From the IMG/VR virus record IMGVR_UViG_3300036851_000550, positions 1 through 64,000 of that record: 64,000 nucleotides of DNA; one strand, 5' to 3'. Under the pieces are notes generated by a model that made no database searches, had not been told where the DNA came from, and worked only from the letters and a program-made list of their open reading frames with translations. This DNA is from a virus. Made by a program: the position numbers and the translations under genes. This document shows, piece by piece, positions 1 through 64,000 of the stretch (the stretch's first letter is position 1; each line of letters starts with the position of its first letter).

Positions 1-28
1 GTCACGCCTTTTCTGAAGATCAAACTTC

Positions 29-53
29 TAGGGTGCCCCCCGGGGGTACCCTA
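29..53. repeat. GC-rich palindrome
   Basis: TAGGGT (29-34) and ACCCTA (48-53) flank a run of six C then five G, giving a near-perfect dyad of about 25 bp. The centre is too tight for a good RNA loop without opening several pairs, and no U-run follows. It could be an operator, or a terminator for a gene left of the window. Confidence 0.5.
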
Positions 54-70
54 TGGTCAACGATCATGCA

Positions 71-100
71 TGATCCACTAGTGATCCACATCTGATCCAC
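71..100. repeat. Three TGATCCAC direct repeats, 11-bp period
   Basis: Exact TGATCCAC copies lie at 71-78, 82-89 and 93-100. The 11-bp spacing puts them on one face of the helix. A further copy is at 445-452. This arrangement is typical of binding sites for a regulator, directly before the possible -10 element at 103-108. Confidence 0.55.
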
Positions 101-461
101 TTCATACTTAAAGATCATGGTGCACGTCACCCGTTTGGGGGTATGCCTAGGGGGGCACACTCCCCTATTCTATCAGTACAACAGAAAAGCAAGAGCAAGC
201 CCCAGGACCCGCGCACGCGGGGGGCAGCCAGGCACCACCCGCGCATGCGGGCAGGCCACCCGCCTCCCAGAAGTGACCAGCGTCAGTCCAGCCCCCATAA
301 CGCGACCGTCAGCTAGTGACGGACCGGCTTTCGCAAGAGCTGAGATTCATTTCGACCCCATGCGATCGCGGCACACCCTGAAGCGTCACAGCGCGGGTTA
401 AAGATCCAAAGCTTAGATGCAACATCCCTGCATTAAGGGATCGTGATCCACCCAGGTTAGT

Positions 462-527
462 GGATCATGGGCATGAGTTGACCAAGAAGTGGGGTCAAGA
501 TCATCGGTTCGAATCCGATCATGTCCA
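462..527 (+). ncRNA. tRNA-like three-way junction without D-arm
   Basis: The 3' part is a canonical TPsiC arm: ATCGG (503-507), loop TTCGAAT (508-514), CCGAT (515-519). It is followed by CATGTCC (520-526), which pairs with GGA-T-CATG (462-469) with one bulged T. A second hairpin, TTGACC (478-483) and GGTCAA (493-498), has a 9-base loop in place of a normal anticodon arm. The interior is about 8 bases too short for a D-arm, and there is no encoded CCA. It is therefore a decayed tRNA, an att-type tRNA 3' end or an RNA processing mimic, rather than a working tRNA. Confidence 0.4.
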
Positions 528-563
528 CTCACCCAAGATCCAACTCACTCGGCGGGAGTGATC

Positions 564-782
564 ATGAACAACACACTGAAGACGATCAAGGTTATCTGCA
601 AGATCATGATCGCCGTGCTGCGGCTGATCGTGCTCGTCATCGTGATCACGCTGTGGATCACCAACCTGCTGCCTAAGGGCAAGGGCCGGAGCCAATGCAA
701 GATCGCTCGCGCTCTGCGTGCCTGGGCACTCCACCAGGTCAAGCGCACGCTGCCCCGTTCCGTCGCGCACTACGTCCACTGA
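564..782 (+). CDS. Small membrane protein, first gene of the ribozyme operon
   Basis: 72 aa. I chose ATG 564 because it follows GGCGGGAGTGATC; a longer frame from 489 would cross the tRNA-like element. Residues 10-36 are strongly hydrophobic (one or two transmembrane passes), followed by a basic, cytosol-like tail rich in Lys and Arg. The function is unknown. It lies 16 bp before the next gene and, unlike most genes here, has no ribozyme after it. Confidence 0.7.
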   Translation: MNNTLKTIKVICKIMIAVLRLIVLVIVITLWITNLLPKGKGRSQCKIARALRAWALHQVKRTLPRSVAHYVH

Positions 783-798
783 TCATCAGGAGATCATC

Positions 799-1077
799 AT
801 GACCGCAACGATCGAGATCCGGAACATGGACAGCGCGTCCGTTACGTGGACGCTGCGACTTCGCGATCAGATCATGGAACTGGTTGATCATCGCGACCTG
901 CTCCCCGACGCGTGGGATGCAGCCAAGATCCTGAACGACAAGGCGATCAGCGCGCTGGTCGTGCGCCGGTACGACTTCGCAGAGCAGCTCTGCGAGTGGG
1001 CGCAGGAAGAGATCGACAAGGTCGCGAAGATCGCGGACGAGGTCGACCCGCTGGACTTCGACGATCTTCACTACTGA
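799..1077 (+). CDS. Hypothetical protein
   Basis: 92 aa, no family recognised. The start at 799 is set by CAGGAGATCATC just upstream. The sequence is soluble and mostly helical, with acidic residues concentrated near the C-terminus (EVDPLDFDDLHY). Its TGA stop (1075-1077) directly abuts the first base of hammerhead copy 1, so termination here would place a ribosome on the ribozyme. Confidence 0.75.
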   Translation: MTATIEIRNMDSASVTWTLRLRDQIMELVDHRDLLPDAWDAAKILNDKAISALVVRRYDFAEQLCEWAQEEIDKVAKIADEVDPLDFDDLHY

Positions 1078-1135
1078 GCCGAAACGCTGGCCTGGCCAGC
1101 GTCCACCGGAGTTGATCTACCGGTGCTGATGAGGC
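1078..1135 (+). ncRNA. Type II hammerhead ribozyme, copy 1
   Basis: Stem II is GCC (1078-1080) with GGC (1133-1135). GAAA is 1081-1084. Stem III is ACGCTGG paired with CCAGCGT (within 1084-1102). The cleavage triplet GTC ends at C1103. Stem I is CACCGG (1104-1109) with CCGGTG (1120-1125), a continuous 6-bp helix. The core CTGATGA is 1126-1132. GATC is in the stem I loop and again at 1137-1140. The order (stem II open, I and III closed) defines type II. Predicted cut: after 1103. Confidence 0.93.
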
Positions 1136-1191
1136 AGATCCACAGCCACTGAGGGAATGATCATCCAACGTCATCATCGGAGGGACCGATC

Positions 1192-1455
1192 ATGAACGCT
1201 GCTGCTCACTACGGCCCGGTGCAGAGCACGCCGCCCGTCGGCACGCTGGCCTACTACCACGGCACGAAGATCGACTACCACGGTGTGTGGGAGGTCGTCG
1301 GGACGCGCGCCGGTCGCACGGTGCTCGAACGTACGCGGCTGGACGGTCGCGAGATGTTGACCATCTCCGAGGGCAACCGGACGATCACCGTCCTGGCGGT
1401 CGAGGAAGAGGCCGAGCGGATGATCCACAACGTGGAGTCATTCCTCGGCGCATGA
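1192..1455 (+). CDS. Hypothetical protein, SH3-like N-terminus
   Basis: 87 aa, start fixed by GGAGGGACCGATC before ATG. The segment GTLAYYHGTKIDYHGVWEVV resembles the short beta-strand pattern of SH3/KOW-type small domains; this is a pattern impression only. It is followed by an acidic helix (VEEEAERM). It is flanked by hammerhead copies 1 and 2, so it should become a separate one-gene RNA. The TGA stop abuts copy 2. Confidence 0.75.
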   Translation: MNAAAHYGPVQSTPPVGTLAYYHGTKIDYHGVWEVVGTRAGRTVLERTRLDGREMLTISEGNRTITVLAVEEEAERMIHNVESFLGA

Positions 1456-1513
1456 GCCGAAACGCCCTGATCAGGGGCGTCCACCGGAGTTGATCTACCG
1501 GTGCTGATGAGGC
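1456..1513 (+). ncRNA. Type II hammerhead ribozyme, copy 2
   Basis: Stem II is GCC (1456-1458) with GGC (1511-1513). GAAA is 1459-1462. Stem III is ACGCCC (1462-1467) with GGGCGT (1475-1480), loop TGATCAG. Cut after C1481. Stem I is CACCGG (1482-1487) with CCGGTG (1498-1503). CTGATGA is 1504-1510. Stem I and its loop match copy 1 while stem III differs but still pairs, which is compensatory evidence. The flank after it (AGATCCACAGCCACTGAGGG) is also shared with copy 1. Confidence 0.93.
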
Positions 1514-1567
1514 AGATCCACAGCCACTGAGGGAATGATCACCAAACCTAGATCACCGGAGGGACCG

Positions 1568-2146
1568 ATGATCCCGACCACGGCCGACAACACCACACAT
1601 GATCGCTACGTCGCGAACATCCTGGCGACCTGGCAACGTGCCACGGCCGGGCAGATGGCCGATGGTCGATCTTGGTACCGACACGCAAATGATCTTGCGG
1701 ACATCATGTCCGACGGCAACGTGCGGGCCGGTGCAGGCGTGATCGCTGCTCTCTCGGCGAACAAGGCCTGGGAGATCAACATCCGCATCGCGGGCGAGGC
1801 GTTCGCGACCGGCACGCTCCGCGGCCACGTGCGCGACGCGCTGGCCAAGGCAGAGCGGATCATGATGGGTCAAAATCCACTCGTCGTGCTCCCGATCGAC
1901 AGCAAGACCCACAATTTCTACCGGTGCATCGTCGATCCCGACGACCCGGACCCGGTCGTGATCGACCGCCACGCGCACGACGTCGCTGTGGGCCGCCGGT
2001 ATGGGAACGAGGACCGCGGGCTGTCCAACAAGCGCCGTTACGCCACTCTCGCCCACGCGTACCGCGAGGCTGCCCGTCGGCTCGGCGAGCTGCCCAGCAC
2101 CGTGCAGGCCGTCACGTGGGTGGCATGGCGGGAGGGAGCCAAGTGA
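1568..2146 (+). CDS. Possible HhH-GPD-like (DUF7178-type) phage protein
   Basis: 192 aa. The start at 1568 has CCGGAGGGACCG in front; an upstream in-frame ATG at 1535 is too close to its GAGGGA. Visible blocks are GAGVIAALSANKAWEINIRI near residues 57-76, KTHNFYRC, and VIDRHAHDVAVGRRYG. They resemble an actinophage family I associate with a helix-hairpin-helix DNA glycosylase-like fold, in which the VDxH-type segment carries the acidic residue. Base excision or DNA binding is an inference; a fold search would settle it. It overlaps the next gene by GTGA. Confidence 0.75.
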   Translation: MIPTTADNTTHDRYVANILATWQRATAGQMADGRSWYRHANDLADIMSDGNVRAGAGVIAALSANKAWEINIRIAGEAFATGTLRGHVRDALAKAERIMMGQNPLVVLPIDSKTHNFYRCIVDPDDPDPVVIDRHAHDVAVGRRYGNEDRGLSNKRRYATLAHAYREAARRLGELPSTVQAVTWVAWREGAK

Positions 2147-2244
2147 TCGCCAGCGATGACCCCGGGTGGGTCTGGTGCCGCGAGTGCCACCAGTTGGTGC
2201 CGCTGGACACACGGGGCAACCCGTGGTGCGGGCACAAGCACTGA
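2143..2244 (+). CDS. 33-aa zinc-finger-like miniprotein
   Basis: GTG start overlapping the previous stop by 4 bases, with GGAGGG at 2131-2136 as ribosome binding site. The pattern CREC then WCGHKH at the C-terminus gives C-x2-C...C-x-H, enough for one zinc site. The gene is probably translated by coupling to the upstream protein. No family recognised. Hammerhead copy 3 begins 5 bases after its stop. Confidence 0.65.
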   Translation: MIASDDPGWVWCRECHQLVPLDTRGNPWCGHKH

Positions 2245-2249
2245 GATGA

Positions 2250-2313
2250 GCCGAAACGCCCTGGTGAGAGGCAGGGCGTCCGACCGGGACCGATCGCCCG
2301 GCGCTGATGAGGC
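2250..2313 (+). ncRNA. Type II hammerhead ribozyme, copy 3
   Basis: GCC (2250-2252) pairs with GGC (2311-2313). GAAA is 2253-2256. Stem III is ACGCCCTG (2256-2263) with CAGGGCGT (2272-2279). Cut after C2280. Stem I is CG, bulged A2283, CCGGG paired with CCCGG-CG (2297-2303). CTGATGA is 2304-2310. GATC in the loop is 2292-2295. The stop of the upstream gene is 5 bases away, yet TGA still sits directly before GCC (ATGAGCC), so the TGA is kept as part of the element. Confidence 0.93.
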
Positions 2314-2335
2314 AGATCAATCGGAGGGACCGATC

Positions 2336-2674
2336 ATGAACGAAGAGTTCGTCGCCGCGCTCACTGACGAGACGATCGACGCCGCGAGCGGTGCCGATCT
2401 TCGCAAGATGGCCACCGACGCTGGCCTGTCGCGGCACGACACGCACGAGAGCGTGCTCAGCGTCAACCTGCGGGCGGAGGTGATCAGCACCCCCGGCGCG
2501 CTGGCCGCCGTCGGCCAGGTCATCGAGGTGCTCGCCGCCGCGTACAAGGGCGCGGGATGTGACCCGGTGATCGACACCAGCTACGGCAGCTCGGCTGAGA
2601 TCCGCGTCTGGCAGGACGACAGCGGGGTCCGCCGGTCGCTCAAGTGGGCGCGGGAGCGCTCGATCAAGAACTGA
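2336..2674 (+). CDS. Hypothetical protein
   Basis: 112 aa. GGAGGGACCGATC precedes the ATG. No family recognised. The N-terminal two-thirds is helical; the end (SSAEIRVWQDDSGVRRSLKW) reads as beta strands. It forms a one-gene module between hammerhead copies 3 and 4, and its TGA abuts copy 4. Confidence 0.75.
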   Translation: MNEEFVAALTDETIDAASGADLRKMATDAGLSRHDTHESVLSVNLRAEVISTPGALAAVGQVIEVLAAAYKGAGCDPVIDTSYGSSAEIRVWQDDSGVRRSLKWARERSIKN

Positions 2675-2732
2675 GCCGAAACGCCCGGCAACGGGCGTCT
2701 GACCGGGAATGATCCCCCGGCGCTGATGAGGC
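2675..2732 (+). ncRNA. Type II hammerhead ribozyme, copy 4
   Basis: GCC (2675-2677) with GGC (2730-2732). GAAA is 2678-2681. Stem III is ACGCCCG (2681-2687) with CGGGCGT (2692-2698), closed by GCAA, a GNRA tetraloop. Cut after C2699. Stem I begins U2700-G2722 (wobble replacing C-G), then G-C, bulged A2702, CCGGG/CCCGG. CTGATGA is 2723-2729. The wobble change preserves pairing. Confidence 0.93.
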
Positions 2733-2753
2733 AGATCACGGAGGGAATCGATC

Positions 2754-2966
2754 ATGTACACGACCGTGACCGTCGAAATGGTCCGCAGGGACCGCTACCG
2801 GGTCAAGTTCTCGATCTTGCCTGGCCGGTCCTTCGGCGACTGGCCGTTCGCGGAAGTGATCCGTGATCTTCGAGTGGCGACGACGCTGTCCGGACTCGAC
2901 GCACGTGATCTTGTTCTGGAGGCCGCCGCGACCGGGAGCGCATCCCGGCAGACGACAACGGGATGA
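2754..2966 (+). CDS. Hypothetical protein
   Basis: 70 aa, start preceded by GGAGGGAATCGATC. The N-terminal half alternates charged and beta-type residues (VTVEMVRRDRYRVKFSI); the C-terminus is short and polar. No family recognised. There is no intact ribozyme after it, but its stop codon lies inside an apparent ribozyme scar. Confidence 0.7.
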   Translation: MYTTVTVEMVRRDRYRVKFSILPGRSFGDWPFAEVIRDLRVATTLSGLDARDLVLEAAATGSASRQTTTG

Positions 2967-2974
2967 GACAGATC
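2964..2974 (+). other. Probable hammerhead deletion scar
   Basis: TGAGACAGATC here matches the last part of the ribozyme element (TGAGGCAGATC) and is followed by the usual AAC..GGAGGGACC. In the element, TGAG occurs both at the 5' edge (TGAGCC) and in the core (GATGAGGC). Recombination between the two TGAG copies would remove stems III and I and leave exactly this. This is inference from sequence similarity. Confidence 0.5.
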
Positions 2975-2994
2975 AACACCGGAGGGACCCGATC

Positions 2995-3231
2995 ATGACC
3001 ACCGCAACCAAGCGCGCCACGGCGTCACAGCTCCGGAAGAAGATCGAAGCTCTCCGGGAGATCATGGAGAGCACCGAGGTTGAGGATCTTGAGACCTTCG
3101 CCTCGTGGGACGAGCGCGAGCGTGAGTGGCAGCGCTACACGGCCGAGGAGCACGCCGACGAGCTGTCTGAGCTGACCTTGAGCCTGATCGGCAGCATCCG
3201 TCAGTGGATCAATGAGGCGGAGGAGAGCTGA
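2995..3231 (+). CDS. Hypothetical coiled-coil protein
   Basis: 78 aa, highly charged and helical throughout, with Glu/Arg/Lys heptad-like spacing (QLRKKIEALREIMESTEVED). GGAGGGACCCGATC sets the start. It is probably oligomeric or a binding partner of another phage protein. It is co-transcribed with the next gene 2 bp downstream, and the two form one module ending at copy 5. Confidence 0.75.
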   Translation: MTTATKRATASQLRKKIEALREIMESTEVEDLETFASWDEREREWQRYTAEEHADELSELTLSLIGSIRQWINEAEES

Positions 3232-3233
3232 TC

Positions 3234-3449
3234 ATGGCAGCGAAGCTGATCAAGGGCGAGTTCGAGTACGGAGACAAGGTCCACAACGAGGCCTACGGCT
3301 ACTACGGCACGGTGCTCCGCATGGAGCGCCAGCACCGGACCGATTGGGTGGTCGTGCTGTTCGAGGGCACGTGCTACAGCCGCCAGGTCTACCCGGATTC
3401 GATCAAGAAGGTGACCGAGCGACCCGCGCGCGTCAACCCGTACTGCTGA
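3234..3449 (+). CDS. Hypothetical SH3/KOW-like small protein
   Basis: 71 aa. The pattern FEYGDKVHNEAYGYYGTV followed by DWVVVLFEGTCYSRQVYPDS is typical of short SH3-like beta barrels that bind nucleic acid or protein; the assignment is by pattern only. GGCGGAGGAGAGC precedes ATG. Its TGA abuts hammerhead copy 5. Confidence 0.75.
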   Translation: MAAKLIKGEFEYGDKVHNEAYGYYGTVLRMERQHRTDWVVVLFEGTCYSRQVYPDSIKKVTERPARVNPYC

Positions 3450-3509
3450 GCCGAAACGCCCTGGTGACAGGGCGTCCGACCGGGACCGATCGCCCGGCGC
3501 TGATGAGGC
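3450..3509 (+). ncRNA. Type II hammerhead ribozyme, copy 5
   Basis: GCC (3450-3452) with GGC (3507-3509). GAAA is 3453-3456. Stem III is ACGCCCTG (3456-3463) with CAGGGCGT (3468-3475), closed by GTGA, a GNRA tetraloop. Cut after C3476. Stem I is CG, bulged A3479, CCGGG with CCCGG-CG. CTGATGA is 3500-3506. The loop carries GATC and a second GATC follows stem II. Confidence 0.94.
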
Positions 3510-3537
3510 AGATCAACCTCTGGAGGGACAAGATCGT

Positions 3538-4623
3538 ATGTCTCAGGAGACCGCCACCTGGCTGAACACCATGACCCTGATCGGCAACACGGCCAAGCGC
3601 GGACACGCGTGGCACTACCGGGCCGAGGAGCAGGGCGACGAGTCGAACCACTACGAGTTCTCGATCCCCGTGGACGACGTGAAGCGTCGGCTCTTCGGAT
3701 GGCAGGCCGAGCCCCGCCGCGTCGCGGTCGAGTTCCCGGCCACGTTCGAGACCATGACCCACCTCGGGGACGACGGCCAGCCGCTGCGCTGGGTCGTCCA
3801 GACGCGGGAGCAGGCCATCGCCGCGAACGACACCTACGACCAGGCCGAGCCCGACGTGCTGGGCCAGTTCAAGACCGGCTACAAGATCCACGACTACGGC
3901 CAGTGGCTGGTCGACAACGTGGGGACGATCTTGGACGACGACCTCGCGATCAGCTCGGCTGGCCTGCTGCGCAACCGCGCCCAGGCGTGGGTCGAGGTCA
4001 GCGTGCCCGACACGATCAAGACTCCGGAGGGCGTCGAGTTCCGGCCGAACCTGCTGGCCGCGACGTCGCTGGACGGGTCGATCGCGACCACCTACAGCCG
4101 CACCGTGCAGCTCACGGTGTGCGACAACACGATGGCGGTCGCCCTGTCCGAGCGTGGGCAGAAGATCAAGGTCCGGCACTCGTCGCAGAGCCTGAACCGG
4201 GTCGGCGACGTGCGCGAGGCACTGAAGATCGTGCACACCGCGGCAGCTGAGTTCACCGCTCAGGTGGCGCACCTGGTGGCCACGCCGGTGCAGCCGCACC
4301 AGTTCGAGCGGCTCGTCCAGGTGATCTTCCCGATCAAGGCCGACGCTGGCAAGCGCAGCGTGACCATGGCCGAGGACAAGCGCGCACAGCTCTTCCAGCT
4401 GTACCGCTACGACGAGCGCGTGGCCCCGTGGAGCGGGACCGCGTTCGGTGCCGTGCAGGCGTTCAACACCTGGCGCCACCACGTGCAGAACGGTCTCCCC
4501 GGTGACACCGAGGAGCAGAAGCGGGTGGCTCGCGCGCTGCGCAACGCCGGCCGTGCCGTGACCGGCGAGAACGAGACCAGTGACCTGCAGGTGACCGCAG
4601 CGCTGGCGACGATCCTCGCCTGA
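3538..4623 (+). CDS. DUF932 / phage-plasmid-like protein (TIGR03299 type)
   Basis: 361 aa, the largest gene of the ribozyme operon. TGGAGGGACAAGATCGT precedes ATG. The layout fits the DUF932 family: a start with a thiol-free WLNTMTLIGNTAKRG block, a central region with TTYSRTVQLTVCDNTM, KIKVRHSS, then a helical C-terminal half. DUF932 proteins are common in phages and plasmids of Gram-positive bacteria; the molecular role is not established. It forms a single-gene module between copies 5 and 6 and is probably abundant early. Confidence 0.85.
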   Translation: MSQETATWLNTMTLIGNTAKRGHAWHYRAEEQGDESNHYEFSIPVDDVKRRLFGWQAEPRRVAVEFPATFETMTHLGDDGQPLRWVVQTREQAIAANDTYDQAEPDVLGQFKTGYKIHDYGQWLVDNVGTILDDDLAISSAGLLRNRAQAWVEVSVPDTIKTPEGVEFRPNLLAATSLDGSIATTYSRTVQLTVCDNTMAVALSERGQKIKVRHSSQSLNRVGDVREALKIVHTAAAEFTAQVAHLVATPVQPHQFERLVQVIFPIKADAGKRSVTMAEDKRAQLFQLYRYDERVAPWSGTAFGAVQAFNTWRHHVQNGLPGDTEEQKRVARALRNAGRAVTGENETSDLQVTAALATILA

Positions 4624-4630
4624 TCCACAA

Positions 4631-4692
4631 GCCGAAACGCCCCCGGAGGGAGGGGCGTCCGACCCGGACTGATCGCCGGGCGCTGATGAGGC
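4631..4692 (+). ncRNA. Type II hammerhead ribozyme, copy 6
   Basis: GCC (4631-4633) with GGC (4690-4692). GAAA is 4634-4637. Stem III is ACGCCCC (4637-4643) with GGGGCGT (4652-4658). Cut after C4659. Stem I is CG, bulged A4662, CCCGG (4663-4667) with CCGGG-CG (4676-4682). CTGATGA is 4683-4689. The stem I change from CCGGG/CCCGG to CCCGG/CCGGG is a clear double compensatory substitution. It lies 7 bases after the upstream stop. Confidence 0.94.
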
Positions 4693-4720
4693 AGATCTGA
4701 TCAACCGGAGGGACCCGGAC

Positions 4721-4828
4721 ATGAGCGAGAAGGAGCGCAGGGACGCGCGGTGCTGCCGCGACGTGGCCAGGGACATGGCCGCGGAGCAGATCAGCGCCGA
4801 CGTCGAACGAGAGGTGAACGGATCGTGA
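4721..4828 (+). CDS. 35-aa charged miniprotein
   Basis: ATG 4721 follows CCGGAGGGACCCGGAC, the same leader as its neighbours, so translation is likely. It is very charged (Arg, Glu, Asp) with adjacent cysteines (CC at 11-12). It overlaps the next gene by GTGA. No function is recognised; it may mainly couple translation of the membrane gene that follows. Confidence 0.6.
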   Translation: MSEKERRDARCCRDVARDMAAEQISADVEREVNGS

Positions 4829-5064
4829 TCGCCTGGCTGGTGGCGCACGCGGAGCACATCGCGGGCGCTGCCCTGCTCGGCTTCCTCGCGCTCTACGCGG
4901 TGAGCAATGCGCGCCTGCTGGTGCGCCGCCTGCTGGAGGACTGGCGCGACGAGGTGAAGCAGCACAGCGACCGATGGGAAGAGCTGGCACCGCTCGCAGT
5001 CGAGCGGGTCCAAGCTGCCCTGATCAACGTCGCCGGCCTGCTCGATCGAGGAGCACGCCGATGA
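4825..5064 (+). CDS. Small single-pass membrane protein
   Basis: 79 aa with GTG start overlapping the previous stop. Residues 10-28 are hydrophobic (AGAALLGFLALYAV), then a charged amphipathic helix. The N-terminus is short and the tail is likely cytoplasmic. Function unknown. The next gene overlaps by 4 bases (ATGA). Confidence 0.7.
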   Translation: MIAWLVAHAEHIAGAALLGFLALYAVSNARLLVRRLLEDWRDEVKQHSDRWEELAPLAVERVQAALINVAGLLDRGARR

Positions 5065-5291
5065 CCGACACGCAGACGATCACGTACCTGCATCCGCCCC
5101 GGCTGGAGCGGATCCCGGCGCCCCGCTACACCGCGGCGGACGTCCTCGGCCTCCCGTTCAACGGCCAACGACCCACCTACAGCGGCGGGCTGAAGGCGTA
5201 CGCGAAAGACCGACGAGCCCACCGGGCCTACCGCGCCTGGCGGGACCAGTTCCCCCGGGCGCGCAAGCGTCGCAAGCGCTCGGTGCTATGA
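5061..5291 (+). CDS. Hypothetical basic protein
   Basis: 76 aa. The N-terminus is Pro/Tyr-rich (YLHPPRLERIPAPRY) and the C-terminus is strongly basic (RARKRRKRS), suggesting nucleic-acid contact. It is the last gene of a three-gene module. Its TGA abuts hammerhead copy 7. No family recognised. Confidence 0.72.
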   Translation: MTDTQTITYLHPPRLERIPAPRYTAADVLGLPFNGQRPTYSGGLKAYAKDRRAHRAYRAWRDQFPRARKRRKRSVL

Positions 5292-5350
5292 GCCGAAACG
5301 CGCCCATGTGGCGCGTCCGACCGGGGGTGATCTCCCGGCGCTGATGAGGC
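5292..5350 (+). ncRNA. Type II hammerhead ribozyme, copy 7
   Basis: GCC (5292-5294) with GGC (5348-5350). GAAA is 5295-5298. Stem III is ACGCGCC (5298-5304) with GGCGCGT (5310-5316), a distinct but fully paired helix. Cut after C5317. Stem I is CG, bulged A5320, CCGGG with CCCGG-CG (5334-5340). CTGATGA is 5341-5347. GATC is present in the loop and after stem II. Confidence 0.94.
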
Positions 5351-5368
5351 AGATCAACCGGAGGGACC

Positions 5369-6028
5369 ATGAAGAAGGAGCAGTTGATCAAGCGGCTGGC
5401 ACAGCTCGCCGTGAAGTGGGAGCAGGCCAGCGAGCGGCTCGCCGTCGACGAGCCCGACGACATGGACACCGTCGAGGACGACACCATGTCGGCGATCTAC
5501 GGCGAGGCCGCGGGCGAGCTGCGCAAGCTGCTCACCGACGAGCGCACCGCACGCACCGGGTTCGACACGCTCTGGGAGCCAGTGCAGGCCACCGAGAACG
5601 CGACCCTGCTGCTTGCCCCCGGCGAGGAGTACGCCAACGGCACCACGAAGGTCCCCGACGACAACCGCACGTGGGGCATGGTGATCGGCGACCCGGAGAA
5701 GGTCGCGCTGGTGCTGCTCGGCACGCGGGACGAGATCGTGCAGCAGCTCCGCGACGCGCAGCGGGAGATCGACAACTCGTACGGCGCCGAGCACGAGAAC
5801 GCGCTCCACGAGGAGTACGAGGGCCGGTGCCCGGCGTGCCAGGCGCACGGGCCGACGCAGATGCTCGACGCGTACCCCGGTCCGCACTCCGACGCCGTGG
5901 CCGCCGCGCTCGGCCGCGACCTGGCGAAGCACCTCCGCGAGCACGGCGACGCGGAAGCTGAGCCGCTGCCGAAGTGGCGCGCTGGGGAGCGACAGCTCAA
6001 TCCCGCCGATCTCCGCAAGAAGCGGTGA
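5369..6028 (+). CDS. Hypothetical protein with CPAC zinc-type motif
   Basis: 219 aa. CCGGAGGGACC precedes ATG. The N-terminal half is helical and acidic; the centre has the segment RTWGMVIGDPEKVALVLLG; the C-terminal half has RCPACQAHGP, which could supply part of a metal site with later His residues. No family recognised. It is followed 3 bp later by the gene at 6032; both lie between copies 7 and 8. Confidence 0.78.
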   Translation: MKKEQLIKRLAQLAVKWEQASERLAVDEPDDMDTVEDDTMSAIYGEAAGELRKLLTDERTARTGFDTLWEPVQATENATLLLAPGEEYANGTTKVPDDNRTWGMVIGDPEKVALVLLGTRDEIVQQLRDAQREIDNSYGAEHENALHEEYEGRCPACQAHGPTQMLDAYPGPHSDAVAAALGRDLAKHLREHGDAEAEPLPKWRAGERQLNPADLRKKR

Positions 6029-6031
6029 CCG

Positions 6032-6292
6032 ATGGACCGCGCCGTCGCCATCGTCCTGGGCTACGCCGCCGCAAAGGCGGAGCGGGCTCCCACCCTGGAG
6101 CTGGCCATCCGAGCGGGGTGGGCAGCCTGCCACGTGGACCGGGACCTGATCGGCCCGGTGTTCGCCGCGTGGAACGCGTCCGAGGGTCGAAGTGGCGACG
6201 TGCCTGAGCTGGGCGGGGTACTGCGCAGGCGGTACCGGAAGCAGGGACCGGAGGCGATCGCCGCGAGCCTGCGGCGAGCCGCTGAAACATGA
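6032..6292 (+). CDS. Hypothetical protein
   Basis: 86 aa, mostly helical, rich in Ala and Arg. The start lies 3 bp after the previous stop with GCGGTGACC in front, a modest ribosome binding site, so translational coupling is likely. No recognisable domain. Its TGA abuts hammerhead copy 8. Confidence 0.7.
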   Translation: MDRAVAIVLGYAAAKAERAPTLELAIRAGWAACHVDRDLIGPVFAAWNASEGRSGDVPELGGVLRRRYRKQGPEAIAASLRRAAET

Positions 6293-6351
6293 GCCGAAAC
6301 GCCTGCATAAGCGGGCGTCCACTGGGAACGATCTCCCAGTGCTGATGAGGC
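6293..6351 (+). ncRNA. Type II hammerhead ribozyme, copy 8
   Basis: GCC (6293-6295) with GGC (6349-6351). GAAA is 6296-6299. Stem III is ACGCCTG (6299-6305) with CGGGCGT (6312-6318), including one U-G pair. Cut after C6319. Stem I is CACTGGG (6320-6326) with CCCAGTG (6335-6341): here the helix is continuous and the bulged A of copies 3-7 is paired. CTGATGA is 6342-6348. Confidence 0.93.
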
Positions 6352-6373
6352 AGATCGACATCGGAGGGACTTA

Positions 6374-6559
6374 ATGATCATTGTCAAGCTCGAAGGCAGC
6401 GAGCTGCTTGCGTTCCATGACCTGCTCACCGAGCTGCACGAGGCGCTCGAAGCCGACGAGGTCCACACGCTGTGGGTCGCCGTCGACGACGAGGGCGTCA
6501 AGCTCAAGGTCAACCGGTCCACCTGGTCGCCCGGTCGGGGTGAGCGCGAGGACAGCTGA
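6374..6559 (+). CDS. Hypothetical small protein
   Basis: 61 aa. CGGAGGGACTTA precedes ATG. An acidic helix (DLLTELHEALEADEV) is followed by beta-type residues (LWVAVDDEGVKLKV). No family recognised. It overlaps the next gene by one base (TGATG) and heads a three-gene module. Confidence 0.72.
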   Translation: MIIVKLEGSELLAFHDLLTELHEALEADEVHTLWVAVDDEGVKLKVNRSTWSPGRGEREDS

Positions 6560-6783
6560 TGTCTGGCCACAGGCGGGACCCGGACGAGCGTGCGATGCAG
6601 GATCTGCAGAGGCGCGCCGCCCGGGAGCAGGCGCTCGACAAGCGGCAGCGTGAGCGGACCGACGAGGCCCTGCTCACGCTGGCCGAGCTCGTGGCGGCGC
6701 ACGGCTGCCAGCCCGAGCGGGTCGCCCTGCGCACGCTGCGCGTGGAGATCCATCGACTACGACGGAAGGTAGAGACAGCATGA
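6559..6783 (+). CDS. Hypothetical coiled-coil protein
   Basis: 74 aa, almost wholly helical and charged, with a leading basic stretch (SGHRRDPDERAMQDLQRRAA) and a C-terminal LRVEIHRLRRKVE heptad-like segment. It may bind DNA or RNA, or dimerise; nothing more can be said. It overlaps the next gene by ATGA. Confidence 0.7.
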   Translation: MSGHRRDPDERAMQDLQRRAAREQALDKRQRERTDEALLTLAELVAAHGCQPERVALRTLRVEIHRLRRKVETA

Positions 6784-6977
6784 CCATGGACGAGGCCGAG
6801 CAGGCCTACCGCAGCGGCACCACGGTGACCTTCACCGACGGCGCGGACGACAACCCAGCGATCGCCGTGCAACGGCGCGGCCGGATCACCGGGTGTGGAG
6901 TGATCTACGCCTTCGTGCGAACCGCGGACAGCTCCCGGGACACGGTCGTCCCGGTGGGGGACCTGCGCCTGGCATGA
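6780..6977 (+). CDS. Hypothetical small beta protein
   Basis: 65 aa. The pattern GTTVTFTDGADDNPAIAVQR, GRITGCGVIYAFVRT, DTVVPVGDLRL suggests a small beta barrel. A second in-frame ATG lies at codon 3. It is the last gene before copy 9; its TGA (6975-6977) abuts the ribozyme. Confidence 0.7.
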   Translation: MTMDEAEQAYRSGTTVTFTDGADDNPAIAVQRRGRITGCGVIYAFVRTADSSRDTVVPVGDLRLA

Positions 6978-7035
6978 GCCGAAACGCCCTCACGTTGGGC
7001 GTCCGCCGGAACCGATCTACCGGCGCTGAGGAGGC
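6978..7035 (+). ncRNA. Type II hammerhead ribozyme, copy 9
   Basis: GCC (6978-6980) with GGC (7033-7035). GAAA is 6981-6984. Stem III is ACGCCC (6984-6989) with GGGCGT (6997-7002). Cut after C7003. Stem I is CGCCGG (7004-7009) with CCGGCG (7020-7025), continuous. The core reads CTGAGGA (7026-7032); the changed base is position 7, the one core position known to tolerate any base. GATC occurs in the loop and after stem II. Confidence 0.92.
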
Positions 7036-7052
7036 AGATCACTGGAGGGGCA

Positions 7053-7223
7053 TTGAACAGCTGTGCACTGGCCGAGCTCGCGCCGGTCGGATGGAGTCCG
7101 TGCATGCCGGGGTGTGACCCCGTCAGGTGCTCGGACTGCACCGACCAGGGCAGGCGCGTTGTCGGCGATCAACCGACCCGCGAGCGCTTGGCGTTATTGC
7201 AGGGCGAGCAGAGCACCCCGTAG
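7053..7223 (+). CDS. Putative 56-aa Cys-rich protein, TTG start
   Basis: Downstream of copy 9 the usual GGAGGGG is followed 2 bases later by TTG, which opens a 56-codon frame. It contains CMPGCDPVRCSDC, a tight cluster of four cysteines suited to zinc. The 3' end overlaps the convergent HNH gene by 55 bases. Support comes from the leader and the cysteines; the rare start codon and the overlap leave doubt. Confidence 0.45.
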   Translation: MNSCALAELAPVGWSPCMPGCDPVRCSDCTDQGRRVVGDQPTRERLALLQGEQSTP

Positions 7224-7504
7224 TTCTCGGGGTCATACGCAAGATCCGGACGTACTGATCGCGGGATCTTATGGTCCCCGGTCAGTGCGCCCGGCGGCAC
7301 TTCGTGGGCTGGCCTCTGCCAGCCCGGACAGACCCACCCGTGCTCACGCACCCACGCATAGATCACCCGCGCGGTGATCGCTCTGTGCTGGGCGCCCAGG
7401 CCACGCTCCGTGGTCGTGCGCTCAGGACCTGATCGGAGCCTGTGCTCGGGGCACCGGGTGCGCTTCGCTGGCCGCCCGCATATCAAGCACGGCCGCAGAG
7501 CCAT
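7169..7504 (-). CDS. HNH endonuclease
   Basis: 111 aa. An N-terminal zinc knuckle (CLICGRPAKRTRCPEH) is followed by RGLGAQHRAITARVIYAWVR, then the HNH core: LTGDHKIPRSV, PENYGVLCSPCNNAKRS. The DH, N and C-x2-C...N arrangement is that of phage HNH nucleases, which nick DNA and often act in homing or packaging. It is oriented against the ribozyme operon and far from the terminase genes, which favours a free-standing mobile nuclease. Confidence 0.85.
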   Translation of the reverse strand: MALRPCLICGRPAKRTRCPEHRLRSGPERTTTERGLGAQHRAITARVIYAWVREHGWVCPGWQRPAHEVPPGALTGDHKIPRSVRPDLAYDPENYGVLCSPCNNAKRSRVG

Positions 7505-7538
7505 CTACTCACTCACCGACCCTTGAGGGGGGACCACC

Positions 7539-7823
7539 ATGACCAAGTTCGCTGAGAGCATCCTGACGGAGCTCAGCGACGACGCCAGCCTGGCCGAAAC
7601 GGCTCATGAGCTGGACCCACGACAGCTGATCAGCGTGCTGGAGGCGGCGGCCGAAGCCGACGCGAAGGCCCAGCGTGAGGCCCGAGAAAAGCGGGTTCGC
7701 CTGAACCTGCTGATCAAAGTCGGGCTGGCGCGGCCCGACGTCGTGAACCGCGACATCGCGCGCGCCACCGGCATCGGCGAGCGCGCCGTGTACAAGCGCG
7801 GCCACCCGGACCAGCAGCTCTGA
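7539..7823 (+). CDS. Helix-turn-helix protein
   Basis: 94 aa. TTGAGGGGGGACCACC precedes ATG. The N-terminal half is an acidic helical stretch; the C-terminal 35 residues (NRDIARATGIGERAVYKRGH) form a likely HTH, with IARATGIGERAVY as the two helices and turn. Probably a small regulator. It is divergent from the HNH gene and is followed by a strong hairpin. Confidence 0.75.
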   Translation: MTKFAESILTELSDDASLAETAHELDPRQLISVLEAAAEADAKAQREAREKRVRLNLLIKVGLARPDVVNRDIARATGIGERAVYKRGHPDQQL

Positions 7824-7832
7824 AGATGACGA

Positions 7833-7860
7833 AGGGCGAGGCGTCCGATCGCCTCGCCCT
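7833..7860 (+). terminator. Hairpin after the HTH gene
   Basis: AGGGCGAGGCG (7833-7843) pairs perfectly with CGCCTCGCCCT (7850-7860) across a 6-base loop. No U-run follows (CGTCTGG), so it would be an actinobacterial-type weak-tail terminator or an RNA-stabilising hairpin. Confidence 0.6.
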
Positions 7861-8095
7861 CGTCTGGACCCCATCATCTTGCAACCATGACCGTCGCGTC
7901 GACCAAGACACCACGCGCCAGAGTGAACAGTGACACGTTCGCCGCAGGTCAGCAAGCCGGGCACTGGTATAGTCCGGGCTAGCACCTCCGGTGACGGTCC
8001 CGCATCCAGCGGGGCACGAGGAGGGGGCCTGTGCATCGGTCGTTGCCAGACGGCGCCTTCATGTGATCTTGGGGTATCTGGGCTGGGCTGGATAT
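7861..8095. other. Intergenic region, no gene seen
   Basis: About 235 bases between the hairpin at 7860 and the convergent hairpin at 8096. No frame here has a believable ribosome binding site. TATAGT at 7968-7973 could be a -10 element for rightward transcription but has no good -35. I see nothing else supportable. Confidence 0.5.
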
Positions 8096-8127
8096 CGAAG
8101 GGCCGTCCCTACGGGGGCGGCCCTTCG
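8096..8127. terminator. 10-bp hairpin, probable terminator of the leftward operon
   Basis: CGAAGGGCCG (8096-8105) pairs with CGGCCCTTCG (8118-8127). It includes the stop codon of the leftward HTH gene (8109), which is the last gene of the minus-strand string. No U-run on either side. Confidence 0.6.
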
Positions 8128-8303
8128 GTGTGTCTGCGCTCGTACGAACGCTGCGCCGCCGCCATGTCCCACTGGCGATGCCGGCGCGTGCCGTACGGGT
8201 GCCAGCGGTCTTCGCATGCCCACCGGCGGATGGTGCCCGGCGCCACGCCGTGGTGCAGTGCCAGCGCCTCGGTGTCGAGCAGCCGCAACCTCGGCTTGAT
8301 CAC
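8109..8303 (-). CDS. Small MerR-like helix-turn-helix protein
   Basis: 64 aa, GTG start overlapping the previous stop by one base (TAGTG). The sequence LLDTEALALHHGVAPGTIRR has the spacing of a winged or MerR-type HTH (ALALHHGVAPGTIRRW), followed by WHPYGTRRHRQWD, a typical wing with basic residues. This gene type often ends leftward strings in actinophages. DNA binding is a confident guess; the target is unknown. Confidence 0.8.
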   Translation of the reverse strand: MIKPRLRLLDTEALALHHGVAPGTIRRWACEDRWHPYGTRRHRQWDMAAAQRSYERRHTEGPPP

Positions 8304-9112
8304 TAGTCGGCCACCCAGTGACCGGGCACGGGCACCTCATCGGCAGGAGCGTCTTCGCGGTCGAGCAGCTCGCCGAGCCGCTCCCAATCGCCCTTCTTGC
8401 GGTGCCACTCCCGGCGGCAGGCCGAGCACCGGATGACGTCGTCTGGGCTCATGTTCGCGGTCGCGTACAGCGGCCCCCGGCACACACTGGTGTGATCGCC
8501 CTCGTCGATCGTGTTCGGGCATCGCCCGACTCGGATCCGAGGGTCCCCGGTCACCGGCTTGAGCTGGCCCTGCAGCCGGTACAGCCGGTCGGCCACCTCG
8601 ACGACTTCCACCGGCTGGCGAGTGAGCCAGTCCATGTGGTTGCAGATGAACCGTTCGAGCCCATCCACACCGGCATCCACAGCTGGGGATGAGTCGAGGC
8701 CGCGCGCGTCGATGATCTCGTAGACGATCGTGTTCAGCACGTTGAAGACGCTCAACGTGGGGTGCTCGGGCTCCCGGTGCACCCGCCCGTCTGCGGCCAC
8801 CCAGACGTGCGCGGTCTCCGACGACCGGACGTCCAGCATCACGATCACGTGATCGTTGGCCGGCGATCGGCTGCCGAACCCGGGAGCACCGCGCGTGCCT
8901 CCGCCGTCACCGCGCTGCGGTGCTGGGTCGAGCCGACTGCACCGGGCCACGATGTCGGCGAGGACCTCGGTCAGTCGCTCCGGGCACGAGGTGCACGTCG
9001 CGTAGCCCCGGTCGGCGAGGCGCCAGCTCTTCCCGTCTTGCGGTGGCCGGCAGAGCACGCATGCGTCCGCCGGACGCGTCAGCTGATCTTCGTCGACACG
9101 AGGTGAACCCAC
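8303..9112 (-). CDS. Hypothetical protein with two Cys-rich zinc-type domains
   Basis: 269 aa, GTG start with GGGAGG 9 bases upstream. N-terminal CVLCRPP ... CTSC and C-terminal GRCPN...CRGPLY...IRCSACRREW look like two metal-binding domains around a helical middle (VFNVLNTIVYEIIDARG). This architecture is common in actinophage and prophage proteins of unknown function placed beside a small HTH gene, as here. Confidence 0.8.
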   Translation of the reverse strand: MGSPRVDEDQLTRPADACVLCRPPQDGKSWRLADRGYATCTSCPERLTEVLADIVARCSRLDPAPQRGDGGGTRGAPGFGSRSPANDHVIVMLDVRSSETAHVWVAADGRVHREPEHPTLSVFNVLNTIVYEIIDARGLDSSPAVDAGVDGLERFICNHMDWLTRQPVEVVEVADRLYRLQGQLKPVTGDPRIRVGRCPNTIDEGDHTSVCRGPLYATANMSPDDVIRCSACRREWHRKKGDWERLGELLDREDAPADEVPVPGHWVAD

Positions 9113-9233
9113 TTCGACCGCCTCCCGATTATGATCTCGGTGAGGCGCTCGGTGAGGTGTCTCGGTTCCAGTCCGTCGGCGGGCGCTCCACCCGCTCCCC
9201 GCGAAGAGGCAGTGGGGCGTCCGCCGAGGGGAT

Positions 9234-9419
9234 CTACCGCCTGATGGCGATGCTGAGAGCGATCAAGACGGCGACGCTCACCCCCAGCAGGAACATCCAC
9301 CACTCGCGGAAGTAGGCGCCCATCACCACGCCAGCGCACAGCGCGATGATCGAAAAGTACATGGTCAACGAGGTGCGCAGCGGGACCTCCGGCCGCCGCG
9401 AATGATCACGCCGCGCCAT
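9234..9419 (-). CDS. Small two-pass membrane protein
   Basis: 61 aa. Basic N-terminus (ARRDHSRR), transmembrane segments at about 17-35 and 40-58, ending IAIRR. Function unknown. It overlaps the next upstream gene by 14 bases. The 120 bases after it contain no clear gene, although one frame (LTERLTEIIIGRRSKW) reads protein-like without a start codon. Confidence 0.7.
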   Translation of the reverse strand: MARRDHSRRPEVPLRTSLTMYFSIIALCAGVVMGAYFREWWMFLLGVSVAVLIALSIAIRR

Positions 9420-9822
9420 GGGACTCCATCCAGTTCGCGAAGCGCCCCAGGACCAGCGCCTTCGCCCGGCAGTCGTCGACGTGGTTGCAATTGATCATAT
9501 CGACAGCCCGGTCGGTGGACTCAGCGCTGACCGAGCTGAGCGCCTCTTTGATCACCTCGTCCACCTCCGGACCCGGCTCCCCGGTGGCTTCGAAGCTCGC
9601 TTCGAGCTGCTCCTGGACCTCCCGGCGGAGCGACGGGTCGGTCATGAACTCCTTCAGCGTCATGTCTGGTCCCTCCACATAGGATTTATCGTTGATCTCC
9701 ATGGCGTCGGCGTGCCCGTGGGCGTTGCCGGCGAAGAGCCCGTAGCCGAACGCGAGGATCACGACGGCCAGCCCGGCGAGCGCCGCCAGCACGGGGCGGC
9801 GTCGGCGGTGGGTGCACGTCAC
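9406..9822 (-). CDS. Membrane-anchored hypothetical protein
   Basis: 138 aa: basic N-terminus (CTHRRRRP), one transmembrane helix at about 11-31, then an acidic helical domain, outside the cell if the positive-inside rule holds. Two cysteines (INCNHVDDC) could form a disulfide. No family recognised. It overlaps its neighbour by 4 bases. Confidence 0.75.
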   Translation of the reverse strand: MTCTHRRRRPVLAALAGLAVVILAFGYGLFAGNAHGHADAMEINDKSYVEGPDMTLKEFMTDPSLRREVQEQLEASFEATGEPGPEVDEVIKEALSSVSAESTDRAVDMINCNHVDDCRAKALVLGRFANWMESHGAA

Positions 9823-10067
9823 GGCGCGCTCTTCGGCTGCTTGGTCGCCTCGTACATGCCGGCGAGCCGGACAGCGTTCGAGAACACCGTCGAGTCGATG
9901 CAGCGAATGTGGTCGTGACAGACCGCGATGCCCTCGACGACCGTGTCAGCCTTGCCGACCAGACCCGGACGGACGACCAGGCAGAGCGCGCAGTACAGCC
10001 GGAACTGCGGGACCGGCGCGGGCGGAGGTGGCGGTGGTGTGGTGGGCCTGAAATTGCCGGTGCTCAC
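9819..10067 (-). CDS. Hypothetical protein with zinc-type motif
   Basis: 82 aa. A run of prolines at 9-16 is followed by CALC and, about 25 residues later, CHDHIRC, giving C-x2-C...C-x-H type ligands. No family recognised. Four-base overlaps on both sides place it in the leftward string. Confidence 0.72.
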   Translation of the reverse strand: MSTGNFRPTTPPPPPPAPVPQFRLYCALCLVVRPGLVGKADTVVEGIAVCHDHIRCIDSTVFSNAVRLAGMYEATKQPKSAP

Positions 10068-10567
10068 TGGCTCTTCCCGGTCACGGCCTTGAAGTGGTGC
10101 TCCACGCAGATCCGCGCGATGTCGCGCTGCTCGGTGGTCAGCCGCGGGATCCGGAAGTAGAAGTCGTCGGTGATCCGGTAGCGCATCCCGCTCAGGTGTC
10201 CGTGCGCCACGTGCTCGCGGGCGATCTCGACGGCGATGTCCTGCTCGCCCAGCGTCAGGTCGTCGAGCCCGCCGAAGCTCAGCTCCGCGAGGAAGACCTT
10301 CTCCGCCTCGTCGATCGAGCGGACCGCGACCGGCTGGGCGGGCGGCGAGTCTCCGGCGAACGCCGAACTCCAGCCCACCACGATCGGGGCCAGCAGCCCG
10401 CCGACGATCAGCAGCGCGGCGAAGCCGTACTCGACGAGCTTGCGCCAGTTCCGCTGCGTCCAGGCCCGGCGGATGTTCTCGCTGAGACGCCCGCGGTGGC
10501 GCCCTCCGGACGGGGGCGGTTCGTCGATGAGGCTCCGGATGAGGTGCGCCTCGGTCAAATTCGTCAT
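10064..10567 (-). CDS. Membrane-anchored hypothetical protein
   Basis: 167 aa. The start at 10567 is set by CCAGGAGTCACAG; a longer frame to 10639 lacks one. A basic N-terminal 45 residues precede a transmembrane helix (about 47-65) and a mostly helical, acidic domain with two His/Cys residues (CVEHHF) near the end. Function unknown. The leader belongs to the GGAGTCA class seen at several unit starts in this phage. Confidence 0.75.
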   Translation of the reverse strand: MTNLTEAHLIRSLIDEPPPSGGRHRGRLSENIRRAWTQRNWRKLVEYGFAALLIVGGLLAPIVVGWSSAFAGDSPPAQPVAVRSIDEAEKVFLAELSFGGLDDLTLGEQDIAVEIAREHVAHGHLSGMRYRITDDFYFRIPRLTTEQRDIARICVEHHFKAVTGKSQ

Positions 10568-10667
10568 CTGTGACTCCTGGTTGCTCCGCTGCCGCGTCGG
10601 GGGGCGGTGGTTGGTGTCCACGGGTGCTGAAACGAGCACAGGCCCTCTCAGGGCGTGTTTTCGAGGC

Positions 10668-10847
10668 TCACCGCTGGCCTGCGAGCGCCTGCTGCACGCG
10701 CAGCATCGCCACGGCCCACGTGATCGCCGTGCCCGACACCGTGCGGTTGTGCATCGGCACGCGGTACTCCCACAGCCACGCGCTGTAGAGGTGCTCGCGC
10801 TGGTTGGGGAGCGGCCGGTGCGGCTTGGACACGATCGACGCCTTCAT
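10668..10847 (-). CDS. 59-aa hypothetical protein
   Basis: Open frame from ATG 10847 to TGA 10668, overlapping the upstream gene's stop by ATGA, the usual junction in this string. The sequence has aromatic, folded character (YSAWLWEYRVPMHN) and ends in a helix (AVAMLRVQQALAG). No family recognised. A weak hairpin (GTGCT/AGCAC) lies after it. Confidence 0.7.
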   Translation of the reverse strand: MKASIVSKPHRPLPNQREHLYSAWLWEYRVPMHNRTVSGTAITWAVAMLRVQQALAGQR

Positions 10848-11479
10848 GCCGAGCTCCCGATGGTCGCGTAGTAGGAACCGCCCCAGCTCTCAGGACGCCA
10901 GATCAGGACCTCGCGTTGCTTCGGCGCGTCCGGGATCGCGACCTTCACCGCTCCCACCGGCGGCAGCGGTCGGTGCTCCCCGTTGGACGGCCGGCGCGAG
11001 GGCACCACCGCGGTCGCTGCGTTGCGGCGTGCCTGGCCGGCGCCCCCGCACTCCCGGGAGCAGAACCGGCGCGTGGCCAGCTTCGGCTGGAAGTCCCTGC
11101 CGCAGCACTCGCACTGCTTGATCGGCAGCTGTGGCCCCGGCCCGCGGTAGCGCTGGCCCTTGTCGCTGCACGCACGGGAGCAGAACTTGGTCTTGCCGTG
11201 CTTCGGCTTGAAGACCTTCTCGCAGGCGGGGCACTCGATCGGGGCCAGGGCGCGGGAGGCCGTTCCGCAGCGGATGGAGCAGAACCGCTGGTCCGCCCGG
11301 CTCGGCCGCACCTTGAACGTCTTCCCGCAGCTCTCCAGCGCGCAGGGCTTCTCCAGCCGGTTCTCCTTGCGCGCGTTGTCCGCGCAGGTCCGGTCGCAGT
11401 ACTTCGCGTCCGCGAAGTGGCTCATGAACGTCTTGCCGCACACCTTGCGCTGGCAGACGAACTCCCGCTTCGCCCTCAT
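10844..11479 (-). CDS. Protein with four tandem zinc-finger repeats
   Basis: 211 aa. Four repeats follow the plan C-x2-4-C-GxxF-x(8-12)-[RKY]-[FY]-C-x3-C: at about 9-32, 46-71, 83-103 and 123-143 (CGKTF...RFCSIRC; CEKVF...KFCSRAC; CCGRDF...RFCSREC). The last 60 residues are proline-rich and disordered. Repeats of this kind bind zinc and usually contact nucleic acid or protein. Function unknown; it sits at the edge of the recombination block. Confidence 0.82.
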   Translation of the reverse strand: MRAKREFVCQRKVCGKTFMSHFADAKYCDRTCADNARKENRLEKPCALESCGKTFKVRPSRADQRFCSIRCGTASRALAPIECPACEKVFKPKHGKTKFCSRACSDKGQRYRGPGPQLPIKQCECCGRDFQPKLATRRFCSRECGGAGQARRNAATAVVPSRRPSNGEHRPLPPVGAVKVAIPDAPKQREVLIWRPESWGGSYYATIGSSA

Positions 11480-11682
11480 GCGGCCATCCCGGCGGGGTAC
11501 TTCCAGACCTTCGTGGCCTCCTCGCGCTCGCGGTTCTCGAGGTAGCGCTCCTCGACCTTCGCGTAGACCTCCGGCGCGACGCAGCGGCAGACCGGCGCCT
11601 TGGCCTTCCGGCCCGTGTCGGGCCCCGGCGGTACCCGGAAGCAGCGCTCGCAGGGCAGGTACGGGTGCAGTCCGTTGATCAT
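11476..11682 (-). CDS. Small Cys-rich hypothetical protein
   Basis: 68 aa. CERC at 11-14 and CRC at 32-34 could form one zinc site; the C-terminal half is a charged helix. ATG overlaps the exonuclease stop by 4 bases, so it is translated with the replication genes. No family recognised. Confidence 0.75.
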   Translation of the reverse strand: MINGLHPYLPCERCFRVPPGPDTGRKAKAPVCRCVAPEVYAKVEERYLENREREEATKVWKYPAGMAA

Positions 11683-12383
11683 TTTGGGCTCACCCACTCG
11701 CGGTCGGCGTCCCACGCGTCCACCGCGACGGTGACGCGCATCGCCCGCAGCTTCATGTAGGCGATCCCGGTCGCGGTGACGTCGGCCTCTGCGCTGTGGT
11801 CGCCGGGTTCCACGCCGAGTCGCTCGCACAGCTCGTGAAGACCCGGCTGGTAGTCCAGCCCGAGCGCACCCATGGCGTACGCGGAGATGTCCCGCAGCCG
11901 GTAGTGGCACGGCTCGGCGGTCCGGCGGACCCTCTTGAAGACCTTCTCCAGCATCCGGGCGTCGAACCGCGGGTTGCTGCCGAGCATGGTGGCGGGAACC
12001 GGCGCGGGAGGATCCGGCGGCGTCTCGCCCCGCTGCTGGGCGTTGAACTGCTCCAGGGCCAGCACGAACGTCGACGGCTGCGCAGTGCACCACTCCGGCG
12101 TCCGGCCGGCGAGCTGCTTCCACAGCCGGTTGGCCTGCAGGCCGGCGACGTCCTGCGGCTGGTCGGCAATTCGATCGATGTAGCGGTTGATCTGCAGCGC
12201 CTTGATCGACGCCCGCTTCAGCACCTTGGACACGTTGTGGCGGGGGATGAACACTCCGCGCTCGCTGGTGTCGAGGTTCCACCAGGCCACCTCGACCGCT
12301 TCGTGCACGTCGTGGTCGAGGCCGTTCGTCTCGATGTCGACGACGATCACCTGCCGCTCGGGACGGGCTTTCTGCTCGGTCAC
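11679..12383 (-). CDS. DnaQ-like 3'-5' exonuclease (RNase T fold)
   Basis: 234 aa, GTG start with ATCAGGAGTCAGC in front. Motif I VVDIETNGL (D16, E18) and a late H-x4-D block (DHSAEADVTATGIAYMKL) are the DEDDh signature; a central SNPRFDARMLEKVF supplies the second acidic site. It should remove nucleotides from DNA or RNA 3' ends. It lies beside RuvC-like and RecB-like nucleases, suggesting recombination or proofreading. The family A polymerase at 18309 has its own exonuclease motif, so this one is extra. Confidence 0.85.
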   Translation of the reverse strand: MTEQKARPERQVIVVDIETNGLDHDVHEAVEVAWWNLDTSERGVFIPRHNVSKVLKRASIKALQINRYIDRIADQPQDVAGLQANRLWKQLAGRTPEWCTAQPSTFVLALEQFNAQQRGETPPDPPAPVPATMLGSNPRFDARMLEKVFKRVRRTAEPCHYRLRDISAYAMGALGLDYQPGLHELCERLGVEPGDHSAEADVTATGIAYMKLRAMRVTVAVDAWDADREWVSPK

Positions 12384-12949
12384 GCTGACTCCTGATCGTG
12401 CTCCGGGCCGAACATCGGCCACTCGGTCCACTTCACGTCCTTGTGGCGCTCCAGCGTCTTGACGTCCCAGCCGAGCGCGACCGCACCGAGGTGGGCGAGC
12501 GCCACGGCATCGGTGACGTCGGAGCTGGGCGCGTCGAGATCCGGCCAGAGCCGGTGCATCGCCGACGACACGGCGACCTTGTCCGCCTTGCCGTTGTCCG
12601 TGATCACTTTCTTGAGCGACGTCGGGTGGATGACCGCGATCGGGATCTCCTTGCGGACCAGGCCACCCATCACGAACCAGTGCAGGGCGTGGCGGTCCAT
12701 CATCGAACCGCCGGGGGAGCTGATCGCTCCCTCGATCACCACGAGCACGGTCTTCGGGTTGCCGGCGTACCGCAGGATGTCCTTGCCCAGCTGGCTCAGC
12801 CGGGCGTGCCGCTGCGGGAGCGAGTCGGCGCGCTTGCCCTCGCTGGTGCAGAGCCCGTGGGACAGCACGCACCGCCCGTCGACGGTCTGCGTGATGATGC
12901 CGACCCCGGTCTTGGCCAACGACAGGTCCAGCCCGACGATCAGCTTCAC
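12380..12949 (-). CDS. RuvC-like Holliday junction resolvase
   Basis: 189 aa. I took GTG 12949 (GCGGGAGGCCGCT upstream; GTGA overlap) rather than the longer frame. The RNase H fold is visible: IVGLDLSLAKTGVGI (D8), VVIEGAISS (E73), and near the end SSDVTDAVALAHLG with the final acidic pair. It would cut branched DNA made during replication or recombination before packaging. Confidence 0.85.
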   Translation of the reverse strand: MKLIVGLDLSLAKTGVGIITQTVDGRCVLSHGLCTSEGKRADSLPQRHARLSQLGKDILRYAGNPKTVLVVIEGAISSPGGSMMDRHALHWFVMGGLVRKEIPIAVIHPTSLKKVITDNGKADKVAVSSAMHRLWPDLDAPSSDVTDAVALAHLGAVALGWDVKTLERHKDVKWTEWPMFGPEHDQESA

Positions 12950-13131
12950 AGCGGCCTCCCGCACAGCGCGTCCCACGCGGCGCGCAGGAAGTGCCACGCG
13001 AGCACCAGCCGCGGCGCCTTCTCGACCGCATCGAAGTACCGGCGCGAGGCCGGGCTCCCGCCGCCGAGCTGGTACACGACGGCCATCGAGTGCAGGCGCT
13101 CGAACAGCACCTTGCTGTTGATCGCGCTCAC
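12946..13131 (-). CDS. Hypothetical small protein
   Basis: 61 aa, GTG start overlapping the previous stop. It is helical (VLFERLHSMAVVYQL; FLRAAWDALCGR) and basic at the end. No family recognised. It is embedded between resolvase and membrane genes with 4-base overlaps on both sides. Confidence 0.7.
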   Translation of the reverse strand: MSAINSKVLFERLHSMAVVYQLGGGSPASRRYFDAVEKAPRLVLAWHFLRAAWDALCGRPL

Positions 13132-13337
13132 GGGATCACCGCCAGCCCGGGGAACCCGATCACTCCGAACCCGACGAGGATCAGCGCACCGCCCGTCCCG
13201 ACCAGCGCGAGGGTGAACCACCCGCCCACCGAGTCGAACAGACCGCCGGTGACCCGGGAGAACCAGGCCAGCGCGCCGAGCGCGACGGCGACGCCCGCGA
13301 TGACGAACACCAGGTGGATGAGCACGATCATGTTCAT
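13128..13337 (-). CDS. Two-pass membrane protein
   Basis: 69 aa; hydrophobic helices at about 3-25 and 42-63 separated by a short loop (SRVTGGLFDSVGG). Very little charge. It overlaps the RecB-like gene stop by ATGA. It lies in the replication block, where small membrane proteins sometimes anchor replication; this is only a possibility. Confidence 0.72.
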   Translation of the reverse strand: MNMIVLIHLVFVIAGVAVALGALAWFSRVTGGLFDSVGGWFTLALVGTGGALILVGFGVIGFPGLAVIP

Positions 13338-14527
13338 GCCGGCACCTGCTCGTCTTCGACGGCCGGCGGCTGCAGCTGCGCCTTGCGGGCCCCGAAAATC
13401 TGCCGAAGCTCCGGCGTCCAGGCCTCGGCGTCCACCGCGCGGGCGTACGCCGCGTCGAGCTGGTCCACCGTGGTCGCGTAGCGCGCGGTGAGCGCGTAGT
13501 CCTCGAAGGACTGCACCGGACGGATGCCGCGCTTGCCGAACTTGTTCCGCCAGTCGTAGACGACGCTGGTGTGCTTGACCGCCTTGCCGTAGTGCTGCAG
13601 GTCCACCCAGTACAGCCGGGCACGGCCCTGTCCGGACGGCACGTGCATGATCACGGCCCAGTCGGTGCGGGGCGGCGCGTGCGCGATCCCGTAGCGGCTC
13701 GCCCAGAGCGCCTTCGCCTCGTCGTCGGCGTCCTCGGCCGGCGCCCAGCCGTAGCGCTCCAGCGTGATCGGGTCGTACGGCGTGCCGTTGGCGTAGGCCC
13801 AGCACTGCTCGCCGAACTTGCAGCCGGCGAAGTCCATGTTCTGCGACGTCTTGACGTCGCCCATGATCACCCAGCCGGGCTCGATCACGAACCCGGTGTA
13901 GGTCTCCAGCGGGCGCAGCACCTCCAGGCACCGGTCGTACCTGCCGCCGATCTTGAACTTGTCCTCGACCACGATCCGCTCGGACGACACCGTCCGGAAG
14001 CACTCAGACGCGATCTTGTACGCGGCGACGTCGGGGAGGAAGTCCTCCGGCACGTGTCCGGGATCCCGACCAAGATCCTCATGCTCCAGGATGTCGTGCA
14101 GCGCGGTACCGATCGCCGCAGCGTCGGAGGAGCCCACGATGTCCATGGCCTTCTGGGCCAGCTCGTTCAGCGCCGCCTTCGCGTCCTTCACGACCTCCGG
14201 GTTGGGGTCGTCCAGCCGGTGCTCGGCGCGGGTCACCTCCAGCTGCAGCGCCTTGTTGCGCGAGGCGCCCCGCAGGACCTGCCGCAGCTTCCACGCGATC
14301 AGCAGGTAGTCCGACTCCAGCGGAGCGCCGAAGTTCGACGCGCGCTTGTAGCCGCCGCTGCGGTTCGAGTCCGGGAACTGGACCTTCGGCCGACCCCACT
14401 GGTCGCGGTTGCCCTCCCAGGCCTTCTCCATCTGCCACGCGTAGAGCCGCACCGGGTCGTCGGTGTCCGGCTTCGGGAAGTCTCGCTCGATCTCGCTGGC
14501 TCCGGTGATCTCTTCGGTCGACGTCAT
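13334..14527 (-). CDS. RecB/Cas4-like PD-(D/E)XK exonuclease
   Basis: 397 aa. Motifs in order: IGTALHDILEHE (H144), GGRYDRCLEV (D198), IMGDVKTSQN (D224, K226), then QCWAYAN, which fits the QxxxY motif. This is the RecB-family nuclease layout used for DNA end resection. The start has GGAGGCAGCGGCGGG upstream. It is the first gene after the iteron region, divergent in space but on the same strand as the primase. No iron-sulfur cysteine set is seen, so a plain phage recombination nuclease is likelier than Cas4 proper. Confidence 0.85.
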   Translation of the reverse strand: MTSTEEITGASEIERDFPKPDTDDPVRLYAWQMEKAWEGNRDQWGRPKVQFPDSNRSGGYKRASNFGAPLESDYLLIAWKLRQVLRGASRNKALQLEVTRAEHRLDDPNPEVVKDAKAALNELAQKAMDIVGSSDAAAIGTALHDILEHEDLGRDPGHVPEDFLPDVAAYKIASECFRTVSSERIVVEDKFKIGGRYDRCLEVLRPLETYTGFVIEPGWVIMGDVKTSQNMDFAGCKFGEQCWAYANGTPYDPITLERYGWAPAEDADDEAKALWASRYGIAHAPPRTDWAVIMHVPSGQGRARLYWVDLQHYGKAVKHTSVVYDWRNKFGKRGIRPVQSFEDYALTARYATTVDQLDAAYARAVDAEAWTPELRQIFGARKAQLQPPAVEDEQVPA

Positions 14528-14877
14528 CCCGCCGCTGCCTCCATATCGGTCCCTCCTAGAACTTCGTGATCTTTAGTTCGATCTTGGTGACATGAAGCAC
14601 CTGACGACACGCCCCTTATAGGGGCGGGCGTGTCACAGTTGTCATAGGGATGCTCCGATGATCTTGTGTCACACATGTCACCCCCAATGTCACACCATCT
14701 GACCTGCGAAAACTCCGTCGAAGATCATCCGATGTCACACTTGTCACCCCCCATGTCACCTTGATCCAATCGATCTTGGCATGATCATCGGATGTCACAC
14801 ATGTCATAGCCTCTGACCTGCGGAAACTCCGAAAACTCGTCCGCGACGAGACATGCAAGATCACGCATGTCACACCC
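14528..14877. other. 350-bp non-coding region between nuclease and primase genes
   Basis: Apart from the iterons, this region holds a short GC inverted repeat (CGCCCCTTATAGGGGCG near 14611-14627) and a ribosome binding site for the leftward nuclease (GGGACCGAT side). The open frame 14616-14888 consists of the repeats read through and is not a gene. Confidence 0.6.
14631..14873. repeat. Iteron array, probable replication origin or operator cluster
   Basis: TGTCA(C/T) occurs at 14631, 14640, 14667, 14676, 14688, 14733, 14742, 14754, 14793, 14802 and 14868. The internal spacing is regular: 9 bp, then 12 bp, in two full units 66 bp apart (14667 and 14733), with partial units on either side. A second repeat, CTGACCTGCGRAAACTCCG, is at 14699 and 14813. 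The region is low in GC and sits between the RecB-like and primase/helicase genes. Iterons beside a replication gene suggest an origin; a repressor-bound promoter is the alternative. Confidence 0.6.
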
Positions 14878-17208
14878 TCAGTCGTCATCTCGGAGCCCCA
14901 ACCTGACGGCCTCGGCGGGGTCCAGCTCGAAGTGCGCGCCGTTGCGCACGAGGACGCCTGCGCTCTCCAGCTCGGACCACGAGCGCAGGAACGTGCGGGC
15001 CGACATCGCCCTCCCGTTGGGCCCGCGGTCGGTCTTGAGCACGACGGTCTTGATCTCGCCCTTCGTGGCCCCGCTGCTGCCCTCCACGAAGGTGCGGTAG
15101 AGCGCAGCGGCCACCCGGTCGCGGGCGGACGACATCTCGGAGACGGTCACGATCTCGTCGAACGGGTGCCCGTCGGGCTCCAGCCCGTCCGCCCCCGGCT
15201 CGACGAGTACGAGCGAGCTTCGCTGCTTGCCGTCGATGTCGACGTAGACCTTGATCCCCTGCAGCCGGATCGGGTCGAAGTCCTCCTCGTCCTTCTGCTT
15301 CGTCGACAGGATGGCGATCTTCGCCTTGTCCTCGCGGGTCACCTCGATCTCGGCGTCCATCGCCGCGATGACCGATGAGTGCCCGCGCCCGTGGTCGCCG
15401 GAGTGGCCCTTGTGATGGACCAGCACGATGCAGGCGTCGGTGTACTTGCGGAGCAGCTCCAGCCGTGCCACTAGGACGCCCATGTCCTCCGGGCCGTTCT
15501 CGTTCGCGCCGGCCGTCACGCGAGCCTGCGTGTCGATCACGATCAGTGCGGGCTGCAGCGCATGCATGGCGGCGACCCAGGTCTTCCACTCCTTGCCGGC
15601 GACCTGCACCGGGCGCGGCAGGAACTTGACCTTGTCGCCGAGCTCGACCTCGTGGTGTTTCTCCCAGGCCCGCACGCGCTTCCGGATCCCGGACGCGCCC
15701 TCTGCGACCATGTAGACCACGTCGCCCTGGCTGACCTTGTGCCCGTGCCAGTCCTCGCCCAGCGCCACATGCCCGGCAATGTCGATCATGAAGAAGGACT
15801 TCCCGTGCCCCGACTTCCCGATGACCCGCGCCAGCGAGTTCCGATCGAGAAGCCCATCCACGAGCGGGTCGGGAGGCGGGATGCCGTCCAGGCCGCTCGC
15901 TGGGATCAGCTCCGCCAGGAGCGCCTCTACCGGGTCGGCCGGAGCGGGGTCGACACCCTCCTCGTCGCCGGCATCGTCTTCCTCGTCCTCTTCCTCGTCG
16001 CCGTCGGCGTCTTCCTCTACGTCCGGTACTGGTAGCGCGCGCGAGGCGATCAGCTCGTCGATCTCGCTCTCGTCGAACGCGGTGCCGCCGCTCTCGACCC
16101 GGCGCTCGATGTCCAGGTCCTCCATCGCGGGGCCCATCTCCCCGCCGTGGTCGTGCCACGCAATGAACTGGATCTTCGAGAAGGTCTTCGTGCCCGCCAG
16201 GCCGAGGTCGCCCGGCGGGTTGTCGGTCCAGACGTGGATGAAGCCGTCGGAGGTGTCGAACTCCCCGCAGCCGGGGTCGTGGGCGGTCGCGCTCTTCGGA
16301 GAGCCGTGGTCGCCGGGCGCTGTCCACTCCGGACACCCGCACCGGCTGGCCTTCCCGGAATCCATCCAGCCGCGGGGTTCGAGGATCGCCGCCCACGGGA
16401 TCGCGCCCTGCGCCAGCCGGATCATGTCGTCGGCGTCGAGCGCGGCGTCCTGCCGGCGGGCCTGGGTCTCCCGGCGGCCCGCGGTGTACTCCTGGACGTA
16501 CTCGATCAGCCAGGGCGGCGCGATCTGCGCGTCCCCGGCCATGACGTACGGGCCCTCCTCGCGCACCGAGGGCGGCACGAGCACGTAGCCCGCCACCTTC
16601 AGCTGCGCGGGGTGCTCGCGGTCGGTGCCGGTCGGGATGGACGTGGTGCCAGCGAGGTCGCCGAAGTCGACGCCATCGGGGAGCAGGAACCAGAAGTGGC
16701 CGCCCTCGCTGTGCTTCCAGTGCCCGTCCTCGTCCCGCTCGCCCGGGGAGCGCACGGTGGGCGCCGCGTGCAGCAGCTGCTCGTTGCCCTCCTTGCGGGC
16801 CCACAGCGTCAGCCAGCTGGCCATCTCCTGCGACGTGTCCGCGTCGGCCACCAGGACGTTCGAGTCACCGACCGAGACGGCCAGGTTGATCCCCGGGTCG
16901 TCGGCGGCGAGCCGCTTGAACCAGCGGTGAGCCACCTTCGGGTCGGTGGTGGCGTGCACGATGCCGCAGGCGTGCCGCACGCGCTCCCAGCCGCTGCGGC
17001 CGGCGTCCCGCGCGGCGTAGGCCGCCTCCTTGTCCGCGCGCTTCGCCTGCGTCGCCGTCAGCGGGCACACCGGCACCTTGGACAGCGGAGCGATGGGGAG
17101 CACGGCGTAGCCGGCACGCGCCGCGGCTCGGGCCAGGGTCGCCATGTCGCTGTCGCCTGGAAGCCCCCCGAAGATCTCGGAGAACGGCCGCCTGATCACG
17201 GCCGTCAT
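14878..17208 (-). CDS. Prim-pol / RepA-like helicase fusion
   Basis: 776 aa. The N-terminal 240 residues match the bifunctional DNA primase/polymerase fold: YAVLPIAPLSKVP, NLAVSVGDSNVLVADAD with the catalytic DxD at 122-124, and HFWFLLP. An acidic linker (about 398-420) follows. The C-terminal part is a RecA-type ATPase: Walker A GKSGHGKS (464-471), Walker B LIVIDT (555-560), then VLVHHKGHSGDHGRGHS, and a winged-helix-like end. It should prime and unwind at the origin. The iteron array lies just past its 3' end. Confidence 0.9.
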   Translation of the reverse strand: MTAVIRRPFSEIFGGLPGDSDMATLARAAARAGYAVLPIAPLSKVPVCPLTATQAKRADKEAAYAARDAGRSGWERVRHACGIVHATTDPKVAHRWFKRLAADDPGINLAVSVGDSNVLVADADTSQEMASWLTLWARKEGNEQLLHAAPTVRSPGERDEDGHWKHSEGGHFWFLLPDGVDFGDLAGTTSIPTGTDREHPAQLKVAGYVLVPPSVREEGPYVMAGDAQIAPPWLIEYVQEYTAGRRETQARRQDAALDADDMIRLAQGAIPWAAILEPRGWMDSGKASRCGCPEWTAPGDHGSPKSATAHDPGCGEFDTSDGFIHVWTDNPPGDLGLAGTKTFSKIQFIAWHDHGGEMGPAMEDLDIERRVESGGTAFDESEIDELIASRALPVPDVEEDADGDEEEDEEDDAGDEEGVDPAPADPVEALLAELIPASGLDGIPPPDPLVDGLLDRNSLARVIGKSGHGKSFFMIDIAGHVALGEDWHGHKVSQGDVVYMVAEGASGIRKRVRAWEKHHEVELGDKVKFLPRPVQVAGKEWKTWVAAMHALQPALIVIDTQARVTAGANENGPEDMGVLVARLELLRKYTDACIVLVHHKGHSGDHGRGHSSVIAAMDAEIEVTREDKAKIAILSTKQKDEEDFDPIRLQGIKVYVDIDGKQRSSLVLVEPGADGLEPDGHPFDEIVTVSEMSSARDRVAAALYRTFVEGSSGATKGEIKTVVLKTDRGPNGRAMSARTFLRSWSELESAGVLVRNGAHFELDPAEAVRLGLRDDD

Positions 17209-17492
17209 GCCGGCTCACCCTCGATCTTCTTCGCTGTGTGGTGGCAGTTCGAGGTGTCCGCGGAGACCAGGCACATCGACTCGATCAGGTAGACCCACGG
17301 GAACAGGGTGCGGCGACCGGACGACAGTTCTTCATCGCAGCGGTACCAGCCCAGGTCGGTCTCGTCCCAGTGGAACTTGACCTTCGACAGGCTGATCACG
17401 TTCGGCCGGTCCTTGGGCTCCGGATCGGAGCACTGCCAGATCCGGACGCCCGGAGGCACCCGGCTGGGCGGTGTGCGGTGAGGCGGGAACAT
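17205..17492 (-). CDS. Hypothetical protein
   Basis: 95 aa. GACAGGAGGCGACGGCTG precedes ATG. Pro-rich N-terminus, then a beta-type stretch with several Trp (KVKFHWDETDLGWYRCDEEL). Four bases overlap the primase. No family recognised; likely a replication-block accessory. Confidence 0.72.
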   Translation of the reverse strand: MFPPHRTPPSRVPPGVRIWQCSDPEPKDRPNVISLSKVKFHWDETDLGWYRCDEELSSGRRTLFPWVYLIESMCLVSADTSNCHHTAKKIEGEPA

Positions 17493-17734
17493 CAGCCGTC
17501 GCCTCCTGTCCAGAGGATGTGGGCGTGCGCGCGCAACCAGCGCCGGAGCTGCATCCGCTCGATCTGCTCGGCGGCCTTCACCGCGGCCACGTTCTCCGCC
17601 AGCTCGGTCTCCGCCGCGATCTCGTCGACCGGCAGCGCAGCCTGCCGGCGGTAAGCCGCTCGCTGGCGCTTCCGCCGGAGCACCTCGCGCTGGCGCTCCT
17701 CCGGCGTGTAGCTCTCCCATCCGCGGCTGCTCAT
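17492..17734 (-). CDS. Hypothetical basic helical protein
   Basis: 80 aa, strongly basic N-terminal half (REVLRRKRQRAAYRRQ) and an acidic helical centre. Possibly DNA- or RNA-binding. One-base overlap (TGATG) with the next gene and ATGA with the previous one. Confidence 0.7.
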   Translation of the reverse strand: MSSRGWESYTPEERQREVLRRKRQRAAYRRQAALPVDEIAAETELAENVAAVKAAEQIERMQLRRWLRAHAHILWTGGDG

Positions 17735-18054
17735 GGCTTCGGCCCGATGATGTGCCGGGCGGTCTTGCGCGCGACCGGCCCCTGCTTCTCGTCGGTGAGC
17801 ACGGCGCTGGCCCGGTACTCGACCATCATCAGCTCCTCGTACCGGCGCCTGGTGATCGCGACGAGATTCTTGGACTCCTCGCGCACGTCGGGCGGGCGCT
17901 GGTGCACGCGCGTGCTCCACGCCTTCGAGATGTCCTCGGCCAGCGTCAGGTCGGCATCGGAGTACGTGCCGGCGTGCAGCCGCTCGAGCAGCTCCGCCGC
18001 GGTCCGGCGGAACGCGTGGACCATCGCGGTGACCCGCGGGTTAGTCATCGTCAT
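17731..18054 (-). CDS. Hypothetical helical protein
   Basis: 107 aa, all-helical pattern. Two close ATG codons (18054, 18048) compete; GGGGG lies just upstream. The end carries basic residues (RKTARHIIGPKP). No family recognised. It overlaps the upstream gene by 14 bases. Confidence 0.7.
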   Translation of the reverse strand: MTMTNPRVTAMVHAFRRTAAELLERLHAGTYSDADLTLAEDISKAWSTRVHQRPPDVREESKNLVAITRRRYEELMMVEYRASAVLTDEKQGPVARKTARHIIGPKP

Positions 18055-18223
18055 CCCCCAGACACAGCCGATCCCGGCCGGGCTCGCACTGCGGGTTCGA
18101 TGGGCAGATGCCCGTCAGCGAGAACGGGCAGAACGGCATGGCGCCGTCCAGGTCGAGCAGCGCGCAGGCGCAGCCGGACCCGGTCCAGTAGTGGCACTCC
18201 TCCTGTCGGCAGACGACGCTCAT
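18041..18223 (-). CDS. 60-aa cysteine-rich protein
   Basis: Eight cysteines plus histidine: CRQEECHYW, CACALL, CPFS, CPSNPQC, LCLGDDDD. Enough for two metal sites or several disulfides. I chose ATG 18223; an in-frame TTG at 18241 is possible. Acidic C-terminal tail. No family recognised. Confidence 0.68.
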   Translation of the reverse strand: MSVVCRQEECHYWTGSGCACALLDLDGAMPFCPFSLTGICPSNPQCEPGRDRLCLGDDDD

Positions 18224-18308
18224 GGCGTCACCTGCGACCAAGATCGTTTTGGTCTCAGAAATGACCGCGCGGAATTTTGCCTGGTAGGGGTCTTGATCCG
18301 CTGAGTTC

Positions 18309-20150
18309 TCACGCCGTGACCCCCCGTGGCCAGGACGGGTGGTTGTCCGCGTCGTCCCAGTTGCCGCCCAGGAACGCGGCGTCGGTCCGGAGCTTCACGT
18401 CCCGGCCGGCGAGCTCACACAGCCGTGGGGGCGGGGTCTCCATGATCTTGCGGATGTCGTGCGCCGCTTCTTCCTCGACCACCAGCTCGTCGTGCACGGC
18501 CAGCTGGATCGCCTCGTCGACCCCGGCGTCCTCGCAGGCCACGATCGTCTCGGCCAGCACGTCGTAGGCGCTGCCCTGGATCGTGTAGTTGGTCCCCTGG
18601 TAGCCCTTGTCCTGGGCGACGTCGACGATCCGGCCCGACACCGTCCAGGTCTTGCCGGTCTCCTCCGACCAGGCCGCGGACCAGCCGCAGAACTTGCGGG
18701 TCATCGGCAGCGGCGCGAGCGTCTTGGCCTGGATGACCTTGGCCTCTTCCATGCTGGTACCGAGCGAGGCGGACAGCGCGCGCAGCTGCTGGCCGTAGGT
18801 CGCGGCGAGCATCACGATCTTGGCGACCTTGTAGGGGACCCCAGCTGCGTCCTCGACGACCTTGTAGAACTTCTCGCCGGAGGTCTCGAACCGCTCGATC
18901 TGCTCGTGGTCGCCCGCGAGGTTCGCGGCCACCACCGGCTCGATGGAGGCCCAGTCGATCGACACCAGCCGGTCGCCCGCGATGACCGTGCGCGCGTCGC
19001 CGGTGAACTGGTGCAGCTCGGGGTTGCCGTAGCTCATCCGGCCGGTCCGCGCGGCCATGACGTTGACCTCGGGGTGGATCCGCCCATCGGTGTACTCGGC
19101 GACCAGGCGGGCGTGCTCCATGTAGAGGAACAGCCGCCGCTTCTGGTCGTGCGACCGGAACGCCCGCACCGCGGGGTGGTCGACCGCGTCCAAGATCCCC
19201 TTGGCCGTCGAGTACTTCCCGGTCTTGGTCATCGGGTAGTCCGGCGGGAACGCGTCGGCCGCAGCGAGCACGGCGGAGAGCTGGTTGCGGTTGGATGGGT
19301 CGGCCACCCCGAACGCGGCGAGCTGATCGCCCAGCTCGAGCATCCGGGCGCGCAGGTCCTCCTGCTGCTGCGTGAGCCGCTCCTGGTCCAGCGCGAGCCC
19401 GCGCGCCGAGCGCCGGAGCATGATCCGGTTGACCCGCTGCTCCCGCTCGATCAGGTAGCGCGCGGTCTCCTCGTCGGCGCCGAACCGACCGAAGGGGTGG
19501 TCGGTCATCTGTGCCAGCGCCGCGGCGTACACGTAGTCCCGGACCAGCCAGGTGATGATGCCGTCCCAGCCGGCGTACATGACGTAGACCGGGTGGTCGT
19601 AGCCCGCCTTCTTGAACGCGGTGGCCTTCGACCAGCCGTTGGCCTTCGACCAGTCGGCGAACCGGTCCTTGCTCCGGGAGTGGAACCGGCCGGTCAGGTA
19701 GCGCTTCTCCAGCGCCTCCAGCCCGTGCTTCACGAAGCCGAACTTGTCCATCGTGGACGTGAGCGCCATCCGCGCGCAGACCAGCGTGTCGAACACCTTG
19801 TCGATGTGCTCGATCCGCATCAGCCCGGCGGTGACCAGCGGCGGCACGTCGAACGCGCTCTTGTGGAAGTTCAGCTCGGTGGCCGCGTCCAGCGCGTCGG
19901 TGAACGCCGCGCAGTGCCGCGGGTTGGTCGCGTCGAGCACGAAGGACTGCGCGCCGTTCGCCACGATCATGACCTTGACCCGGAAGGCGTCGTCGTTCAG
20001 GCCGGCGGTCTCGATGTCCACCGCGACCCGCTTGGACTCGCCGGCCATCCGGGCCACCCCGCGCGCCGCGTCCTCGCCGACCACGTAGCTGCGTAGCGTC
20101 GGGTCCTCCGCCGTCTGCTGGGCGTAGAGGTTGATCTGGCCAGTACTCAT
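18309..20150 (-). CDS. Family A DNA polymerase with 3'-5' exonuclease domain
   Basis: 613 aa, shorter than bacterial Pol I because the 5' nuclease domain is absent. The exonuclease motif VAVDIETAGL (D45, E47) and NFHKSAFDVP are visible. The polymerase domain shows motif A SIDWASIEPV, motif B KVAKIVMLAATYGQ and motif C AVHDELVVEE. This is the replicative polymerase of the phage. It is co-directional with the primase; a 67-bp gap after it holds no gene. Confidence 0.93.
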   Translation of the reverse strand: MSTGQINLYAQQTAEDPTLRSYVVGEDAARGVARMAGESKRVAVDIETAGLNDDAFRVKVMIVANGAQSFVLDATNPRHCAAFTDALDAATELNFHKSAFDVPPLVTAGLMRIEHIDKVFDTLVCARMALTSTMDKFGFVKHGLEALEKRYLTGRFHSRSKDRFADWSKANGWSKATAFKKAGYDHPVYVMYAGWDGIITWLVRDYVYAAALAQMTDHPFGRFGADEETARYLIEREQRVNRIMLRRSARGLALDQERLTQQQEDLRARMLELGDQLAAFGVADPSNRNQLSAVLAAADAFPPDYPMTKTGKYSTAKGILDAVDHPAVRAFRSHDQKRRLFLYMEHARLVAEYTDGRIHPEVNVMAARTGRMSYGNPELHQFTGDARTVIAGDRLVSIDWASIEPVVAANLAGDHEQIERFETSGEKFYKVVEDAAGVPYKVAKIVMLAATYGQQLRALSASLGTSMEEAKVIQAKTLAPLPMTRKFCGWSAAWSEETGKTWTVSGRIVDVAQDKGYQGTNYTIQGSAYDVLAETIVACEDAGVDEAIQLAVHDELVVEEEAAHDIRKIMETPPPRLCELAGRDVKLRTDAAFLGGNWDDADNHPSWPRGVTA

Positions 20151-20932
20151 CCGTCAGACCTCATCGACTTGATCTCGCGCTCGATCTCGTCCACCACGTC
20201 GTGCAGGTGCGTGGTGGAGCGCCCGCAGAACCCGTTGATGTGGTTGCGAATGACGGTGATGAGCCGGTCCCGCTGCGCGCGGGCCAGGTTGCGCTCGCGG
20301 GTCACCTTCCGGTGGTCCTCGTGCGACGGGTTGTCGAGGATGATCCGACGGCCGATCACGTCGTGCACCTGATGTGCGGCCAGGTCCAACCGACGCCACA
20401 GCTCACGGTTCTCTGCGCGCAGCCTGTCCTCGGTGGCCTTGGCCGCCTCCTTGTCGACCTTGAGCTGGTCGATCTCCCGGCAGTACTCCTGACGCATCGC
20501 GTCGAAGTGCGCGCCGTTCTCGGCGAGCTCCCGCTCCAGCACCCCGATCCGCTGTTGGGCGGCGCGGTACTCACGGAGGGCGCGGTCGCGCTGCCACCTC
20601 AGCGGGCCCCGGCGGCCCGGGTGCTCCGTGGAGAGCAGCTCGGAGGTGGCGTACCGGTTCAGGAAGTCCTCGCCGGTCGGCATCTCGCCCCGGGCCCCGC
20701 GGTGCTCTGGCGGCTCGCCGACCTCGCCCCGCATCACCGCGATCTGAGCCGCGCCGGTGAGCAGGGTGAAGGTGGCCCCGGGGAACCGCTCGCGCAGCTT
20801 CTCCTGCAGCTCGTGCGCCTCCTGCTGGTTCAGCTGCGCGTGCAGCGAAACAAGCACCCGATCCCCCGGGTACACGACGATCGCCGGCAGCGGCTCGCCC
20901 TTCAGCTCGCCCAGGTTGATCCAGTCGTTCAT
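20147..20932 (-). CDS. Hypothetical coiled-coil protein
   Basis: 261 aa. ATG 20932 overlaps the previous stop (ATGA), preferred over GTG 20941. The N-terminal 85 residues look globular (PAIVVYPGDRVLVSLHAQL). From about 115 to 185 the sequence is a long coiled coil (LERELAENG...KATEDRLRAENRELWRRL). A scaffold or partner role in replication is possible. No family recognised. Confidence 0.75.
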   Translation of the reverse strand: MNDWINLGELKGEPLPAIVVYPGDRVLVSLHAQLNQQEAHELQEKLRERFPGATFTLLTGAAQIAVMRGEVGEPPEHRGARGEMPTGEDFLNRYATSELLSTEHPGRRGPLRWQRDRALREYRAAQQRIGVLERELAENGAHFDAMRQEYCREIDQLKVDKEAAKATEDRLRAENRELWRRLDLAAHQVHDVIGRRIILDNPSHEDHRKVTRERNLARAQRDRLITVIRNHINGFCGRSTTHLHDVVDEIEREIKSMRSDG

Positions 20933-21387
20933 CGGGCCCACGTCCCATCGGGTCGAATGATCGCCGTGGTGGTCCCGCTGCCCTGGGCGTACTTGATCGT
21001 GTACCAGGTGCCGGACCGCGTCCGCGGCCTGGGGAATTCGTTGTTGGGCATCCCAATCAGGAGTCCCACCTCGTCGACGAGGGCGCGGTCGCGCGGCAGG
21101 TAGTCGTCCGGCTCCCGGTCCTCGTCGCTGGGGAAGTGCGCACGCAGCGCGCCGACCATCGGTGGGTGACCGATGATCGTGTAGCCGAGCCAGCGGGCGA
21201 TGTGCGCGGCCTGGTCGTCGCCGCCGACGCAGTCCCCGTGGTGGAAGTACTTCGCGCCCCGGAACTCGATGAGCAACCGCAACGCGCTGCGCAGGGTGCG
21301 CATCTGCGGCACCGTGATGCCGTCGCGGGTGGCGGTGACCCCAACCCGCTCGTACTGTGGGGCGAGGAAGAGAACGTCGGCACTCAT
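20929..21387 (-). CDS. SLOG-like Rossmann nucleotide-binding protein
   Basis: 152 aa. After a short strand, FRGAKYFHHGDCVGGDDQAA matches the SLOG pattern HGxCxGxDxxA for binding nucleotides or their derivatives, followed by LGYTIIGHPP. Such proteins (related to YspA/DprA folds) sense or process nucleotide-linked ligands. Start ATG 21387 overlaps the neighbour. Role in the phage unknown; nucleotide metabolism or a defence-related signal are possibilities. Confidence 0.75.
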   Translation of the reverse strand: MSADVLFLAPQYERVGVTATRDGITVPQMRTLRSALRLLIEFRGAKYFHHGDCVGGDDQAAHIARWLGYTIIGHPPMVGALRAHFPSDEDREPDDYLPRDRALVDEVGLLIGMPNNEFPRPRTRSGTWYTIKYAQGSGTTTAIIRPDGTWAR

Positions 21388-21782
21388 GACGACCTCAGCC
21401 AGACCCCGTTGCGGCGCACGAGCATCTCGTGCTTCTGGTACTCGCGCTTCCCGTCCACGGTCGGGAACCACCCGTGGAACTTCACCGCGATGCGCTCGCC
21501 AGGCTCCGGCCGCAGCCGCTCCACCGCGTTCTTCAGCACGATGCCGCTGGCCCGCACCACCGAGTACAGGTGGCCGAACTCGTCGTAGGCCTTCGGCGGT
21601 ACGAGGATGAACAGGTGGTCGGCGGCGACCCGGAAGCTCGTGACCTTGGTGATCTTGACGAGAGTGCCGTCGACCACTTCCCCGGGCTCCGGGCGCCAGC
21701 GCACCGGGGGCTCGTATGCCAGAAGTCTCGGCAGGTCGAACGTGCCAGCGGGGATACTGGGGTGCAACAGGGGCATCTTCAC
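21384..21782 (-). CDS. Hypothetical beta-rich protein
   Basis: 132 aa. GTG 21782 overlaps the end of a 19-codon leader frame (GTGA), which supports it over ATG 21776. The pattern PGEVVDGTLVKITKVTSFRV and PGERIAVKFHGWFPTV resembles an OB-like or single-stranded-DNA-tolerant beta barrel, which would fit its place next to the SSB-like gene. No firm family. Confidence 0.72.
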   Translation of the reverse strand: MKMPLLHPSIPAGTFDLPRLLAYEPPVRWRPEPGEVVDGTLVKITKVTSFRVAADHLFILVPPKAYDEFGHLYSVVRASGIVLKNAVERLRPEPGERIAVKFHGWFPTVDGKREYQKHEMLVRRNGVWLRSS

Positions 21783-21838
21783 GATGCACCGACCAGCGGT
21801 TGCATCATGTGGGTGGTGCTGGTTTGTTGGGCGAGCAC
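21779..21838 (-). CDS. Possible 19-aa leader peptide
   Basis: GTG 21838 lies downstream of CCCAAGGAGTCACCCTCG, the GGAGTC-type leader that marks unit starts in this phage, and runs 19 codons to a TGA that overlaps the next GTG. The next gene has no ribosome binding site of its own, so this short frame may serve to deliver ribosomes by coupling. The peptide has no distinctive features. Confidence 0.4.
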   Translation of the reverse strand: MLAQQTSTTHMMQPLVGAS

Positions 21839-22000
21839 CGAGGGTGACTCCTTGGGTGTCTGCACGTGGCGCGGCTCCCCTATCAGCGCCGATGGGGAGG
21901 GACCTGCCGCAGCGTGCGGATGGAAGGCGGACCGGCGGGGTCTTGCGCTGGGGAGCGGTGGGGCCCCGCCGTCCGCTGAACTACGGGCAGTGGATATCGA

Positions 22001-22216
22001 TCACCAGAACCACGTCCCGAACAGGTAGACGTAGAGCGAGCCGGCCAGCCCGCCCATGGTCCCGAGCAGCACGATCGCGCCCAGGACGATCAGCCCGGCG
22101 GTGATCCACCGGAGCCTCAGTCGCCGGGCCTCAGCGGCCACGGCCTCCCGCCTGGCCCGGAGCCGGGGGTTCTCCTCCACCGGCTCCGACCAGACGTCTT
22201 CCAGCTCGCAGCTCAT
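22001..22216 (-). CDS. Small membrane protein
   Basis: 71 aa. The N-terminal half is charged and helical (RARREAVAAEARRLRLRW), then a single strong transmembrane helix (about 37-62), with an aromatic end (YVYLFGTWFW). It starts 2 bp after the SSB-like gene. Function unknown. Confidence 0.72.
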   Translation of the reverse strand: MSCELEDVWSEPVEENPRLRARREAVAAEARRLRLRWITAGLIVLGAIVLLGTMGGLAGSLYVYLFGTWFW

Positions 22217-22218
22217 GA

Positions 22219-22854
22219 TCAGAACGGCGGGTCGTCGTCGTCGTCCTCGTCCTCGACGACCCGGCCCTTCCCGCGGCTGCCGCTGCCGTTCGAGCTGCTC
22301 TTCGAGGACCGGCTCGACTTCTTCGCCTTCGACCCACCGTTCTTGGCCTCCAGCGCCTCCTCGACCTCGTCGCGCAGGGCGTCCGGGTCGTAGGCGGACA
22401 TGTCGACCTTGCCGAACTTCGTCAGGGCCCGCTTCGCCAGGGCGAGGTCGCTGCGCTTCTCGTCCTCCAGGCCGATGTAGGAGTCCCGACGTCCCGGGAT
22501 CTCGTACCAGCCGACCCGGCCGACCACGTGCTTGCCGGCGGCCTGGTCCTTCAGCTTGTTCTTCAGGCCGCCCTTGATGATCAGCTGGAACTGGTAGACC
22601 TCCCCCGCGTCCTCGCCGGTCAGCACGATCACCCGGGCCACCACCGGGACCTGGTCCCCGTTGCCGAAGTCGATCGCGGGTCCCTGCGGGTCGACGACCG
22701 TGAAGAGCACCGCCGCGCCCTCGTCGGCCAGCTCGTCCCACTTCAAGATCTTCTTGTACTCCTCGCCGTCCTCGAGCTCAGGGCGCAGCGAGCTGGTGCC
22801 CGTGATGTCGAAGTCAGCGTCGTCCTCTACAGCTGTGCTTCCTCGTCGTGCCAT
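22219..22854 (-). CDS. SSB-like single-stranded DNA-binding protein
   Basis: 211 aa. A beta-rich N-terminal domain of about 150 residues (VARVIVLTGEDAGEVYQFQL; KHVVGRVGWYEI) is followed by a Ser/Lys-rich linker and the tail EDEDDDDDPPF. This copies the acidic PF tip that bacterial SSB uses to recruit replication proteins. No classical SSB core alignment is obvious, so the call rests on tail, architecture and the neighbouring polymerase and primase. The start follows GAGAGGAACACCGCTCCC. Confidence 0.7.
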   Translation of the reverse strand: MARRGSTAVEDDADFDITGTSSLRPELEDGEEYKKILKWDELADEGAAVLFTVVDPQGPAIDFGNGDQVPVVARVIVLTGEDAGEVYQFQLIIKGGLKNKLKDQAAGKHVVGRVGWYEIPGRRDSYIGLEDEKRSDLALAKRALTKFGKVDMSAYDPDALRDEVEEALEAKNGGSKAKKSSRSSKSSSNGSGSRGKGRVVEDEDDDDDPPF

Positions 22855-22911
22855 GGGAGCGGTGTTCCTCTCGGTGCGGTCCCTCCACGTCCGGCGGTCG
22901 CCGGTCGGTGG

Positions 22912-23103
22912 CTATGCGGTCTTGCTGTTCCGGAAGACCTCGGGGACGTCCGCGCCGTAGACGTCCTCCAGGGTCGCGTCCGGGTCCGGGATGTAGGCGC
23001 GCTTCGGGTTGTTGATGAGCGAGACGCCCTTCTGCCCGTAGCGGTTGCGCCCGGTGCGGTTCCCCTTCTTCCTGCCGCGCTTGTTCGTGTGCTTCGCCTT
23101 CAT
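22912..23103 (-). CDS. Small basic hypothetical protein
   Basis: 63 aa, very basic N-terminus (KAKHTNKRGRKKGNRTGRNR), then an acidic end. It resembles nucleic-acid-binding tails of ribosomal-type proteins in composition only. ATG overlaps the upstream stop. Confidence 0.68.
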   Translation of the reverse strand: MKAKHTNKRGRKKGNRTGRNRYGQKGVSLINNPKRAYIPDPDATLEDVYGADVPEVFRNSKTA

Positions 23104-23378
23104 CGCCCTTCCCCCGGTCGGCGAAGTCCGTTGGGCTGCAGCTGGTCGGGCCGGTACCCCAGAGCCATGGTGTGCGCAGCGCGGCGGTCGTCCAGCGTGG
23201 TCTGCAGGTCGGCCGCGTGCACCCTGGCCGGGCTGCCGGGTGCTGCTCCGGCCGCCGCGTACCGCGCGTCGGTCCAGCGGCTGCCGGCGGTGGAGAGCGC
23301 GGTGAACGCGCAGATGCGCATGCCGTACGCCAGCTTCTCGACCCCGTCGGAGCCGACGTACCACTGCGGTCCGCTCAT
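23100..23378 (-). CDS. Hypothetical protein
   Basis: 92 aa from ATG 23378, which overlaps the neighbour's stop; the longer frame to 23435 has no ribosome binding site. QWYVGSDGVEKLAYGMRICA near the start reads as beta strands; the rest is helical and Ala/Arg-rich. No family recognised. Confidence 0.7.
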   Translation of the reverse strand: MSGPQWYVGSDGVEKLAYGMRICAFTALSTAGSRWTDARYAAAGAAPGSPARVHAADLQTTLDDRRAAHTMALGYRPDQLQPNGLRRPGEGR

Positions 23379-23653
23379 GAGTCGGTCCCCTCCACCCGAT
23401 CGTTCAGCCACTCCCGCTGGAAGCGCTCCACCCACTCGTGCAGGCCGGTCCCGGCCAGCCCGATCTCCGGGTCGTTGTACTGCAGGCGACCGGTGGGCGA
23501 CGTCGAGATCTCGATGATCTTGGCGTCCGGGAAGACCGACGGCGCCAGCTCCAGCGAGTAGAGCCCGACCTGGTCGATGTAGTGCACGGAGTCGGATCCG
23601 GACGCAGGGAGCCTGCCCGGATCCTCCCCCGTACCCCCGACAGTTCCGGTCAT
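23375..23653 (-). CDS. Hypothetical protein
   Basis: 92 aa. Gly/Ser-rich first 20 residues, then SVHYIDQVGLYSLELAPSVF and a C-terminal helix (LHEWVERFQREWLNDRV). No family recognised. Four-base overlaps on both sides. Confidence 0.7.
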   Translation of the reverse strand: MTGTVGGTGEDPGRLPASGSDSVHYIDQVGLYSLELAPSVFPDAKIIEISTSPTGRLQYNDPEIGLAGTGLHEWVERFQREWLNDRVEGTDS

Positions 23654-23883
23654 TGCGTCACCACCGGTGGATCCTCCTCGGTGAGCACGTCCGCCAGCTC
23701 GCCGAGGATCTGCACGCCGTGCAGCCGGCAGTACCGCAGCGCCGACGCGGGCGCCGTGCGGTCGTCGTAGAACACCCGGCTGTAGATCTTCGTGCGGTTC
23801 GGCCGGTGCGTGCTGATGGCCATCCGCGAGGGCTGGCTGCAGCCGTCGCCGCCCTCAGTGAAGGCGCACCCCGTGTCCTTCAT
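23650..23883 (-). CDS. Hypothetical protein with Cys/His residues
   Basis: 77 aa. CAFTEGGDGC near the start and RYCRLHGVQ in the middle could chelate a metal (C...C...C-x2-H), a common plan in this phage. No family recognised. It overlaps the next gene by ATGA. Confidence 0.7.
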   Translation of the reverse strand: MKDTGCAFTEGGDGCSQPSRMAISTHRPNRTKIYSRVFYDDRTAPASALRYCRLHGVQILGELADVLTEEDPPVVTQ

Positions 23884-24239
23884 TCGTCGTCATCCCCCGG
23901 CTCGTAGCCGTCGACGAGGACCCGGATGCCGGGCGCGATCTCGTCGCCCCGCAGGACCGCCTCCACGGCTTCGGGAGTGAGGCCGGCGACCGTCAGTCGG
24001 TGCCGGAGTTCGGCGTCGTCAAGGATGCGCCGGATGAGCACCGCGGTGGGTCCCTTGGTGTTGTCGCACCAGTTGATGATCTCGGTCCGGGCCCGGCGGA
24101 GGGCGTCCAGCTCGGCGAGCTTGTGGGCCAGCTCGTCCATCCCGCCCGATGGTCCCTCTGCATCTCGGGGGTGGAGCCAGACGTAGCGGTCGGTGTCCTT
24201 GGGGGCAACCGCTCCGGGTCCGGTGGGGGCAGTAGGCAT
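23880..24239 (-). CDS. Hypothetical helical protein
   Basis: 119 aa from ATG 24239. It contains helical blocks (MDELAHKLAELDALRRARTE; LTPEAVEAVLRGDEI) and a strongly acidic tail (GYEPGDDDE). No family recognised. The frame upstream of 24239 is a shadow of the membrane gene at 24430. Confidence 0.7.
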   Translation of the reverse strand: MPTAPTGPGAVAPKDTDRYVWLHPRDAEGPSGGMDELAHKLAELDALRRARTEIINWCDNTKGPTAVLIRRILDDAELRHRLTVAGLTPEAVEAVLRGDEIAPGIRVLVDGYEPGDDDE

Positions 24240-24430
24240 GGGTCTCCGATCTTCGAGGCGTGCAACTCCTGGTAGGGCGATTCGTAGCCGCCCACGTGCG
24301 CGATGACCCCCAGCGACGCTGTGGCGACGGTGGCCACGAGGGCGAGCACGAGCGCCTGTCCGGCGTCTCTCTTCCCACGGGTCCATGTCGTCCTCCGGCG
24401 CTGCGTCGTTCGGCTGGATCTCTTGATCAA
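23993..24430 (-). CDS. Putative TTG-start membrane protein
   Basis: TTG 24430 overlaps the previous stop (TTGA) and opens a frame with a basic N-terminus (IKRSSRTTQRRR), then a clear transmembrane helix (GQALVLALVATVATASLGVI) and an extracellular-like segment. It fills an otherwise empty 190 bp. The frame stays open to 23993, overlapping the next gene by about 245 bases, so the true C-terminus is uncertain or a sequence slip may exist. Confidence 0.35.
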   Translation of the reverse strand: MIKRSSRTTQRRRTTWTRGKRDAGQALVLALVATVATASLGVIAHVGGYESPYQELHASKIGDPCLLPPPDPERLPPRTPTATSGSTPEMQRDHRAGWTSWPTSSPSWTPSAGPGPRSSTGATTPRDPPRCSSGASLTTPNSGTD

Positions 24431-24711
24431 CCGCCGGGCGGGCGGTAGCCCGGCGGCGGGATGAGGAACGCGCGCTCGAGAGCGGCCATCCCCATCTGAA
24501 AGATCCACATGGCGTTCTTGTACTCGGCCTCGACCGTGGCGAGGTCCATCTCACTGAGCCTGGCCTCGGCAGCGGCGACCCGGCGGTCGTTCGCCTTCAC
24601 GACGTCGGCCCAGCCGCGCACCACGAGGGAGGCGCAGTAGATGATCGCGCTCATCGTGTCGTCTCCCTCCTTCGTGCCCGTCTTGGTGAAGGGGTCCGGC
24701 GGCATCGTCAC
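24427..24711 (-). CDS. Hypothetical helical protein
   Basis: 94 aa from GTG 24711 (GTGA overlap, CAGGAGCG in front). ATG 24654 with GAGGGAGACGACACG upstream is an alternative giving 75 aa. The body is one long helix region (DRRVAAAEARLSEMDLATVE) followed by a Pro/Gly end. No family recognised. Confidence 0.68.
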   Translation of the reverse strand: MTMPPDPFTKTGTKEGDDTMSAIIYCASLVVRGWADVVKANDRRVAAAEARLSEMDLATVEAEYKNAMWIFQMGMAALERAFLIPPPGYRPPGG

Positions 24712-25061
24712 GTCGTTCGCTCCTGCTCCACGATCTGGATCCACTCGTCTCGGATCTTGATGTAGCCCTGCTCGGCCATGTACGCGTCCAGGTCGTAGGA
24801 GGGCCGCATGACCTGGCAGCACTCCTCACGCCACAGACCATCTCGGAAGTTGATCCGGCCTTCGTACACGGCCGTGACCTGCTCGTCGGTCATCCGCACC
24901 CCGGGGCACTCGTCGGGCGTGCTGCCCTCCAGGCACCCGCAGACCGAGCAGCCGAACAGTCCGCCGTCGCAGAACATGCAGTACGGCCGGTCGCAGGTGC
25001 GGTCGTGCTTGATCGCGAAGTGACCGTTCGGATCCTTGATCTTCCGCGGCTCAGCCCGCAT
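24708..25061 (-). CDS. Cys-rich zinc-type hypothetical protein
   Basis: 117 aa. The central segment CDRPYCMFCDGGLFGCSVCG carries six cysteines in pairs and is followed by CLEG and ECPG, consistent with two zinc sites. Start ATG 25061 has CTGGAGCGTCGCG in front. No family recognised. Confidence 0.72.
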   Translation of the reverse strand: MRAEPRKIKDPNGHFAIKHDRTCDRPYCMFCDGGLFGCSVCGCLEGSTPDECPGVRMTDEQVTAVYEGRINFRDGLWREECCQVMRPSYDLDAYMAEQGYIKIRDEWIQIVEQERTT

Positions 25062-25776
25062 CGCGACGCTCCAGGAGAGTCCGGGCCAGGGCTTCGAACT
25101 GTCCGCGGCGTAGCTCGTTGGCCTTCTCCTGGTCGCTCTGCTCCCGCGTGGCGTTATCGGGCAGCAGCTCACGGAACTCCAGCGGGATGCGGCCCTGCGA
25201 CCAGACGTTGCGCGACTGGATCAGATCGCCGGTGGCGATGTAGCGGAAGGCGAACTGCCGGCCGCCGTGTCCGAGCGCGCCCATCCAGTGCTGCACGCCG
25301 TGCTCGCCCGGCTCCGGACCCAGCGTGTAGTGCTCGTGCTCGCAGCGGATGATCGGCGCGTCCCGGTCGCGGTGACGCCCCGGCGCCACGCCCAGCTCCC
25401 GCCAGCGGACCTTCGTCATCCAGTAGGCGGTGGCCACCCGGACCTGGCGCAGGATCGCGTCGACGGCGCCCTGTCGGCCGTCGAACATGTGCGAGCTGGT
25501 CGAGATGCCCTCCAGGGTCAGCTGCGCGCCCCACCACCGGTGCTCGCTGCGGTAGACCGCGCACCAGCCGGCGATGCCCAGCTCGTCGAACTCCGGGCTG
25601 TCGCGGTCCGGCGCCCGTGCCGACAGCGCGTCGACGGTGGCCTGCTCCTCGGTCAGCTCGCCGAGATTATGGATCTTCGGCACGATGGCCGGCGGCAACG
25701 CGCTGGTCTGGGCGGCCTGCTGCAGCCCGTCCGTCACGAACTTCATCTGCGCCAGGTTCAGGTGATCGAAGTTCAT
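25051..25776 (-). CDS. Hypothetical protein
   Basis: 241 aa. Helical first 60 residues, then a mixed domain with many aromatic residues (GWCAVYRSEHRWWGAQLTLE; RQFAFRYIATGDLI), then a basic helical tail. It has His/Cys residues (IIRCEHEHY) that could bind a metal. No family recognised. Confidence 0.75.
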   Translation of the reverse strand: MNFDHLNLAQMKFVTDGLQQAAQTSALPPAIVPKIHNLGELTEEQATVDALSARAPDRDSPEFDELGIAGWCAVYRSEHRWWGAQLTLEGISTSSHMFDGRQGAVDAILRQVRVATAYWMTKVRWRELGVAPGRHRDRDAPIIRCEHEHYTLGPEPGEHGVQHWMGALGHGGRQFAFRYIATGDLIQSRNVWSQGRIPLEFRELLPDNATREQSDQEKANELRRGQFEALARTLLERRDAG

Positions 25777-26255
25777 GCGCTCAGCACCCAGATCGGCTGC
25801 GACGGGTTGGCCTTGCGCTCCGGCAGGTCGAGCGGGACGACGACCTTCCCGCGGGTGAAGCGGGAGGCGTGCTCGTAGAGGTCGCGGATGTTGTTGCGGC
25901 CGTTGAACAGCAGGCCCGCCTCGTACGGCGAGAGCCCCAGCCCCGCTGCGGCCACGTGCCGGACGGACGCCATGTAGTTCTCGGTCGGGTGCTGGACCAG
26001 GTCACCGCTGCTCCACACCGGACGCCAGCCCATCATGATCGCGGTCTTGCCCCCGATGCAGCACGCCGTGTCGCAGACGGTGCCGGCATCGATCGCCCGC
26101 TCGGTCCGCTCCGAATCCAGCGAGGACACCGCCGTGAGATCGATGAACCAGGTGCCCTGATTCCACTCCGACGGCTCACCGCGCAGCGCGCGCTGGTACT
26201 GCTCGTAGGCCCAGTCCAGGACCTTCTGCAGCAGGCCGACGTCGATCTTGCTCAT
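25773..26255 (-). CDS. Hypothetical protein
   Basis: 160 aa. CCAAGGAGTCAACGGC precedes ATG, the phage's GGAGTCA-class leader. Features: VLDWAYEQYQRALRGE, a Cys cluster (VCDTACCIGGKTA), a turn-rich centre and LGLSPYEAGLLFNGRNNIRD. The last resembles a small ligand-binding helical domain, without a family match. Confidence 0.75.
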   Translation of the reverse strand: MSKIDVGLLQKVLDWAYEQYQRALRGEPSEWNQGTWFIDLTAVSSLDSERTERAIDAGTVCDTACCIGGKTAIMMGWRPVWSSGDLVQHPTENYMASVRHVAAAGLGLSPYEAGLLFNGRNNIRDLYEHASRFTRGKVVVPLDLPERKANPSQPIWVLSA

Positions 26256-26512
26256 GCCGTTGACTCCTTGGGTACCTCGATGGGGTCGGGCCAGTCGCCA
26301 TCGTGGCGCTGGCCGGGGAAGCAGGACGAGCACAGCTCCTTGCGCCGCGCGTCGCCGGCCTTGCCGAACGTGCTGGTCGAGCCCGCGAGGTAGCCCTTGG
26401 CTCCGCAGGCGGCCACCCAGTCGGTGAACCAGACGCCGTGCTGGTTCTCCCAGCGCGTGAAGCTGAAGGGGCGGTGGCAGGGGTAGCCGACGATCGGCGT
26501 CACGGCGCTCAT
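26252..26512 (-). CDS. Hypothetical protein with Cys pair
   Basis: 86 aa. PCHRPFSFTRWENQHGVWF, CGAKGYLAG and LCSSCFPGQRH suggest a zinc-ribbon-like protein. Overlaps both neighbours by 4 bases (ATGA). No family recognised. Confidence 0.7.
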   Translation of the reverse strand: MSAVTPIVGYPCHRPFSFTRWENQHGVWFTDWVAACGAKGYLAGSTSTFGKAGDARRKELCSSCFPGQRHDGDWPDPIEVPKESTA

Positions 26513-26862
26513 GCAGCCAGCTCGCACAGCTCGTCGCAGAAGCACATCGGGCAGCCGGTGCGGCCACCGAGCGTGCGCGGCTCCTCGTTCGTGGTGCCCC
26601 TCATGCCGCACCGCGTGATGAAGTACAGGCCGCCCGCCTCGAGCCGAACGAACACGAGGATGCGATGCGCCGGACGACCGACCACCAGGTAGTCCGGGGC
26701 GTCGGTGTCGGGGCCGCACGGTGCCGCCCCGGGGCGTAGGTCGAGCGGTGCGGGGGCTGGCGCAGCGGGCCGCCCGGAAGCGTCCCTGGTCGACCGTGTG
26801 GGGAGCGGTGCGACGTCACGTTCTGTGTTTCGTTCAGGTAGTGAGTTATGGTCACGGTGCAT
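26509..26862 (-). CDS. Hypothetical protein with C-terminal zinc-type domain
   Basis: 117 aa. The first 55 residues are Pro/Arg-rich and probably disordered. The remainder (YFITRCGMRGTT...GCPMCFCDELC) has five cysteines near the end. The start at 26862 has only a weak GTCGGAG site, so a shorter product is possible. It is the first gene downstream of an inverted-repeat operator candidate (26880). Confidence 0.65.
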   Translation of the reverse strand: MHRDHNSLPERNTERDVAPLPTRSTRDASGRPAAPAPAPLDLRPGAAPCGPDTDAPDYLVVGRPAHRILVFVRLEAGGLYFITRCGMRGTTNEEPRTLGGRTGCPMCFCDELCELAA

Positions 26863-26879
26863 CTCCGACGTGCCTTTCT

Positions 26880-26893
26880 GAACGGGACCGTTC
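26880..26893. promoter_or_regulatory. Inverted-repeat operator candidate
   Basis: GAACGGGACCGTTC: arms GAACGG and CCGTTC around a 2-base centre, 18 bases before the start at 26862. Such a tight dyad before a gene fits a repressor site. A nearby half site, CCGTTCC, occurs at about 26912. Confidence 0.4.
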
Positions 26894-26962
26894 GAGGCTG
26901 ATGCAGTTGAGGGGCCGTTCCGGTGCTGGCCGGCGAGGGACGGCTCCTCAGCTATTTCTCGA

Positions 26963-27208
26963 TCACTCGGTAGCATGACGGCGGGTCTTGACCCACTCGT
27001 CCGTGTCCTCGGGCGTGATCCGGTAGCGGCCCCGCGGGCCACTCTGTGAGCTGGGGAGCGTGCCGTTCCGCAGCGCGGTGTAGACCTCGGTCCGGCCGAA
27101 TCCGGTCCGGGCCATGACCTGCTGCGGGGTCAGCCAGACCTGATCAACTCGCGCTCGGTCCTCTGTCGCATTCACGCGTTTGGTCCACCACCTTCGTCCG
27201 TCTGCCAC
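26963..27208 (-). CDS. Excisionase-like winged-helix DNA-binding protein
   Basis: 81 aa (GTG 27208 after CGAGGGACAGGT; GTG 27175 is a shorter alternative). VWLTPQQVMARTGFGRTEVY, ALRNGTLPSSQ and GRYRITPEDTDEWV make the HTH_17/MerR-type fold used by phage excisionases and recombination directionality factors. It would bend or bind DNA at an att site or act as a regulator. No integrase is in the window, so a regulatory role cannot be excluded. Confidence 0.8.
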   Translation of the reverse strand: MADGRRWWTKRVNATEDRARVDQVWLTPQQVMARTGFGRTEVYTALRNGTLPSSQSGPRGRYRITPEDTDEWVKTRRHATE

Positions 27209-27507
27209 ACCTGTCCCTCGGGGGCCGGGAGGGTGTCGGTCAGTGCCGCTACGTGACGGACGGTACCGCTCGGTGTGACCCAGGTCAAGCTAGAGTCGTG
27301 TCTGGTTTGTGTGCGGGAACATAGCACCGGAAGGCCGTTTCCCTGGTGAGCCCGTGGTGGCACACCCCGATACGGTGAACTTCCTGTGAACGGTCTAGGC
27401 CAGCGAAAATCCGCATACGGGCTAATTGAAGATAGGCCAATCGGCCGCCAAAGTTCGTACTGTGCGGATTCGGTTGGCAGATGGTCGGTGCATATGCGGA
27501 TGTCGTT
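27209..27507. other. AT-richer intergenic region, control or att candidate
   Basis: Nearly 300 bases without a supported gene. TCCGCATACGG at about 27410, GTGCGGATTCGG at about 27464 and CATATGCGGATG at about 27490 share the half-site CCGCATA/TATGCGG in both orientations. A leftward extended -10 (TGCTATGTT, minus strand near 27318-27326) could drive the excisionase-like gene. Confidence 0.45.
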
Positions 27508-27525
27508 GGCCCTGAGGTCAGGGCC
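27508..27525 (-). terminator. Hairpin at the end of the 59-aa gene
   Basis: GGCCCTG (27508-27514) pairs with CAGGGCC (27519-27525) across AGGT. It contains the stop codon of the leftward gene at 27518. No U-run follows. Confidence 0.5.
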
Positions 27526-27697
27526 TTCGGATCGCGCCCCACCACAGCTGCCACTGCCTGCGGGTCTCCGCCCACCAGTGGCCGATCGTCCCGCGGGTGC
27601 GCCGGCTGTAGAGCACCGGGTTTCGTGGGCAGGAGTCCTCACGGATCGAAGATCCCCAGCCGTAGAGCGGCGGCCAGAACTCCTCGTGGCGTGTCAC
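27518..27697 (-). CDS. 59-aa Trp-rich hypothetical protein
   Basis: GTG 27697 follows CCAGGGGGCTCGCACT. The product is aromatic and basic (HEEFWPPLYGWGSSIRED; GHWWAETRRQWQLWW) and reads like a folded protein. No family recognised. A competing overlapping frame (ATG at about 27733) has a poorer composition. The 160 bases between this gene and 27860 hold no clear gene. Confidence 0.6.
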   Translation of the reverse strand: MTRHEEFWPPLYGWGSSIREDSCPRNPVLYSRRTRGTIGHWWAETRRQWQLWWGAIRRP

Positions 27698-27859
27698 AGT
27701 GCGAGCCCCCTGGTCGATCGGTACCCTGCGTCATGTCGCGGTGTCCCGCCGACGTTGCGACGAACCGTGGTCGCCTACTGCAGGTGTGGTGGCCGCCCCG
27801 CCTTCGGGCCCGTGCTGACCTCCAGGTCCCTCCGGTGTCAGCGCGGGCCCGTCGTGCTC

Positions 27860-27985
27860 CTAGGCTGCACCCCCGAGAGCAGCCCGGAACTCGGGACAGA
27901 GGGCGCTCCCACACTCCCCACAGTCCGTCCCGGGTCGGTAGTGCTCATGCATCTCGGCCGGGTGTCCGCACACGCACATCTCCAT
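27860..27985 (-). CDS. 41-aa zinc-finger-like miniprotein
   Basis: ATG 27985 lies 3 bases after the previous stop, with CGGAGGACTGACGC as ribosome binding site. CVCGHPAEMHEH and CGECGSALCPEF give C-x-C-x-H...H then C-x2-C-x4-C, a compact zinc-binding plan seen in many actinophage miniproteins. Too short to be found by length filters. Confidence 0.7.
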   Translation of the reverse strand: MEMCVCGHPAEMHEHYRPGTDCGECGSALCPEFRAALGGAA

Positions 27986-27988
27986 GCG

Positions 27989-28228
27989 TCAGTCCTCCGA
28001 CCGTGATCGCTCCTGCACTCGTACGTAGGGACGTGCACGGCGGTAGAGGGTTGACATGGGGATGCCGGTCATCTCGGCGATCTTCGGCCAGCTGTAGCCC
28101 TGATCGTGGAGGAGCGCCGCGGCCTTGCCGGTCTTCTCGGGGCCTTCCATCCGGATCATGCGCTCGCCGGCCTGGGCCTGTCGGACGAGCGCAGCGGTCA
28201 ACTCGTCGGGGTCTCCGGTCAGCGACAC
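27989..28228 (-). CDS. Helix-turn-helix regulator
   Basis: 79 aa from GTG 28228. The C-terminal half KTGKAAALLHDQGYSWPKIA, MTGIPMSTLYRRARPY is a resolvase/sigma-type HTH. A promoter-like TTGTCA and TACCGT (minus strand) place the transcript start near the GTG, so this mRNA may be leaderless. It is divergent from the gene at 28315 and probably regulates that shared region. Confidence 0.72.
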   Translation of the reverse strand: MSLTGDPDELTAALVRQAQAGERMIRMEGPEKTGKAAALLHDQGYSWPKIAEMTGIPMSTLYRRARPYVRVQERSRSED

Positions 28229-28314
28229 GGCGGGACGGTAGCACCGGGCTTTCCAATCTGACAAAGGACGCTGTAGGGTGCGAGCCGCAACCGGCCAGCA
28301 ACCAGGAGTCACCC
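28229..28314. promoter_or_regulatory. Divergent promoter region
   Basis: Rightward: TTTCCA (about 28251) and TAGGGT, 18 bases apart, upstream of the gene at 28315. Leftward: TTGTCA and TACCGT, 18 bases apart, ending close to GTG 28228. The -35 regions overlap, so the two directions would compete. Hexamers fit the actinobacterial TANNNT rule. Confidence 0.45.
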
Positions 28315-28563
28315 ATGAGCGAGCTGCCCCACGGCGAGAGCCAGCTACCCCAGACGCGCAGGACCCGCCGCGGCGGCCTGCTCGCCCAGCCGTACACCGC
28401 CAAGCTGGTCGCGAGCCAGCTGTCGATCCGCGTGGACCAGCTGCGCGGGAACGGCGTCACCGAAGGCGAGCCCGACTACCGCAGCAACTCCGAGAGGGTC
28501 GCGGACAACGACCTGGCGGATCTCCTCGAGACCGCAGCCGAAGAGCTGCGCGCCGTCAGCTGA
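28315..28563 (+). CDS. Hypothetical basic protein
   Basis: 82 aa. AACCAGGAGTCACCC precedes ATG. The N-terminal 35 residues are basic (PQTRRTRRGG) and the rest helical and acidic (VADNDLADLLETAAEELRA). No family recognised. First gene of the four-gene string that leads to the terminase. Confidence 0.75.
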   Translation: MSELPHGESQLPQTRRTRRGGLLAQPYTAKLVASQLSIRVDQLRGNGVTEGEPDYRSNSERVADNDLADLLETAAEELRAVS

Positions 28564-28844
28564 TGGACATGCGGGACCACGCTCGCGACCTGCACGCCGA
28601 GCGTTCCAATCGGGTGCCCGTGTCGCTGGGCCGCGTCCTGCTGCTGACCGTCATCGGACTGCAGGCCATCCTCTTCGTCGCGCTCGAGATCTGGCTCACC
28701 GTCAACCTGTCGCTCGGCACCGCGCTGATCGTCGGGGTGATCGTGACCGCGCTCTGGATCGTCTGGCTGCGGATGGTCGAGTTCGACCGCTTCACGGGGA
28801 CCAACGCGGCCCCACCCACCCAACGTTTCAAGAGGCCTGAGTAG
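28563..28844 (+). CDS. Two-pass membrane protein
   Basis: 93 aa. Charged N-terminal 20 residues, transmembrane helices at about 22-42 and 51-69, polar tail. TGATG overlap with the previous gene. Function unknown; it lies upstream of the terminase genes, far from the lysis genes. Confidence 0.75.
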   Translation: MDMRDHARDLHAERSNRVPVSLGRVLLLTVIGLQAILFVALEIWLTVNLSLGTALIVGVIVTALWIVWLRMVEFDRFTGTNAAPPTQRFKRPE

Positions 28845-29054
28845 ATGAAGCAGCACCCCAAGCACAAGGGCGTCCCGCAGCACTACGGACGGGGCAAGCC
28901 GTCGAAGGGCGGGCGCGTCATCCGCACGACGCACACACCGGGGATGAAGAAGGCCGAGACGACCAGCGAGTGGGGCTGCTTCAAGGTCCTGGCGCAGGGT
29001 GGAGCGGTGGTGTTCGCCTGCGCGTGGCTGGCTCTTCGAGCTGTCCGACGCTGA
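28845..29054 (+). CDS. Basic protein with C-terminal membrane anchor
   Basis: 69 aa. The N-terminal 40 residues are Lys/His/Arg-rich (KQHPKHKGVPQHYGRGKPSK), then one hydrophobic helix (about 47-66) ends in RAVRR. It could tether a nucleic-acid-binding tail to the membrane. No family recognised. Confidence 0.7.
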   Translation: MKQHPKHKGVPQHYGRGKPSKGGRVIRTTHTPGMKKAETTSEWGCFKVLAQGGAVVFACAWLALRAVRR

Positions 29055-29065
29055 CCTAGGAGGCC

Positions 29066-29554
29066 GTGGTGCCCTACCCGGACAGGGAGGACGACGGCCA
29101 GGACAAGAACAAGTCGGAGGAAGAGCTCGACGCGGAAGCCCTGACGATCCTTCACAAGATCAAGCGTGGGGAGAGTCGTCGGGACGTGGCGCTCACTCTC
29201 GGTATATCCCAGGCGACCCTGGTTCGGCGCCTCCAGAGGGCGATCTTGAACCCAGTCCCGAAGTCAGTTCAGCGGGAGATCGAGGCCGAGCGGCTCGATG
29301 ATCTAACTCTCCGTGTTCATGAGGCTCTGGAAGCCGGAGTCGCCACGACCGCGGACCTGGCTCTCCTTCTTCGGGAGGCTCGGGCTCTCTCGGCCGCACG
29401 AACCAAGCTCCGGGGACTCGCCGAGGTCACATCCTCGAACGACCCGGACGAGGACGACCTGAACGGTCTTCCCGCCGGCCTGAAGGCAGCAGCCGAGGAG
29501 GCCGAGCGGCGCATCGCCGAGGAGGGGAGGCGGCTCCGTGGTGAGGCTTCGTGA
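29066..29554 (+). CDS. terS: Terminase small subunit
   Basis: 162 aa, GTG start after CCTAGGAGGCC. The HTH RRDVALTLGISQATLVRRLQ at about 38-57 would recognise the packaging site; the C-terminal half is a long acidic helix. The identity rests mainly on the HTH, size and the directly following, overlapping large subunit. It works as an oligomer that loads the large subunit on DNA. Confidence 0.78.
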   Translation: MVPYPDREDDGQDKNKSEEELDAEALTILHKIKRGESRRDVALTLGISQATLVRRLQRAILNPVPKSVQREIEAERLDDLTLRVHEALEAGVATTADLALLLREARALSAARTKLRGLAEVTSSNDPDEDDLNGLPAGLKAAAEEAERRIAEEGRRLRGEAS

Positions 29555-31142
29555 GCTGTGGGACACCGCGCGGGCGGTGAGTAGGAGGGACGACGTGGCT
29601 GCACCGGCTGGCGAGTACGTGCCGTCGATCTACGCCCCGGAGACCTTCGGCCTGGACGATTACCTGGCCCGGCTGAACAATCCGCTGCTCGATCATGCGC
29701 ACTACCGGCGCCTCTACTGCCAGTACGACCCGCTGCTCTTCGCGCTGATCTACCTCGAGCGGCACCTGATCAGCGACGAGACCGGTGGCAAGGACATCCA
29801 CCTGTCCCAGCTCCACCTCGACATGGCCGAGCACGCGAAGGCGATGGTCCGCAACGACTGCGGCCCGGCCGAGGAGCGCCATGTTTTCGTCGCCGCGCGC
29901 GACTCCGGCAAGTCGACGTGGGCCTGCCAGCCGATCATCGTGCTCTGGGCGATGGCCTTCAGGCACAAGGAAGTGATCGCCTGCTTCACCGCGAACGACA
30001 CCGCCGCGGGGAAGCTGATGGACTGCGTGCGCACCGAGCTGTCGGAGAACCAGCGCCTGCGCCACGACTTCCCGGAGCTCTGCCGGCCGGCGAAGAACAG
30101 CGCGAACCGCACCCGGGCCGACACCCAGAACATGTACATCGCGGCGTCCGGCGTGACGCTGATGGCCTACGGGATCGACTCGAACCAGCTCGGTACGAAG
30201 ATCGAGAACAAGCGGCCGAAGCTCATCATCTTCGAGGACGTGGAGCCCGACGAGGGCAACTACTCGGACGGGCAGAAGGCCGCGCGGCTCTCCACGATCC
30301 GGCAGGCGATCCTCCCGATGAACGATCGAGCGGTCGTCTGGTGGGTCGGCACGACAACGATGTTCGGCTCGGCCGTGCACGATCTCGTGCGCACGGCGCT
30401 CGGGGATCCGGTCGAGTGGGTGGTCGAGGACGACTGGCAGATCCACTACTACCCGCCGATCGTGATGCTCCCGGACGGCACCGAGGAGAGCTGCTGGCCG
30501 GCGAAGTGGCCGATCAGCTACCTGCAGAAGATCCGCCACCGGCGCACGTTCGCGCTGAACTTCGAGAACAACCCGCGCTCGGTGGAGAACGGGCTGTGGA
30601 CCCCGACCGACATCGTGGTCGTGCCGGACGCCCCGATGGGGGATCAGGTGCTGGCCATCGACCCCGGGGTCACCAGCCGGCAGACCTCCGACCCGACCGG
30701 CATGGCCGTCATCACCTGGGGCGCCCGCCTGGTGGTCGAGTACGCCGAGGAGCTGCGGCTGCAGCCCGACCAGCTGAAGGACATCACGCTGCGGCTGCTG
30801 CACGAGAACCCGCGGCTGAAAACGATCCTGATCGAGACGAACAACGGCGGCGAGGCCTGGTCCGACATCATCTGGGCCGCGCTCCCGCCCGGTGTCGAGC
30901 TGATCGACGTGTGGCACTCCAAGAACAAGAACGGCCGGTTCGAGCGGCTGCTCGACTTCTACCAGGAGCGCAAGGTCGTGCACGCCGCGGTGCACACAAC
31001 GCTCGTCCGGCAGATGCTGATGTACCCCAAGGTGAAGAACGACGACGTGATCGACAGCGTCGCGATCGGCGTCGAGCACCAGCTCGAACACCTCTGGGGG
31101 AAGCGGTCCCGGCGCACGATCCAGCGTCGGCGGACGAAGTGA
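29538..31142 (+). CDS. terL: Terminase large subunit
   Basis: 534 aa. The ATPase domain has Walker A VAARDSGKST (119-127) and Walker B LIIFEDVE (229-236). The nuclease domain has LAIDPG (373-377) and DDVIDSVAIGVEHQ near the C-terminus for metal binding. It pumps and cuts phage DNA at the portal. The start is GTG 29538, inside the end of terS. It lies on the strand opposite the capsid genes and more than 30 kb from them, an unusual separation. Confidence 0.93.
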   Translation: MVRLRELWDTARAVSRRDDVAAPAGEYVPSIYAPETFGLDDYLARLNNPLLDHAHYRRLYCQYDPLLFALIYLERHLISDETGGKDIHLSQLHLDMAEHAKAMVRNDCGPAEERHVFVAARDSGKSTWACQPIIVLWAMAFRHKEVIACFTANDTAAGKLMDCVRTELSENQRLRHDFPELCRPAKNSANRTRADTQNMYIAASGVTLMAYGIDSNQLGTKIENKRPKLIIFEDVEPDEGNYSDGQKAARLSTIRQAILPMNDRAVVWWVGTTTMFGSAVHDLVRTALGDPVEWVVEDDWQIHYYPPIVMLPDGTEESCWPAKWPISYLQKIRHRRTFALNFENNPRSVENGLWTPTDIVVVPDAPMGDQVLAIDPGVTSRQTSDPTGMAVITWGARLVVEYAEELRLQPDQLKDITLRLLHENPRLKTILIETNNGGEAWSDIIWAALPPGVELIDVWHSKNKNGRFERLLDFYQERKVVHAAVHTTLVRQMLMYPKVKNDDVIDSVAIGVEHQLEHLWGKRSRRTIQRRRTK

Positions 31143-31174
31143 AGGGCCGCACCGGGCACGGCGCGACCCTTCAC
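31139..31174 (+). terminator. Hairpin after terL
   Basis: GTGAAGGG (31139-31146) pairs with CCCTTCAC (31167-31174), with a further CCG/CGG inside. A second dyad, ACCGGT (31181-31186) with ACCGGT (31195-31200), follows. Both lie between convergent genes, so they probably stop rightward transcription. Confidence 0.6.
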
Positions 31175-31233
31175 GGGGCGACCGGTGAGGGGACACCGGT
31201 CTGGTCTGGTGCTCGCTCGGAAGCGGCCAGGCG

Positions 31234-31443
31234 TTACTTCGTCAGCTGGGTGATGCGGCCCTTCGTCACGCCGAGCATGGCCGCGACCTCCGTCTTGCTG
31301 TGGGTTTCGAGCAGTTCGGACACCGCCTCCCTGATGACCCTGGCGACATCCGAGATGTCCTGGTTCAGCTCGCCGTGGACGGCGCGAGCCCGCTCGATCC
31401 GCTCTGCCGGGTCGGCGATCGCCCGCAGCTCGTCGGTGTTCAT
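31234..31443 (-). CDS. Small HTH regulator
   Basis: 69 aa. An acidic helical N-terminus is followed by a C-terminal HTH: SKTEVAAMLGVTKGRITQLT. It is transcribed from a promoter whose -10 (TATACT) lies 6 bases before its ATG, so the mRNA is probably leaderless. The divergent gene has the mirror-image arrangement. Autoregulation of the shared region is likely. Confidence 0.78.
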   Translation of the reverse strand: MNTDELRAIADPAERIERARAVHGELNQDISDVARVIREAVSELLETHSKTEVAAMLGVTKGRITQLTK

Positions 31444-31516
31444 GTCCCGAGTATACCCCGCATTGAGCAGGGCAAAAGGGTTGCGGCGGCAGGTGTACCC
31501 CGCCTATACTCAGAGC
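31444..31516. promoter_or_regulatory. Mirror-image divergent leaderless promoters
   Basis: Rightward -10 TATACT (31505-31510) is followed by 6 bases and ATG 31517; a -35 TTGCGG lies 18 bases upstream. Leftward -10 TATACT (31455-31450, minus) is followed by 6 bases and ATG 31443. Neither start has a ribosome binding site, so transcripts should begin at or next to the AUG. TATACCCCGC and TGTACCCCGC near each -10 may be operators. Confidence 0.65.
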
Positions 31517-31909
31517 ATGGAAGCAGCGAAGGCCCAGCTCATCGCCGAGATCGGCCCCGTGGTCAACCCGATGGGCGAGCCCACGATCGAGGTCATCCCG
31601 ACCCTCATCGTCGGCCCGGTCGGCGACTTCTGCGGCGCCTGCTGGGAGACCGACGCGTGCACCGTGGTGCTCCGCTGGGTCGCGCCGATCGACGGTGTGG
31701 AGCGCGAGTTCGCCGTCACGCTGCACCGCGGCTGCGCGGCCGAGTACATCCGGCGCAGCGCGCTCTACGTGCCCGAGCTGGTCGTCGAGCTCGGTCTGTA
31801 CCAGGGCGTCGACGTCGACGTCGACACCGACGAGCACCGCCTGAACGACCCGAGCTACGACCAGGACGAGTTCGTCGCCATGTACCCGCCGTGCGAGCAG
31901 GAGGACTGA
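31517..31909 (+). CDS. Hypothetical protein, leaderless start
   Basis: 130 aa. Beta-rich first half with CGACWETDACTVVLRW and LHRGCAAEYIR, whose cysteines may chelate a metal; acidic second half (DVDVDTDEH). No ribosome binding site; see the promoter at 31505. No family recognised. First gene of the long rightward string. Confidence 0.75.
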   Translation: MEAAKAQLIAEIGPVVNPMGEPTIEVIPTLIVGPVGDFCGACWETDACTVVLRWVAPIDGVEREFAVTLHRGCAAEYIRRSALYVPELVVELGLYQGVDVDVDTDEHRLNDPSYDQDEFVAMYPPCEQED

Positions 31910-31914
31910 TCGAG

Positions 31915-32178
31915 ATGCGTATGTGGCTGCTGACCGTGGGCGAGTACGCGGACGAGATGGCGCTCGGTGTGGTGCGCGCGAGCGACATCGCCGAGGCGCG
32001 CCGGGTCGCGGGCGAGATGACGATCAACCGCGTCAGCCGTGGCGAGTCGGACGACATGTGCTACGTCTCCGTGACCGAGGTCGAGGACCTGACGCCGCAG
32101 GACGAGCAGCACGAGAGCGCGGCGGACTTCGCGGAGTTCCGCGAGCAGCACTACGTCGAGACCGGCGAGGAGCTGTGA
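31915..32178 (+). CDS. Hypothetical protein
   Basis: 87 aa. N-terminal beta stretch MRMWLLTVGEYADEMALGVV, then an acidic C-terminal helix. GAGGACTGATCGAG precedes ATG. No family recognised. Confidence 0.72.
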   Translation: MRMWLLTVGEYADEMALGVVRASDIAEARRVAGEMTINRVSRGESDDMCYVSVTEVEDLTPQDEQHESAADFAEFREQHYVETGEEL

Positions 32179-32357
32179 TGGTCGGCGGCCGGATCTCGAA
32201 GAACGACCTGGAGATGCTGGCCACCGACCTCTCCGAGGCGATCGAGCAGGCCCGCGAGGAGTACGCCCCGGACCTGCCGGACGTCGGCCCGCTGGAAGTG
32301 CTCGCGGCGCTGCCGGAGTTCCTGGCCGCGCTGACCGCCCAAGCTGAGGGGAGTTGA
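32178..32357 (+). CDS. 59-aa hypothetical helical protein
   Basis: ATG overlaps the previous stop (TGATG). Helical, acidic (DLEMLATDLSEAIEQAREEY) with a hydrophobic C-terminal helix (VLAALPEFLAAL). No family recognised. Confidence 0.7.
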   Translation: MVGGRISKNDLEMLATDLSEAIEQAREEYAPDLPDVGPLEVLAALPEFLAALTAQAEGS

Positions 32358-32359
32358 TC

Positions 32360-32854
32360 ATGAGCGAGCAGACCACGATCGCGCGGAAGTGTCCGACCTG
32401 CCCCACCGTGCAGACGGTGGTCGTCGACGCCGCGGCTCACGAGCGCTGGCAGGCCGGCGAGTACATCCAGAACGCGTTCCCGCTGCTGACCGCCAACCAG
32501 CGCGAGATCCTCATGACCGGCATCTGCCCGAAATGCTGGGACGCGATGCGCGAGGCGACCGACCCGGACGCCGATGCCGAGTGCAGCGGCGTGTGCCTCA
32601 CCGGTGCCGACGTCGGTGTGCCGTTCGACGGCATCGCCTACGCGCACCCGGACTGCCCGCTGCACGGCGAGAGCGATGGCGACATCGAGGTGGCGCCCGG
32701 CGAGCACCCCGAGTACGACAACGCCGCCGCGGCCTCCGAGCGCGCCGCCGAGGAGTCCGCCTACGACGCGTGGGCGATGCAGGACTACGACCGTGACCAG
32801 ATGGCCAGCATGTACGACGGCCTGGGGCCCGAGGACGTGGAGGAGCAGCGATGA
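32360..32854 (+). CDS. Hypothetical Cys-rich protein
   Basis: 164 aa. GAGGGGAGTTGATC precedes ATG. RKCPTCPT, GICPKCWD, CSGVCL and DCPLHG supply four Cys/His clusters, suggesting two zinc sites; the C-terminal 60 residues are acidic. No family recognised. Confidence 0.75.
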   Translation: MSEQTTIARKCPTCPTVQTVVVDAAAHERWQAGEYIQNAFPLLTANQREILMTGICPKCWDAMREATDPDADAECSGVCLTGADVGVPFDGIAYAHPDCPLHGESDGDIEVAPGEHPEYDNAAAASERAAEESAYDAWAMQDYDRDQMASMYDGLGPEDVEEQR

Positions 32855-33129
32855 TCGAAACGCTCGCCTGCACCGCGCTGATCATCGCGATCACGACCTA
32901 CACGATCATGAACTGGGAAGAGGTCATCGAGCGCGCTGTGCAGCAGCACGCCGTCGAGGTCGCGCACACCGTCGACCTCTGGTGCGAGGTGTTCGACCTC
33001 GTGATGGTGCTGGCCAACCGGTACCAGCAGTGGTTGGAGAAGGTCGGCGGTCTCCCGGTCGAGCAGACCGACCGCACCGCGGCCGTCGTCATGAAGCTGC
33101 GCCGCCGGCTCGTGGACGTGACCCGATGA
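32851..33129 (+). CDS. Membrane-anchored hypothetical protein
   Basis: 92 aa. N-terminal hydrophobic helix (about 4-20, LACTALIIAITTYTIM), then amphipathic helices. ATGA overlap on both sides. Function unknown. Confidence 0.72.
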   Translation: MIETLACTALIIAITTYTIMNWEEVIERAVQQHAVEVAHTVDLWCEVFDLVMVLANRYQQWLEKVGGLPVEQTDRTAAVVMKLRRRLVDVTR

Positions 33130-33344
33130 CGGGAGAGCTGCTGGTCGCCGGGCTGATCGTCGTGGCGGTGGGCTACGCCATCGTCAGCCTGCTGCGGCTC
33201 GCACGGTTCAGCTGGAAGCGCAAGACCCGGAAGTTCTGCCGGGTCCGTCTCACGCACGCGGGCCCGCGGATCGTCTCCCTGTACGTCGACCTGTGGCTGT
33301 GGAAGGCCCAGATCCTGCCCCGGAAGAGGAAGGCACGCCGATGA
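33126..33344 (+). CDS. Membrane-anchored basic protein
   Basis: 72 aa. Transmembrane helix at about 4-24, then a very basic domain (RFSWKRKTRKFCRVR; LPRKRKARR). Function unknown; the basic tail may contact nucleic acid or lipids. Confidence 0.72.
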   Translation: MTGELLVAGLIVVAVGYAIVSLLRLARFSWKRKTRKFCRVRLTHAGPRIVSLYVDLWLWKAQILPRKRKARR

Positions 33345-33682
33345 CGATCAAGGACATGGGTCCGAGGCTGCGGGAGGTACTCGCCGCCGGGCGCGCCGCA
33401 GAGGCCCAGCACGGGCAGGTCGCGCCGCCGTCACGGCCGGAGCCTCCGGCGCCGTACGTCCCCGGTGTCGCCCGACCGGCCCCCGAGGCCGCCGCCATCG
33501 CCGACGCGGAGGACGCCGCCGCGCAGGCCCGCCTCTACATCGAGCACGCCCCGGCGGGTGCAGGCGGGGTGGCGCAGGCGAAGGCCACACTCGCCGTAGC
33601 GGCCAGCATCGACGCCCTCCGTGAGGCGCTCACGGATCGCCTGGACCTGATCGCCGACCAGATCTCCGAGTTGAAGGACTGA
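33341..33682 (+). CDS. Hypothetical Ala/Pro-rich protein
   Basis: 113 aa. Pro-rich linker at about 27-50 between an N-terminal and a C-terminal helical part (IDALREALTDRLDLIADQIS). ATG 33341 overlaps the previous stop. No family recognised. Confidence 0.7.
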   Translation: MTIKDMGPRLREVLAAGRAAEAQHGQVAPPSRPEPPAPYVPGVARPAPEAAAIADAEDAAAQARLYIEHAPAGAGGVAQAKATLAVAASIDALREALTDRLDLIADQISELKD

Positions 33683-33683
33683 A

Positions 33684-33986
33684 ATGATCTCTGCGAACAC
33701 CGCTCCCGCCCCTGCCCCCACGACCGCTTGGAAGCGCTGCACGTGGTGGTGCGGCGACGACGAGTGCCCGGCGGCCTGCCCGAACCAGTTCGCCCCCGCG
33801 GCCGTCGTCGACGCTGCTCCCATCCCCGCTGCGGCTCCCCAGTGTCCGAGCTGCGACGAGCCGATCCGCGACGTCGCCGGCTACGTCCGGCTGCTCGCCT
33901 ACCTGGCCGCCATCGCCGACGGGGCCATGACGGCCCACCAGGCCGCAGCCCTGCTGCTCGGCGAGCCTCCGGACGCAGCCGCATGA
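33684..33986 (+). CDS. Hypothetical Cys-rich protein
   Basis: 100 aa. CTWWCGDDECPAACP near residue 20 and CPSCDEPIRD near 54 form two Cys groups; the C-terminus is helical (LLAYLAAIADGAMTAHQAAA). Probably a zinc-ribbon type fold. No family recognised. Confidence 0.72.
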   Translation: MISANTAPAPAPTTAWKRCTWWCGDDECPAACPNQFAPAAVVDAAPIPAAAPQCPSCDEPIRDVAGYVRLLAYLAAIADGAMTAHQAAALLLGEPPDAAA

Positions 33987-34207
33987 CACCGCGGGAGCGC
34001 AAGGACCAGGCGCTGGAAGAGGTCACCTCACAGCTGGAGGAGCCCGACCGCTGGGCCGTCTCGCTGATGTACGAGAGCGTGCCGGTCGCGGTCTACCCGA
34101 ACCTGTCGGAGGCCGCTGCTATGGGTAAGGCCGCCGAGCTCCGCATGCGCTACCCGACCCACGACGTGCAGCGGTACCGGCGCACGGTGATCTGGGAGGC
34201 AGCGTGA
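33983..34207 (+). CDS. Hypothetical protein
   Basis: 74 aa. Mixed alpha/beta pattern: RWAVSLMYESVPVAVYPNLS, AAAMGKAAELRMRYP, VQRYRRTVIWE, similar to small conserved phage proteins with a ferredoxin-like look. ATGA overlap before, GTGA after. Confidence 0.7.
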   Translation: MTPRERKDQALEEVTSQLEEPDRWAVSLMYESVPVAVYPNLSEAAAMGKAAELRMRYPTHDVQRYRRTVIWEAA

Positions 34208-34521
34208 TCCAGCGCGAGACGATCGAGGACGCGCTCGAGAACGACCGCTGCGGCATCTGCCACTCAGTCGATCACTTCCGCGAGGACTGCCCGCTGTTCA
34301 CCCAGGGGGACCTGGTCGGCGTCGCCCGGGACCAGAACGGCGTGGACACCGCGACCTGCGAATGCGGCTTCGTCGAGCTGATCACGGGGGACGGGAACTA
34401 CCTGTTCGTCCCGACCGGGCTCTACCGCTTCGACGTCGACGCCGAGCACTCGATGGTGTCGCAGGTCCACCAGTACCGGTACATCTGCCCGGACTGCTGG
34501 GCGAAGCTGCCGGAGGAGTAG
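34204..34521 (+). CDS. Zinc-type hypothetical protein
   Basis: 105 aa, GTG start. CGICHSVDHFREDCP resembles a CCHC zinc knuckle (C-x2-C-x4-H-x4-C); later CECG and CPDCW make a second site. The CCHC spacing suggests single-stranded nucleic acid binding. Confidence 0.75.
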   Translation: MIQRETIEDALENDRCGICHSVDHFREDCPLFTQGDLVGVARDQNGVDTATCECGFVELITGDGNYLFVPTGLYRFDVDAEHSMVSQVHQYRYICPDCWAKLPEE

Positions 34522-34524
34522 GAC

Positions 34525-34875
34525 ATGCCTGCAGGAGCTGCGGTCTTCTTCATCATCACGGTGGTGGCCGGCGCGGTCATCGCGCTGAAGGCGCTGGCCG
34601 CGGCGTTCCGGGCGTTCTGGGCCGGCGTGGTCGAGATCGCAACGCACGTGGCCACCGTCATCGGCGTGGTGATCTGCGTGCTCGGCGGGTTGGCCACGCT
34701 GGTCGCCCTGCTCTACGTGGCCGGCACGTTCGCCGAGCGGCTGTACCGGCTGCGCCTGGGCGCGCGGCACCAGCGCGACCAGCTCGCGATGGAGTGGGAC
34801 CAGATGATCATGAAGAACGACTCGCCGGCCAGCATCGGTTGGGACGGCCCATTCCCGGAGGACTTCGATGGCTGA
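34525..34875 (+). CDS. Multi-pass membrane protein
   Basis: 116 aa. Two or three hydrophobic helices within residues 3-72 (AAVFFIITVVAGAVIALKAL; VIGVVICVLGGLATLVALLY), then a charged cytoplasmic-type tail. Function unknown; distant from the lysis genes. Confidence 0.75.
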   Translation: MPAGAAVFFIITVVAGAVIALKALAAAFRAFWAGVVEIATHVATVIGVVICVLGGLATLVALLYVAGTFAERLYRLRLGARHQRDQLAMEWDQMIMKNDSPASIGWDGPFPEDFDG

Positions 34876-35203
34876 CGAGTACTACCTGGTTCGGCGCGAC
34901 GACACGGACGGGTCAGTGATCGAGCTGACGCCGCTGCCGGCAGACACGATCATCGGACCAGTGCCGCACGACCTGCGCGTGCGCGCGAACGCCGACCCGA
35001 CGCTGCGGGCGATCCGGTTCGGCACCGACGACGAGGCCCGCGAGGCCTACGACCTGTTGATCAACACGGTGGCCACGTTGACCACCGAGAACAGCAAGCT
35101 GCGGCCGATGGAGCAGCGGGCCCGGTTCGCCGCCGTCAACCCGCTGTCCTCGGAGGTCGAGCGCGCCACCGGGCTGGCGATCCTGGGGAGGCCGTCAGCA
35201 TGA
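34868..35203 (+). CDS. Hypothetical protein
   Basis: 111 aa. Beta-type N-terminal 50 residues, then an acidic helix (TDDEAREAYDLLINTVATL). Overlaps the previous gene by 8 bases. No family recognised. Confidence 0.72.
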   Translation: MADEYYLVRRDDTDGSVIELTPLPADTIIGPVPHDLRVRANADPTLRAIRFGTDDEAREAYDLLINTVATLTTENSKLRPMEQRARFAAVNPLSSEVERATGLAILGRPSA

Positions 35204-35553
35204 GCGAGCTGATGTTCGTGCGGCTGCACGAAATCAACGACTGGGAGGGCGAGTCCTGGAGCTGGTGGTTGCAGCTGACCGGGAACGAAGCGGAGATCAA
35301 CAAGCTCGAGGAGATCCTCGACGTCTGGGCCCCAGACTGGTCCCCCGACGACCCGCCGTTCTTGCTGCACCGCAGCGACGTCGAGCCGGAGGTCGTTGTC
35401 GACAAGCTGGTGCAGTACGCCGCGGTGAACTACTACCCCCTGCACAACAAGATCACCGGTGTACTCACCTGCCCCGACGACCTGGGCGTGAACCCTGAGC
35501 TGCTCTACAAGGGCGCGATCAGGACCTGCTTCCGGAGGCCGTCCGATGGCTGA
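35200..35553 (+). CDS. Hypothetical protein
   Basis: 117 aa, acidic and aromatic ([20 protein letters not shown]). Residues 25-55 alternate helix and turn. No family recognised. ATGA overlap before; the next gene overlaps by 8 bases. Confidence 0.72.
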
Positions 35554-35863
35554 GTCCCTGCACGTCACGCACATCGGCCGCTCGTGGGACGGCACCTCGC
35601 TGGAGGACGAGTGCCCGTGCCCGAAGGCGCCGTGCGGCCTGGTCAGCTCGGACGCCGTCGACCCGGCGTGCGATCAGCACCCGTCGGAGCGCCGCAAGAC
35701 CATGCGGCAGATCCACACCGCAGCGGTCTGCCCCGGCCCGCGGGCCATCGTCCGCTACCAGGTCGACGCCCGCTGGTTCTTCGACGACCGCGAGAAGGCA
35801 CGCCGGTTCGCCGAGGCGCTGCTGCTGATGGGGGCCGACTCGGCGACGGCGGGGCGGCTATGA
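35546..35863 (+). CDS. Hypothetical protein with CPCPKAPCG motif
   Basis: 105 aa. [20 protein letters not shown] followed by CDQH gives four Cys/His ligands in a plan I know from several actinophage proteins of unknown role. A beta/helix domain follows ([20 protein letters not shown]). Confidence 0.74.
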
Positions 35864-36165
35864 GCTGTCTCGACTACGAGGTGGAGGCGGTGCTGGCCGC
35901 ATGGGCTGCGCTGAAGGCCCGCAAGTCCCCCCGCCCTGTCGACGGCCGCCCGGTCGGCGCCGAGCTGCGGGCCGCGCTCGTCCTGCTGGAGGACAAGTGG
36001 GAGATGACGTCCGGGCACCGCGCGCTGGAGCGACTGGCCGCCGCGGCGGTCGAGCTGCGCGACGCCGCGTCGTCGCAGGACTCCGCGCGCGTCACCCGGG
36101 CGTACACGGAGTTCATCACGACCCTGGAGGCGATCGACGCCATCGACGCCTGGCAGCGGACATGA
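35860..36165 (+). CDS. Hypothetical helical protein
   Basis: 101 aa, all helical, Ala-rich. ATG overlaps the previous stop. No family recognised. Confidence 0.72.
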
Positions 36166-36341
36166 CGTACGAGGGCGGCTGGGCATGGGTCTGCGAGTCC
36201 TGCGAGGTCGGCGGTGTATCCGCCGATCGGCCGCCGGTGTGCTGGTGCTGCGGCGCGCCGGCCACCCCCGTGACCGCCCGGACGGCGGTCGACCAGCTCC
36301 GGCAGTCGATCGCCGGATACGAGGTGGTGCGGCCGTGGTGA
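36162..36341 (+). CDS. 59-aa zinc-ribbon-like protein
   Basis: CESCEVGG and CWCCGAP, 16 residues apart, form a C-x2-C...C-x2-C zinc ribbon; the rest is a short helix. ATGA overlap before and GTGA after. Confidence 0.72.
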   Translation: MTYEGGWAWVCESCEVGGVSADRPPVCWCCGAPATPVTARTAVDQLRQSIAGYEVVRPW

Positions 36342-36505
36342 CGACGTGGTTCCGGTGGTTCTTCCTGTGCTGGGCGGTGTGGATCGCGCTGGTCAGCTGG
36401 TACTACGGGCTGGTCCCGACCGAGGGCATGGGGCTGTTCGCGCTCGTCCTCATCATCGTTTTCCTGAAGATCGCCCAGACGAGAGCGGGGCCACGTCATG
36501 GCTGA
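36338..36505 (+). CDS. 55-aa membrane protein
   Basis: GTG 36338 overlaps the previous stop. Two hydrophobic helices (FFLCWAVWIALVSWYY; LFALVLIIVFL), Trp-rich. Function unknown. GTG 36335 would add one residue. Confidence 0.65.
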   Translation: MTTWFRWFFLCWAVWIALVSWYYGLVPTEGMGLFALVLIIVFLKIAQTRAGPRHG

Positions 36506-36770
36506 GACCACCTGCTCGCGGGGCTGCACCTGCACCCGGTGCCAGCGCAACCGCACCGCCTTCGCCCAGGTGATGGCCGAGCGAGCGGAGGCGAACTCTC
36601 AGCTGGCCGCGGCGCTGAACACCTGGCGCTGGTGTTGGGACTGTGCCGCCACGAAGCAGACCTGCGACGAGGCCCGGATGGAGGACCCGCCGCGGAAGTG
36701 CTGCCCGGACTGCCGACACCGGAACGCCAAGGACGCCCGGGTCAACTGGCTGACCACGGAGGACGGATGA
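36498..36770 (+). CDS. Cys-rich hypothetical protein
   Basis: 90 aa with nine cysteines: CSRGCTCTRC at the start, CWDCAATKQTC in the middle, CCPDCRH at the end. Probably two zinc sites, separated by a helix. No family recognised. Confidence 0.74.
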   Translation: MAETTCSRGCTCTRCQRNRTAFAQVMAERAEANSQLAAALNTWRWCWDCAATKQTCDEARMEDPPRKCCPDCRHRNAKDARVNWLTTEDG

Positions 36771-36931
36771 CCCTGCGCGAGTGCGACGAGACCTTCTTCT
36801 GGTTCCTCACCCTGCTGACCGACGAGGGCGAGCTGAACCTGTGGCCGTGCCGGAAGTGCGGGGCGATGGTGCACGGCGGGCTGCGTGGCCGACACCGGAA
36901 GTTCCACGAGGAGCTGGAGGAGAAGAGCTGA
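36767..36931 (+). CDS. C2H2-like miniprotein
   Basis: 54 aa. CRKCGAMVHGGLRGRHRKFH follows the C-x2-C...H-x3-H zinc-finger spacing. The N-terminal half is hydrophobic and acidic. Overlaps the previous gene by ATGA. Confidence 0.72.
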   Translation: MTLRECDETFFWFLTLLTDEGELNLWPCRKCGAMVHGGLRGRHRKFHEELEEKS

Positions 36932-36933
36932 TC

Positions 36934-37350
36934 ATGGGACAGACGATCGACTACCTGGTGACCATCGAGACCGTCTCGTGCTGCAGCTGCGGCGTGCTGT
37001 TCGGGATGCCGGAGCAGATGCTGCGGGCTCGGCGCGATGACGGGCAGGAGTTCTTCTGCCCGTCCGGCCACCGGCAGCACTTCACCGAGACCGAGGCGGC
37101 CCGGTTGCGGAAGAAGCTCGAGAGCACCGAGCGCAGCCTGAAGTACGTCCAGACCTCCCGGGACGCCGCACGCGACCAGCTGCAGGCGGCCGAGCGATCG
37201 CGTCGGGCGCTGAAGGGCGTGGTCACCCGGCAGCGCAACCGCGTAGCCGCGGGGGTGTGCCCGGTCGACAACTGCCGCCGCCACTTCAACGACCTCGGCC
37301 GGCACATGACCACCGAGCATCCGGACTACGCGCACGAGGAGTCGACGTGA
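36934..37350 (+). CDS. Zinc ribbon, coiled coil and C2H2 finger protein
   Basis: 138 aa, GAGAAGAGCTGATC before ATG. Three parts: CCSCG...FFCPSGH (zinc ribbon, 16-46), a coiled coil (about 53-105; LRKKLESTERSLKYVQ), and CPVDNCRRHFNDLGRHMTTEH (C2H2 finger, about 110-130). C2H2 fingers are rare in bacteria but known in phages. It may bind nucleic acid as a dimer. Confidence 0.8.
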   Translation: MGQTIDYLVTIETVSCCSCGVLFGMPEQMLRARRDDGQEFFCPSGHRQHFTETEAARLRKKLESTERSLKYVQTSRDAARDQLQAAERSRRALKGVVTRQRNRVAAGVCPVDNCRRHFNDLGRHMTTEHPDYAHEEST

Positions 37351-37901
37351 CCGAGAACTGCGGCCAGGGCCACGACACCACGAAGATCGGATGTAAGCAC
37401 GCTGCCGCTGCGCGCGAGCTGGAGCAGCTGCGCGCGCAGATCTCCGAGATCGTCGAGAAGCTGCTGCTCACCCCGGATAGGCCGCTCATGCCCTGGCCGG
37501 AGCTGCCGCAGGACCTGGCGCTGATCTGCGTCCAGCTGGACGGCTACGACGCCATGGTGAAGGCGCTGGGCAACGAGCTCGACCGGATGCGCAACAGCCA
37601 CCGTGCGGTGACGGCCGGTCTGTTCCGCGAGCTGTCGAAGCTGCGCAATGAGGTGGCCACCGACCCGCACGACGACGCTCGCGACTACCGCACGCTCGCC
37701 GACGAGGTGATCAAGTGGTTCAACCCGGCGGACGACGACGTCGCCGAGGTGGCCATCCACATGGACGCCGTGAAGGCGGCGGCCCGGTACATCGAATCGC
37801 TGGCCTGCCGGTGCACGCCGGAGGCCGTCCACTACGACGACGAGCCGTGCGCACGCTGCGCCGCGCTCGGTCGCGTCGCCGACCGGCCCGAGGAGCGCTG
37901 A
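37347..37901 (+). CDS. Hypothetical protein
   Basis: 184 aa, GTG start overlapping the previous stop. CGQGHD...GCKH near the start and CRCTPE...CARC near the end suggest two metal sites bracketing a helical middle (LEQLRAQISEIVEKLL). No family recognised. Confidence 0.74.
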   Translation: MTENCGQGHDTTKIGCKHAAAARELEQLRAQISEIVEKLLLTPDRPLMPWPELPQDLALICVQLDGYDAMVKALGNELDRMRNSHRAVTAGLFRELSKLRNEVATDPHDDARDYRTLADEVIKWFNPADDDVAEVAIHMDAVKAAARYIESLACRCTPEAVHYDDEPCARCAALGRVADRPEER

Positions 37902-38062
37902 TGCTGATCCTCGGCTTCCTGTTCGCGGGAATGACGATGGTGGCCTGCCTGGTCACCGTGGCGATGCGGGGCGCGATGGGCCCGGACGAGCTGTTGGCCT
38001 GGGTCATCGTGGCCGCGGTGTTCCCGGTCAGCGGCGCGCTGGCCGGACGAGGGAGGGACTGA
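37901..38062 (+). CDS. 53-aa membrane protein
   Basis: Two hydrophobic helices (about 2-22 and 29-48) and a short basic tail. Starts directly after the previous stop. Function unknown. Confidence 0.7.
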   Translation: MLILGFLFAGMTMVACLVTVAMRGAMGPDELLAWVIVAAVFPVSGALAGRGRD

Positions 38063-38202
38063 TGGAAGCACTGTTCGGATTCGACTGGTGGGACGTCGGC
38101 ATCGTCGTGCTCGTCCTCCTCGGCCTGCTGGCATTCGTGACCAGCGTCGAGAAGGGCAAGCGCCGCAGCGAGCAGAAGCGTTGGGAGAGGCACAACCGGT
38201 GA
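38062..38202 (+). CDS. 46-aa membrane protein
   Basis: ATG overlaps the previous stop (TGATG) after GAGGGAGGGAC. Residues 11-27 form a hydrophobic helix (VGIVVLVLLGLLAFV), then a basic tail (KGKRRSEQKRWERH). Function unknown. GTGA overlap with the next gene. Confidence 0.68.
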   Translation: MEALFGFDWWDVGIVVLVLLGLLAFVTSVEKGKRRSEQKRWERHNR

Positions 38203-38522
38203 CGGAGATGATCGGGGTCGGACAGTACGTCGACGGCGGGCCCCACGAGACCGACTGGGTCAAGAGAATGCGCGGCCTGCTCGCGAAGCGCGTGGTCGTC
38301 ACCCTGAACGACGACGCATCGGTCCAGCTCCGCGGCGTGCTGATCGCCTTCACCGACCAGGGCGAGGTCTGCCTCATGGAGCCGTGGACCGGCGAGACCA
38401 CCTGGGGCTGGCCGTGCCTGCACGTCGCCGAGCTCCCGCCGCAGTGCGCAGTGTTCGCGATGCCGCGGCCGGCGCAGGTCGTGGTGTCGCGAGAGCTGCT
38501 CGACGACCGGAGGGACAGATGA
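38199..38522 (+). CDS. Hypothetical Sm-like beta protein
   Basis: 107 aa, GTG start (GTGA overlap). LLAKRVVVTLNDDASVQLRG, VLIAFTDQGEVCLME resembles an Sm-type barrel (strand, ND-turn, GxL, F-D-G pattern). Resemblance only; RNA binding would be the prediction. Confidence 0.7.
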   Translation: MTEMIGVGQYVDGGPHETDWVKRMRGLLAKRVVVTLNDDASVQLRGVLIAFTDQGEVCLMEPWTGETTWGWPCLHVAELPPQCAVFAMPRPAQVVVSRELLDDRRDR

Positions 38523-38923
38523 AGGTCACGTACTACACCGTCGCCACCACCACCGGAGCCGCCGCGCACCTGTCGAACGTGCGGGAGGGGAACACGCTGT
38601 GCGGACGGGCGATCGCCAACCGCGGGATCCCGTTCGCCGCCCCCATGTGCACCCGGTGCGAGCGGACCGCGCTCATCTACATGCCGCTGACCGAGTCGCC
38701 CGCCGAGCCGGAGAAGCCGCCCACCTGCCCAGCGCACGGCGAGGAGCGCTGCATCCGGTGCTCCCGGATCGGCACGGCCTACCTGGTGGAGGAGCCCGAG
38801 GAGGGCCCGGCGCCAGCCTGCTGCGGCTGCGACTACTGGGCCGAGACCGGCATGCACTGGGACACCTGCCCGTGCCGGATCCACGGGGACGTCGTGATCC
38901 ACCCGATGTTCCGAGAGGAGTGA
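38519..38923 (+). CDS. Cys-rich hypothetical protein
   Basis: 134 aa. Cys groups at LCGRAI, CTRCERT, CPAHGEERCIRC and ACCGCDYW...CPCRIHG. Multiple zinc sites likely. The beta start (KVTYYTVATTTG) suggests a mixed fold. No family recognised. Confidence 0.74.
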   Translation: MKVTYYTVATTTGAAAHLSNVREGNTLCGRAIANRGIPFAAPMCTRCERTALIYMPLTESPAEPEKPPTCPAHGEERCIRCSRIGTAYLVEEPEEGPAPACCGCDYWAETGMHWDTCPCRIHGDVVIHPMFREE

Positions 38924-38925
38924 CC

Positions 38926-39072
38926 GTGGATCTCGACTGGAACGATGAGGACCTCTGGGACAAGGTCGACGAGGGCTTTGGCGTCCGGGACCTGGAGCCC
39001 GCGTTGCGGGCTTTCCTCGCGTACCTGATTTCTATCGGATGGACTCCCCCGATGAAGGAGAGCGGGTCATGA
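38926..39072 (+). CDS. 48-aa acidic hypothetical protein
   Basis: GTG start after CGAGAGGAGTGACC. Acidic N-terminus (DLDWNDEDLWDKVDEGFG), then a hydrophobic helix (ALRAFLAYLISIGW). ATGA overlap with the next gene. Confidence 0.62.
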   Translation: MDLDWNDEDLWDKVDEGFGVRDLEPALRAFLAYLISIGWTPPMKESGS

Positions 39073-39248
39073 GCGGTTGCGGGATCTTCTGCGACGGCAC
39101 CGACGGGCCGATGACGGCCAAGCAGCGTCGTGAGTACGACGCCACGGTGGAGTCGTTGGGCGGCCCAAGCAGCAAGGCCGGGAAGAAGTGGATCGACGAC
39201 CAGCACAAGAAGTTCAAGGCCGCGCAGCGGGCGCACAAGCACCGGTGA
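39069..39248 (+). CDS. 59-aa hypothetical protein
   Basis: ATG 39069 (GGAGAGCGGGTC upstream). CGIFCDG at the start, then basic helical (KQRREYDATVE; KKFKAAQRAHKHR). No family recognised. Confidence 0.68.
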   Translation: MSGCGIFCDGTDGPMTAKQRREYDATVESLGGPSSKAGKKWIDDQHKKFKAAQRAHKHR

Positions 39249-39487
39249 CCGGTCAGAGCTGGCCGACCGGTGCGGACTACACGATCGTCCTGCCGTTGGC
39301 GGACGGCACGGACCCGCGCCCGGTGCTCTGCGACGCGACGCTGCGGCACGCCCACGGCGTCACGCGGTGCACGCTGCCGGCCGGGCACCGGGACCCGCTG
39401 AAGCACCGCGGCCACTGCTATCGGGAGGAGTGCTGGGACGTGGTCCTGGAGTGGACGCAGCAACACGAGAGCTGGCCGATCGCATGA
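39245..39487 (+). CDS. Hypothetical protein with CxLPAGH motif
   Basis: 80 aa, GTG start. VLCDATLRH...TRCTLPAGH...RGHCYREECW supplies Cys and His spaced for metal binding; the C-x3-AGH-x-H pattern recurs in actinobacterial phage proteins. No established role. Confidence 0.7.
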   Translation: MTGQSWPTGADYTIVLPLADGTDPRPVLCDATLRHAHGVTRCTLPAGHRDPLKHRGHCYREECWDVVLEWTQQHESWPIA

Positions 39488-39966
39488 CCGACCCCGAGAT
39501 CGGCTTCGAGAAGGTCTTCCTGGAGAAGCTGCGGTTCGCGGTCACCCAGGAGATCGCCGAGGAGCAGGCGCACGCGCTCACGATGGACGTGGCCATGAGC
39601 AACTGGTTCGCCCGCCGGATGATGGTGCGGCTGGACCGTGAGGTCTACGCGCACCGCACGCACGTGGAGACCCGCACCTTGCCGGTGTCCGGCCGGGTGG
39701 TGCTCGACGAGCCGCCGACGGACGTGCTGGTCGAGCTGCCGCGCGGGTTCTGGCGCTGGCTGTTCCGTCGGCCGCCACGAGCGCGCTGGCTGCCGGTGGC
39801 CGGATATGCCGCGGTACGGCCGTATGTCGAGGGCACCGCGGACGTGCGCGCTGAGTACTTCTCCGCGTTCCCCGACCCGACGATGCGGTTCCCCGACAGC
39901 CTGGGCCCGATCGTGACCTACGTGCAGACCTCGTCCCCGGAGAACATCAGGTGGGAGGAGCGCTGA
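39484..39966 (+). CDS. Hypothetical protein
   Basis: 160 aa. Helical N-terminal half (FEKVFLEKLRFAVTQEIAEE), then beta/Pro-rich residues around WRWLFRRPPRARW. No family recognised. Four-base overlap with the previous gene. Confidence 0.72.
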   Translation: MTDPEIGFEKVFLEKLRFAVTQEIAEEQAHALTMDVAMSNWFARRMMVRLDREVYAHRTHVETRTLPVSGRVVLDEPPTDVLVELPRGFWRWLFRRPPRARWLPVAGYAAVRPYVEGTADVRAEYFSAFPDPTMRFPDSLGPIVTYVQTSSPENIRWEER

Positions 39967-39979
39967 TACCCTAGTTATC

Positions 39980-40483
39980 ATGACTGGTCGCAGGCCATGG
40001 CCCCGATCTCCGGAACGGTACGAGGTAGACGAGGACGGCACGGTCTTCCACCGCGGTGGTACGGCGCTGACCACGTTCCCCGACCCGAAGGGCTACCTGC
40101 GAGCGAACGTCTACGACGACAGCCGCGGCGGGAAGCGGATCCAGATCCAGGTGCACGTGATGGTCTGCGAGACCTTCCACGGCCCTCGGCCAGACGGGAA
40201 GCAGGTCGCTCACGACAACGGGGTCAAGACGGACCTGCGGCCGGGGAACCTCTCCTGGAAGACGCCGCTGGAGAACTCCGCCGACTCGATCCGGCACGGC
40301 GTGCTGTTGGCCTCAGCGGGGGAGGGACACCACCTGGCCAAGCTCAACCCGGACAAGGTGCGCACGATCCGGGCCGAGCACGCGGGGGGCGCGTCGATCT
40401 CCGACCTCGCACGGCGGTTCGAGGTCAACTACACGGCCATCTCGCAGGTCGTCCGCGGGATCAGCTGGAAACACGTCACGTAA
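39980..40483 (+). CDS. NUMOD4-HNH homing-type endonuclease with C-terminal HTH
   Basis: 167 aa. YEVDEDGTVFHRGG (NUMOD4-like), VHVMVCETFHGPRPDGKQVA, HDNGVKTDLRPGNLSW (HNH core: H-x2-V-C-x-F-H, HxN, N-L-W), then KLNPDKVRTIRAEHAGG and SISDLARRFEVNYTAISQVV (HTH for target choice). Such genes are free-standing mobile nucleases. No ribosome binding site; TACCCT 8 bases before ATG hints at its own leaderless promoter. Confidence 0.87.
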   Translation: MTGRRPWPRSPERYEVDEDGTVFHRGGTALTTFPDPKGYLRANVYDDSRGGKRIQIQVHVMVCETFHGPRPDGKQVAHDNGVKTDLRPGNLSWKTPLENSADSIRHGVLLASAGEGHHLAKLNPDKVRTIRAEHAGGASISDLARRFEVNYTAISQVVRGISWKHVT

Positions 40484-40504
40484 GAAGATCAACTAAGGAG
40501 TCAC

Positions 40505-40726
40505 ATGTTCCGGAAGATACTGCTCCCCCTGGCCGTGCTCGGCCTGCTCGTCGGCGTGCCGGCGTGCGGGTCCGACCCGTGCCTGAAGCTCCCCGCACCG
40601 ACCGAGCAGGAGACCGCCATCGTGGTGTCCGGCGCCGAGGTCGAGCGCACACTGGCCGGCGGCTACGAGTGCGAGCTCGTGCAGCACGAGGATGGGCACT
40701 GGAGCTGGGCGCAGGAACGCGACTGA
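40505..40726 (+). CDS. Small lipoprotein
   Basis: 73 aa. AACTAAGGAGTCAC precedes ATG. Signal peptide FRKILLPLAVLGLLVGVPAC with Cys21 as likely lipidation site, then a short extracellular domain with a second and third Cys. Phage lipoproteins often block superinfection; that is only a possibility here. Confidence 0.72.
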   Translation: MFRKILLPLAVLGLLVGVPACGSDPCLKLPAPTEQETAIVVSGAEVERTLAGGYECELVQHEDGHWSWAQERD

Positions 40727-40739
40727 CCCCGGACACGCC

Positions 40740-40794
40740 AAAGAGAGCCCCCGCGCACCTGGTCTGGTGCACGGGGGCTCTCTTTGCTGCCGGG
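40740..40794. terminator. Strong bidirectional terminator
   Basis: AAAGAGAGCCCCCG pairs with CGGGGGCTCTCTTT, with GCACC/GGTGC inside and a 6-base loop. The ends give short U-runs in both directions. It sits between the convergent rightward string and the leftward late region. Confidence 0.85.
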
Positions 40795-40823
40795 GAGCGG
40801 CGTCTGTCTACTTCGGCCGGAGG

Positions 40824-40988
40824 CTAGCGGGTGATGGGTGTGCCACCGGGGGCCGACGTCGGGCGACGGCGACAGGTCGTGGTGTGCGCCTCGCGCCGCC
40901 GCTCGGTGGTGTGCTCGAACAACGACGTCGTACGCCACAGGCAGCCCGGATACGGGCAGTGCGCGGTGACGATCGTCGGCTTGGCCAT
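40824..40988 (-). CDS. 54-aa zinc-finger-like protein
   Basis: HCPYPGCLWRTTSLFEHTTE followed by H and C: C-x4-C...H...H spacing of a C2H2-like finger. TGATG overlap with the fibre gene. Last gene of the late operon. Confidence 0.7.
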   Translation of the reverse strand: MAKPTIVTAHCPYPGCLWRTTSLFEHTTERRREAHTTTCRRRPTSAPGGTPITR

Positions 40989-41869
40989 CAGCCGTGGATG
41001 ACGATCCGGTACTCGCCCGCGGTGGTCGCGACGGCGAACCGCACGGTGACGTTGTTGACGTCGGTCGCCTCCCAGTCGGTGATGACCGCGTCGAAGGAAC
41101 CGGTCGTCCGGACCACCGCGACCGTCACGTCCCGGGTGTTGAGGTTGTGGTTGCACACGGTCGATGTCGCCGCCGCGGTGTTGAACGCGGCCTTCCGCAC
41201 GACCACCGAGGGGTTGATCGCCACGTCGTCGGCGTTCACCGTGATGCCGGTGCCGGCCCCGACCACCAGCGCGCCGGTGGAGAACGTCAGGCCGGCGCCC
41301 GCGTCCACTGACACGTCGTCGGCGGCTACGTTGATCCCGTTGCCTTCGCCGACGTTGAACGTGTTCGCGGGCGAATCGGTCAGGCCGCCGCCCGCGGTGT
41401 AGACCGCACCGCCGCCCGCCCCGAACTGGACCCAGACCTGCGGCGTCGTGCCCACCGTGGTGACGGTGGCGGTCTGGGTGTACGCGGTGTCGGCGTTGAC
41501 CGTGCCCTCGCGGATGAACACGGTGGCGTTGTGCAGCTCGGCGGTCGTATCCGCGTCGGTCGCGCGGGTGGGCGCGCCGGAGACGTTGACGGTGTAGATG
41601 CCGTTCTCTTGCCCAGCCGACTGGTTCTTGATCAGGATCCGGTCGCCGGTGACCAGCGCGACACCGTCGATCGTGTCGCCGTTCTCGAAGGCGGAGGCCA
41701 GCGTGCCGTTCGCGGTGGTGGCGGCCCGGACCGCTGTCTTCCACGTCAGCCCCGCGAGGAGCGCGTCCACGTACTGCTTGTTCGCAGCGTCGGTGGCGAC
41801 CGACGGGTCGGCCAGCGCCTGGATGCGCTGATTCGCGAGGTTGAGCCCGTTCAGGACCGTGGTGGCCAT
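40988..41869 (-). CDS. Tail fibre / minor tail protein
   Basis: 293 aa. The N-terminus LNLANQRIQALADPSVATDA, ANKQYVDALLAGLTWKTAVR is the typical adaptor start of phage fibre proteins, followed by repetitive beta-type sequence rich in Thr, Val, Gly. The C-terminal domain (TVCNHNLNTRDVTVAVVRTT) matches the C-terminus style of the collagen-like neighbour. Likely receptor-binding. Confidence 0.8.
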   Translation of the reverse strand: MATTVLNGLNLANQRIQALADPSVATDAANKQYVDALLAGLTWKTAVRAATTANGTLASAFENGDTIDGVALVTGDRILIKNQSAGQENGIYTVNVSGAPTRATDADTTAELHNATVFIREGTVNADTAYTQTATVTTVGTTPQVWVQFGAGGGAVYTAGGGLTDSPANTFNVGEGNGINVAADDVSVDAGAGLTFSTGALVVGAGTGITVNADDVAINPSVVVRKAAFNTAAATSTVCNHNLNTRDVTVAVVRTTGSFDAVITDWEATDVNNVTVRFAVATTAGEYRIVIHG

Positions 41870-41882
41870 GCTCTATCCCTTC

Positions 41883-42200
41883 TCAGACGAGACGTGCAGA
41901 CCCGGTCTGCGGACTGGCGAAAGTGATCGTGATGGTGTTCAGCGACCCGTAGTCGACGTCGGCGATGACCTGCTCGTCGGCGACCCGAATCGAGACGGCG
42001 GGGTAGAGGCCGAGGTTGTGCGTGATGATCCAGTTCGACGACGGGTCGGTCTGGGTGTGGACGAACCCCGCGCCCGCGGCGCCCGGCGGTCCCTGCGGCC
42101 CGGCGACCGGCAGCACCAGCACATCCGGCGGGACGTTGCCGGGCACGTTGGTGATCTGGACCGGTGCCGGGTCGACCTTGACCTCAAGGGGAGACGTCAT
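41883..42200 (-). CDS. Collagen-like tail fibre protein
   Basis: 105 aa. A short Gly-x-x run (GPQGPPGAAGAG) separates a Pro/Val N-terminus from a C-terminal beta domain (WIITHNLGLYPAVSIRVADE) of the kind that caps trimeric fibres. Likely trimeric, interacting with the adjacent fibre. Confidence 0.8.
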   Translation of the reverse strand: MTSPLEVKVDPAPVQITNVPGNVPPDVLVLPVAGPQGPPGAAGAGFVHTQTDPSSNWIITHNLGLYPAVSIRVADEQVIADVDYGSLNTITITFASPQTGSARLV

Positions 42201-42513
42201 GGATCAACCCCTGCGCTAGCAGCAGCTCCGGCGCGCCGACACCGCCCACGTAGTAGAGCCGGCTGGCCACCGGCAAGAGCCCGAGCAGCGCGGCCACGAC
42301 GGCCTTGTCCTCGTGGAACGTGGCCGTGTCGGTGACCACGGCTGCGGTCCAGGTCGCGAGCACCGCATCGGCCGCGCTGAGGAACTTCAGCTGCATGGTC
42401 GTGCTGGCCGGGAAGTTGCTCCCGTCCGCCGTCCGCACGACCTGGAAGAAGTCGGCGTCGCTGGAGAGCGTGAAGCTCGACCGGACCGGGAGGACCCCGA
42501 AGTTGATCGTCAC
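42184..42513 (-). CDS. LtfC-like protein
   Basis: 109 aa, GTG start after GTGGAGCTCGG. TINFGVLPVRSSFTLSSDAD, TTMQLKF, KAVVAALLGLLPVASRLYYV match the LtfC-like beta-sandwich domain known from mycobacteriophage tail proteins. Expected in the tail tip or fibre complex. Confidence 0.75.
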   Translation of the reverse strand: MTINFGVLPVRSSFTLSSDADFFQVVRTADGSNFPASTTMQLKFLSAADAVLATWTAAVVTDTATFHEDKAVVAALLGLLPVASRLYYVGGVGAPELLLAQGLIHDVSP

Positions 42514-42890
42514 CCGAGCTCCACCCGGGAGTGCCGGCCGGTGGCCACCAGCTCGACCCGCGCCCACACCTGGGTGCGCACGAACATGCCGGCCACCAGG
42601 GCGACGAATCCCATCACGGTGGCCTGCTCCTCCGGAGTCAGCTGCAGCCCCCAGGCGATGCCGAGCGCGAGCAGGGCCTGCACGAGGCCGAGCACGAACG
42701 GCAGCATCTTGTCCGCCGCGACCCCCCAGGCCGTGATGATCCCAGCGATCGCTGCGGCCACGGCGTTCACCGCGCCCTGCATGTCCGGCGTCAGATCCAT
42801 GAACACGACGGTGCCGGCCTGCGCCAGCAGGGACACGAAGGCAGTGAGCAACGCGGGCTCACGCCCGAGCCGAGACAGGTTGATCGTCAT
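42510..42890 (-). CDS. Holin-like membrane protein
   Basis: 126 aa. About three hydrophobic helices (14-32, 43-58, 62-82, and 92-104). Low charge until a basic C-terminus. It lies between the amidase and tail fibre genes; a holin role is likely but shared with the next gene. Confidence 0.65.
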   Translation of the reverse strand: MTINLSRLGREPALLTAFVSLLAQAGTVVFMDLTPDMQGAVNAVAAAIAGIITAWGVAADKMLPFVLGLVQALLALGIAWGLQLTPEEQATVMGFVALVAGMFVRTQVWARVELVATGRHSRVELG

Positions 42891-43120
42891 CGCGGCACCT
42901 TCTCCTTGATCCGGTAGATGTGGATCGTCAGCCAGAACCAGGCCGACAGGAACGCCGCCATGCCCAGGTGGGCGTGCCGGGCACGTGGATGCACGCCGAG
43001 CCAGCGCGCCAGACAGCGCGACAGCGTCTCGTGCTTGCAGTAGCGGAAGGCCGCGAGCTCGAGCACGGAGAAGCTGACCGCCGTGGAGACGACCCACGCC
43101 GGCCAGGCCCACCGCCACAC
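42887..43120 (-). CDS. Membrane protein, holin candidate
   Basis: 77 aa, GTG start. Transmembrane helices at about 5-25 and 51-70 with a basic loop between (RCLARWLGVHPRARHAHLG) and a basic end. It directly follows the amidase gene, the classic holin place. Confidence 0.62.
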   Translation of the reverse strand: MWRWAWPAWVVSTAVSFSVLELAAFRYCKHETLSRCLARWLGVHPRARHAHLGMAAFLSAWFWLTIHIYRIKEKVPR

Positions 43121-43122
43121 GA

Positions 43123-43989
43123 TCAGGCCTTCGGCTGGACGATCAGGGAGACCCCGATCGTCGTCTTCGGGTCCAGTCGGCGACCCTCGACCGTGAAGCT
43201 CCGGACGCCCGCGGGGAGCTTCCAGAAGTCCTTCTTCGGGTCGGCCTCGCCGATCGGCTTCAGCGCGTCCCAGGCCACCACCCGCATAGTCGCGGTGCCC
43301 CAGTGGAACGCCCACCGGACCCATGCGTGCGCGACGACCGCGGAGTTGTCGCCGGCCTCGGCCGGGCAGCTGGCCCGGAAGTTCAGCCCGGCCGGGTCCG
43401 GGGCCCAGTCGTCGTTGTAGAACTTCAGGTCGATCGTCTGCACGGGGTCTCCCAGTTGCGGCGGGGTGACGGGCGGTGCCCCTTCCCAGGGCAGGTTCAT
43501 GTCGGCGATGCGCTCGTAGGCGTGGATGCCGGGGCACGCGGTCTGCTTCACGTCCCGGTGTCCGCCGTTGAGCTGCGGGACGCGCCACCAGCCGGCAATC
43601 TGCCCGCGCCAGAGCAGCCACCGGATCGCGTCGACCTGGTGGTTGGTCGGCGACAGCACCTCGTAGTTGCCGATCAAGCAGATGGCCCGCGACGTGCTGT
43701 TCCGCCCGCCGGTGTGCGTGCCGCGCTTCGTGACCGAGTGGCCCTGGAAGATCCGCCCGCTACGGGGGATGACGAACGTGTAGGAGATGCCGGCGCCGAA
43801 CCGAGCCTGGCCGATCTGCTCCATGAGCTTCACGGCGTTGCGGTCCTGCTCGAAGCTCGCGCTCTCCGGCGGCGCCTGCGTGACGCTGTGGTGCAACCAG
43901 ACCTCCTTGGCCGGCTGCGTCGTGGTGTGGCCGTCCCCGTCCGGGTGCTCGGCGCCCCACTCCTTGCGCGTGATGATCGGGCCGGGCAT
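43123..43989 (-). CDS. Endolysin, N-acetylmuramoyl-L-alanine amidase
   Basis: 288 aa. Amidase_2/PGRP fold: VWLHHSVTQAP (H33/H34), YTFVIPRSGRIFQGHS, CLIGNYEVLSPTNHQVD, GGHRDVKQTACPG (H145, C153) giving the zinc ligands. It cuts the amide between muramic acid and the peptide. The C-terminal 110 residues are a beta domain, probably wall-binding. Adjacent to holin candidates. Confidence 0.9.
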   Translation of the reverse strand: MPGPIITRKEWGAEHPDGDGHTTTQPAKEVWLHHSVTQAPPESASFEQDRNAVKLMEQIGQARFGAGISYTFVIPRSGRIFQGHSVTKRGTHTGGRNSTSRAICLIGNYEVLSPTNHQVDAIRWLLWRGQIAGWWRVPQLNGGHRDVKQTACPGIHAYERIADMNLPWEGAPPVTPPQLGDPVQTIDLKFYNDDWAPDPAGLNFRASCPAEAGDNSAVVAHAWVRWAFHWGTATMRVVAWDALKPIGEADPKKDFWKLPAGVRSFTVEGRRLDPKTTIGVSLIVQPKA

Positions 43990-44192
43990 CAGTCGGCCGC
44001 TTCAACCCGGTGGTGCCGCCCGGAGTCGGAGATGCCGGCGATCGCCGTCGAGTCCCACGGCTCCGAGCACGGGGTCTCGGCCGGCGGGCCGAACAGGTGG
44101 TCGGCGGTCTCGTTGAAGATCAGGAGGTCGGCGTCGTCCTCGCGCTCTTCGTCGCTGAACCAGCCGAACGGGTCGTCGTACCGCCAGGTCAT
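43989..44192 (-). CDS. Hypothetical acidic protein
   Basis: 67 aa. CTAAGGAGTCAGC precedes ATG and overlaps the sortase stop. Acidic (WFSDEEREDDADLLIFNETA). No family recognised. Confidence 0.68.
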   Translation of the reverse strand: MTWRYDDPFGWFSDEEREDDADLLIFNETADHLFGPPAETPCSEPWDSTAIAGISDSGRHHRVEAAD

Positions 44193-44201
44193 GCTGACTC
44201 C

Positions 44202-44819
44202 TTAGCTAAGGCGTGCGCGGACCACCCAGTTGTCGTCGTAGTGGCCGGCGCGCGTGGTCCCGAAAGCGCCACCACAGGTGATCAACCGCAGCTCCGGCGT
44301 CTCTGTCGGGGCGTAGATCTCGTCGGTCGGGAACGCGGCCTTCGCGTACCGGTCGACGCGGTAGACCAGGAAGCGAGCGCGCGAACCGTCCAGGCGCTCG
44401 ATGAGCACCTCGTCGCCGACGTGCAGCTCGGAGAGCCGGTGGAAGATCCCGGGACGGCCCTTCACGCCGTCGATCGGTCCGTCGACGTGGCCGACCACCA
44501 CCGCGGGGATGCCGAGCTCGCCGGGGAGCGGGTCGTCCGCAACGCTCTTCGGGTCCCGGCCGCCGTACCAGGCGGCCTGCAGGGTGTGCAGGTCGCTGAC
44601 GTCGATCTCGTCGTCGGCGTTCAGCACGACCGGGATGAGCGAGGACTCGGCGCCGAGCGTGGGGAGCGTCAGCCAGTTCGGCGGCGACTGCGACGGCACC
44701 GGGGTGGTGATGGCCGGCGGCTGCTCGACCGGCTGCAGCACGCTGGAGGCCGGGACCCCCGGAGCGCTGCACCCGACCAGCAGGCACAGCGCTCCGAGGA
44801 TGAGCCAGAACGGCCTCAC
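44202..44819 (-). CDS. Class F sortase, lipoprotein form
   Basis: 205 aa, GTG start. N-terminal lipobox LLVGC (Cys17) predicts a membrane-anchored exported protein. The sortase domain has WYGG, LGIPAVVVGHVDG (His111), FHRLSELHVGDEV, and ELRLITCGGAFG (Cys182), then HYDDNWVVRARL (Arg201). These are the His-Cys-Arg triad and spacing of actinobacterial class F sortases. Sortases join surface proteins to the wall or each other. No LPXTG-type substrate was found in the window. Confidence 0.87.
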   Translation of the reverse strand: MRPFWLILGALCLLVGCSAPGVPASSVLQPVEQPPAITTPVPSQSPPNWLTLPTLGAESSLIPVVLNADDEIDVSDLHTLQAAWYGGRDPKSVADDPLPGELGIPAVVVGHVDGPIDGVKGRPGIFHRLSELHVGDEVLIERLDGSRARFLVYRVDRYAKAAFPTDEIYAPTETPELRLITCGGAFGTTRAGHYDDNWVVRARLS

Positions 44820-44820
44820 G

Positions 44821-45477
44821 TCAGGCCGGGCCGCCACCGGTGTCGACGCCACCGGAGGGCACGTCGACGTCAACATCCACATCGATGTCGTTGTCGTCGT
44901 CCACGCCGTCGTTGTCGTCGGGGTCCTCGACATCGACCCCGTCGCCCTCACAGGCCACGCCGTTGTTGTTGGCGTCGAGCTTGTGCGGGTCGTTGGCGTC
45001 CTGGTTGAGCACGGTCTGCGCCGAGGTGCCGTCCGGACGCGGGAAGTCACCGCAGTCCAGGTCGACGAAGTCGATCACGGGGGGAGCGGGCTCGGTCGTC
45101 GGCGCGGGCGTGGTGGTGGGCGCGGGGTCGTCCGCGGCGCACGCCTCGGTCTGGTCAGCCACAGAGGCCTCGAGAAGTGTCTGCTTGTCCGCGAGCTTGC
45201 GGTCGGCCTTCTCGATCTCGTCCCGCTTGTCCTCGATGGCCTGGAACGGCTTCGGCTCCGTGTTCTCCAGGACCACCAGCTGTGCGTTCAGCAGGTCGAC
45301 CTTGTCCTGCGCCTCGTCGCGGGCCTTCGTCGCCTTCGTGGCGGCCTTACCGGCCTCCGTGCACGCGGAGGTGCCTGGACCGGTGTCTCCCTCCTGCGCC
45401 AGCGCGGCAGGCGCTGCCAGGGCCAGGCCGATCCCCAGCGCCAGAACGGCGCCGGCTACAGCGAACTTCCTCTTCAT
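44821..45477 (-). CDS. Secreted Excalibur-domain protein with coiled coil
   Basis: 218 aa. Signal peptide 1-27 (ends ALAAPAALA), coiled coil about 40-105, Thr/Pro linker, Excalibur-like calcium motif 137-178 (CGDF..., LDANNNGVACE), then an Asp-rich tail. Expected outside the cell. It lies one base upstream of the sortase in the same operon, so the two may act together; it has no visible sorting signal. Confidence 0.82.
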   Translation of the reverse strand: MKRKFAVAGAVLALGIGLALAAPAALAQEGDTGPGTSACTEAGKAATKATKARDEAQDKVDLLNAQLVVLENTEPKPFQAIEDKRDEIEKADRKLADKQTLLEASVADQTEACAADDPAPTTTPAPTTEPAPPVIDFVDLDCGDFPRPDGTSAQTVLNQDANDPHKLDANNNGVACEGDGVDVEDPDDNDGVDDDNDIDVDVDVDVPSGGVDTGGGPA

Positions 45478-45499
45478 GGGTCTCCCTTTCGGGTTTCCG

Positions 45500-45523
45500 C
45501 CCGGGAGCCAGGTGGCTCCCGGG
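45500..45523 (-). terminator. Perfect 10-bp hairpin
   Basis: CCCGGGAGCC (45500-45509), loop AGGT, GGCTCCCGGG (45514-45523). It lies between the genes at 45528 and 45477. No U-run on the minus strand, so attenuation or RNA processing is as likely as full termination. Confidence 0.55.
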
Positions 45524-45527
45524 ATGT

Positions 45528-45803
45528 CTATGGCCGAGTTGGCCGGTACGCGCGGTGCGGGCCGGAGCCGACCACCGCCTCGATGCCCGCCAGGCGTTCT
45601 CCGTGCCTGGTCTGGACCGTGCGCAGCTCGCGGACCTCGGTCTCGATCCGATTCACGGCGTCCGCCATGGACGAGCCGCCGTTCGCGGTGACCGCGCTGA
45701 CCACGCTGTCCTGCTTCTTCCGGGCCCGGACCATCTCGACGAGCACGCCCGACATCACCAGGCCGACCGCGGTCACCACGGCCACCATCACCGGCTCGGT
45801 CAC
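45528..45803 (-). CDS. Holin-like protein (DUF2746-like)
   Basis: 91 aa. One N-terminal transmembrane helix (about 4-24), a basic linker (RARKKQD), then a coiled coil (AVNRIETEVRELRTVQTRHG). This matches the plan of small actinophage membrane proteins called DUF2746 or holin-like. Confidence 0.7.
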   Translation of the reverse strand: MTEPVMVAVVTAVGLVMSGVLVEMVRARKKQDSVVSAVTANGGSSMADAVNRIETEVRELRTVQTRHGERLAGIEAVVGSGPHRAYRPTRP

Positions 45804-45805
45804 GG

Positions 45806-46369
45806 CTAACGACCCGCGAGGCTGGGCGGGCCGGGGAGTCCCGGCTTCACCAGGCCTTCGAGCGTCACTCCATCACGGAAGATCATCAGCTCTACCCCCT
45901 GGTCGGTGAACAGAACGGGCTGCAGCTCGGTCTGGAACTCGGACTCATCGCCCTCGGGGCGCGGGTTCTCGTCGTCGGCGTCCGGCACGTAGGCCACCCA
46001 GATGACGACCACCGCCCACCCGACGATCGGCTCCTCCCAGTCGTCTCCGTGCTCGTTGGACAGCCGCGCGAGCCAGCCGCTCGAGTCCGGGGCGAAGTGC
46101 AGGACAGATCCGACAGTGGGCCTCACGTCATCGACTCCTTGGTTGAGGTCTGGTGCGACGGCCGGCAGCTCGAGGACGACCGGGCCAGCCCCGAACTGCT
46201 GGACCTGGGCCATGAGCTGCTCGGCGATCGCCTGGCCGAAGTCGACCGCCGCGGAGCCTCGCGTCCTGGGGGGCAGGAAGCCCAGGCCCATCTGCGGTGC
46301 GCGGATGGTTCTGGGCATGCGGGAGCTCCGCGGCGGCCGAGGGTTCGGTATCCGCGGTGGGTGGGGCAT
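45806..46369 (-). CDS. Hypothetical late protein with internal start
   Basis: Up to 187 aa; ATG 46318 would give 170. At 46126 a GTG preceded by CAACCAAGGAGTCGATGAC, the phage's unit-start leader, lies in frame and would give 106 aa with an acidic, beta-rich domain. Either a shorter gene with a long untranslated leader or two nested products. No family recognised. Confidence 0.6.
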   Translation of the reverse strand: MPHPPRIPNPRPPRSSRMPRTIRAPQMGLGFLPPRTRGSAAVDFGQAIAEQLMAQVQQFGAGPVVLELPAVAPDLNQGVDDVRPTVGSVLHFAPDSSGWLARLSNEHGDDWEEPIVGWAVVVIWVAYVPDADDENPRPEGDESEFQTELQPVLFTDQGVELMIFRDGVTLEGLVKPGLPGPPSLAGR

Positions 46370-46372
46370 CGG

Positions 46373-47326
46373 CTACTTGGTGTAGGTGACCCGGATGTAG
46401 GGCCGCCGGTCCAGGTTGTCGACCCCGGCGAACTTCGTCTGCGCGTTCAGGATCGGCGAGCAGACGTGCATCGCGTTGTCGCCGCCGATGATGTCGTCCA
46501 GGAAGTCGCCGAGGATGTCGACCTCGTGGAACTGACCGGTCGGGAAGTCGTCGTCGAATCCGTACTCGATGCTGCCGGCGCCCAGCGTCCCGGGCGGAGT
46601 GGTGGCGGTGGATCCCTCGAAGCCCAGCGAGCCGTTGGTCTCCTGGGTGGAGTCGCACCACATGCCGAGCACCGCGGACTGGATGGTGGCTCCGGTCATC
46701 TCCGTCCGGATGTCCGCGCCGTCGAAGATGACGATCGACCGCGTGTTGCCCTTGCCGTCGCCCCAGTTGCCCCGCCAGGCCAGCTCGTCGTCGGCGAACG
46801 GGTTGCTGGATCCGTCGTAGGACTGCGAGTCCGTAGCGCGCCAGGTGGTGGTCCGCTGGAAGGTGCCGGACGGGTTGCCGGTGCCGCCGCTGTTCATGGC
46901 CGCACCGAGCGCGCCGACGTCCATCGCGTAGAGGTTCCAGCCGCCGCTGTTCACGAACGTCAGGTTGGTGCCGCTGGGGACCTCACGGGACTGCAGCGCG
47001 AAGGTCACGGTCGCGGTGTCGAACGGGTCCTCGCTGAGCGCGAACAGCACGCCGGGGGAGATCATCCCGTAGTTGTCGATGGTGAGCCGGCCAGCGCCGA
47101 GGTCGGTGGGGCCGTTGCCGAGCGAGTCGGTGACCACCCACTTGTACTCGAGGTCGTTCGCCAGGCCGCTGGCGTTGTCGCAGCGCAGCGGGGTGGTGCT
47201 GATGAAGTAGAGCCGGCCGCCCTCTGCGGGGAACCGGAACCACCCGGTGCCGGTGAAGGTGTTGTCGCCCGGTGCGGGCGGGGTGCCGAAGGTGCCGTGG
47301 AAGCCGACGAGGTCTCCGGATGCCAT
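46373..47326 (-). CDS. Minor tail protein
   Basis: 317 aa, beta-rich, Gly/Thr/Asn-rich, with no transmembrane or signal segments, in the position of tail tip genes. GWNLYAMDVGALGAAMNSGG and the final RRPYIRVTYTK resemble tail-associated carbohydrate-binding domains. Family uncertain. Confidence 0.72.
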   Translation of the reverse strand: MASGDLVGFHGTFGTPPAPGDNTFTGTGWFRFPAEGGRLYFISTTPLRCDNASGLANDLEYKWVVTDSLGNGPTDLGAGRLTIDNYGMISPGVLFALSEDPFDTATVTFALQSREVPSGTNLTFVNSGGWNLYAMDVGALGAAMNSGGTGNPSGTFQRTTTWRATDSQSYDGSSNPFADDELAWRGNWGDGKGNTRSIVIFDGADIRTEMTGATIQSAVLGMWCDSTQETNGSLGFEGSTATTPPGTLGAGSIEYGFDDDFPTGQFHEVDILGDFLDDIIGGDNAMHVCSPILNAQTKFAGVDNLDRRPYIRVTYTK

Positions 47327-47343
47327 GTTCTTGATCTCCTAGG

Positions 47344-47916
47344 TCACTGAGTGCCGAGCCAGCGCGCGGCGAAGAATGTCTGGGTGTCGTTGCCGTTGTT
47401 GACGTTCAGCGAGGTACCGCTCCTGTTGCGTACCACAGCGGTGACGTAGTCCCCCGCGGTGAAGAAGTGCTGCAGGTAGATGTGGTTCACCTGCGGGGCA
47501 ATGGTGTCGCTGGGCGCCACGTTCAGTGCGTCCGAACCGAGCTCGTCGGCGGTGCCCATCGTGACGCTGGTGCCGTGGTTCTTCTGGACGGTGGCGAACC
47601 GCGTAGCGGCGTTGGAGTCGTTCAGCGGCTGCCAGTCGATGTGCAGGATCACCTCGTAGACCCCGGACGTGGTGAACGTGATCCGCTCGGGGCTCACCGA
47701 CGGGCTGTGCATGCCGTCGGTGTCGAACGACTCCGAGTTCCAGGTCAACAGGACCTCTCCGGAGGAGGTGTCGAGCGAGACCCCAACGGTGTCGTATACC
47801 AGCACCCGCGGGCGGTTGAGCAGGAACTGCTGGGCGTCCCGCAGGACACCGTTGAACGCCACGGCGGTGACGGTATCGCCGGTGGCCCAGGTCCGTTGGG
47901 CCGGAATGGTGGCCAT
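47344..47916 (-). CDS. Fibre-like tail protein, paralogue A
   Basis: 190 aa. N-terminus TWATGDTVTAVAFNGVLRDA, then a beta domain (RITFTTSGVYEVILHIDWQP) of C1q/jelly-roll look, ending FFAARWLGTQ. It shares this layout with the next two genes. Likely a receptor-binding subunit. Confidence 0.75.
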   Translation of the reverse strand: MATIPAQRTWATGDTVTAVAFNGVLRDAQQFLLNRPRVLVYDTVGVSLDTSSGEVLLTWNSESFDTDGMHSPSVSPERITFTTSGVYEVILHIDWQPLNDSNAATRFATVQKNHGTSVTMGTADELGSDALNVAPSDTIAPQVNHIYLQHFFTAGDYVTAVVRNRSGTSLNVNNGNDTQTFFAARWLGTQ

Positions 47917-48471
47917 CTACAGGCTCCCGATCCAACGAACGGACAGCCAGGTCCGAAGGTCCGTGGACGACATCATCGCGTCCAAGTTGCCGGCGCTGGT
48001 CTGGCGGCAGTACAAGAGCGTTTGGTCTCCGATTTCCAGCTCGACGTAGGTGGCGAGCTGCAGCGCGGTCTGGGTGGTCCCGGTGCCCCCGGGCAGGTTC
48101 GCGTTCCGCTGCCCGCTGCGGCAGAACGCGGGGGTCAGCACCCCGTTGCGGACGACGTCCAGCGACAGCCCACGCACCCCGGTGGAGTTGTCCGCGAACA
48201 TCACCTGCGCGGTGATGGCGTAGCACCCCGGGGTCTTGATGGTGACGGTCGTGCCGCCCGAGTGCATGTCGTCGTGATCGACTAGGGGGACGTTCCAACT
48301 CAGCGCGGTCCAGTCGGTGTTGTTGATGGACTGGCCAGATGACCCGGTCAGCAGCGCCCACGGCGAGTCTTCGCCGATGAAGAACTCGATCGCGTCCCGG
48401 ATGTGGGTGTTGAGCTGGGAGAACGTGGCGAGCTCGCCGGGAGACCAGGTCCTCGGCACGGGTGCCGGCAT
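47917..48471 (-). CDS. Fibre-like tail protein, paralogue B
   Basis: 184 aa. TWSPGELATFSQLNTHIRDA, central VTIKTPGCYAITAQVMF, end WLSVRWIGSL: the same plan as paralogues A and C with divergent middle, as in receptor-binding domains under selection. Confidence 0.75.
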   Translation of the reverse strand: MPAPVPRTWSPGELATFSQLNTHIRDAIEFFIGEDSPWALLTGSSGQSINNTDWTALSWNVPLVDHDDMHSGGTTVTIKTPGCYAITAQVMFADNSTGVRGLSLDVVRNGVLTPAFCRSGQRNANLPGGTGTTQTALQLATYVELEIGDQTLLYCRQTSAGNLDAMMSSTDLRTWLSVRWIGSL

Positions 48472-48484
48472 GGGCGTGACCTCC

Positions 48485-49081
48485 TTAGGGAGCGATCCAG
48501 ACCATGCCGAAGAAGCACGATCGGACGTTGTTGCTGTCGGGGATGTTCCAGAACTCGCAGTTGGAGTTGTCGCCGTTCAGGGCGAACGCCTCCACGTATT
48601 CACCGGCGTTGAGGTGCACGAACCCGGTGCAGCTGGCCATACTGCTGCCCGTGTCGCCCAAGAGGGCGAACTCGGAGGCGGCCCGCCGGTCCGAGCACAC
48701 CTCGTCACCGTTGCCCGCGGTCCCACCGGCGTTCTTCTCGACTGCGATCGAGCGCCCACCCTGCATGAAGCCGTCCGGGATGAAGAGGAGCACCTCCCAG
48801 CGCGAGGACAGCCAGACCTGGTAGTAGCCCGCGGTCACCGCGATCAGCCGAGAGTTGTTCGTGCTGTCGTCGTGCATGCCGGCCTCGGTCTCGGTCACCG
48901 TGGTGTCCCACTGCAGCCGGGTCCAGACGTTCTCGAGCAGGTCCGGGTTGCTCGAATGGCGCACGAGCACCCGCTGCGGGCCGTTGCAGAAGTTCGTCGC
49001 ATCCCTGATGTCGGTGTTGAAGTCGGCCGCGGTGGGGACGTCGTTCAGCGCCCAGGTCTGGGGGTTGGGGACGGTCGCCAT
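48485..49081 (-). CDS. Fibre-like tail protein, paralogue C
   Basis: 198 aa. TWALNDVPTAADFNTDIRDA, central LIAVTAGYYQVWLSSRW, end SCFFGMVWIAP. Third member of the tandem family; it has extra cysteines that might form disulfides. Confidence 0.75.
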   Translation of the reverse strand: MATVPNPQTWALNDVPTAADFNTDIRDATNFCNGPQRVLVRHSSNPDLLENVWTRLQWDTTVTETEAGMHDDSTNNSRLIAVTAGYYQVWLSSRWEVLLFIPDGFMQGGRSIAVEKNAGGTAGNGDEVCSDRRAASEFALLGDTGSSMASCTGFVHLNAGEYVEAFALNGDNSNCEFWNIPDSNNVRSCFFGMVWIAP

Positions 49082-49087
49082 CTCAGG

Positions 49088-52000
49088 TCACCCGAGGAAC
49101 GTGTCGACGTCGAGCGTGCTGGCACCCAAGATCCATCCAGTCTCTCCGGGGTAGGTCGTGAGCAGGAACGGCGCGAGGCTGAACGTGGTCTCCCAGCGGT
49201 TCGGCATGACCCGATGCGCGATCTGCTCGATGGAGCAGTCGAGCTCGATCGGCTCGCTGCTGCCGAACGGCCGGCGGCGCACGGTGACTCGGTCCCCGAT
49301 CTCCACGCCCAGCGCTACCGGCCACAGGTCCGGGTTGGCCGACGGGGCGATCGTGATCCGGGACAGCCGGAGCCGCGGCTGCGCGTAGTTCTCCAGCACC
49401 CAGTCGACTTCGGCCTCGCACTGCGACACCGACGCGACGCCGCTGGTCTTGTCCAGGTTGCGGGTGAAGTACGAGTCGATCGACGCCTGGTCGCGCTGCC
49501 GGGCCGACGCGTTGCCGCTCGAGGTCTTGCCGGCCGCTCGGGTGATCTTGACGTCGTTGTAGACGTACTTCGGGTCGTAGTCGATCTGGACGTCGGTCTC
49601 GTACGGGATCTCCCCGTTGGCCTCGTCCTCGCCGAAGACCCACTTCGTGGTCTGGTTGAAGCGGTTCGCGCGGTCGATGAACCGGAAGTTGCCCGAGCTG
49701 TCGGCGAAGACGATGCCGTTCTCCCAGTTCGCCACGTCCTGCACCGCGGCCAACAAGCTCTGGTTAGCGATGGTGTTCGCCGCGCCGAGCAGCGACAGCC
49801 CCTCATCGATCGCCCGACCGCCGGTCCAGCCGGCGTAGTTGAGCAGCCGGGACATCCGGGCGCCGCTCTTCTCCGGGAAGCCGAACAGCCCGGAGTTGGC
49901 CCGCACCGCGATGCGTCGAGTGTCCGCCACGGCCAGCTCGTACACCGCGGCGTGGGCGAAGTCGCCGACCGCGAAGTTCTGGTTGGGGAACTCGTCGGCC
50001 AGTCCGCCGATGTAGATCCGATCGATAGTGCTCGCCGGGACCGACGGCAGGACGCTGTTGATCTGCTGCACGCCGTCGATCCACAGCTGGATCGTGGTGG
50101 CGGTCAGGTGCAGCACGTAGTGGTGCCACTCGCCGTCGTTGCGCCCGGACACCCCGGAGTTGAAGCCCTGCGCGACCCCCGCCGCGGAGTAGACGTTGAC
50201 CGCGACCGAGCCCGAGGCCGAGTCCATGTAGAGCAACGCGACCCGCCGCAGCGGCTCCGAGCCGAAGCCGCTGGCCTTCAGCCCGATCAGCCCGTAGTCC
50301 TGACCGACAGTGGTCTCGGAGATCTTCGCCCAGGTCTCGACGAGGATCCCGTTCGGCGACAGCTGCGGCAGGGTCAGCTGGCCGACCAGGCAGGTGCCGT
50401 AGATGGAGTTCGGGGCGTCATCGGTGGCGGTGATGCTGCGGGTCTGGCGCCAGCAGGTCGACTCCTCGCCCTGCAGGTCCAGATCGGCGTTGAAGCTGCC
50501 GGTGCCGCCGCCGTTGGCCGATCTGGTGGCCACCAGCGCGTCGGTGGTGGTCTCGCTCTTGTTGGCCGCGGTGGTGGCCAGCGAACCGTCGTCGAGCGGC
50601 CAGTACGCGTGCGGCTCGTCGGCGAGGATCTCCGCGCCGAGCGTGCCCTCCAGCCGGGTGGCGGCCAGCGTGGCGAAACCGTCGACCCCCTCCAGCGGGC
50701 TGGTGCCGTACTCCTCGTCCCACATCTGCGGCCAGCGCTCGACGTACCCGGTGAACAGCGGGTACGTGGTGCCGTTCCACACCGCGCGGATCCGGTACGG
50801 GGTGAAGACCTTCACGTTAGGGCTGTAGATCGACAGAGAGTTGCTGGGGTCCAGCGCGCCGTCGTCGTTGCGCATCCGGACGTCGGCCTCGCCGGCCTCG
50901 GTGCGGGTGAGCTCGTAGTCCCGACCGCGGCGGGTGTTGAAGCTCAGCGCCCGGGTGGTGACGTTGGTCCAGGTCGGGACCAAGTCCGGGTCGTTCGGGT
51001 CGTCCCCGAACCCGATCTGGTGGGTCATCGCCGGCCAGTTCGGGTTGACGTTGGTCGTGACCGGCGCGCCCTCCTTGAGCGCGATCATGGACCACACCGA
51101 GTTGGCGTCGGGAGCGACCGTCCAGGTGGTGGAGTACGCCGTCGCGACACCGACCACGCGGTACGCGCAGCGCATCATCACGTCGTCCTCGGGGACCGTG
51201 TTCGCGTCCGACGTGATCAAGCCGAGGTCGGTGAAGCTGTTCGGCGTGGTGTGGGTGAGCGTCCGGTCCGAGAAGCCGGTGGCCGCCGCTCCCACGATCA
51301 GATCGTTGGCGACCGAAGTGGTCACCGTCGCGACGATGGCGGAGTCGTCGTTGTCGTCGGCGCTGATCGAGGCGTCTACCGTGCTGACGTTGGTGACCCC
51401 GGAGGCCTCCAGGATCTGCAGCGCCATCGAATCGCAGGTCTCGGTGGCCGTCGCCGTGATCTGCCGGACCGCCGCAGCGTTCGCGCAGTACCAGACCGAC
51501 AGCCGCACCGCGCTCTCCGGTGTGCCGGGGAACCCGGCCACGAAGTCGGTGCCGTCCGGGACCTCGATCCAGGCGTTGTGCGCGTCGTCGATGACCGAGG
51601 AGATCTTGCACGCGGTGCCGTCGTCCGAGCCGGCCGAGTTGGCCGCCACGTACGCGACGAGCGCGTTGCTCGCCGTGCTCCAGTACGGCGTCATGACGCT
51701 GGGCAAGCCGGTGGAGGTGGCCTGGCCGGTCGGCGAGGACAGCGCGAACGCCACCGCCACGTAGGGGACGTTGCCGGCGGTCGAGTTGACCGTTCCGGTA
51801 GGGCCCGCTGGTCCAGTCTGCTGGGACTGCACCGACAGGCTGTTGGCGGCGTTCGCCACGGTGTCCTGGTGCTCGGTGTAGTCGACCGCCGTGGAGTGCG
51901 CAGCTCCGCCGCTCTCCGATGCCCAGGCCCGGATCAGCCGGTTGGTCGCCACGGCCATGGTGATCGTCGGCGAGACCTGGGTGGCGCTCGTCCCGGTGTT

Positions 52001-52375
52001 GAACGTGGGCTCGACGTCCCACAGGAACTCGCCCCCGCGGGTGTCCCAGTTCGGGATCACCAGGACGACGACGTTGCCGTCCCCGTCGCCGCCGAAGGTC
52101 CAGCTGGCCGGCTCGTTACTGGCGGTCCGGTACCAGACCTTCATCCGGCCGAACGTCGCGTCGCCACCGGAGCCCCGCAGCTCCCACGCGAACCCGGTGG
52201 CGGACGGCGCGGTCATCGCCGCCGCAGTGCCGTCGCTCTGGGACTGGATCCCGATCAACAGCTCGCCGTTCACGCACCCCGGGTTGATCACTACCCGGTT
52301 AGCGGCGCCGATGCCGTCGTCGGCGGCCGAGAGCCGGACCTGAGGCGATGTGCGAGCGATGACCGCTGCGGGCAC
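49088..52375 (-). CDS. Large minor tail protein with LamG-like domain
   Basis: 1095 aa, GTG start. The N-terminal 430 residues are Ser/Thr/Ala-rich beta repeats. The middle (about 620-800) is a concanavalin/LamG-type fold (WHHYVLHLTATTIQLWIDGV). The C-terminal part (VTRAAGKT...QASIDSYFTRNLDKTSGV) is typical of tail tip or Dit/Tal-like proteins. Probably binds cell wall sugars. Confidence 0.82.
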   Translation of the reverse strand: MPAAVIARTSPQVRLSAADDGIGAANRVVINPGCVNGELLIGIQSQSDGTAAAMTAPSATGFAWELRGSGGDATFGRMKVWYRTASNEPASWTFGGDGDGNVVVLVIPNWDTRGGEFLWDVEPTFNTGTSATQVSPTITMAVATNRLIRAWASESGGAAHSTAVDYTEHQDTVANAANSLSVQSQQTGPAGPTGTVNSTAGNVPYVAVAFALSSPTGQATSTGLPSVMTPYWSTASNALVAYVAANSAGSDDGTACKISSVIDDAHNAWIEVPDGTDFVAGFPGTPESAVRLSVWYCANAAAVRQITATATETCDSMALQILEASGVTNVSTVDASISADDNDDSAIVATVTTSVANDLIVGAAATGFSDRTLTHTTPNSFTDLGLITSDANTVPEDDVMMRCAYRVVGVATAYSTTWTVAPDANSVWSMIALKEGAPVTTNVNPNWPAMTHQIGFGDDPNDPDLVPTWTNVTTRALSFNTRRGRDYELTRTEAGEADVRMRNDDGALDPSNSLSIYSPNVKVFTPYRIRAVWNGTTYPLFTGYVERWPQMWDEEYGTSPLEGVDGFATLAATRLEGTLGAEILADEPHAYWPLDDGSLATTAANKSETTTDALVATRSANGGGTGSFNADLDLQGEESTCWRQTRSITATDDAPNSIYGTCLVGQLTLPQLSPNGILVETWAKISETTVGQDYGLIGLKASGFGSEPLRRVALLYMDSASGSVAVNVYSAAGVAQGFNSGVSGRNDGEWHHYVLHLTATTIQLWIDGVQQINSVLPSVPASTIDRIYIGGLADEFPNQNFAVGDFAHAAVYELAVADTRRIAVRANSGLFGFPEKSGARMSRLLNYAGWTGGRAIDEGLSLLGAANTIANQSLLAAVQDVANWENGIVFADSSGNFRFIDRANRFNQTTKWVFGEDEANGEIPYETDVQIDYDPKYVYNDVKITRAAGKTSSGNASARQRDQASIDSYFTRNLDKTSGVASVSQCEAEVDWVLENYAQPRLRLSRITIAPSANPDLWPVALGVEIGDRVTVRRRPFGSSEPIELDCSIEQIAHRVMPNRWETTFSLAPFLLTTYPGETGWILGASTLDVDTFLG

Positions 52376-52376
52376 G

Positions 52377-54158
52377 TCAGGACCTCACCGAGGTGGCCAG
52401 CGTCGAGCCGGCGTTGCGGGATTCCTTGCGCAAGGCGGCCTCCTGGATCGCGGCCTGCAGCTCGCGCTCGCTGATCACCGAGCCCTGCACGGTGACGTAG
52501 ATGTTCTGGACGGACCCGCCGCCGCCGGACATCGGGATCACCGGCGTGCCGGAGGCTCCCGGGGCGGCCGGCATCATCGGCATGGCCACCGAGTTGGCCA
52601 GCTGCTGCGCCGCGGCCGTGACGAGACCGGTCGATGAGGCGATCCCCTCGGCGAACATCTCGCCCAGCTTCCGGCCGCGCGCGTCCGGTGAGCCGTCGCC
52701 GGACAGCGGACCCTCCTCGGCCGGCGAGCGCGGCAGGAACATCGCGATCGCGGCGACCAGGCCAGCGACGATGCCCATCAGTGGGCTGATCATGAAGCCC
52801 AGCCCGGCGATGATGCCGACCACGAGGGCCCGCCCCGCGTTGAACCCGGCATCGCCGAACAGGCCGGTCAGCCCGAGGACGCCGTCGGTGATCGCGGAGA
52901 CCGCGTTCAGCACCGCGCCGACCGCCGTCACCACGAACGTCGTGATCTCGCCGAAGATCTGGCCGACCATCCGGGCGGCCGGGATGATCGCCTCCAGGCC
53001 CATGATCAGCGCCTCGGACCAGGTCACGTCGCCGAGCACACCGATCAGGGGCGCGATGCCCTCGATGAAGCCGCCGATGAAGGCCGAAGCCACCCGGGCC
53101 ACCGAGACCAGCACCATGCCCAGCTGCGGGATGAATACCGACAGCGACTCCCACAGCGGCATCAGGTGCTGGTTGGTCTCGATCACGACCTGCAGCAGGC
53201 CTTCGAGCACCGGGCCCAGCCCGGTGAACATCGCCTGGACGAACGGGCCGAGGTGGACCAGCTCGTCGATCATGCCGCGGAGCTGCGGACCGATCCCGTC
53301 GAGCAGCGCGACGAGCCCCAGACCAAGATTCTCGAGCGTGCCCCCGAAGTCCGCGAGGCTCGGGGTGATCTCTGCGATCACGTCCGCCCAAGCGATCTTG
53401 AGGGCATCCGAGACGACGGCCAGCGCGGTGAAGAAGGGCCCGGACAGCTGGGCCGCCGCCTCGATCACCGAGCCGAGCATCGAGAGCAGGTTGCCGATGA
53501 ACTCGCCGAAGGGCGGGAGGCCGTCCTTCAAGATCGTCGGACCGAACTCGATCACGGCCTGGTACATCTCGTCCCAGCCGGCCCGCATGTTGTCCGTGAA
53601 GGCGTCCCAGGCCGGAGCGATCTCGTTCAGGAAGTCCAGGGCGTTGTTGACCATGGACGGCATGCGCAGGATCAGGTCGGCGAACCAGTCCATGAAGGAC
53701 ACCGCGAGGTCCTCGAACACCGGCGCGAGCCGGTCGAAGACCTGTGTGATCGCCGGCTGCACGGAGTCGAACACCGTGCGCGTCCGCTCGGCCAGCCGCT
53801 CGAGCACCGGGACGTAGGACCGGGCGGCGTCGAGCATCCCCTTGCGCAGGTGCTCGCCGGTTTGCCCCCAGGCCTCCTGCACGGACTCCGCCTGGAAGGC
53901 GCTGACGACACCCAAGGTCATCAGCACACCGATCGAGGCCATGAAGGCGGTGGCGATGATGCCGGCGGTGAACAGCGAGACGGTGGCGAAGGTCGCCATG
54001 GCAACGGCGGCCGTCGAGAAGTGGTTGGCCACCCCGCCGATCTCGCGACCGAACAGCCGGGCCTCGCCGCGCGCATGCACCAGACCGGTGGTGAAGTCCG
54101 AGGTGTCCAGCGTCAGGCGGGTCCGCAGGTCAGGCATGTTGCTGGCACCGAGCGCCAT
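52377..54158 (-). CDS. Tape measure protein
   Basis: 593 aa. LRTRLTLDTSDFTTGLVHAR start, hydrophobic segments at about 48-90 and 400-475, helical body, and AIAMFLPRSPAEEGPLSG before a Ser/Gly C-terminus, all standard for siphovirus tape measures. It sets tail length; at 593 aa the tail would be fairly short. Preceded by ACAGGAGGTCCG. Confidence 0.9.
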   Translation of the reverse strand: MALGASNMPDLRTRLTLDTSDFTTGLVHARGEARLFGREIGGVANHFSTAAVAMATFATVSLFTAGIIATAFMASIGVLMTLGVVSAFQAESVQEAWGQTGEHLRKGMLDAARSYVPVLERLAERTRTVFDSVQPAITQVFDRLAPVFEDLAVSFMDWFADLILRMPSMVNNALDFLNEIAPAWDAFTDNMRAGWDEMYQAVIEFGPTILKDGLPPFGEFIGNLLSMLGSVIEAAAQLSGPFFTALAVVSDALKIAWADVIAEITPSLADFGGTLENLGLGLVALLDGIGPQLRGMIDELVHLGPFVQAMFTGLGPVLEGLLQVVIETNQHLMPLWESLSVFIPQLGMVLVSVARVASAFIGGFIEGIAPLIGVLGDVTWSEALIMGLEAIIPAARMVGQIFGEITTFVVTAVGAVLNAVSAITDGVLGLTGLFGDAGFNAGRALVVGIIAGLGFMISPLMGIVAGLVAAIAMFLPRSPAEEGPLSGDGSPDARGRKLGEMFAEGIASSTGLVTAAAQQLANSVAMPMMPAAPGASGTPVIPMSGGGGSVQNIYVTVQGSVISERELQAAIQEAALRKESRNAGSTLATSVRS

Positions 54159-54253
54159 CGGACCTCCTGTAGTTGATCGTCAAATGCGTGACCTGCGGGA
54201 ACACGCCGAATCGGGGCAGGCCGGCGTTGGCCGTCAAGTACCGTGATCAGTGC

Positions 54254-54278
54254 TGGCCACGCTTGAACCGCGTGGCCA
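54254..54278 (-). terminator. 9-bp hairpin in the tape measure leader
   Basis: TGGCCACGC (54254-54262), loop TTGAACC, GCGTGGCCA (54270-54278), perfect. It sits in the 219-bp gap (54159-54377) between the giant gp10-like gene and the tape measure gene. That gap has no convincing gene, only frames under 40 codons. Possible attenuator or processing site. Confidence 0.5.
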
Positions 54279-54377
54279 GAGCTGGTGGCATCCCGGCCTC
54301 ACCCGCGAGGGGCAGGCAGAGAATGCGAATGGACGTCCGACAAGCGACACGCGAACGGGGCCCTGCGCGACCAGCGC

Positions 54378-57300
54378 TCAGCGGGTCCACTGCGGTGTGC
54401 GGCTGCGACTGGTCCGGATCGTCCGGGCCGCCTTGCCCTGCGCACTGCCGATCTTCACGATCCGGCCGGTGTTCGCCGAGCGGACGAACCCGCGGCGGAA
54501 GTCGCTCTTGCGCAGCCCGGCATGGGTGCGAACCGTGCGGATGTTCGTCGGCTTCCGCTGCGTGGTCATCCGGCGGCCACGCTGCACGCTGGGGACAAGC
54601 TTCTGCTTGGACCGGTTGAGCGTCCGCGTGGCCTTCCGACCCGGCTTCATGTTCGACCGGACCGGCCGACCGAACTGGCTGCGGCCGATCACGTTCCGAG
54701 ACATCGTGTTCGGGATGCCTCCGGTCCGCTTCGCCGCCGGCTTCTTCGGCGGGGGACGACGCGGCGTCGGCTTCCGGATCGGGGTGTTGCGGGTCGGCGG
54801 CCGAGCGGGGCTGCGGCGCGCGGTGTTGACCACCCCGGTCCGTGTCGCCGTGCGCATCGGCGCTCGGCCTGCCACCCTGGAGGTCCGGCCGCCCGCCGCT
54901 GGCCGCCGGGCAGCCGGCCGACCCCCAGCCGGTGTGCGGCGGGTGACCGGCTTGGCCCCGGGCTTCCGGACCTTCGAAGTGGCCTTCGGCAGGTTCCGGC
55001 TGCGCGTGATCGGCTTCGAGCCCGGCTTCTTCCCGGCGGTCCGGGCGCGACCGCCCGTGGCGCGGGTGGCGGGACGGCGGGAGGTGGCCTGGGCCGGTCG
55101 GCGCACGCCGCCACCGCGGGAGGCCTTCGGCGCGCCCTGGCCACGCGGGCGCATCCTCGAGCCGGCGCGGGCCCCCTTCGGCATCTTGCGACCGCCGCCT
55201 CCGGGAGCGGCGGTGCGACGGCCCCCGGTCGGGCGGGGTGGCGGGGCCCCGCCCGACCTCTGGGGCGCACGCCGAGCTCCACCGCGGGCGGGACCGGTCC
55301 GGGTGGGGCGAGCGTTGCGCGACAGGGTGCGGGGCCGGGCCCCGACCTTCACTGGCGTCTTGCGACCGCCGCTGGCCCCGGTTCGCCCGGTCTTCCGGAC
55401 TCCGGAGCGGCCGGCGCCCGGACGGCCCTGGGGAGCGCGACGCTGGCCCGGTCGGGCGGCTGGCCTACGACCTGCTCCCTGCGCGGGGCGACGTGTCCCA
55501 GTCGGACCGCGCCGCGCTCCGCGATCAAGCGTACGAGGGCCTGCACCACGCCGCGGCGTCTGCTTGCCCGTCCGACGGACCGGAGCGCGAGAGGGCGTCC
55601 TACGGCCGCCTGAGCGGACCGCTGCGGGCTTACGGGCGGGAGTCCGGGGTGTCCGTACCCCCATGACGCGCCCGGGAGGCTGCCCACCGCCGCCTCCGCC
55701 ACTGCGGTCGCTGCGCTGGGCGCGACGGGCACGCGGGGGTGTAGTCCGACGTGGACGGGGGGCGGTGCTCCGGCCGCGTCCTCGAGCTCGACCCGGACCG
55801 GAGGTGCGCGTGGTCCGGCGAGTCGTGGTCCGACCTCGGGTGCCCGGGGCGGTGGTCCGACGCGGGCGCGCCGTGGGGCGGGACGAGGTGGACCGTCGCG
55901 CGCCGCCGGTCTGGCGCGCTGTGGGTCGACGGGTGCCGGACGGGCGAGCGGTGGGTGTCCGGCGAGCACCGGAGGGCCGAGTGGCACGGCGGGTGGCCGG
56001 TCGCGAGGTCCCCCGACGGGTGGTCGGACGTGCGGTTCCTCGCCGCGCGGTGCCCGGGCGTGTCCCCCGCTGTGTCCCGGGTCGTGTCCCGGTTGGGCGT
56101 CGGGTACCGCCGCGTGCCGGCCGGCGAGCTCCGGGCCGCGTGGAAGTGCCCCGACGGGCCCCCGGCCGAGCCGCGGTGCCCCGGCGGGTGGTCGGCCCGG
56201 AGGTACGTCCCGGACGAGCGCCTGGTCGCGTGGTGGGCCGTCGCGCGCCCGATCCCCGACGAGGAGCCGTGGTGGGCCGGCGCCGAGCACCGCCGGCACG
56301 CCCGGGACGGCGCGCGCCGCCGGTGGTCGTGGTGGGTCGACGGGATCCGGTTCCCCGGCGGGTCGTGGGACGCCGCGACGGGCGGCCAGCGGGCCGACGA
56401 GCGCCCGGACGGCGGGTGGTGGGGGTTCCGGGACGCCTGGGGCGCCCGGCGCCCGTCCTGCGCGGTGTGGGACGCATCGGGCGAGCACCGGTGCGACGTC
56501 CCGGACGGGCAGTAGTGGGCCGGCGGGCGCCGCGACGAACCCGGGTGGGCTGGGTCGGGCGAGCGCCGGTCCGACGGCCCGGGGCCCCGCGCCGTGGGGT
56601 GGGTCGAGCACCTCGGCGGGTGCGGGTCGGCTGACCGGTGCCCCGGCGGGCCGGCGGCCTGGTCGTGGGGCGACGGCGCTGCGCAGTGCGAGGCGGACGA
56701 GGCCGCGGGGTGGTCCGAACACCACGACGGGATCGGGTCTGCGGCCGGGTGCCCTGCGCGGTGCGAGGCCGGGGCGTCGGACGTACGGCACGCCGCCGCG
56801 TCGGGCGGGCCGGCGGCCGACGAGTGCCGACGCGCTGACGGTCGCGCTGTGGACGGGCAGTCCGTCGACGAGTCGGCTGCCCGGTGCGGCGCTGGGTGCG
56901 TGTGCGCGTCTGGGTGCGCGTACGTGCCTGGGTGCGCTGGCGGGTCGGACCGGTGGTCGCCCGCTTCGTCGGAGATCCGGTCTTCTTCCCGGTGCGGACC
57001 GGAGCCCGAGTGCCCGTGATGGTCTTGGTTGGGCGGCGAGCCGGCGTGCGCACTCGCGATGGACGCGCTGCGCGAGCGGGCGCCGCCTGGTCTATCCCCC
57101 GAGCTCGTGGTCGAGCGGCTCGGGTGATTGCGTTGGGATTGACCACCCGAGCCGCCCGGGGCGCTCCGGACGAGATGCGAGGTCGTCCGAAGAGGCCGCC
57201 GCTGGACACCGTGGTCGGGGCCATCCCCCGGGGTGCAGCTCGCCGGATGGGCGCGATCATGGCCGCCGGACCTGCACCCCGGAACAGCCTGCCGCGCAGG

Positions 57301-57899
57301 ATGGAACCTAGCCCGACAGCGGCCAGGATGCGCAGGAACAACCCGTTCAGCGCGCTGGGCGCGACCGACCGGATCCGGATCGGTGGCGTGGGCGCGGTGC
57401 CAGCGCCCTGTCGGCCGTGCGGACCGCGCAACGCGTCGGCGATCGGGTCCCGCAGCTTCCGGTACGCCTTCGGCCGAACCAGGACCGCGGACGTGGTCAT
57501 GAAGCGGGCGCCGCGCTGGTGGAACCGGCGGCCGAGGCGGTCCGGGCCGCGGAAGCCGTACTCGATGCGCTTCCCGTACACGATGTCGGTGCCGATGACG
57601 GCCGTGTACTCGGAGTCCGGGCTGTTGAAGCCCATCACCCCCTGGATGGGGATGGCCTGCCGCACGGACACCCCGGAGCCACCGGTGCCGCCGAACGACA
57701 TCGAGTAGGGGCCCTCGATCTGCGCGACGATCGATGCCGCGAGCGCACCGGAGCGCTTCGGCGCCTTCTTCTGGATCTCCTGCTGGATGGCCCGCGCCGC
57801 GGCCTCGATGCCGATGTAGGACGCGCCGTCGACCTTGAACTCGACCTCGTGGGTCGCGTCGACGAACTCATCCACATCGACGTCGACGAAGCGGGCCAT
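54378..57899 (-). CDS. HK97 gp10-like protein with giant Arg-rich extension
   Basis: 1173 aa; gp10 relatives are usually near 110-150. The first about 150 residues are the family: AARAIQQEIQKKAPKRSGAL, YTAVIGTDIVYGKRIEYGFR, GRRFHQRGARFMTTSAVLVR. From about 230 to 1,060 the sequence is Arg/Pro/Thr/Gly/Ala repeats, around 30 percent Arg with almost no acidic residues, then a less repetitive basic end. The frame is open throughout; GAGGAGGCGGTACGG precedes ATG. Likely disordered and DNA- or RNA-binding. Confidence 0.82.
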   Translation of the reverse strand: MARFVDVDVDEFVDATHEVEFKVDGASYIGIEAAARAIQQEIQKKAPKRSGALAASIVAQIEGPYSMSFGGTGGSGVSVRQAIPIQGVMGFNSPDSEYTAVIGTDIVYGKRIEYGFRGPDRLGRRFHQRGARFMTTSAVLVRPKAYRKLRDPIADALRGPHGRQGAGTAPTPPIRIRSVAPSALNGLFLRILAAVGLGSILRGRLFRGAGPAAMIAPIRRAAPRGMAPTTVSSGGLFGRPRISSGAPRAARVVNPNAITRAARPRARGIDQAAPARAARPSRVRTPARRPTKTITGTRAPVRTGKKTGSPTKRATTGPTRQRTQARTRTQTRTRTQRRTGQPTRRRTARPQRDRQRVGTRRPPARPTRRRAVRPTPRPRTAQGTRPQTRSRRGVRTTPRPRPPRTAQRRRPTTRPPARRGTGQPTRTRRGARPTPRRGAPGRRTGARPTQPTRVRRGARRPTTARPGRRTGARPMRPTPRRTGAGRPRRPGTPTTRRPGARRPAGRPSRRPTTRRGTGSRRPTTTTGGARRPGRAGGARRRPTTAPRRGSGARRPTTRPGARPGRTSGPTTRRGTAARPGARRGTSTRPGARRPARGGTRRPTGTRPGTQRGTRPGTARRGTARPTTRRGTSRPATRRATRPSGARRTPTARPSGTRRPTARQTGGARRSTSSRPTARPRRTTAPGTRGRTTTRRTTRTSGPGRARGRGRSTAPRPRRTTPPRARRAQRSDRSGGGGGGQPPGRVMGVRTPRTPARKPAAVRSGGRRTPSRAPVRRTGKQTPRRGAGPRTLDRGARRGPTGTRRPAQGAGRRPAARPGQRRAPQGRPGAGRSGVRKTGRTGASGGRKTPVKVGARPRTLSRNARPTRTGPARGGARRAPQRSGGAPPPRPTGGRRTAAPGGGGRKMPKGARAGSRMRPRGQGAPKASRGGGVRRPAQATSRRPATRATGGRARTAGKKPGSKPITRSRNLPKATSKVRKPGAKPVTRRTPAGGRPAARRPAAGGRTSRVAGRAPMRTATRTGVVNTARRSPARPPTRNTPIRKPTPRRPPPKKPAAKRTGGIPNTMSRNVIGRSQFGRPVRSNMKPGRKATRTLNRSKQKLVPSVQRGRRMTTQRKPTNIRTVRTHAGLRKSDFRRGFVRSANTGRIVKIGSAQGKAARTIRTSRSRTPQWTR

Positions 57900-57912
57900 C
57901 CGTACCGCCTCC

Positions 57913-58571
57913 TCAGAATCGTCGTCGCATGCGGGCTGACGCCTGCTGCTGTTTCGCCTCGCGCTCCTGCTTCTTGCGCTGCTGTTCTTCGAGCTCCCTC
58001 TCGACGCCCTGGATGGCCAGCAGCCAGTCCAGGATCTCCACGTCGAGTCGGTCGACGACGTCCGGTGACCAGCCGTAGACCTTGCCGATCACGTGGTACT
58101 GGTACGGGATGTCCGGGTACGTACGCCCCGGGATCCGTCGACCGATCTCGAGCGCGGCCTTCAGCCGTCGGAGGGCTTGGTAGGGGAGTTGGGGTCCGGA
58201 GTCGGCTTGAAGTTGATCGTCATCCGGTCCATCCACCACTTCGCCGCGCCGAGCAACAGGTCCTCGACGTCGGTGTCGAGCGCATCCAGCGACTCCAGGT
58301 GCTCGTACCCGGTGACCTGCCCGTCCTTCCACACCACCCGCGGATGTGGCGCGTCCATCCACCACCCCGTGATCAGGTGGGCGAGCATGTGCCGCATCAG
58401 CTCAAGGCTGCCGCCGGCCGATTTCTGGTCGACGGCATCGGCGACCTCGAAGAGCTTCCGTCGTTCGCCGGCCTTGAACCGGTCGCGCGCACCGCGCAGG
58501 TTAACCCAGCGCTCGACGTCGTCTTCGTCCTCGGCGGGCAGGCAGATGCGTTGGGGAGCGGACGTGGTCAT
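57913..58571 (-). CDS. Tail assembly chaperone, frameshifted long form
   Basis: A -1 shift near the four-G run at 58191-58194 (minus strand GACCCCAAC) would join the end of the 58571 frame to the frame ending at 57913. The P-site Pro codon CCC re-pairs perfectly one base back. The extension (LPYQALRRLKAALEIGRRIP; VYGWSPDVVDRLDVEILDWL; coiled KKQEREAKQQQ) is the usual GT-type tail. The second frame has no start codon of its own with a ribosome binding site. Confidence 0.7.
58161..58571 (-). CDS. Tail assembly chaperone, short form
   Basis: 136 aa. CCAAGGAGTCAACGAA precedes ATG. Helical (LRGARDRFKAGERRKLFEVA), aromatic middle (LAHLITGWWMDAPHPRVVW), Pro-rich end where the shift occurs. Position between tail tube and tape measure regions fits the lambda G role. 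Confidence 0.82.
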   Translation of the reverse strand: MTTSAPQRICLPAEDEDDVERWVNLRGARDRFKAGERRKLFEVADAVDQKSAGGSLELMRHMLAHLITGWWMDAPHPRVVWKDGQVTGYEHLESLDALDTDVEDLLLGAAKWWMDRMTINFKPTPDPNSPTKPSDG

Positions 58572-58609
58572 TTCGTTGACTCCTTGGTTGATCTTCTAGG
58601 TGGAGCTTC

Positions 58610-59611
58610 TTACGCCTGGAGCATGTAGACGTCTTCGGGGATGGAGTTCGTCAGCAGGACCCCTGCGGGGGAGAAGCCCCCGGAAGCTCCGGTGGCGTCG
58701 AAGATGTTGGCGATCGCGTCGAACTGCGCGCTCACCTGGGTGAAGTCCTCGCCGCGCTCGACCTTCGCCGAGTTGTACACGACCTTGGACATCGTCACGG
58801 CCAGCGAGGCAGTGCCCTGGGCGAAGGAGAAAGCCATGGGCACCTGACCGTCCGGCGAGCCGCCGTCGTTGACCGCCAGGTACTTCAGGAACTCCGTCTC
58901 GTCATTGGCCACGAACATCACCCGGCCGGACACCGTGATCGGTCCCTGCCAGATCTGCAGCGGGTTCTGGGTGCCGTCCACGGTCTGCACCACGGAGACG
59001 TTCCGCGAGAAGTTGATCTCAGCTTCCTCGACCAGCACGTTGCCGGCGCCGCCGATGGTGACCGTGCCGACCCAGCCAGGTACCGGGTCCAGCGTGCCGA
59101 ACGACGGGACGAGGTCGGTGTCGGTGACGCTGGCGTGGGTGGTGAAGCTCGCCGAGTAGGTGAGCAGCTCCTGCGCGGACACCCGCAGCGACAACGACGA
59201 GCAGGTGGCCGCGGCGTACTTGCGGACCTGCAAGCCCTGGTAGTCGAAGATCGTGTAGCTGGGGCACTGGCCCTTGGTGACCGCGTGGTCGTTGTTCAGC
59301 GTGAACTCGTGCGCGAACGGCCCGGGCCCGGTGGTCTCGGACTCGCCGAAGATCGCGGCCAGGAAGAACCCGAAGGTGTCCAGGTGGACATTGCCCTCGA
59401 TGTCGTAGGACGCGCTCTTCGTGCCCGCGACGGCTCCGTACATGGTGGCCATCGAGCCCCGCATGCCCTGGTCGGGCAGCACCTCGGTGGCGTCGTCGCC
59501 GTCCGCCCGGGTGACCGGGATGCCATGGGAGGGCGCCGCGATCGGGGTGCCCTTGGTGACTTCCAGGGCGATGCCGGTCCAACCGAAGCCCGTGCTGCCG
59601 GGACTGGTCAC
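58610..59611 (-). CDS. Major tail tube protein
   Basis: 333 aa, GTG start. Beta-rich protein with FGWTGIALEVTKGTPIAAPS, EVLPDQGMRGSMATMYGAVA, PITVSGRVMFVANDETEFLK, typical of siphovirus tail tube subunits in actinophages. It should be highly expressed. Confidence 0.87.
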   Translation of the reverse strand: MTSPGSTGFGWTGIALEVTKGTPIAAPSHGIPVTRADGDDATEVLPDQGMRGSMATMYGAVAGTKSASYDIEGNVHLDTFGFFLAAIFGESETTGPGPFAHEFTLNNDHAVTKGQCPSYTIFDYQGLQVRKYAAATCSSLSLRVSAQELLTYSASFTTHASVTDTDLVPSFGTLDPVPGWVGTVTIGGAGNVLVEEAEINFSRNVSVVQTVDGTQNPLQIWQGPITVSGRVMFVANDETEFLKYLAVNDGGSPDGQVPMAFSFAQGTASLAVTMSKVVYNSAKVERGEDFTQVSAQFDAIANIFDATGASGGFSPAGVLLTNSIPEDVYMLQA

Positions 59612-59781
59612 AGTTCCTCCTCATCCCGTGCGAACGGGGTCGGCTTGTTCTCCGGCTCGAGCTCGAACCAGTAGGGGTCGGGGTTGTCGTCGGCCTCGAT
59701 CACGTCTCCGGGGCCGACGATGGCGGGCCGCATGTGCGGGAAGATCCGCTCGTCGCTGCCCTTGAAGCGGTACCGGCTCAT
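59608..59781 (-). CDS. 57-aa hypothetical head-tail protein
   Basis: YRFKGSDERIFPHMRPAIVG then an acidic C-terminus. Small beta-type proteins like this lie between the terminator and tail tube genes in many actinophages. GTGA overlap with the tube gene. Confidence 0.7.
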   Translation of the reverse strand: MSRYRFKGSDERIFPHMRPAIVGPGDVIEADDNPDPYWFELEPENKPTPFARDEEEL

Positions 59782-59788
59782 GTCGTCC

Positions 59789-60277
59789 TCACGAAGTGAT
59801 CCACTGGGTGATCTCGAACCGCATCCGGGCGCGGAGCTCGGTCGGCTCGCCGCCGACGTTGGTGTCCGGTCGCTCGAACTCGGTCTGGATGCCGTAGCCG
59901 CCCTCGCCGGCCTGCCAGATGACCGACTCGTCCGCGGACAGCCGGCGATCGGCCCGCAGCCGCTCCTTGAGCTCGTCGAGGATCCGGTCGAAGTTGTCCA
60001 TGCCGTGCGCGGTGTCCGGGTCGGTGGACCGGTGGAAGATGTCCAAGCAGACGAGGTAATCGATGCGCTTCTTGCCGCTGTGCTCGCCGCCGAGCGCGAT
60101 CCGCAGCTCCCCGTCGGCCTCGAAGTCGATCGAGATCTGGCAGCGGTGGTTGCCGGACCCGTGGGTGGTGAAGTCCCAGCGCAGCGGATAGGTCGGGTAG
60201 ATCCGGTCCACCCCAACGATCTCGGCGTTCGTCAGCCAGTCGACCAGTGCGGCGCGAGCGTCAGCTCGAGCTCCCAC
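59789..60277 (-). CDS. Tail terminator-like protein
   Basis: 162 aa, GTG start just after the connector gene. TYPLRWDFTTHGSGNHRCQI, LGGEHSGKKRIDYLVCLDIF and NFDRILDELKERLRADRRLS resemble minor tail/terminator proteins that cap the tube. No direct family proof. Confidence 0.7.
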   Translation of the reverse strand: MGARADARAALVDWLTNAEIVGVDRIYPTYPLRWDFTTHGSGNHRCQISIDFEADGELRIALGGEHSGKKRIDYLVCLDIFHRSTDPDTAHGMDNFDRILDELKERLRADRRLSADESVIWQAGEGGYGIQTEFERPDTNVGGEPTELRARMRFEITQWITS

Positions 60278-60278
60278 G

Positions 60279-60980
60279 TCAGGCCACCACGGTGACGCGC
60301 AGCGGCTGGAGCAGCGCCTCGGCCTCGGGGTCGAACACCGGGGCCCGCAGCCGGGTGAAGCGAGCACCGCGGCCGAACTGCTGGCCGGTCAGGTCCCGGG
60401 TGAACCGGGTGCCGGTGCCGTACTGGCCGGCGATGCTGGTCAGGTCCTTCGACTTGAAGTGATCAACGGCCAGGATCTGGCAGGCCGAGACGACGTCGCC
60501 GGGCACCGCCGGCCAGCCCCAGCTGGCGGTGATCTGCACCCGAGCACGGCGCGACACCCGGCGGTATCGCGAGGCGTTGCCAGTAGTGAACCGCTGGTTC
60601 GGAATCGGGAACTCTGCGGCGCCGAGGGCGACGATCATCTCGTAGGGGTGGGTGCCGTTCAGCCGGTCGAATGGCTCGAGCTGGTAGTCGGTGGCCGCCC
60701 AGGTGGTCTCGAAGACGCCGTCGTCGTCCATGTCGGTCTGCACGATCAGGCCGACCGAGGTGGCGATGTCACCGGTCCACACCTCGTCGCACTGGTATGG
60801 CCGGAAGAGCTTCGCGGTCGGGGTCTCGACCTTGTAGAAGTGCCGGCCGCAGTACTCGTCGATCTGGCGCGACGCTGCGGTGATGGCGCGGTCGTACTCG
60901 TCGTCGTGCGCGGTCATCTGGTCCCGGAGAACGTCCTGCAGCTGCTGGCGCTCCATGTAGCAGTTGACCAAGTCGGCCAC
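60279..60980 (-). CDS. Head-tail connector (gp6/Ad1-like)
   Basis: 233 aa, GTG start. YDRAITAASRQIDEYCGRHF is the helical signature of gp6-type adaptors; the middle is beta-rich and QITASWGWPAVPGDVVSACQ follows the family C-terminal helix. It forms a ring under the portal. Confidence 0.85.
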   Translation of the reverse strand: MADLVNCYMERQQLQDVLRDQMTAHDDEYDRAITAASRQIDEYCGRHFYKVETPTAKLFRPYQCDEVWTGDIATSVGLIVQTDMDDDGVFETTWAATDYQLEPFDRLNGTHPYEMIVALGAAEFPIPNQRFTTGNASRYRRVSRRARVQITASWGWPAVPGDVVSACQILAVDHFKSKDLTSIAGQYGTGTRFTRDLTGQQFGRGARFTRLRAPVFDPEAEALLQPLRVTVVA

Positions 60981-61002
60981 CGGTCCTCCTCAGGGCGTTG
61001 GG

Positions 61003-61049
61003 CCTGACGAACCAGGCCAGGGGAGTCAGTCCTGGCCTGGTCCGTCAGG
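61003..61049 (-). terminator. Long hairpin before the connector gene
   Basis: Arms of 19 bases (61003-61021 and 61031-61049) with a 9-base loop. The single non-Watson-Crick position is A-C on the plus strand but G-U in minus-strand RNA, which argues that the structure works in the leftward transcript. No U-run. Confidence 0.6.
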
Positions 61050-61053
61050 GGCT

Positions 61054-61260
61054 TCAGCGGGTTTCCGGCTTGGCCGCGGCGGCCTTGCGACGACCGCGCG
61101 CCGGCTTCTCCGGGGTCTCGGCGGCCTCCGGCTCCGCAGCGGACTCCGGATAGATCAGCTCGGCTCGCCCGGAGTTGATGTGGGCCTGCGCGACCGAGTC
61201 CTCGAACTCGGCCACCATCCCGGCGCTGGGACCGTGCGTGATCCGGACCTGCATGATCAC
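61054..61260 (-). CDS. 68-aa hypothetical head protein
   Basis: VRITHGPSAGMVAEFEDSVA beta start, then an Ala/Glu/Lys-rich tail (KPARGRRKAAAAKP). GTGA overlap with the cement-like gene. Likely a small head or connector accessory. Confidence 0.68.
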   Translation of the reverse strand: MIMQVRITHGPSAGMVAEFEDSVAQAHINSGRAELIYPESAAEPEAAETPEKPARGRRKAAAAKPETR

Positions 61261-61676
61261 AGACCACCCGGGATGGCCAGGACCAGTGCCGTACAGGTGT
61301 AGGCCTCGGTCCCGGAGTTGGTCGCCCGCAGCCGCAGCCAGGGGCGGTCCGTCAGGTAGTTGACGCCGATGATCGCCGTCGTGTCACCGGCCACCGGCGC
61401 GGGGAGTGCGTCGGTAGCCGTGGCAGGGGCTGTCGCGCCGATCGCTCCGGCGTTGTCCGGAGCGTCCTGGACCGAGAAAGTGATGTTGCTCGTCGCGGCG
61501 GCAGCCGTGGCCCGGAAGACGACCACGATCCGGTCGCCCGACCTGAGGGCCAGGTTGTTCAGCTTCAGGTCGGTAGGTGACCCGAAGTTGAAGTTGGACG
61601 TGGTGGCGGTGCTGATCGCCAGCTTGGCCGTGGCCAGAACCCTGATCTCGGCACCGATGCGCTCGCGTGCGCCCAT
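61257..61676 (-). CDS. Capsid cement/decoration-like protein
   Basis: 139 aa, beta-rich and Ala/Thr-rich (LALRSGDRIVVVFRATAAAA; DTTAIIGVNYLTDRPWLRLR), directly downstream of the capsid gene. Size, position and composition fit capsid cement proteins; not proven. Confidence 0.65.
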   Translation of the reverse strand: MGARERIGAEIRVLATAKLAISTATTSNFNFGSPTDLKLNNLALRSGDRIVVVFRATAAAATSNITFSVQDAPDNAGAIGATAPATATDALPAPVAGDTTAIIGVNYLTDRPWLRLRATNSGTEAYTCTALVLAIPGGL

Positions 61677-61705
61677 CGATATTCCTCTCTGGGAGTGGGG
61701 GACCC

Positions 61706-61738
61706 GATCCGGAGCTGGATGACAGCCAGCTCCGGATC
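61706..61738 (-). terminator. 13-bp hairpin after the capsid gene
   Basis: GATCCGGAGCTGG (61706-61718), 7-base loop, CCAGCTCCGGATC (61726-61738), perfect. No U-run. It would protect the 3' end of capsid mRNA or partly stop transcription so that capsid exceeds connector expression. Confidence 0.65.
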
Positions 61739-61753
61739 AGGGGGTGCCGTAGA

Positions 61754-63025
61754 TCAGGTGAGCACCAGGGCCTTGACGGCTGCGGCGTCGTCCGGCACGG
61801 CGTCGAGACGCATGAAGCCGAAGAAGCCGACCTGCAGCATCTCCGCGTAGCGCTCGGCCAGGCGGACCATCTGCACGTCGAGCGCCTGGCGGACCAGGTA
61901 GCCCGCGCGGAAGTCGCCGAACAGGATCGGCCGGTTCGTCGCGATGTACGGAGTCGACGGCATGGCCTGGTCGATCTGGTACGGCTGGCCGTTGACCGTT
62001 GCGGGCATGCCCGCGACCGGAACCGGCAGCCACAGCGGGCGGTTCTGGGAGTCCTTGACCTTCCGCAGCACCGCCAGCGTCCTGTCGCTGAACAGGTACC
62101 GGACGTTGCCCATCTGGCGATACGCCGGGTCGACCGAGTGCTCGAGGTCGATGATGGCGTTGTAGATGAGCGCGTGGTCAGCGGCGGTGTTGCCGTTCCA
62201 CGCCGCGGCGGTGAGGACCGCGGACGACGGGGTGGCAGTCGGCAGGATGCCGAACGGCTCGGTGGTACCGGTGCCGTTCACCAGGTCGTCGGCGACGGCC
62301 CGGCCGATGCGCTCACCGAGCTTGCGCGGCAGCCAGTTGTCCAGGTTGAACGCCGAGTCCTGCAGCAGCTGCAGCGACACCCGGACCAGCTTCGAGGTGT
62401 ACATGAACGCCCCGACGGTCTTGGTCCCGAACGTCGCACCCAGCTCGACGATCGCGGTGTTCTCGTTCAGGATCGCGCCGACGTTGCCGGTGTCGTCGTT
62501 GGTCGGCCACTGCAGCGGGTTGCCCGTGCTGGTGGTGACCACGTTGGCGTGGTTGATCAGGCCGCCGTAGGCCTTCAGCGTCTCCGTCATCACCGCCCGG
62601 TAGCCCGGGGGCACCAGGAACCCACCGTCGGCCGGGATGCCGACACCCTGCGGCGAGGCCCGGTGCTCGGCCATGACCGTGCGCTGCTCGGTGGTCAGAG
62701 CACCCATACCACCGCGGAGGAAGGCACCGAAGGTCTCCTCGTGGCGTGCAGCGCGCTCCTCGTCGGTGGCCTCGGGGGCCTCCGGCTCACCGGTGCCCTG
62801 GCCCTGAATGACCTGGCGGTAGTCGATCTTGTCGAGCTTCGCGTTCTTCTCGAGGCGCTCGATGTCGGCGGAGACCACGTCGATGTCGGCGTTGGCCGCA
62901 TCCCAGTTGGTCCGCTCCTCGGCGGTCCAGTCGCGGTTCTCCTCCTCGGCCGCGGCCAGGATGTCCTGCATCCGGTTGTGCAGGCGGTTCTGCTTGTCGA
63001 TGAGCCGCTTCAGCTGCTCGGACAT
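61754..63025 (-). CDS. HK97-fold major capsid protein
   Basis: 423 aa. The N-terminal about 100 residues form a coiled-coil delta domain (LIDKQNRLHNRMQDILAAAE) expected to be removed by the protease. The HK97 fold follows: PADGGFLVPPGYRAVMTETL, SFAVLL-type E-loop region, DNWLPRKLGERIGRAVADDL, GDFRAGYLVRQALDVQMVRL. I chose ATG 63025 with AAAGGACACGTGGACTC before it. Confidence 0.92.
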   Translation of the reverse strand: MSEQLKRLIDKQNRLHNRMQDILAAAEEENRDWTAEERTNWDAANADIDVVSADIERLEKNAKLDKIDYRQVIQGQGTGEPEAPEATDEERAARHEETFGAFLRGGMGALTTEQRTVMAEHRASPQGVGIPADGGFLVPPGYRAVMTETLKAYGGLINHANVVTTSTGNPLQWPTNDDTGNVGAILNENTAIVELGATFGTKTVGAFMYTSKLVRVSLQLLQDSAFNLDNWLPRKLGERIGRAVADDLVNGTGTTEPFGILPTATPSSAVLTAAAWNGNTAADHALIYNAIIDLEHSVDPAYRQMGNVRYLFSDRTLAVLRKVKDSQNRPLWLPVPVAGMPATVNGQPYQIDQAMPSTPYIATNRPILFGDFRAGYLVRQALDVQMVRLAERYAEMLQVGFFGFMRLDAVPDDAAAVKALVLT

Positions 63026-63069
63026 GAGTCCACGTGTCCTTTCTGCGGGCACGCCGGACACCCCCAGCT

Positions 63070-63088
63070 GCTCGCCCTGTAGGCGAGC
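63070..63088 (-). terminator. Hairpin between protease and capsid genes
   Basis: GCTCGCC (63070-63076), loop CTGTA, GGCGAGC (63082-63088), in the 91-bp leader of the capsid gene. It may separate protease and capsid expression or protect the capsid mRNA 5' end. Confidence 0.45.
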
Positions 63089-63116
63089 GGGAGGGGGTGT
63101 GGGTGGTTCGGGTGGG

Positions 63117-64000
63117 TTAGGCGGCGGGACGGCGGAGCTGAGCCCTCAGGGCCCGCAGCCGTGCCTTCGCCAGGTCGTGCTCCGACGGGCGGTTCCGAGT
63201 GGACTCAGCCGGCTCGGGGGTGTCGTCGGTTCCTTCCTCGGTACGAGTGGTCTCAGCCGGCTCGTCCGAGTGGGTCTCTGTGGGGTCGGCCGGCGAGTCG
63301 CCGGCCTCGGTGGTCACCGCGGTGGTCGTGCCGATCGTGATGCGCTCCTGGCCGTCCACCTCGGACACCTCCAGGTCGGCGCGCTCGGCGGGTAGCTGCT
63401 CCAGGAGCTTCCGCAGCTCCGGCTTGTGCTCGGCGCGGCTCAGGATCGCGGCGCGGTCGCCGCGGGCCAGCAGGGCGGCCTCGACGTGGCGCAGGCCAGC
63501 GTCGGTCGTCGGGTAGGCGGGGAACGTGACGGCGCTGACCTCGATCAACCTGACCTCCAGGATGCGGCGGATCTCGACCTCGGCGCTGTTGCCGTCGGAG
63601 GTCTCGACGGTCTCCGTGCTCCAGTCGTCCTTCGTGACGTAGAAGCCGAAGGACATCCCGGTGATGTTCTTGATCCGGATGTTGACCTTGAGGTCTCGCA
63701 CGTAGGACAGCTCGTCGTCGAGCGCGGAGTCGACCTGCAGGCCGACCGCGTCCTGAGCGAGCAGCAGCGTGCCGGCGGACACCCGGGAGACCACGTAGTA
63801 GCTGTCGTGGTCGATCAAAAACCGGGCGTCGCCCTCACTGATCGTCTTGGTGAAGGCGCCCGCCGCGACTTCCTCGTAGAAACCCCAGCGCAGCGGGTTG
63901 CCGATCGCGGTGCGGGTGTCGAACACCGCGGCGTGCCCGTAGAAGCGCGGCTTCTTCTTGGCGGCGTCCTCGGCGTCGAAGCGCAGCTCTGCGTGCGCGT
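63117..64000 (-). CDS. Prohead protease, 5' end outside window
   Basis: At least 294 codons, truncated at the window edge. RFYGHAAVFD near the edge is the usual N-terminus. FLIDHDSYY carries the catalytic His and EVRLIEVSAVTFPAYP the Ser of U35-type proteases. The C-terminal 100 residues are acidic, then basic (KARLRALRAQLRR), like a scaffold extension. It cuts the capsid delta domain. Confidence 0.88.
   Translation of the reverse strand, partial: AHAELRFDAEDAAKKKPRFYGHAAVFDTRTAIGNPLRWGFYEEVAAGAFTKTISEGDARFLIDHDSYYVVSRVSAGTLLLAQDAVGLQVDSALDDELSYVRDLKVNIRIKNITGMSFGFYVTKDDWSTETVETSDGNSAEVEIRRILEVRLIEVSAVTFPAYPTTDAGLRHVEAALLARGDRAAILSRAEHKPELRKLLEQLPAERADLEVSEVDGQERITIGTTTAVTTEAGDSPADPTETHSDEPAETTRTEEGTDDTPEPAESTRNRPSEHDLAKARLRALRAQLRRPAA

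Follow-up and report, generated by a model that had tools for sequence, protein, structure and literature searches.

Genes and RNA elements of the operon

The window, a 64,000-nt stretch of the 71,075-bp virus record IMGVR_UViG_3300036851_000550, carries an operon of about 20 small genes on one strand, delimited by gene calls and junctions, together with nine hammerheads, a hammerhead remnant and a tRNA-like element. The features are as follows, with hammerhead scores given for Rfam family RF02276:

469..527, +: tRNA-like element without D-arm; RF00005 26.3 bits, under the gathering score of 29
564..7223, +: punctuated operon
1078..1140, +: hammerhead 1; predicted cut after 1103; pseudoknot tail to 1140; upstream stop codon ends at 1077; 50.5 bits
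1456..1518, +: hammerhead 2; predicted cut after 1481; stop codon ends at 1455; 53.3 bits
1568..2146, +: DUF7178 protein gene; PF23802, E-value 4.6e-66
2250..2318, +: hammerhead 3; predicted cut after 2280; stop codon ends at 2244; 47.0 bits
2675..2737, +: hammerhead 4; predicted cut after 2699; stop codon ends at 2674; 49.2 bits
2966..2995, +: gap holding a hammerhead remnant, 3' half only (GATGAGACAGATCAACACCGGAGGGACC); no RF02276 match
3450..3514, +: hammerhead 5, upstream of the DUF932 gene; predicted cut after 3476; stop codon ends at 3449; 48.7 bits
3538..4623, +: DUF932 (phrog_1221) gene; PF06067, E-value 8.7e-37; phrog_1221, E-value 2.2e-81
4631..4697, +: hammerhead 6; predicted cut after 4659; stop codon ends at 4623; 51.3 bits
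5292..5355, +: hammerhead 7; predicted cut after 5317; stop codon ends at 5291; 59.5 bits
6293..6356, +: hammerhead 8; predicted cut after 6319; stop codon ends at 6292; 52.2 bits
6978..7040, +: hammerhead 9; predicted cut after 7003; stop codon ends at 6977; 45.9 bits

The DUF932 gene has a hammerhead on each side. Copies 1–2 and copies 3–5 are near-duplicates, and the 3' half of hammerhead 2 is identical to that of hammerhead 1. The remnant at 2966..2995 lacks the 5' half and is therefore predicted to stay uncut. Canonical sigma-70 promoters or terminators showed no excess over chance in the operon, whose early transcription, as given in the first-pass annotation, is an assumption, and DNA comparison revealed no close relative of the window among annotated phages.

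The element at 469..527 comprises a 7-bp acceptor stem (GGGCATG/CATGTCC), one middle arm and a T-arm (ATCGG-TTCGAAT-CCGAT) followed by ACT. It matched RF00005 with an E-value of 0.0012 in a local scan and of 9e-5 when the whole record was scanned, and nothing else in the record matched this family. A complete tRNA cloverleaf was considered and rejected on the basis of the sub-threshold score, the absent D-arm and the lack of a tRNA call by ARAGORN.

Identity and fold of the hammerheads

Comparison of the 64,000-nt window with all Rfam 15 models by cmscan gave exactly nine matches, all to RF02276, all on the plus strand and all above the gathering score of 37 bits (45.9–59.5 bits, E-values 8.9e-10 to 3.3e-6); the whole 71,075-bp record contained no further RF02276 match. 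The first-pass annotation had claimed nine type II hammerheads here and this is borne out: the models start at 1077, 1455, 2249, 2674, 3449, 4630, 5291, 6292 and 6977, one base before each start that it had listed, and recomputation returned all nine predicted cut positions unchanged. The conserved CUGANGA, GAAA and GUC are intact in 9/9 elements, as had been noted; hammerhead 9 has CUGAGGA, with the change at the free position N7. Minimum free energy folding of every copy yielded stems I, II and III of the hammerhead fold, with stem II open and stems I and III closed by loops, again in agreement with the annotation. A tolerant motif finder recovered all nine copies and found none in 3.39 Mb of reversed sequence, and a chance origin is therefore excluded.

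Pairing is kept despite variation from copy to copy, with 99.4% of cells paired among the nine copies and five pairs changed on both sides in compensation (0 of 500 shuffles were as high), and stem II is GCC/GGC throughout. Loop I and the 3' tail form a pseudoknot, GAUC with GAUC, of 4–6 Watson-Crick pairs in all nine copies, reaching 6 bp in hammerheads 7 (UGAUCU/AGAUCA) and 8 (CGAUCU/AGAUCG). Such a pseudoknot is typical of type II hammerheads and not universal. Across loci, at least four Watson-Crick pairs were present in 126 of 237 elements, against about 35 expected from the tails of other loci, and the pseudoknot pairs show coupled changes. The nine window elements are confirmed as type II hammerheads.

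Placement relative to genes

Coupled gene pairs of the operon (overlapping or with a gap <20 nt) are without hammerheads, and nine of the ten wider gaps carry one, the tenth being occupied by the remnant; the earlier description of a copy at nearly every module boundary thus holds. Each hammerhead is bordered by the upstream stop codon on one side and the next Shine-Dalgarno sequence on the other. The distance to the stop codon is 0 nt in seven copies and 5–7 nt in the other two, and the start codon lies 17–28 nt past stem II in 7/9. At other loci, 190 of 228 elements have a stop codon between −3 and +12 nt of stem II, compared with 8.6% of random positions. The stop-codon abutment, the pseudoknot, the element at 469..527 and the remnant at 2966..2995 did not feature in the first-pass annotation.

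Hammerhead arrays and minihelices in cultured phages

Eleven cultured Streptomyces phages of the Arquatrovirinae (R4, Alvy, Thestral, TrvxScott, Andris, Janus, Sentinel, Spernnie, Tefunt, Zainub, and phiScoe1) have 8–11 RF02276 matches each, all in one operon, and their hammerheads keep their junction even as stems and pseudoknot vary in concert. Six phages of two sister genera have no hammerheads; their corresponding operons contain 6–10 tRNA-like minihelices each, upstream of homologous genes, and none of these minihelices was found in the eleven hammerhead-bearing phages. The minihelix of the sister phages has 43 nt and consists of an acceptor stem plus T-arm, without D and anticodon arms. 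Its stems covary and its best Rfam relative is mascRNA, which is a product of RNase P and RNase Z. One gene family is preceded by a hammerhead in 11/11 and by a minihelix in 6/6 phages, and at least three further families show both devices, which represents few phylogenetic events (one or a few replacements) and not 17 independent ones. Both the arrays in Streptomyces phages and the replacement by minihelices at junctions of homologous genes are newly found; the literature searched contained no published report of hammerhead arrays in Streptomyces phages or actinobacteriophages.

Mycobacterium phage Fowlmouth, which encodes a DUF932 homologue, has 11 tRNA-like elements and one tRNA within 10 kb on one strand; the window phage has one tRNA-like element and nine hammerheads. 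An acceptor/T-arm stack of about 12 bp with a canonical T-loop is common to the element at 469..527 (7+5 bp), the minihelices of Likavirus and Camvirus (5+6) and those of Fowlmouth (11–12). No significant match to a model of the Likavirus-type minihelix was obtained in the window or in metagenomic hammerhead loci, and an IUPAC scan of viral contigs for one minihelix stem type found none. Rhodococcus and Gordonia phages with DUF932 homologues had neither a detectable hammerhead nor a tRNA-like device, and punctuation is therefore not essential to these genes. DUF932 was also rejected as a general partner of hammerhead arrays, with a DUF932-like ORF at only 4 of 155 hammerhead loci, plus the G009 phage; otherwise, neighbour genes of hammerhead loci recur only among related phages.

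Proposed RNA processing and alternative explanations

Processing of the operon RNA into modules is the best-supported role of the hammerheads. The whole operon would be transcribed as a single RNA, in which each hammerhead would fold in the gap that separates a module's stop codon from the following Shine-Dalgarno sequence and cut itself after GUC. The upstream mRNA would keep a 3' end of 25–36 nt that is closed off by the stem III hairpin and bears a 2',3'-cyclic phosphate, and the downstream mRNA would start with a 5'-OH and the stem I hairpin, 49–88 nt ahead of its start codon. The predicted products are ten short mRNAs of one to three genes each, with structured and probably nuclease-resistant ends, and such separate ends would permit modules to differ in lifetime. 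A ribosome at the stop codon or Shine-Dalgarno sequence could nonetheless block hammerhead folding, so that cutting in vivo may be partial. We infer self-cleavage of the window hammerheads as well as the benefit of cutting, and consider it probable that the array as a whole serves to divide the operon RNA into modules with separate lifetimes.

One RNA-processing device has been swapped for another, unrelated one at these junctions, which is the best evidence so far that the hammerheads punctuate mRNA. As judged from these sequence comparisons, the swap suggests that both devices have the job of cutting one long RNA into separate messages, with the tRNA-like elements presumably processed by host RNase P and RNase Z. 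We propose with moderate confidence that many actinophages punctuate a long operon with a dense array of an RNA-cleavage signal that can be exchanged in evolution: hammerheads in some genera, minihelices cut by host RNase P/Z in their sister genera, and the two together in the window phage.

Alternatively, the array might tie mRNA fate to translation instead of cutting constitutively: a terminating or initiating ribosome would unfold stem II and the pseudoknot, and cleavage would be confined to untranslated junctions. The position of stop and start codons around stem II in seven of the nine copies each, with stop-codon abutment also common in other phages, is in line with such a switch. Close gene packing could alone yield this abutment, however, and a tRNA-like device at the same junction is not expected to sense translation similarly. 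In the Streptomyces arrays the stop codon is usually 5–20 nt and sometimes 40–76 nt off, so that tight translation coupling is not general, and we regard this explanation as unlikely.

Still less probable is that the hammerheads are dispersed repeats, spread by duplication or acting as recombination linkers of gene cassettes, and cleave without benefit. The nearest neighbour of 37 among 76 hammerheads is in the same record (1.3 expected), and the near-duplicates and truncated remnant of the window also fit duplication, but compensatory change has preserved functional pairs and pseudoknot at fixed junctions in different genera, all elements are intercistronic and in sense to the genes, and an unrelated element takes the place of the hammerhead upstream of homologous genes.

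Religation into circular or recombined mRNAs is very improbable: each module would begin with the 3' half of one hammerhead and finish with the 5' half of the following copy, all nine copies have the same stem II so that any half can pair with any other, and hammerhead cleavage is reversible, but a 3-bp stem II grips the halves weakly, the possibly incomplete record contains no RtcB ligase or AAA_33-family kinase repair gene, and tRNA-like replacements would yield no circles. Spliced or circular products were also sought by Perreault et al. (PMC3088659), who found none.

What hammerheads do in bacteria and phages has been a question since 2011 (PMC3088659, PMC6155905, PMC10085705). If the proposal of an exchangeable punctuation signal is correct, mRNA punctuation would be a strategy general to DNA phages and would supply the function long sought for phage hammerheads. 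Some phages would then also be seen to produce numerous short, stable mRNAs from a single transcript with no need for host endonucleases. Phage hammerheads could then serve as ready-made compact insulators for engineered operons. Hammerhead arrays are constant features of cultured phages, for example R4, which grows on Streptomyces coelicolor, and sister phages with an unrelated device upstream of homologous genes amount to a natural swap experiment; together they make the role of hammerheads directly testable in laboratory strains.

Comparison with known systems

Clustered hammerheads flanking phage genes are of a known kind and not new. Perreault et al. 2011 (PMC3088659) described prophages in which single genes or short gene blocks are often flanked by multiple hammerheads, proposed that these process long phage RNAs, and showed that tandem arrays cleave in vitro and that a triple array does so in E. 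coli; 4 of the 18 consensus hammerheads showed no activity. The first-pass statement that no such operon had been described was therefore too strong, and arrays just as dense, of 8–11 copies, are also present in at least 11 cultured Streptomyces phages. As in the published clusters (Azorhizobium, Clostridium scindens, Agrobacterium), several sense hammerheads of type II with a loop I–tail pseudoknot flank genes or short gene blocks of one phage transcription unit in the window. The tandem arrays tested in 2011 were on RNAs of about 2 kb, one of them triple, whereas the window has nine hammerheads, all type II, at nearly every uncoupled junction; here, in addition, stop- and start-codon placement is quantified and an alternative device was found at junctions of homologous genes. 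The Arquatrovirinae arrays likewise punctuate one small-gene operon and have the pseudoknot, but differ from the window in their genes, a stem II that is mostly GGC/GCC and a larger stop-to-element spacing.

Retrozymes and related circular-RNA elements also release unit RNAs through tandem hammerheads, but these are of type I/III, eukaryotic and part of retrotransposed circles, and no such machinery was seen in the window record. Haloviruses HF1/HF2 resemble the window in having a hammerhead, there a variant before a helicase gene, just ahead of an early-gene start codon, and an RNA 5' end was mapped ≤3 nt from its cleavage site (PMC3088659); they are archaeal viruses with this single variant ribozyme and no array. 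In mitochondrial tRNA punctuation and mascRNA-type signals, structured elements between coding units mark the cuts of polycistronic RNA. The minihelices of Likavirus, Camvirus and Fowlmouth and the window element at 469..527 resemble these signals, although the minihelices are without D and anticodon arms and their processing is only predicted, whereas hammerheads cut themselves and need no host enzyme.

Type II hammerheads of the window operon

When the window was compared with every Rfam family by cmscan, nine matches to the type II hammerhead ribozyme (RF02276) were returned, all on the + strand and scoring 45.9–59.5 bits (cut-off 37 bits); no other family matched, and the whole 71,075-bp IMG/VR virus record contained the same nine copies and no tenth. 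This covariance-model search bears out the hammerhead identity proposed in the first-pass annotation, whose coordinates were correct to one base and whose nine cleavage positions (1103, 1481, 2280, 2699, 3476, 4659, 5317, 6319, and 7003) recomputed exactly. Folded by minimum free energy, each of the nine copies formed stems I, II, and III of a hammerhead; the copy-to-copy differences in stems III and I are compensatory. All nine carry GAUC in loop I and AGAUC right after stem II, pairing over 4–6 bp; this loop I–tail pseudoknot is already known for type II hammerheads (PMC3088659).

Just two genes of the operon have named domains:

564–7223, + strand: punctuated operon of about 20 small genes (gene calls)
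1568–2146: DUF7178 gene
2966–2995: hammerhead 3' remnant GATGAGACAGATCAACACCGGAGGGACC, in the tenth wide gap
3538–4623: DUF932 gene

No hammerhead lies between gene pairs of this operon that overlap or are at most 20 nt apart, while nine of the ten wider gaps contain one and the tenth a 3' remnant. At the latter junction, the 3' part alone stands with the usual Shine-Dalgarno sequence, a natural loss. The TGA stop codon directly adjoins stem II at seven junctions (gaps of 5 and 7 nt at the other two), and the start codon follows 17–28 nt past stem II in seven and 54–56 nt in the first two. As predicted from the sequence, cleavage would leave the upstream mRNA with 25–36 nt past its stop and the stem III hairpin at its end, and the downstream mRNA with the stem I hairpin at its start. 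Such punctuation would divide a single RNA into short, hairpin-ended mRNAs. GATC, the ribozyme pseudoknot sequence, is strongly over-represented in positions 1–7000 (84 in the first 3.5 kb versus 11.6 expected; two- to four-fold above the rest of the genome) and there often lies upstream of start codons too.

Hammerhead arrays in other phages

Viral contigs and genomes were scanned by pattern and re-searched with a structural motif finder, which yielded 237 hammerhead elements in 155 loci and no hit in 3.39 Mb of reversed sequence. Another record, G009, has ten copies. Of the 228 non-window elements, 190 have a stop codon within −3 to +12 nt of stem II, versus 8.6% of random positions nearby. 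Stem pairing in this set is partly by construction; the pseudoknot was not a requirement of the motif finder and has at least four Watson-Crick pairs in 126 of the 237 elements, versus about 35 expected from tails exchanged between loci. Its strands change in step (GAUC/GAUC, GACC/GGUC, GAACU/AGUUC, GGCU/AGCC). The nearest-neighbour hammerhead came from the same record in 37 of 76 cases (1.3 expected), and this within-genome likeness indicates that arrays grow by copying inside a genome.

A BLAST match led to the cultured Streptomyces phage Alvy, a single operon of which contains 11 RF02276 matches. Thestral, TrvxScott, and Janus likewise have 11, Sentinel, Zainub, and phiScoe1 10, Andris, Spernnie, and the classical phage R4 nine, and Tefunt eight, all located in the right-hand operon. 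At the junction before the gene starting GTGACCCCGAAG, hammerheads are kept across genera, while stems I and III vary together with the pseudoknot (e.g., loop GGCU/tail AGCC, loop GGCA/tail UGCC). Some annotated tiny ORFs overlap ribozymes and are probably not genes, namely Alvy gp84 (Alvy locus L191, 2902–2976) and R4 gp60.1, gp67.1, and gp75.1 (R4 locus L203, 11763–11846, 14126–14218, and 17074–17175).

tRNA-like elements at homologous junctions

In the sister genera Likavirus and Camvirus, six phages (Izzy, Danzina, Sujidade, Werner, Amela, and Kamino) have no hammerhead, nor any Rfam match in the regions scanned. Their gaps contain a 43-nt minihelix built from five acceptor-like pairs, a linker of 11 nt, a T-arm whose loop is the canonical GGTTCGAG, a closing strand, and ACT. 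Its helices covary strongly (0.437 versus 0.104 shuffled, 0 of 500 as high; six pairs changed on both sides), some pairing being by construction because the set was collected by sequence and stem. Searching with a covariance model gave 6–10 copies in each of these six genomes (E 3e-7 or better) and no match in the eleven hammerhead phages or the window record. The best Rfam relative is mascRNA/menRNA, scoring under that family's cut-off. MascRNA resembles a tRNA and is freed by RNase P and RNase Z. The minihelices of the six early operons (L211–L216) are a candidate new RNA family, below Rfam thresholds, and candidate RNase P/Z punctuation signals. Likavirus gaps (locus L206, 1790–1909, 3543–3667, and 5671–5754) also hold a promoter-like repeat (TTGCAC, about 18 nt, TACCTTCGCA), whether or not a minihelix is present.

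Among gene families defined by single-linkage BLAST, the first downstream family is preceded by a hammerhead in 11 of 11 phages and by a minihelix in 6 of 6, the second by a hammerhead in eight and a minihelix in 6 of 6, and two further families, one of them of the OCR-like antirestriction type, also show both devices; some coincidence is expected because both devices fill most operon gaps, and the exchange amounts to one or a few replacements because the phages form few clades.

Homologues of the window DUF932 gene (identity up to about 48%) occur in Rhodococcus, Gordonia, Mycobacterium, and Streptomyces phages. Mycobacterium phage Fowlmouth encodes one and carries eleven tRNA-like elements and one complete tRNA on one strand at 33.7–43.9 kb (L148/MH834613, 33772–43923), with none of these elements elsewhere and no hammerhead found. 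Each has an 11–12-bp stack, most have AACGGTTTTC-type linkers, and they lie in or near intergenic gaps. In L140, a prophage-like record, two hammerheads (7473 and 7921) lie downstream of a DUF7178-like gene, the second directly preceding the record's DUF932 gene; their stem II and pseudoknot sequences are different. L140 also has a tRNA-like element at 5695, and the window has one right before its first gene (469–527, no D-arm; RF00005, 26.3 bits, below the 29-bit cut-off). Mixed arrays therefore exist. Neither device was detected in the Rhodococcus and Gordonia DUF932-phage relatives. In Gordonia phage Guey18 (L146, 5696–6872), successive 75–85-nt gaps each hold a long hairpin and then a GAGAGGAAAG ribosome site; the hairpins are not hammerheads, have no Rfam match, and are possibly a third punctuation device.

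Proposed punctuation and comparison with known systems

Punctuation is the simplest account of the hammerhead array, and cleavage in the window phage is predicted. It would account for the intercistronic position, the sense orientation, the absence from coupled gene pairs, the conservation at fixed junctions, and the replacement by an unrelated processing signal. Circularisation of the cut modules was not supported by the evidence. Cleavage by this ribozyme class is established in other systems; four of 18 hammerheads assayed were inactive (PMC3088659).

The first-pass annotation had held the arrangement to be undescribed, a claim that fails because clustered phage hammerheads and the RNA-processing idea date from 2011 (PMC3088659). 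No published account of Streptomyces-phage hammerhead arrays was found in the literature searched, though one may exist elsewhere. What appears to be new is the array's density, its constant occurrence in a cultured and well-studied group of phages, and its exchange for tRNA-like arrays.
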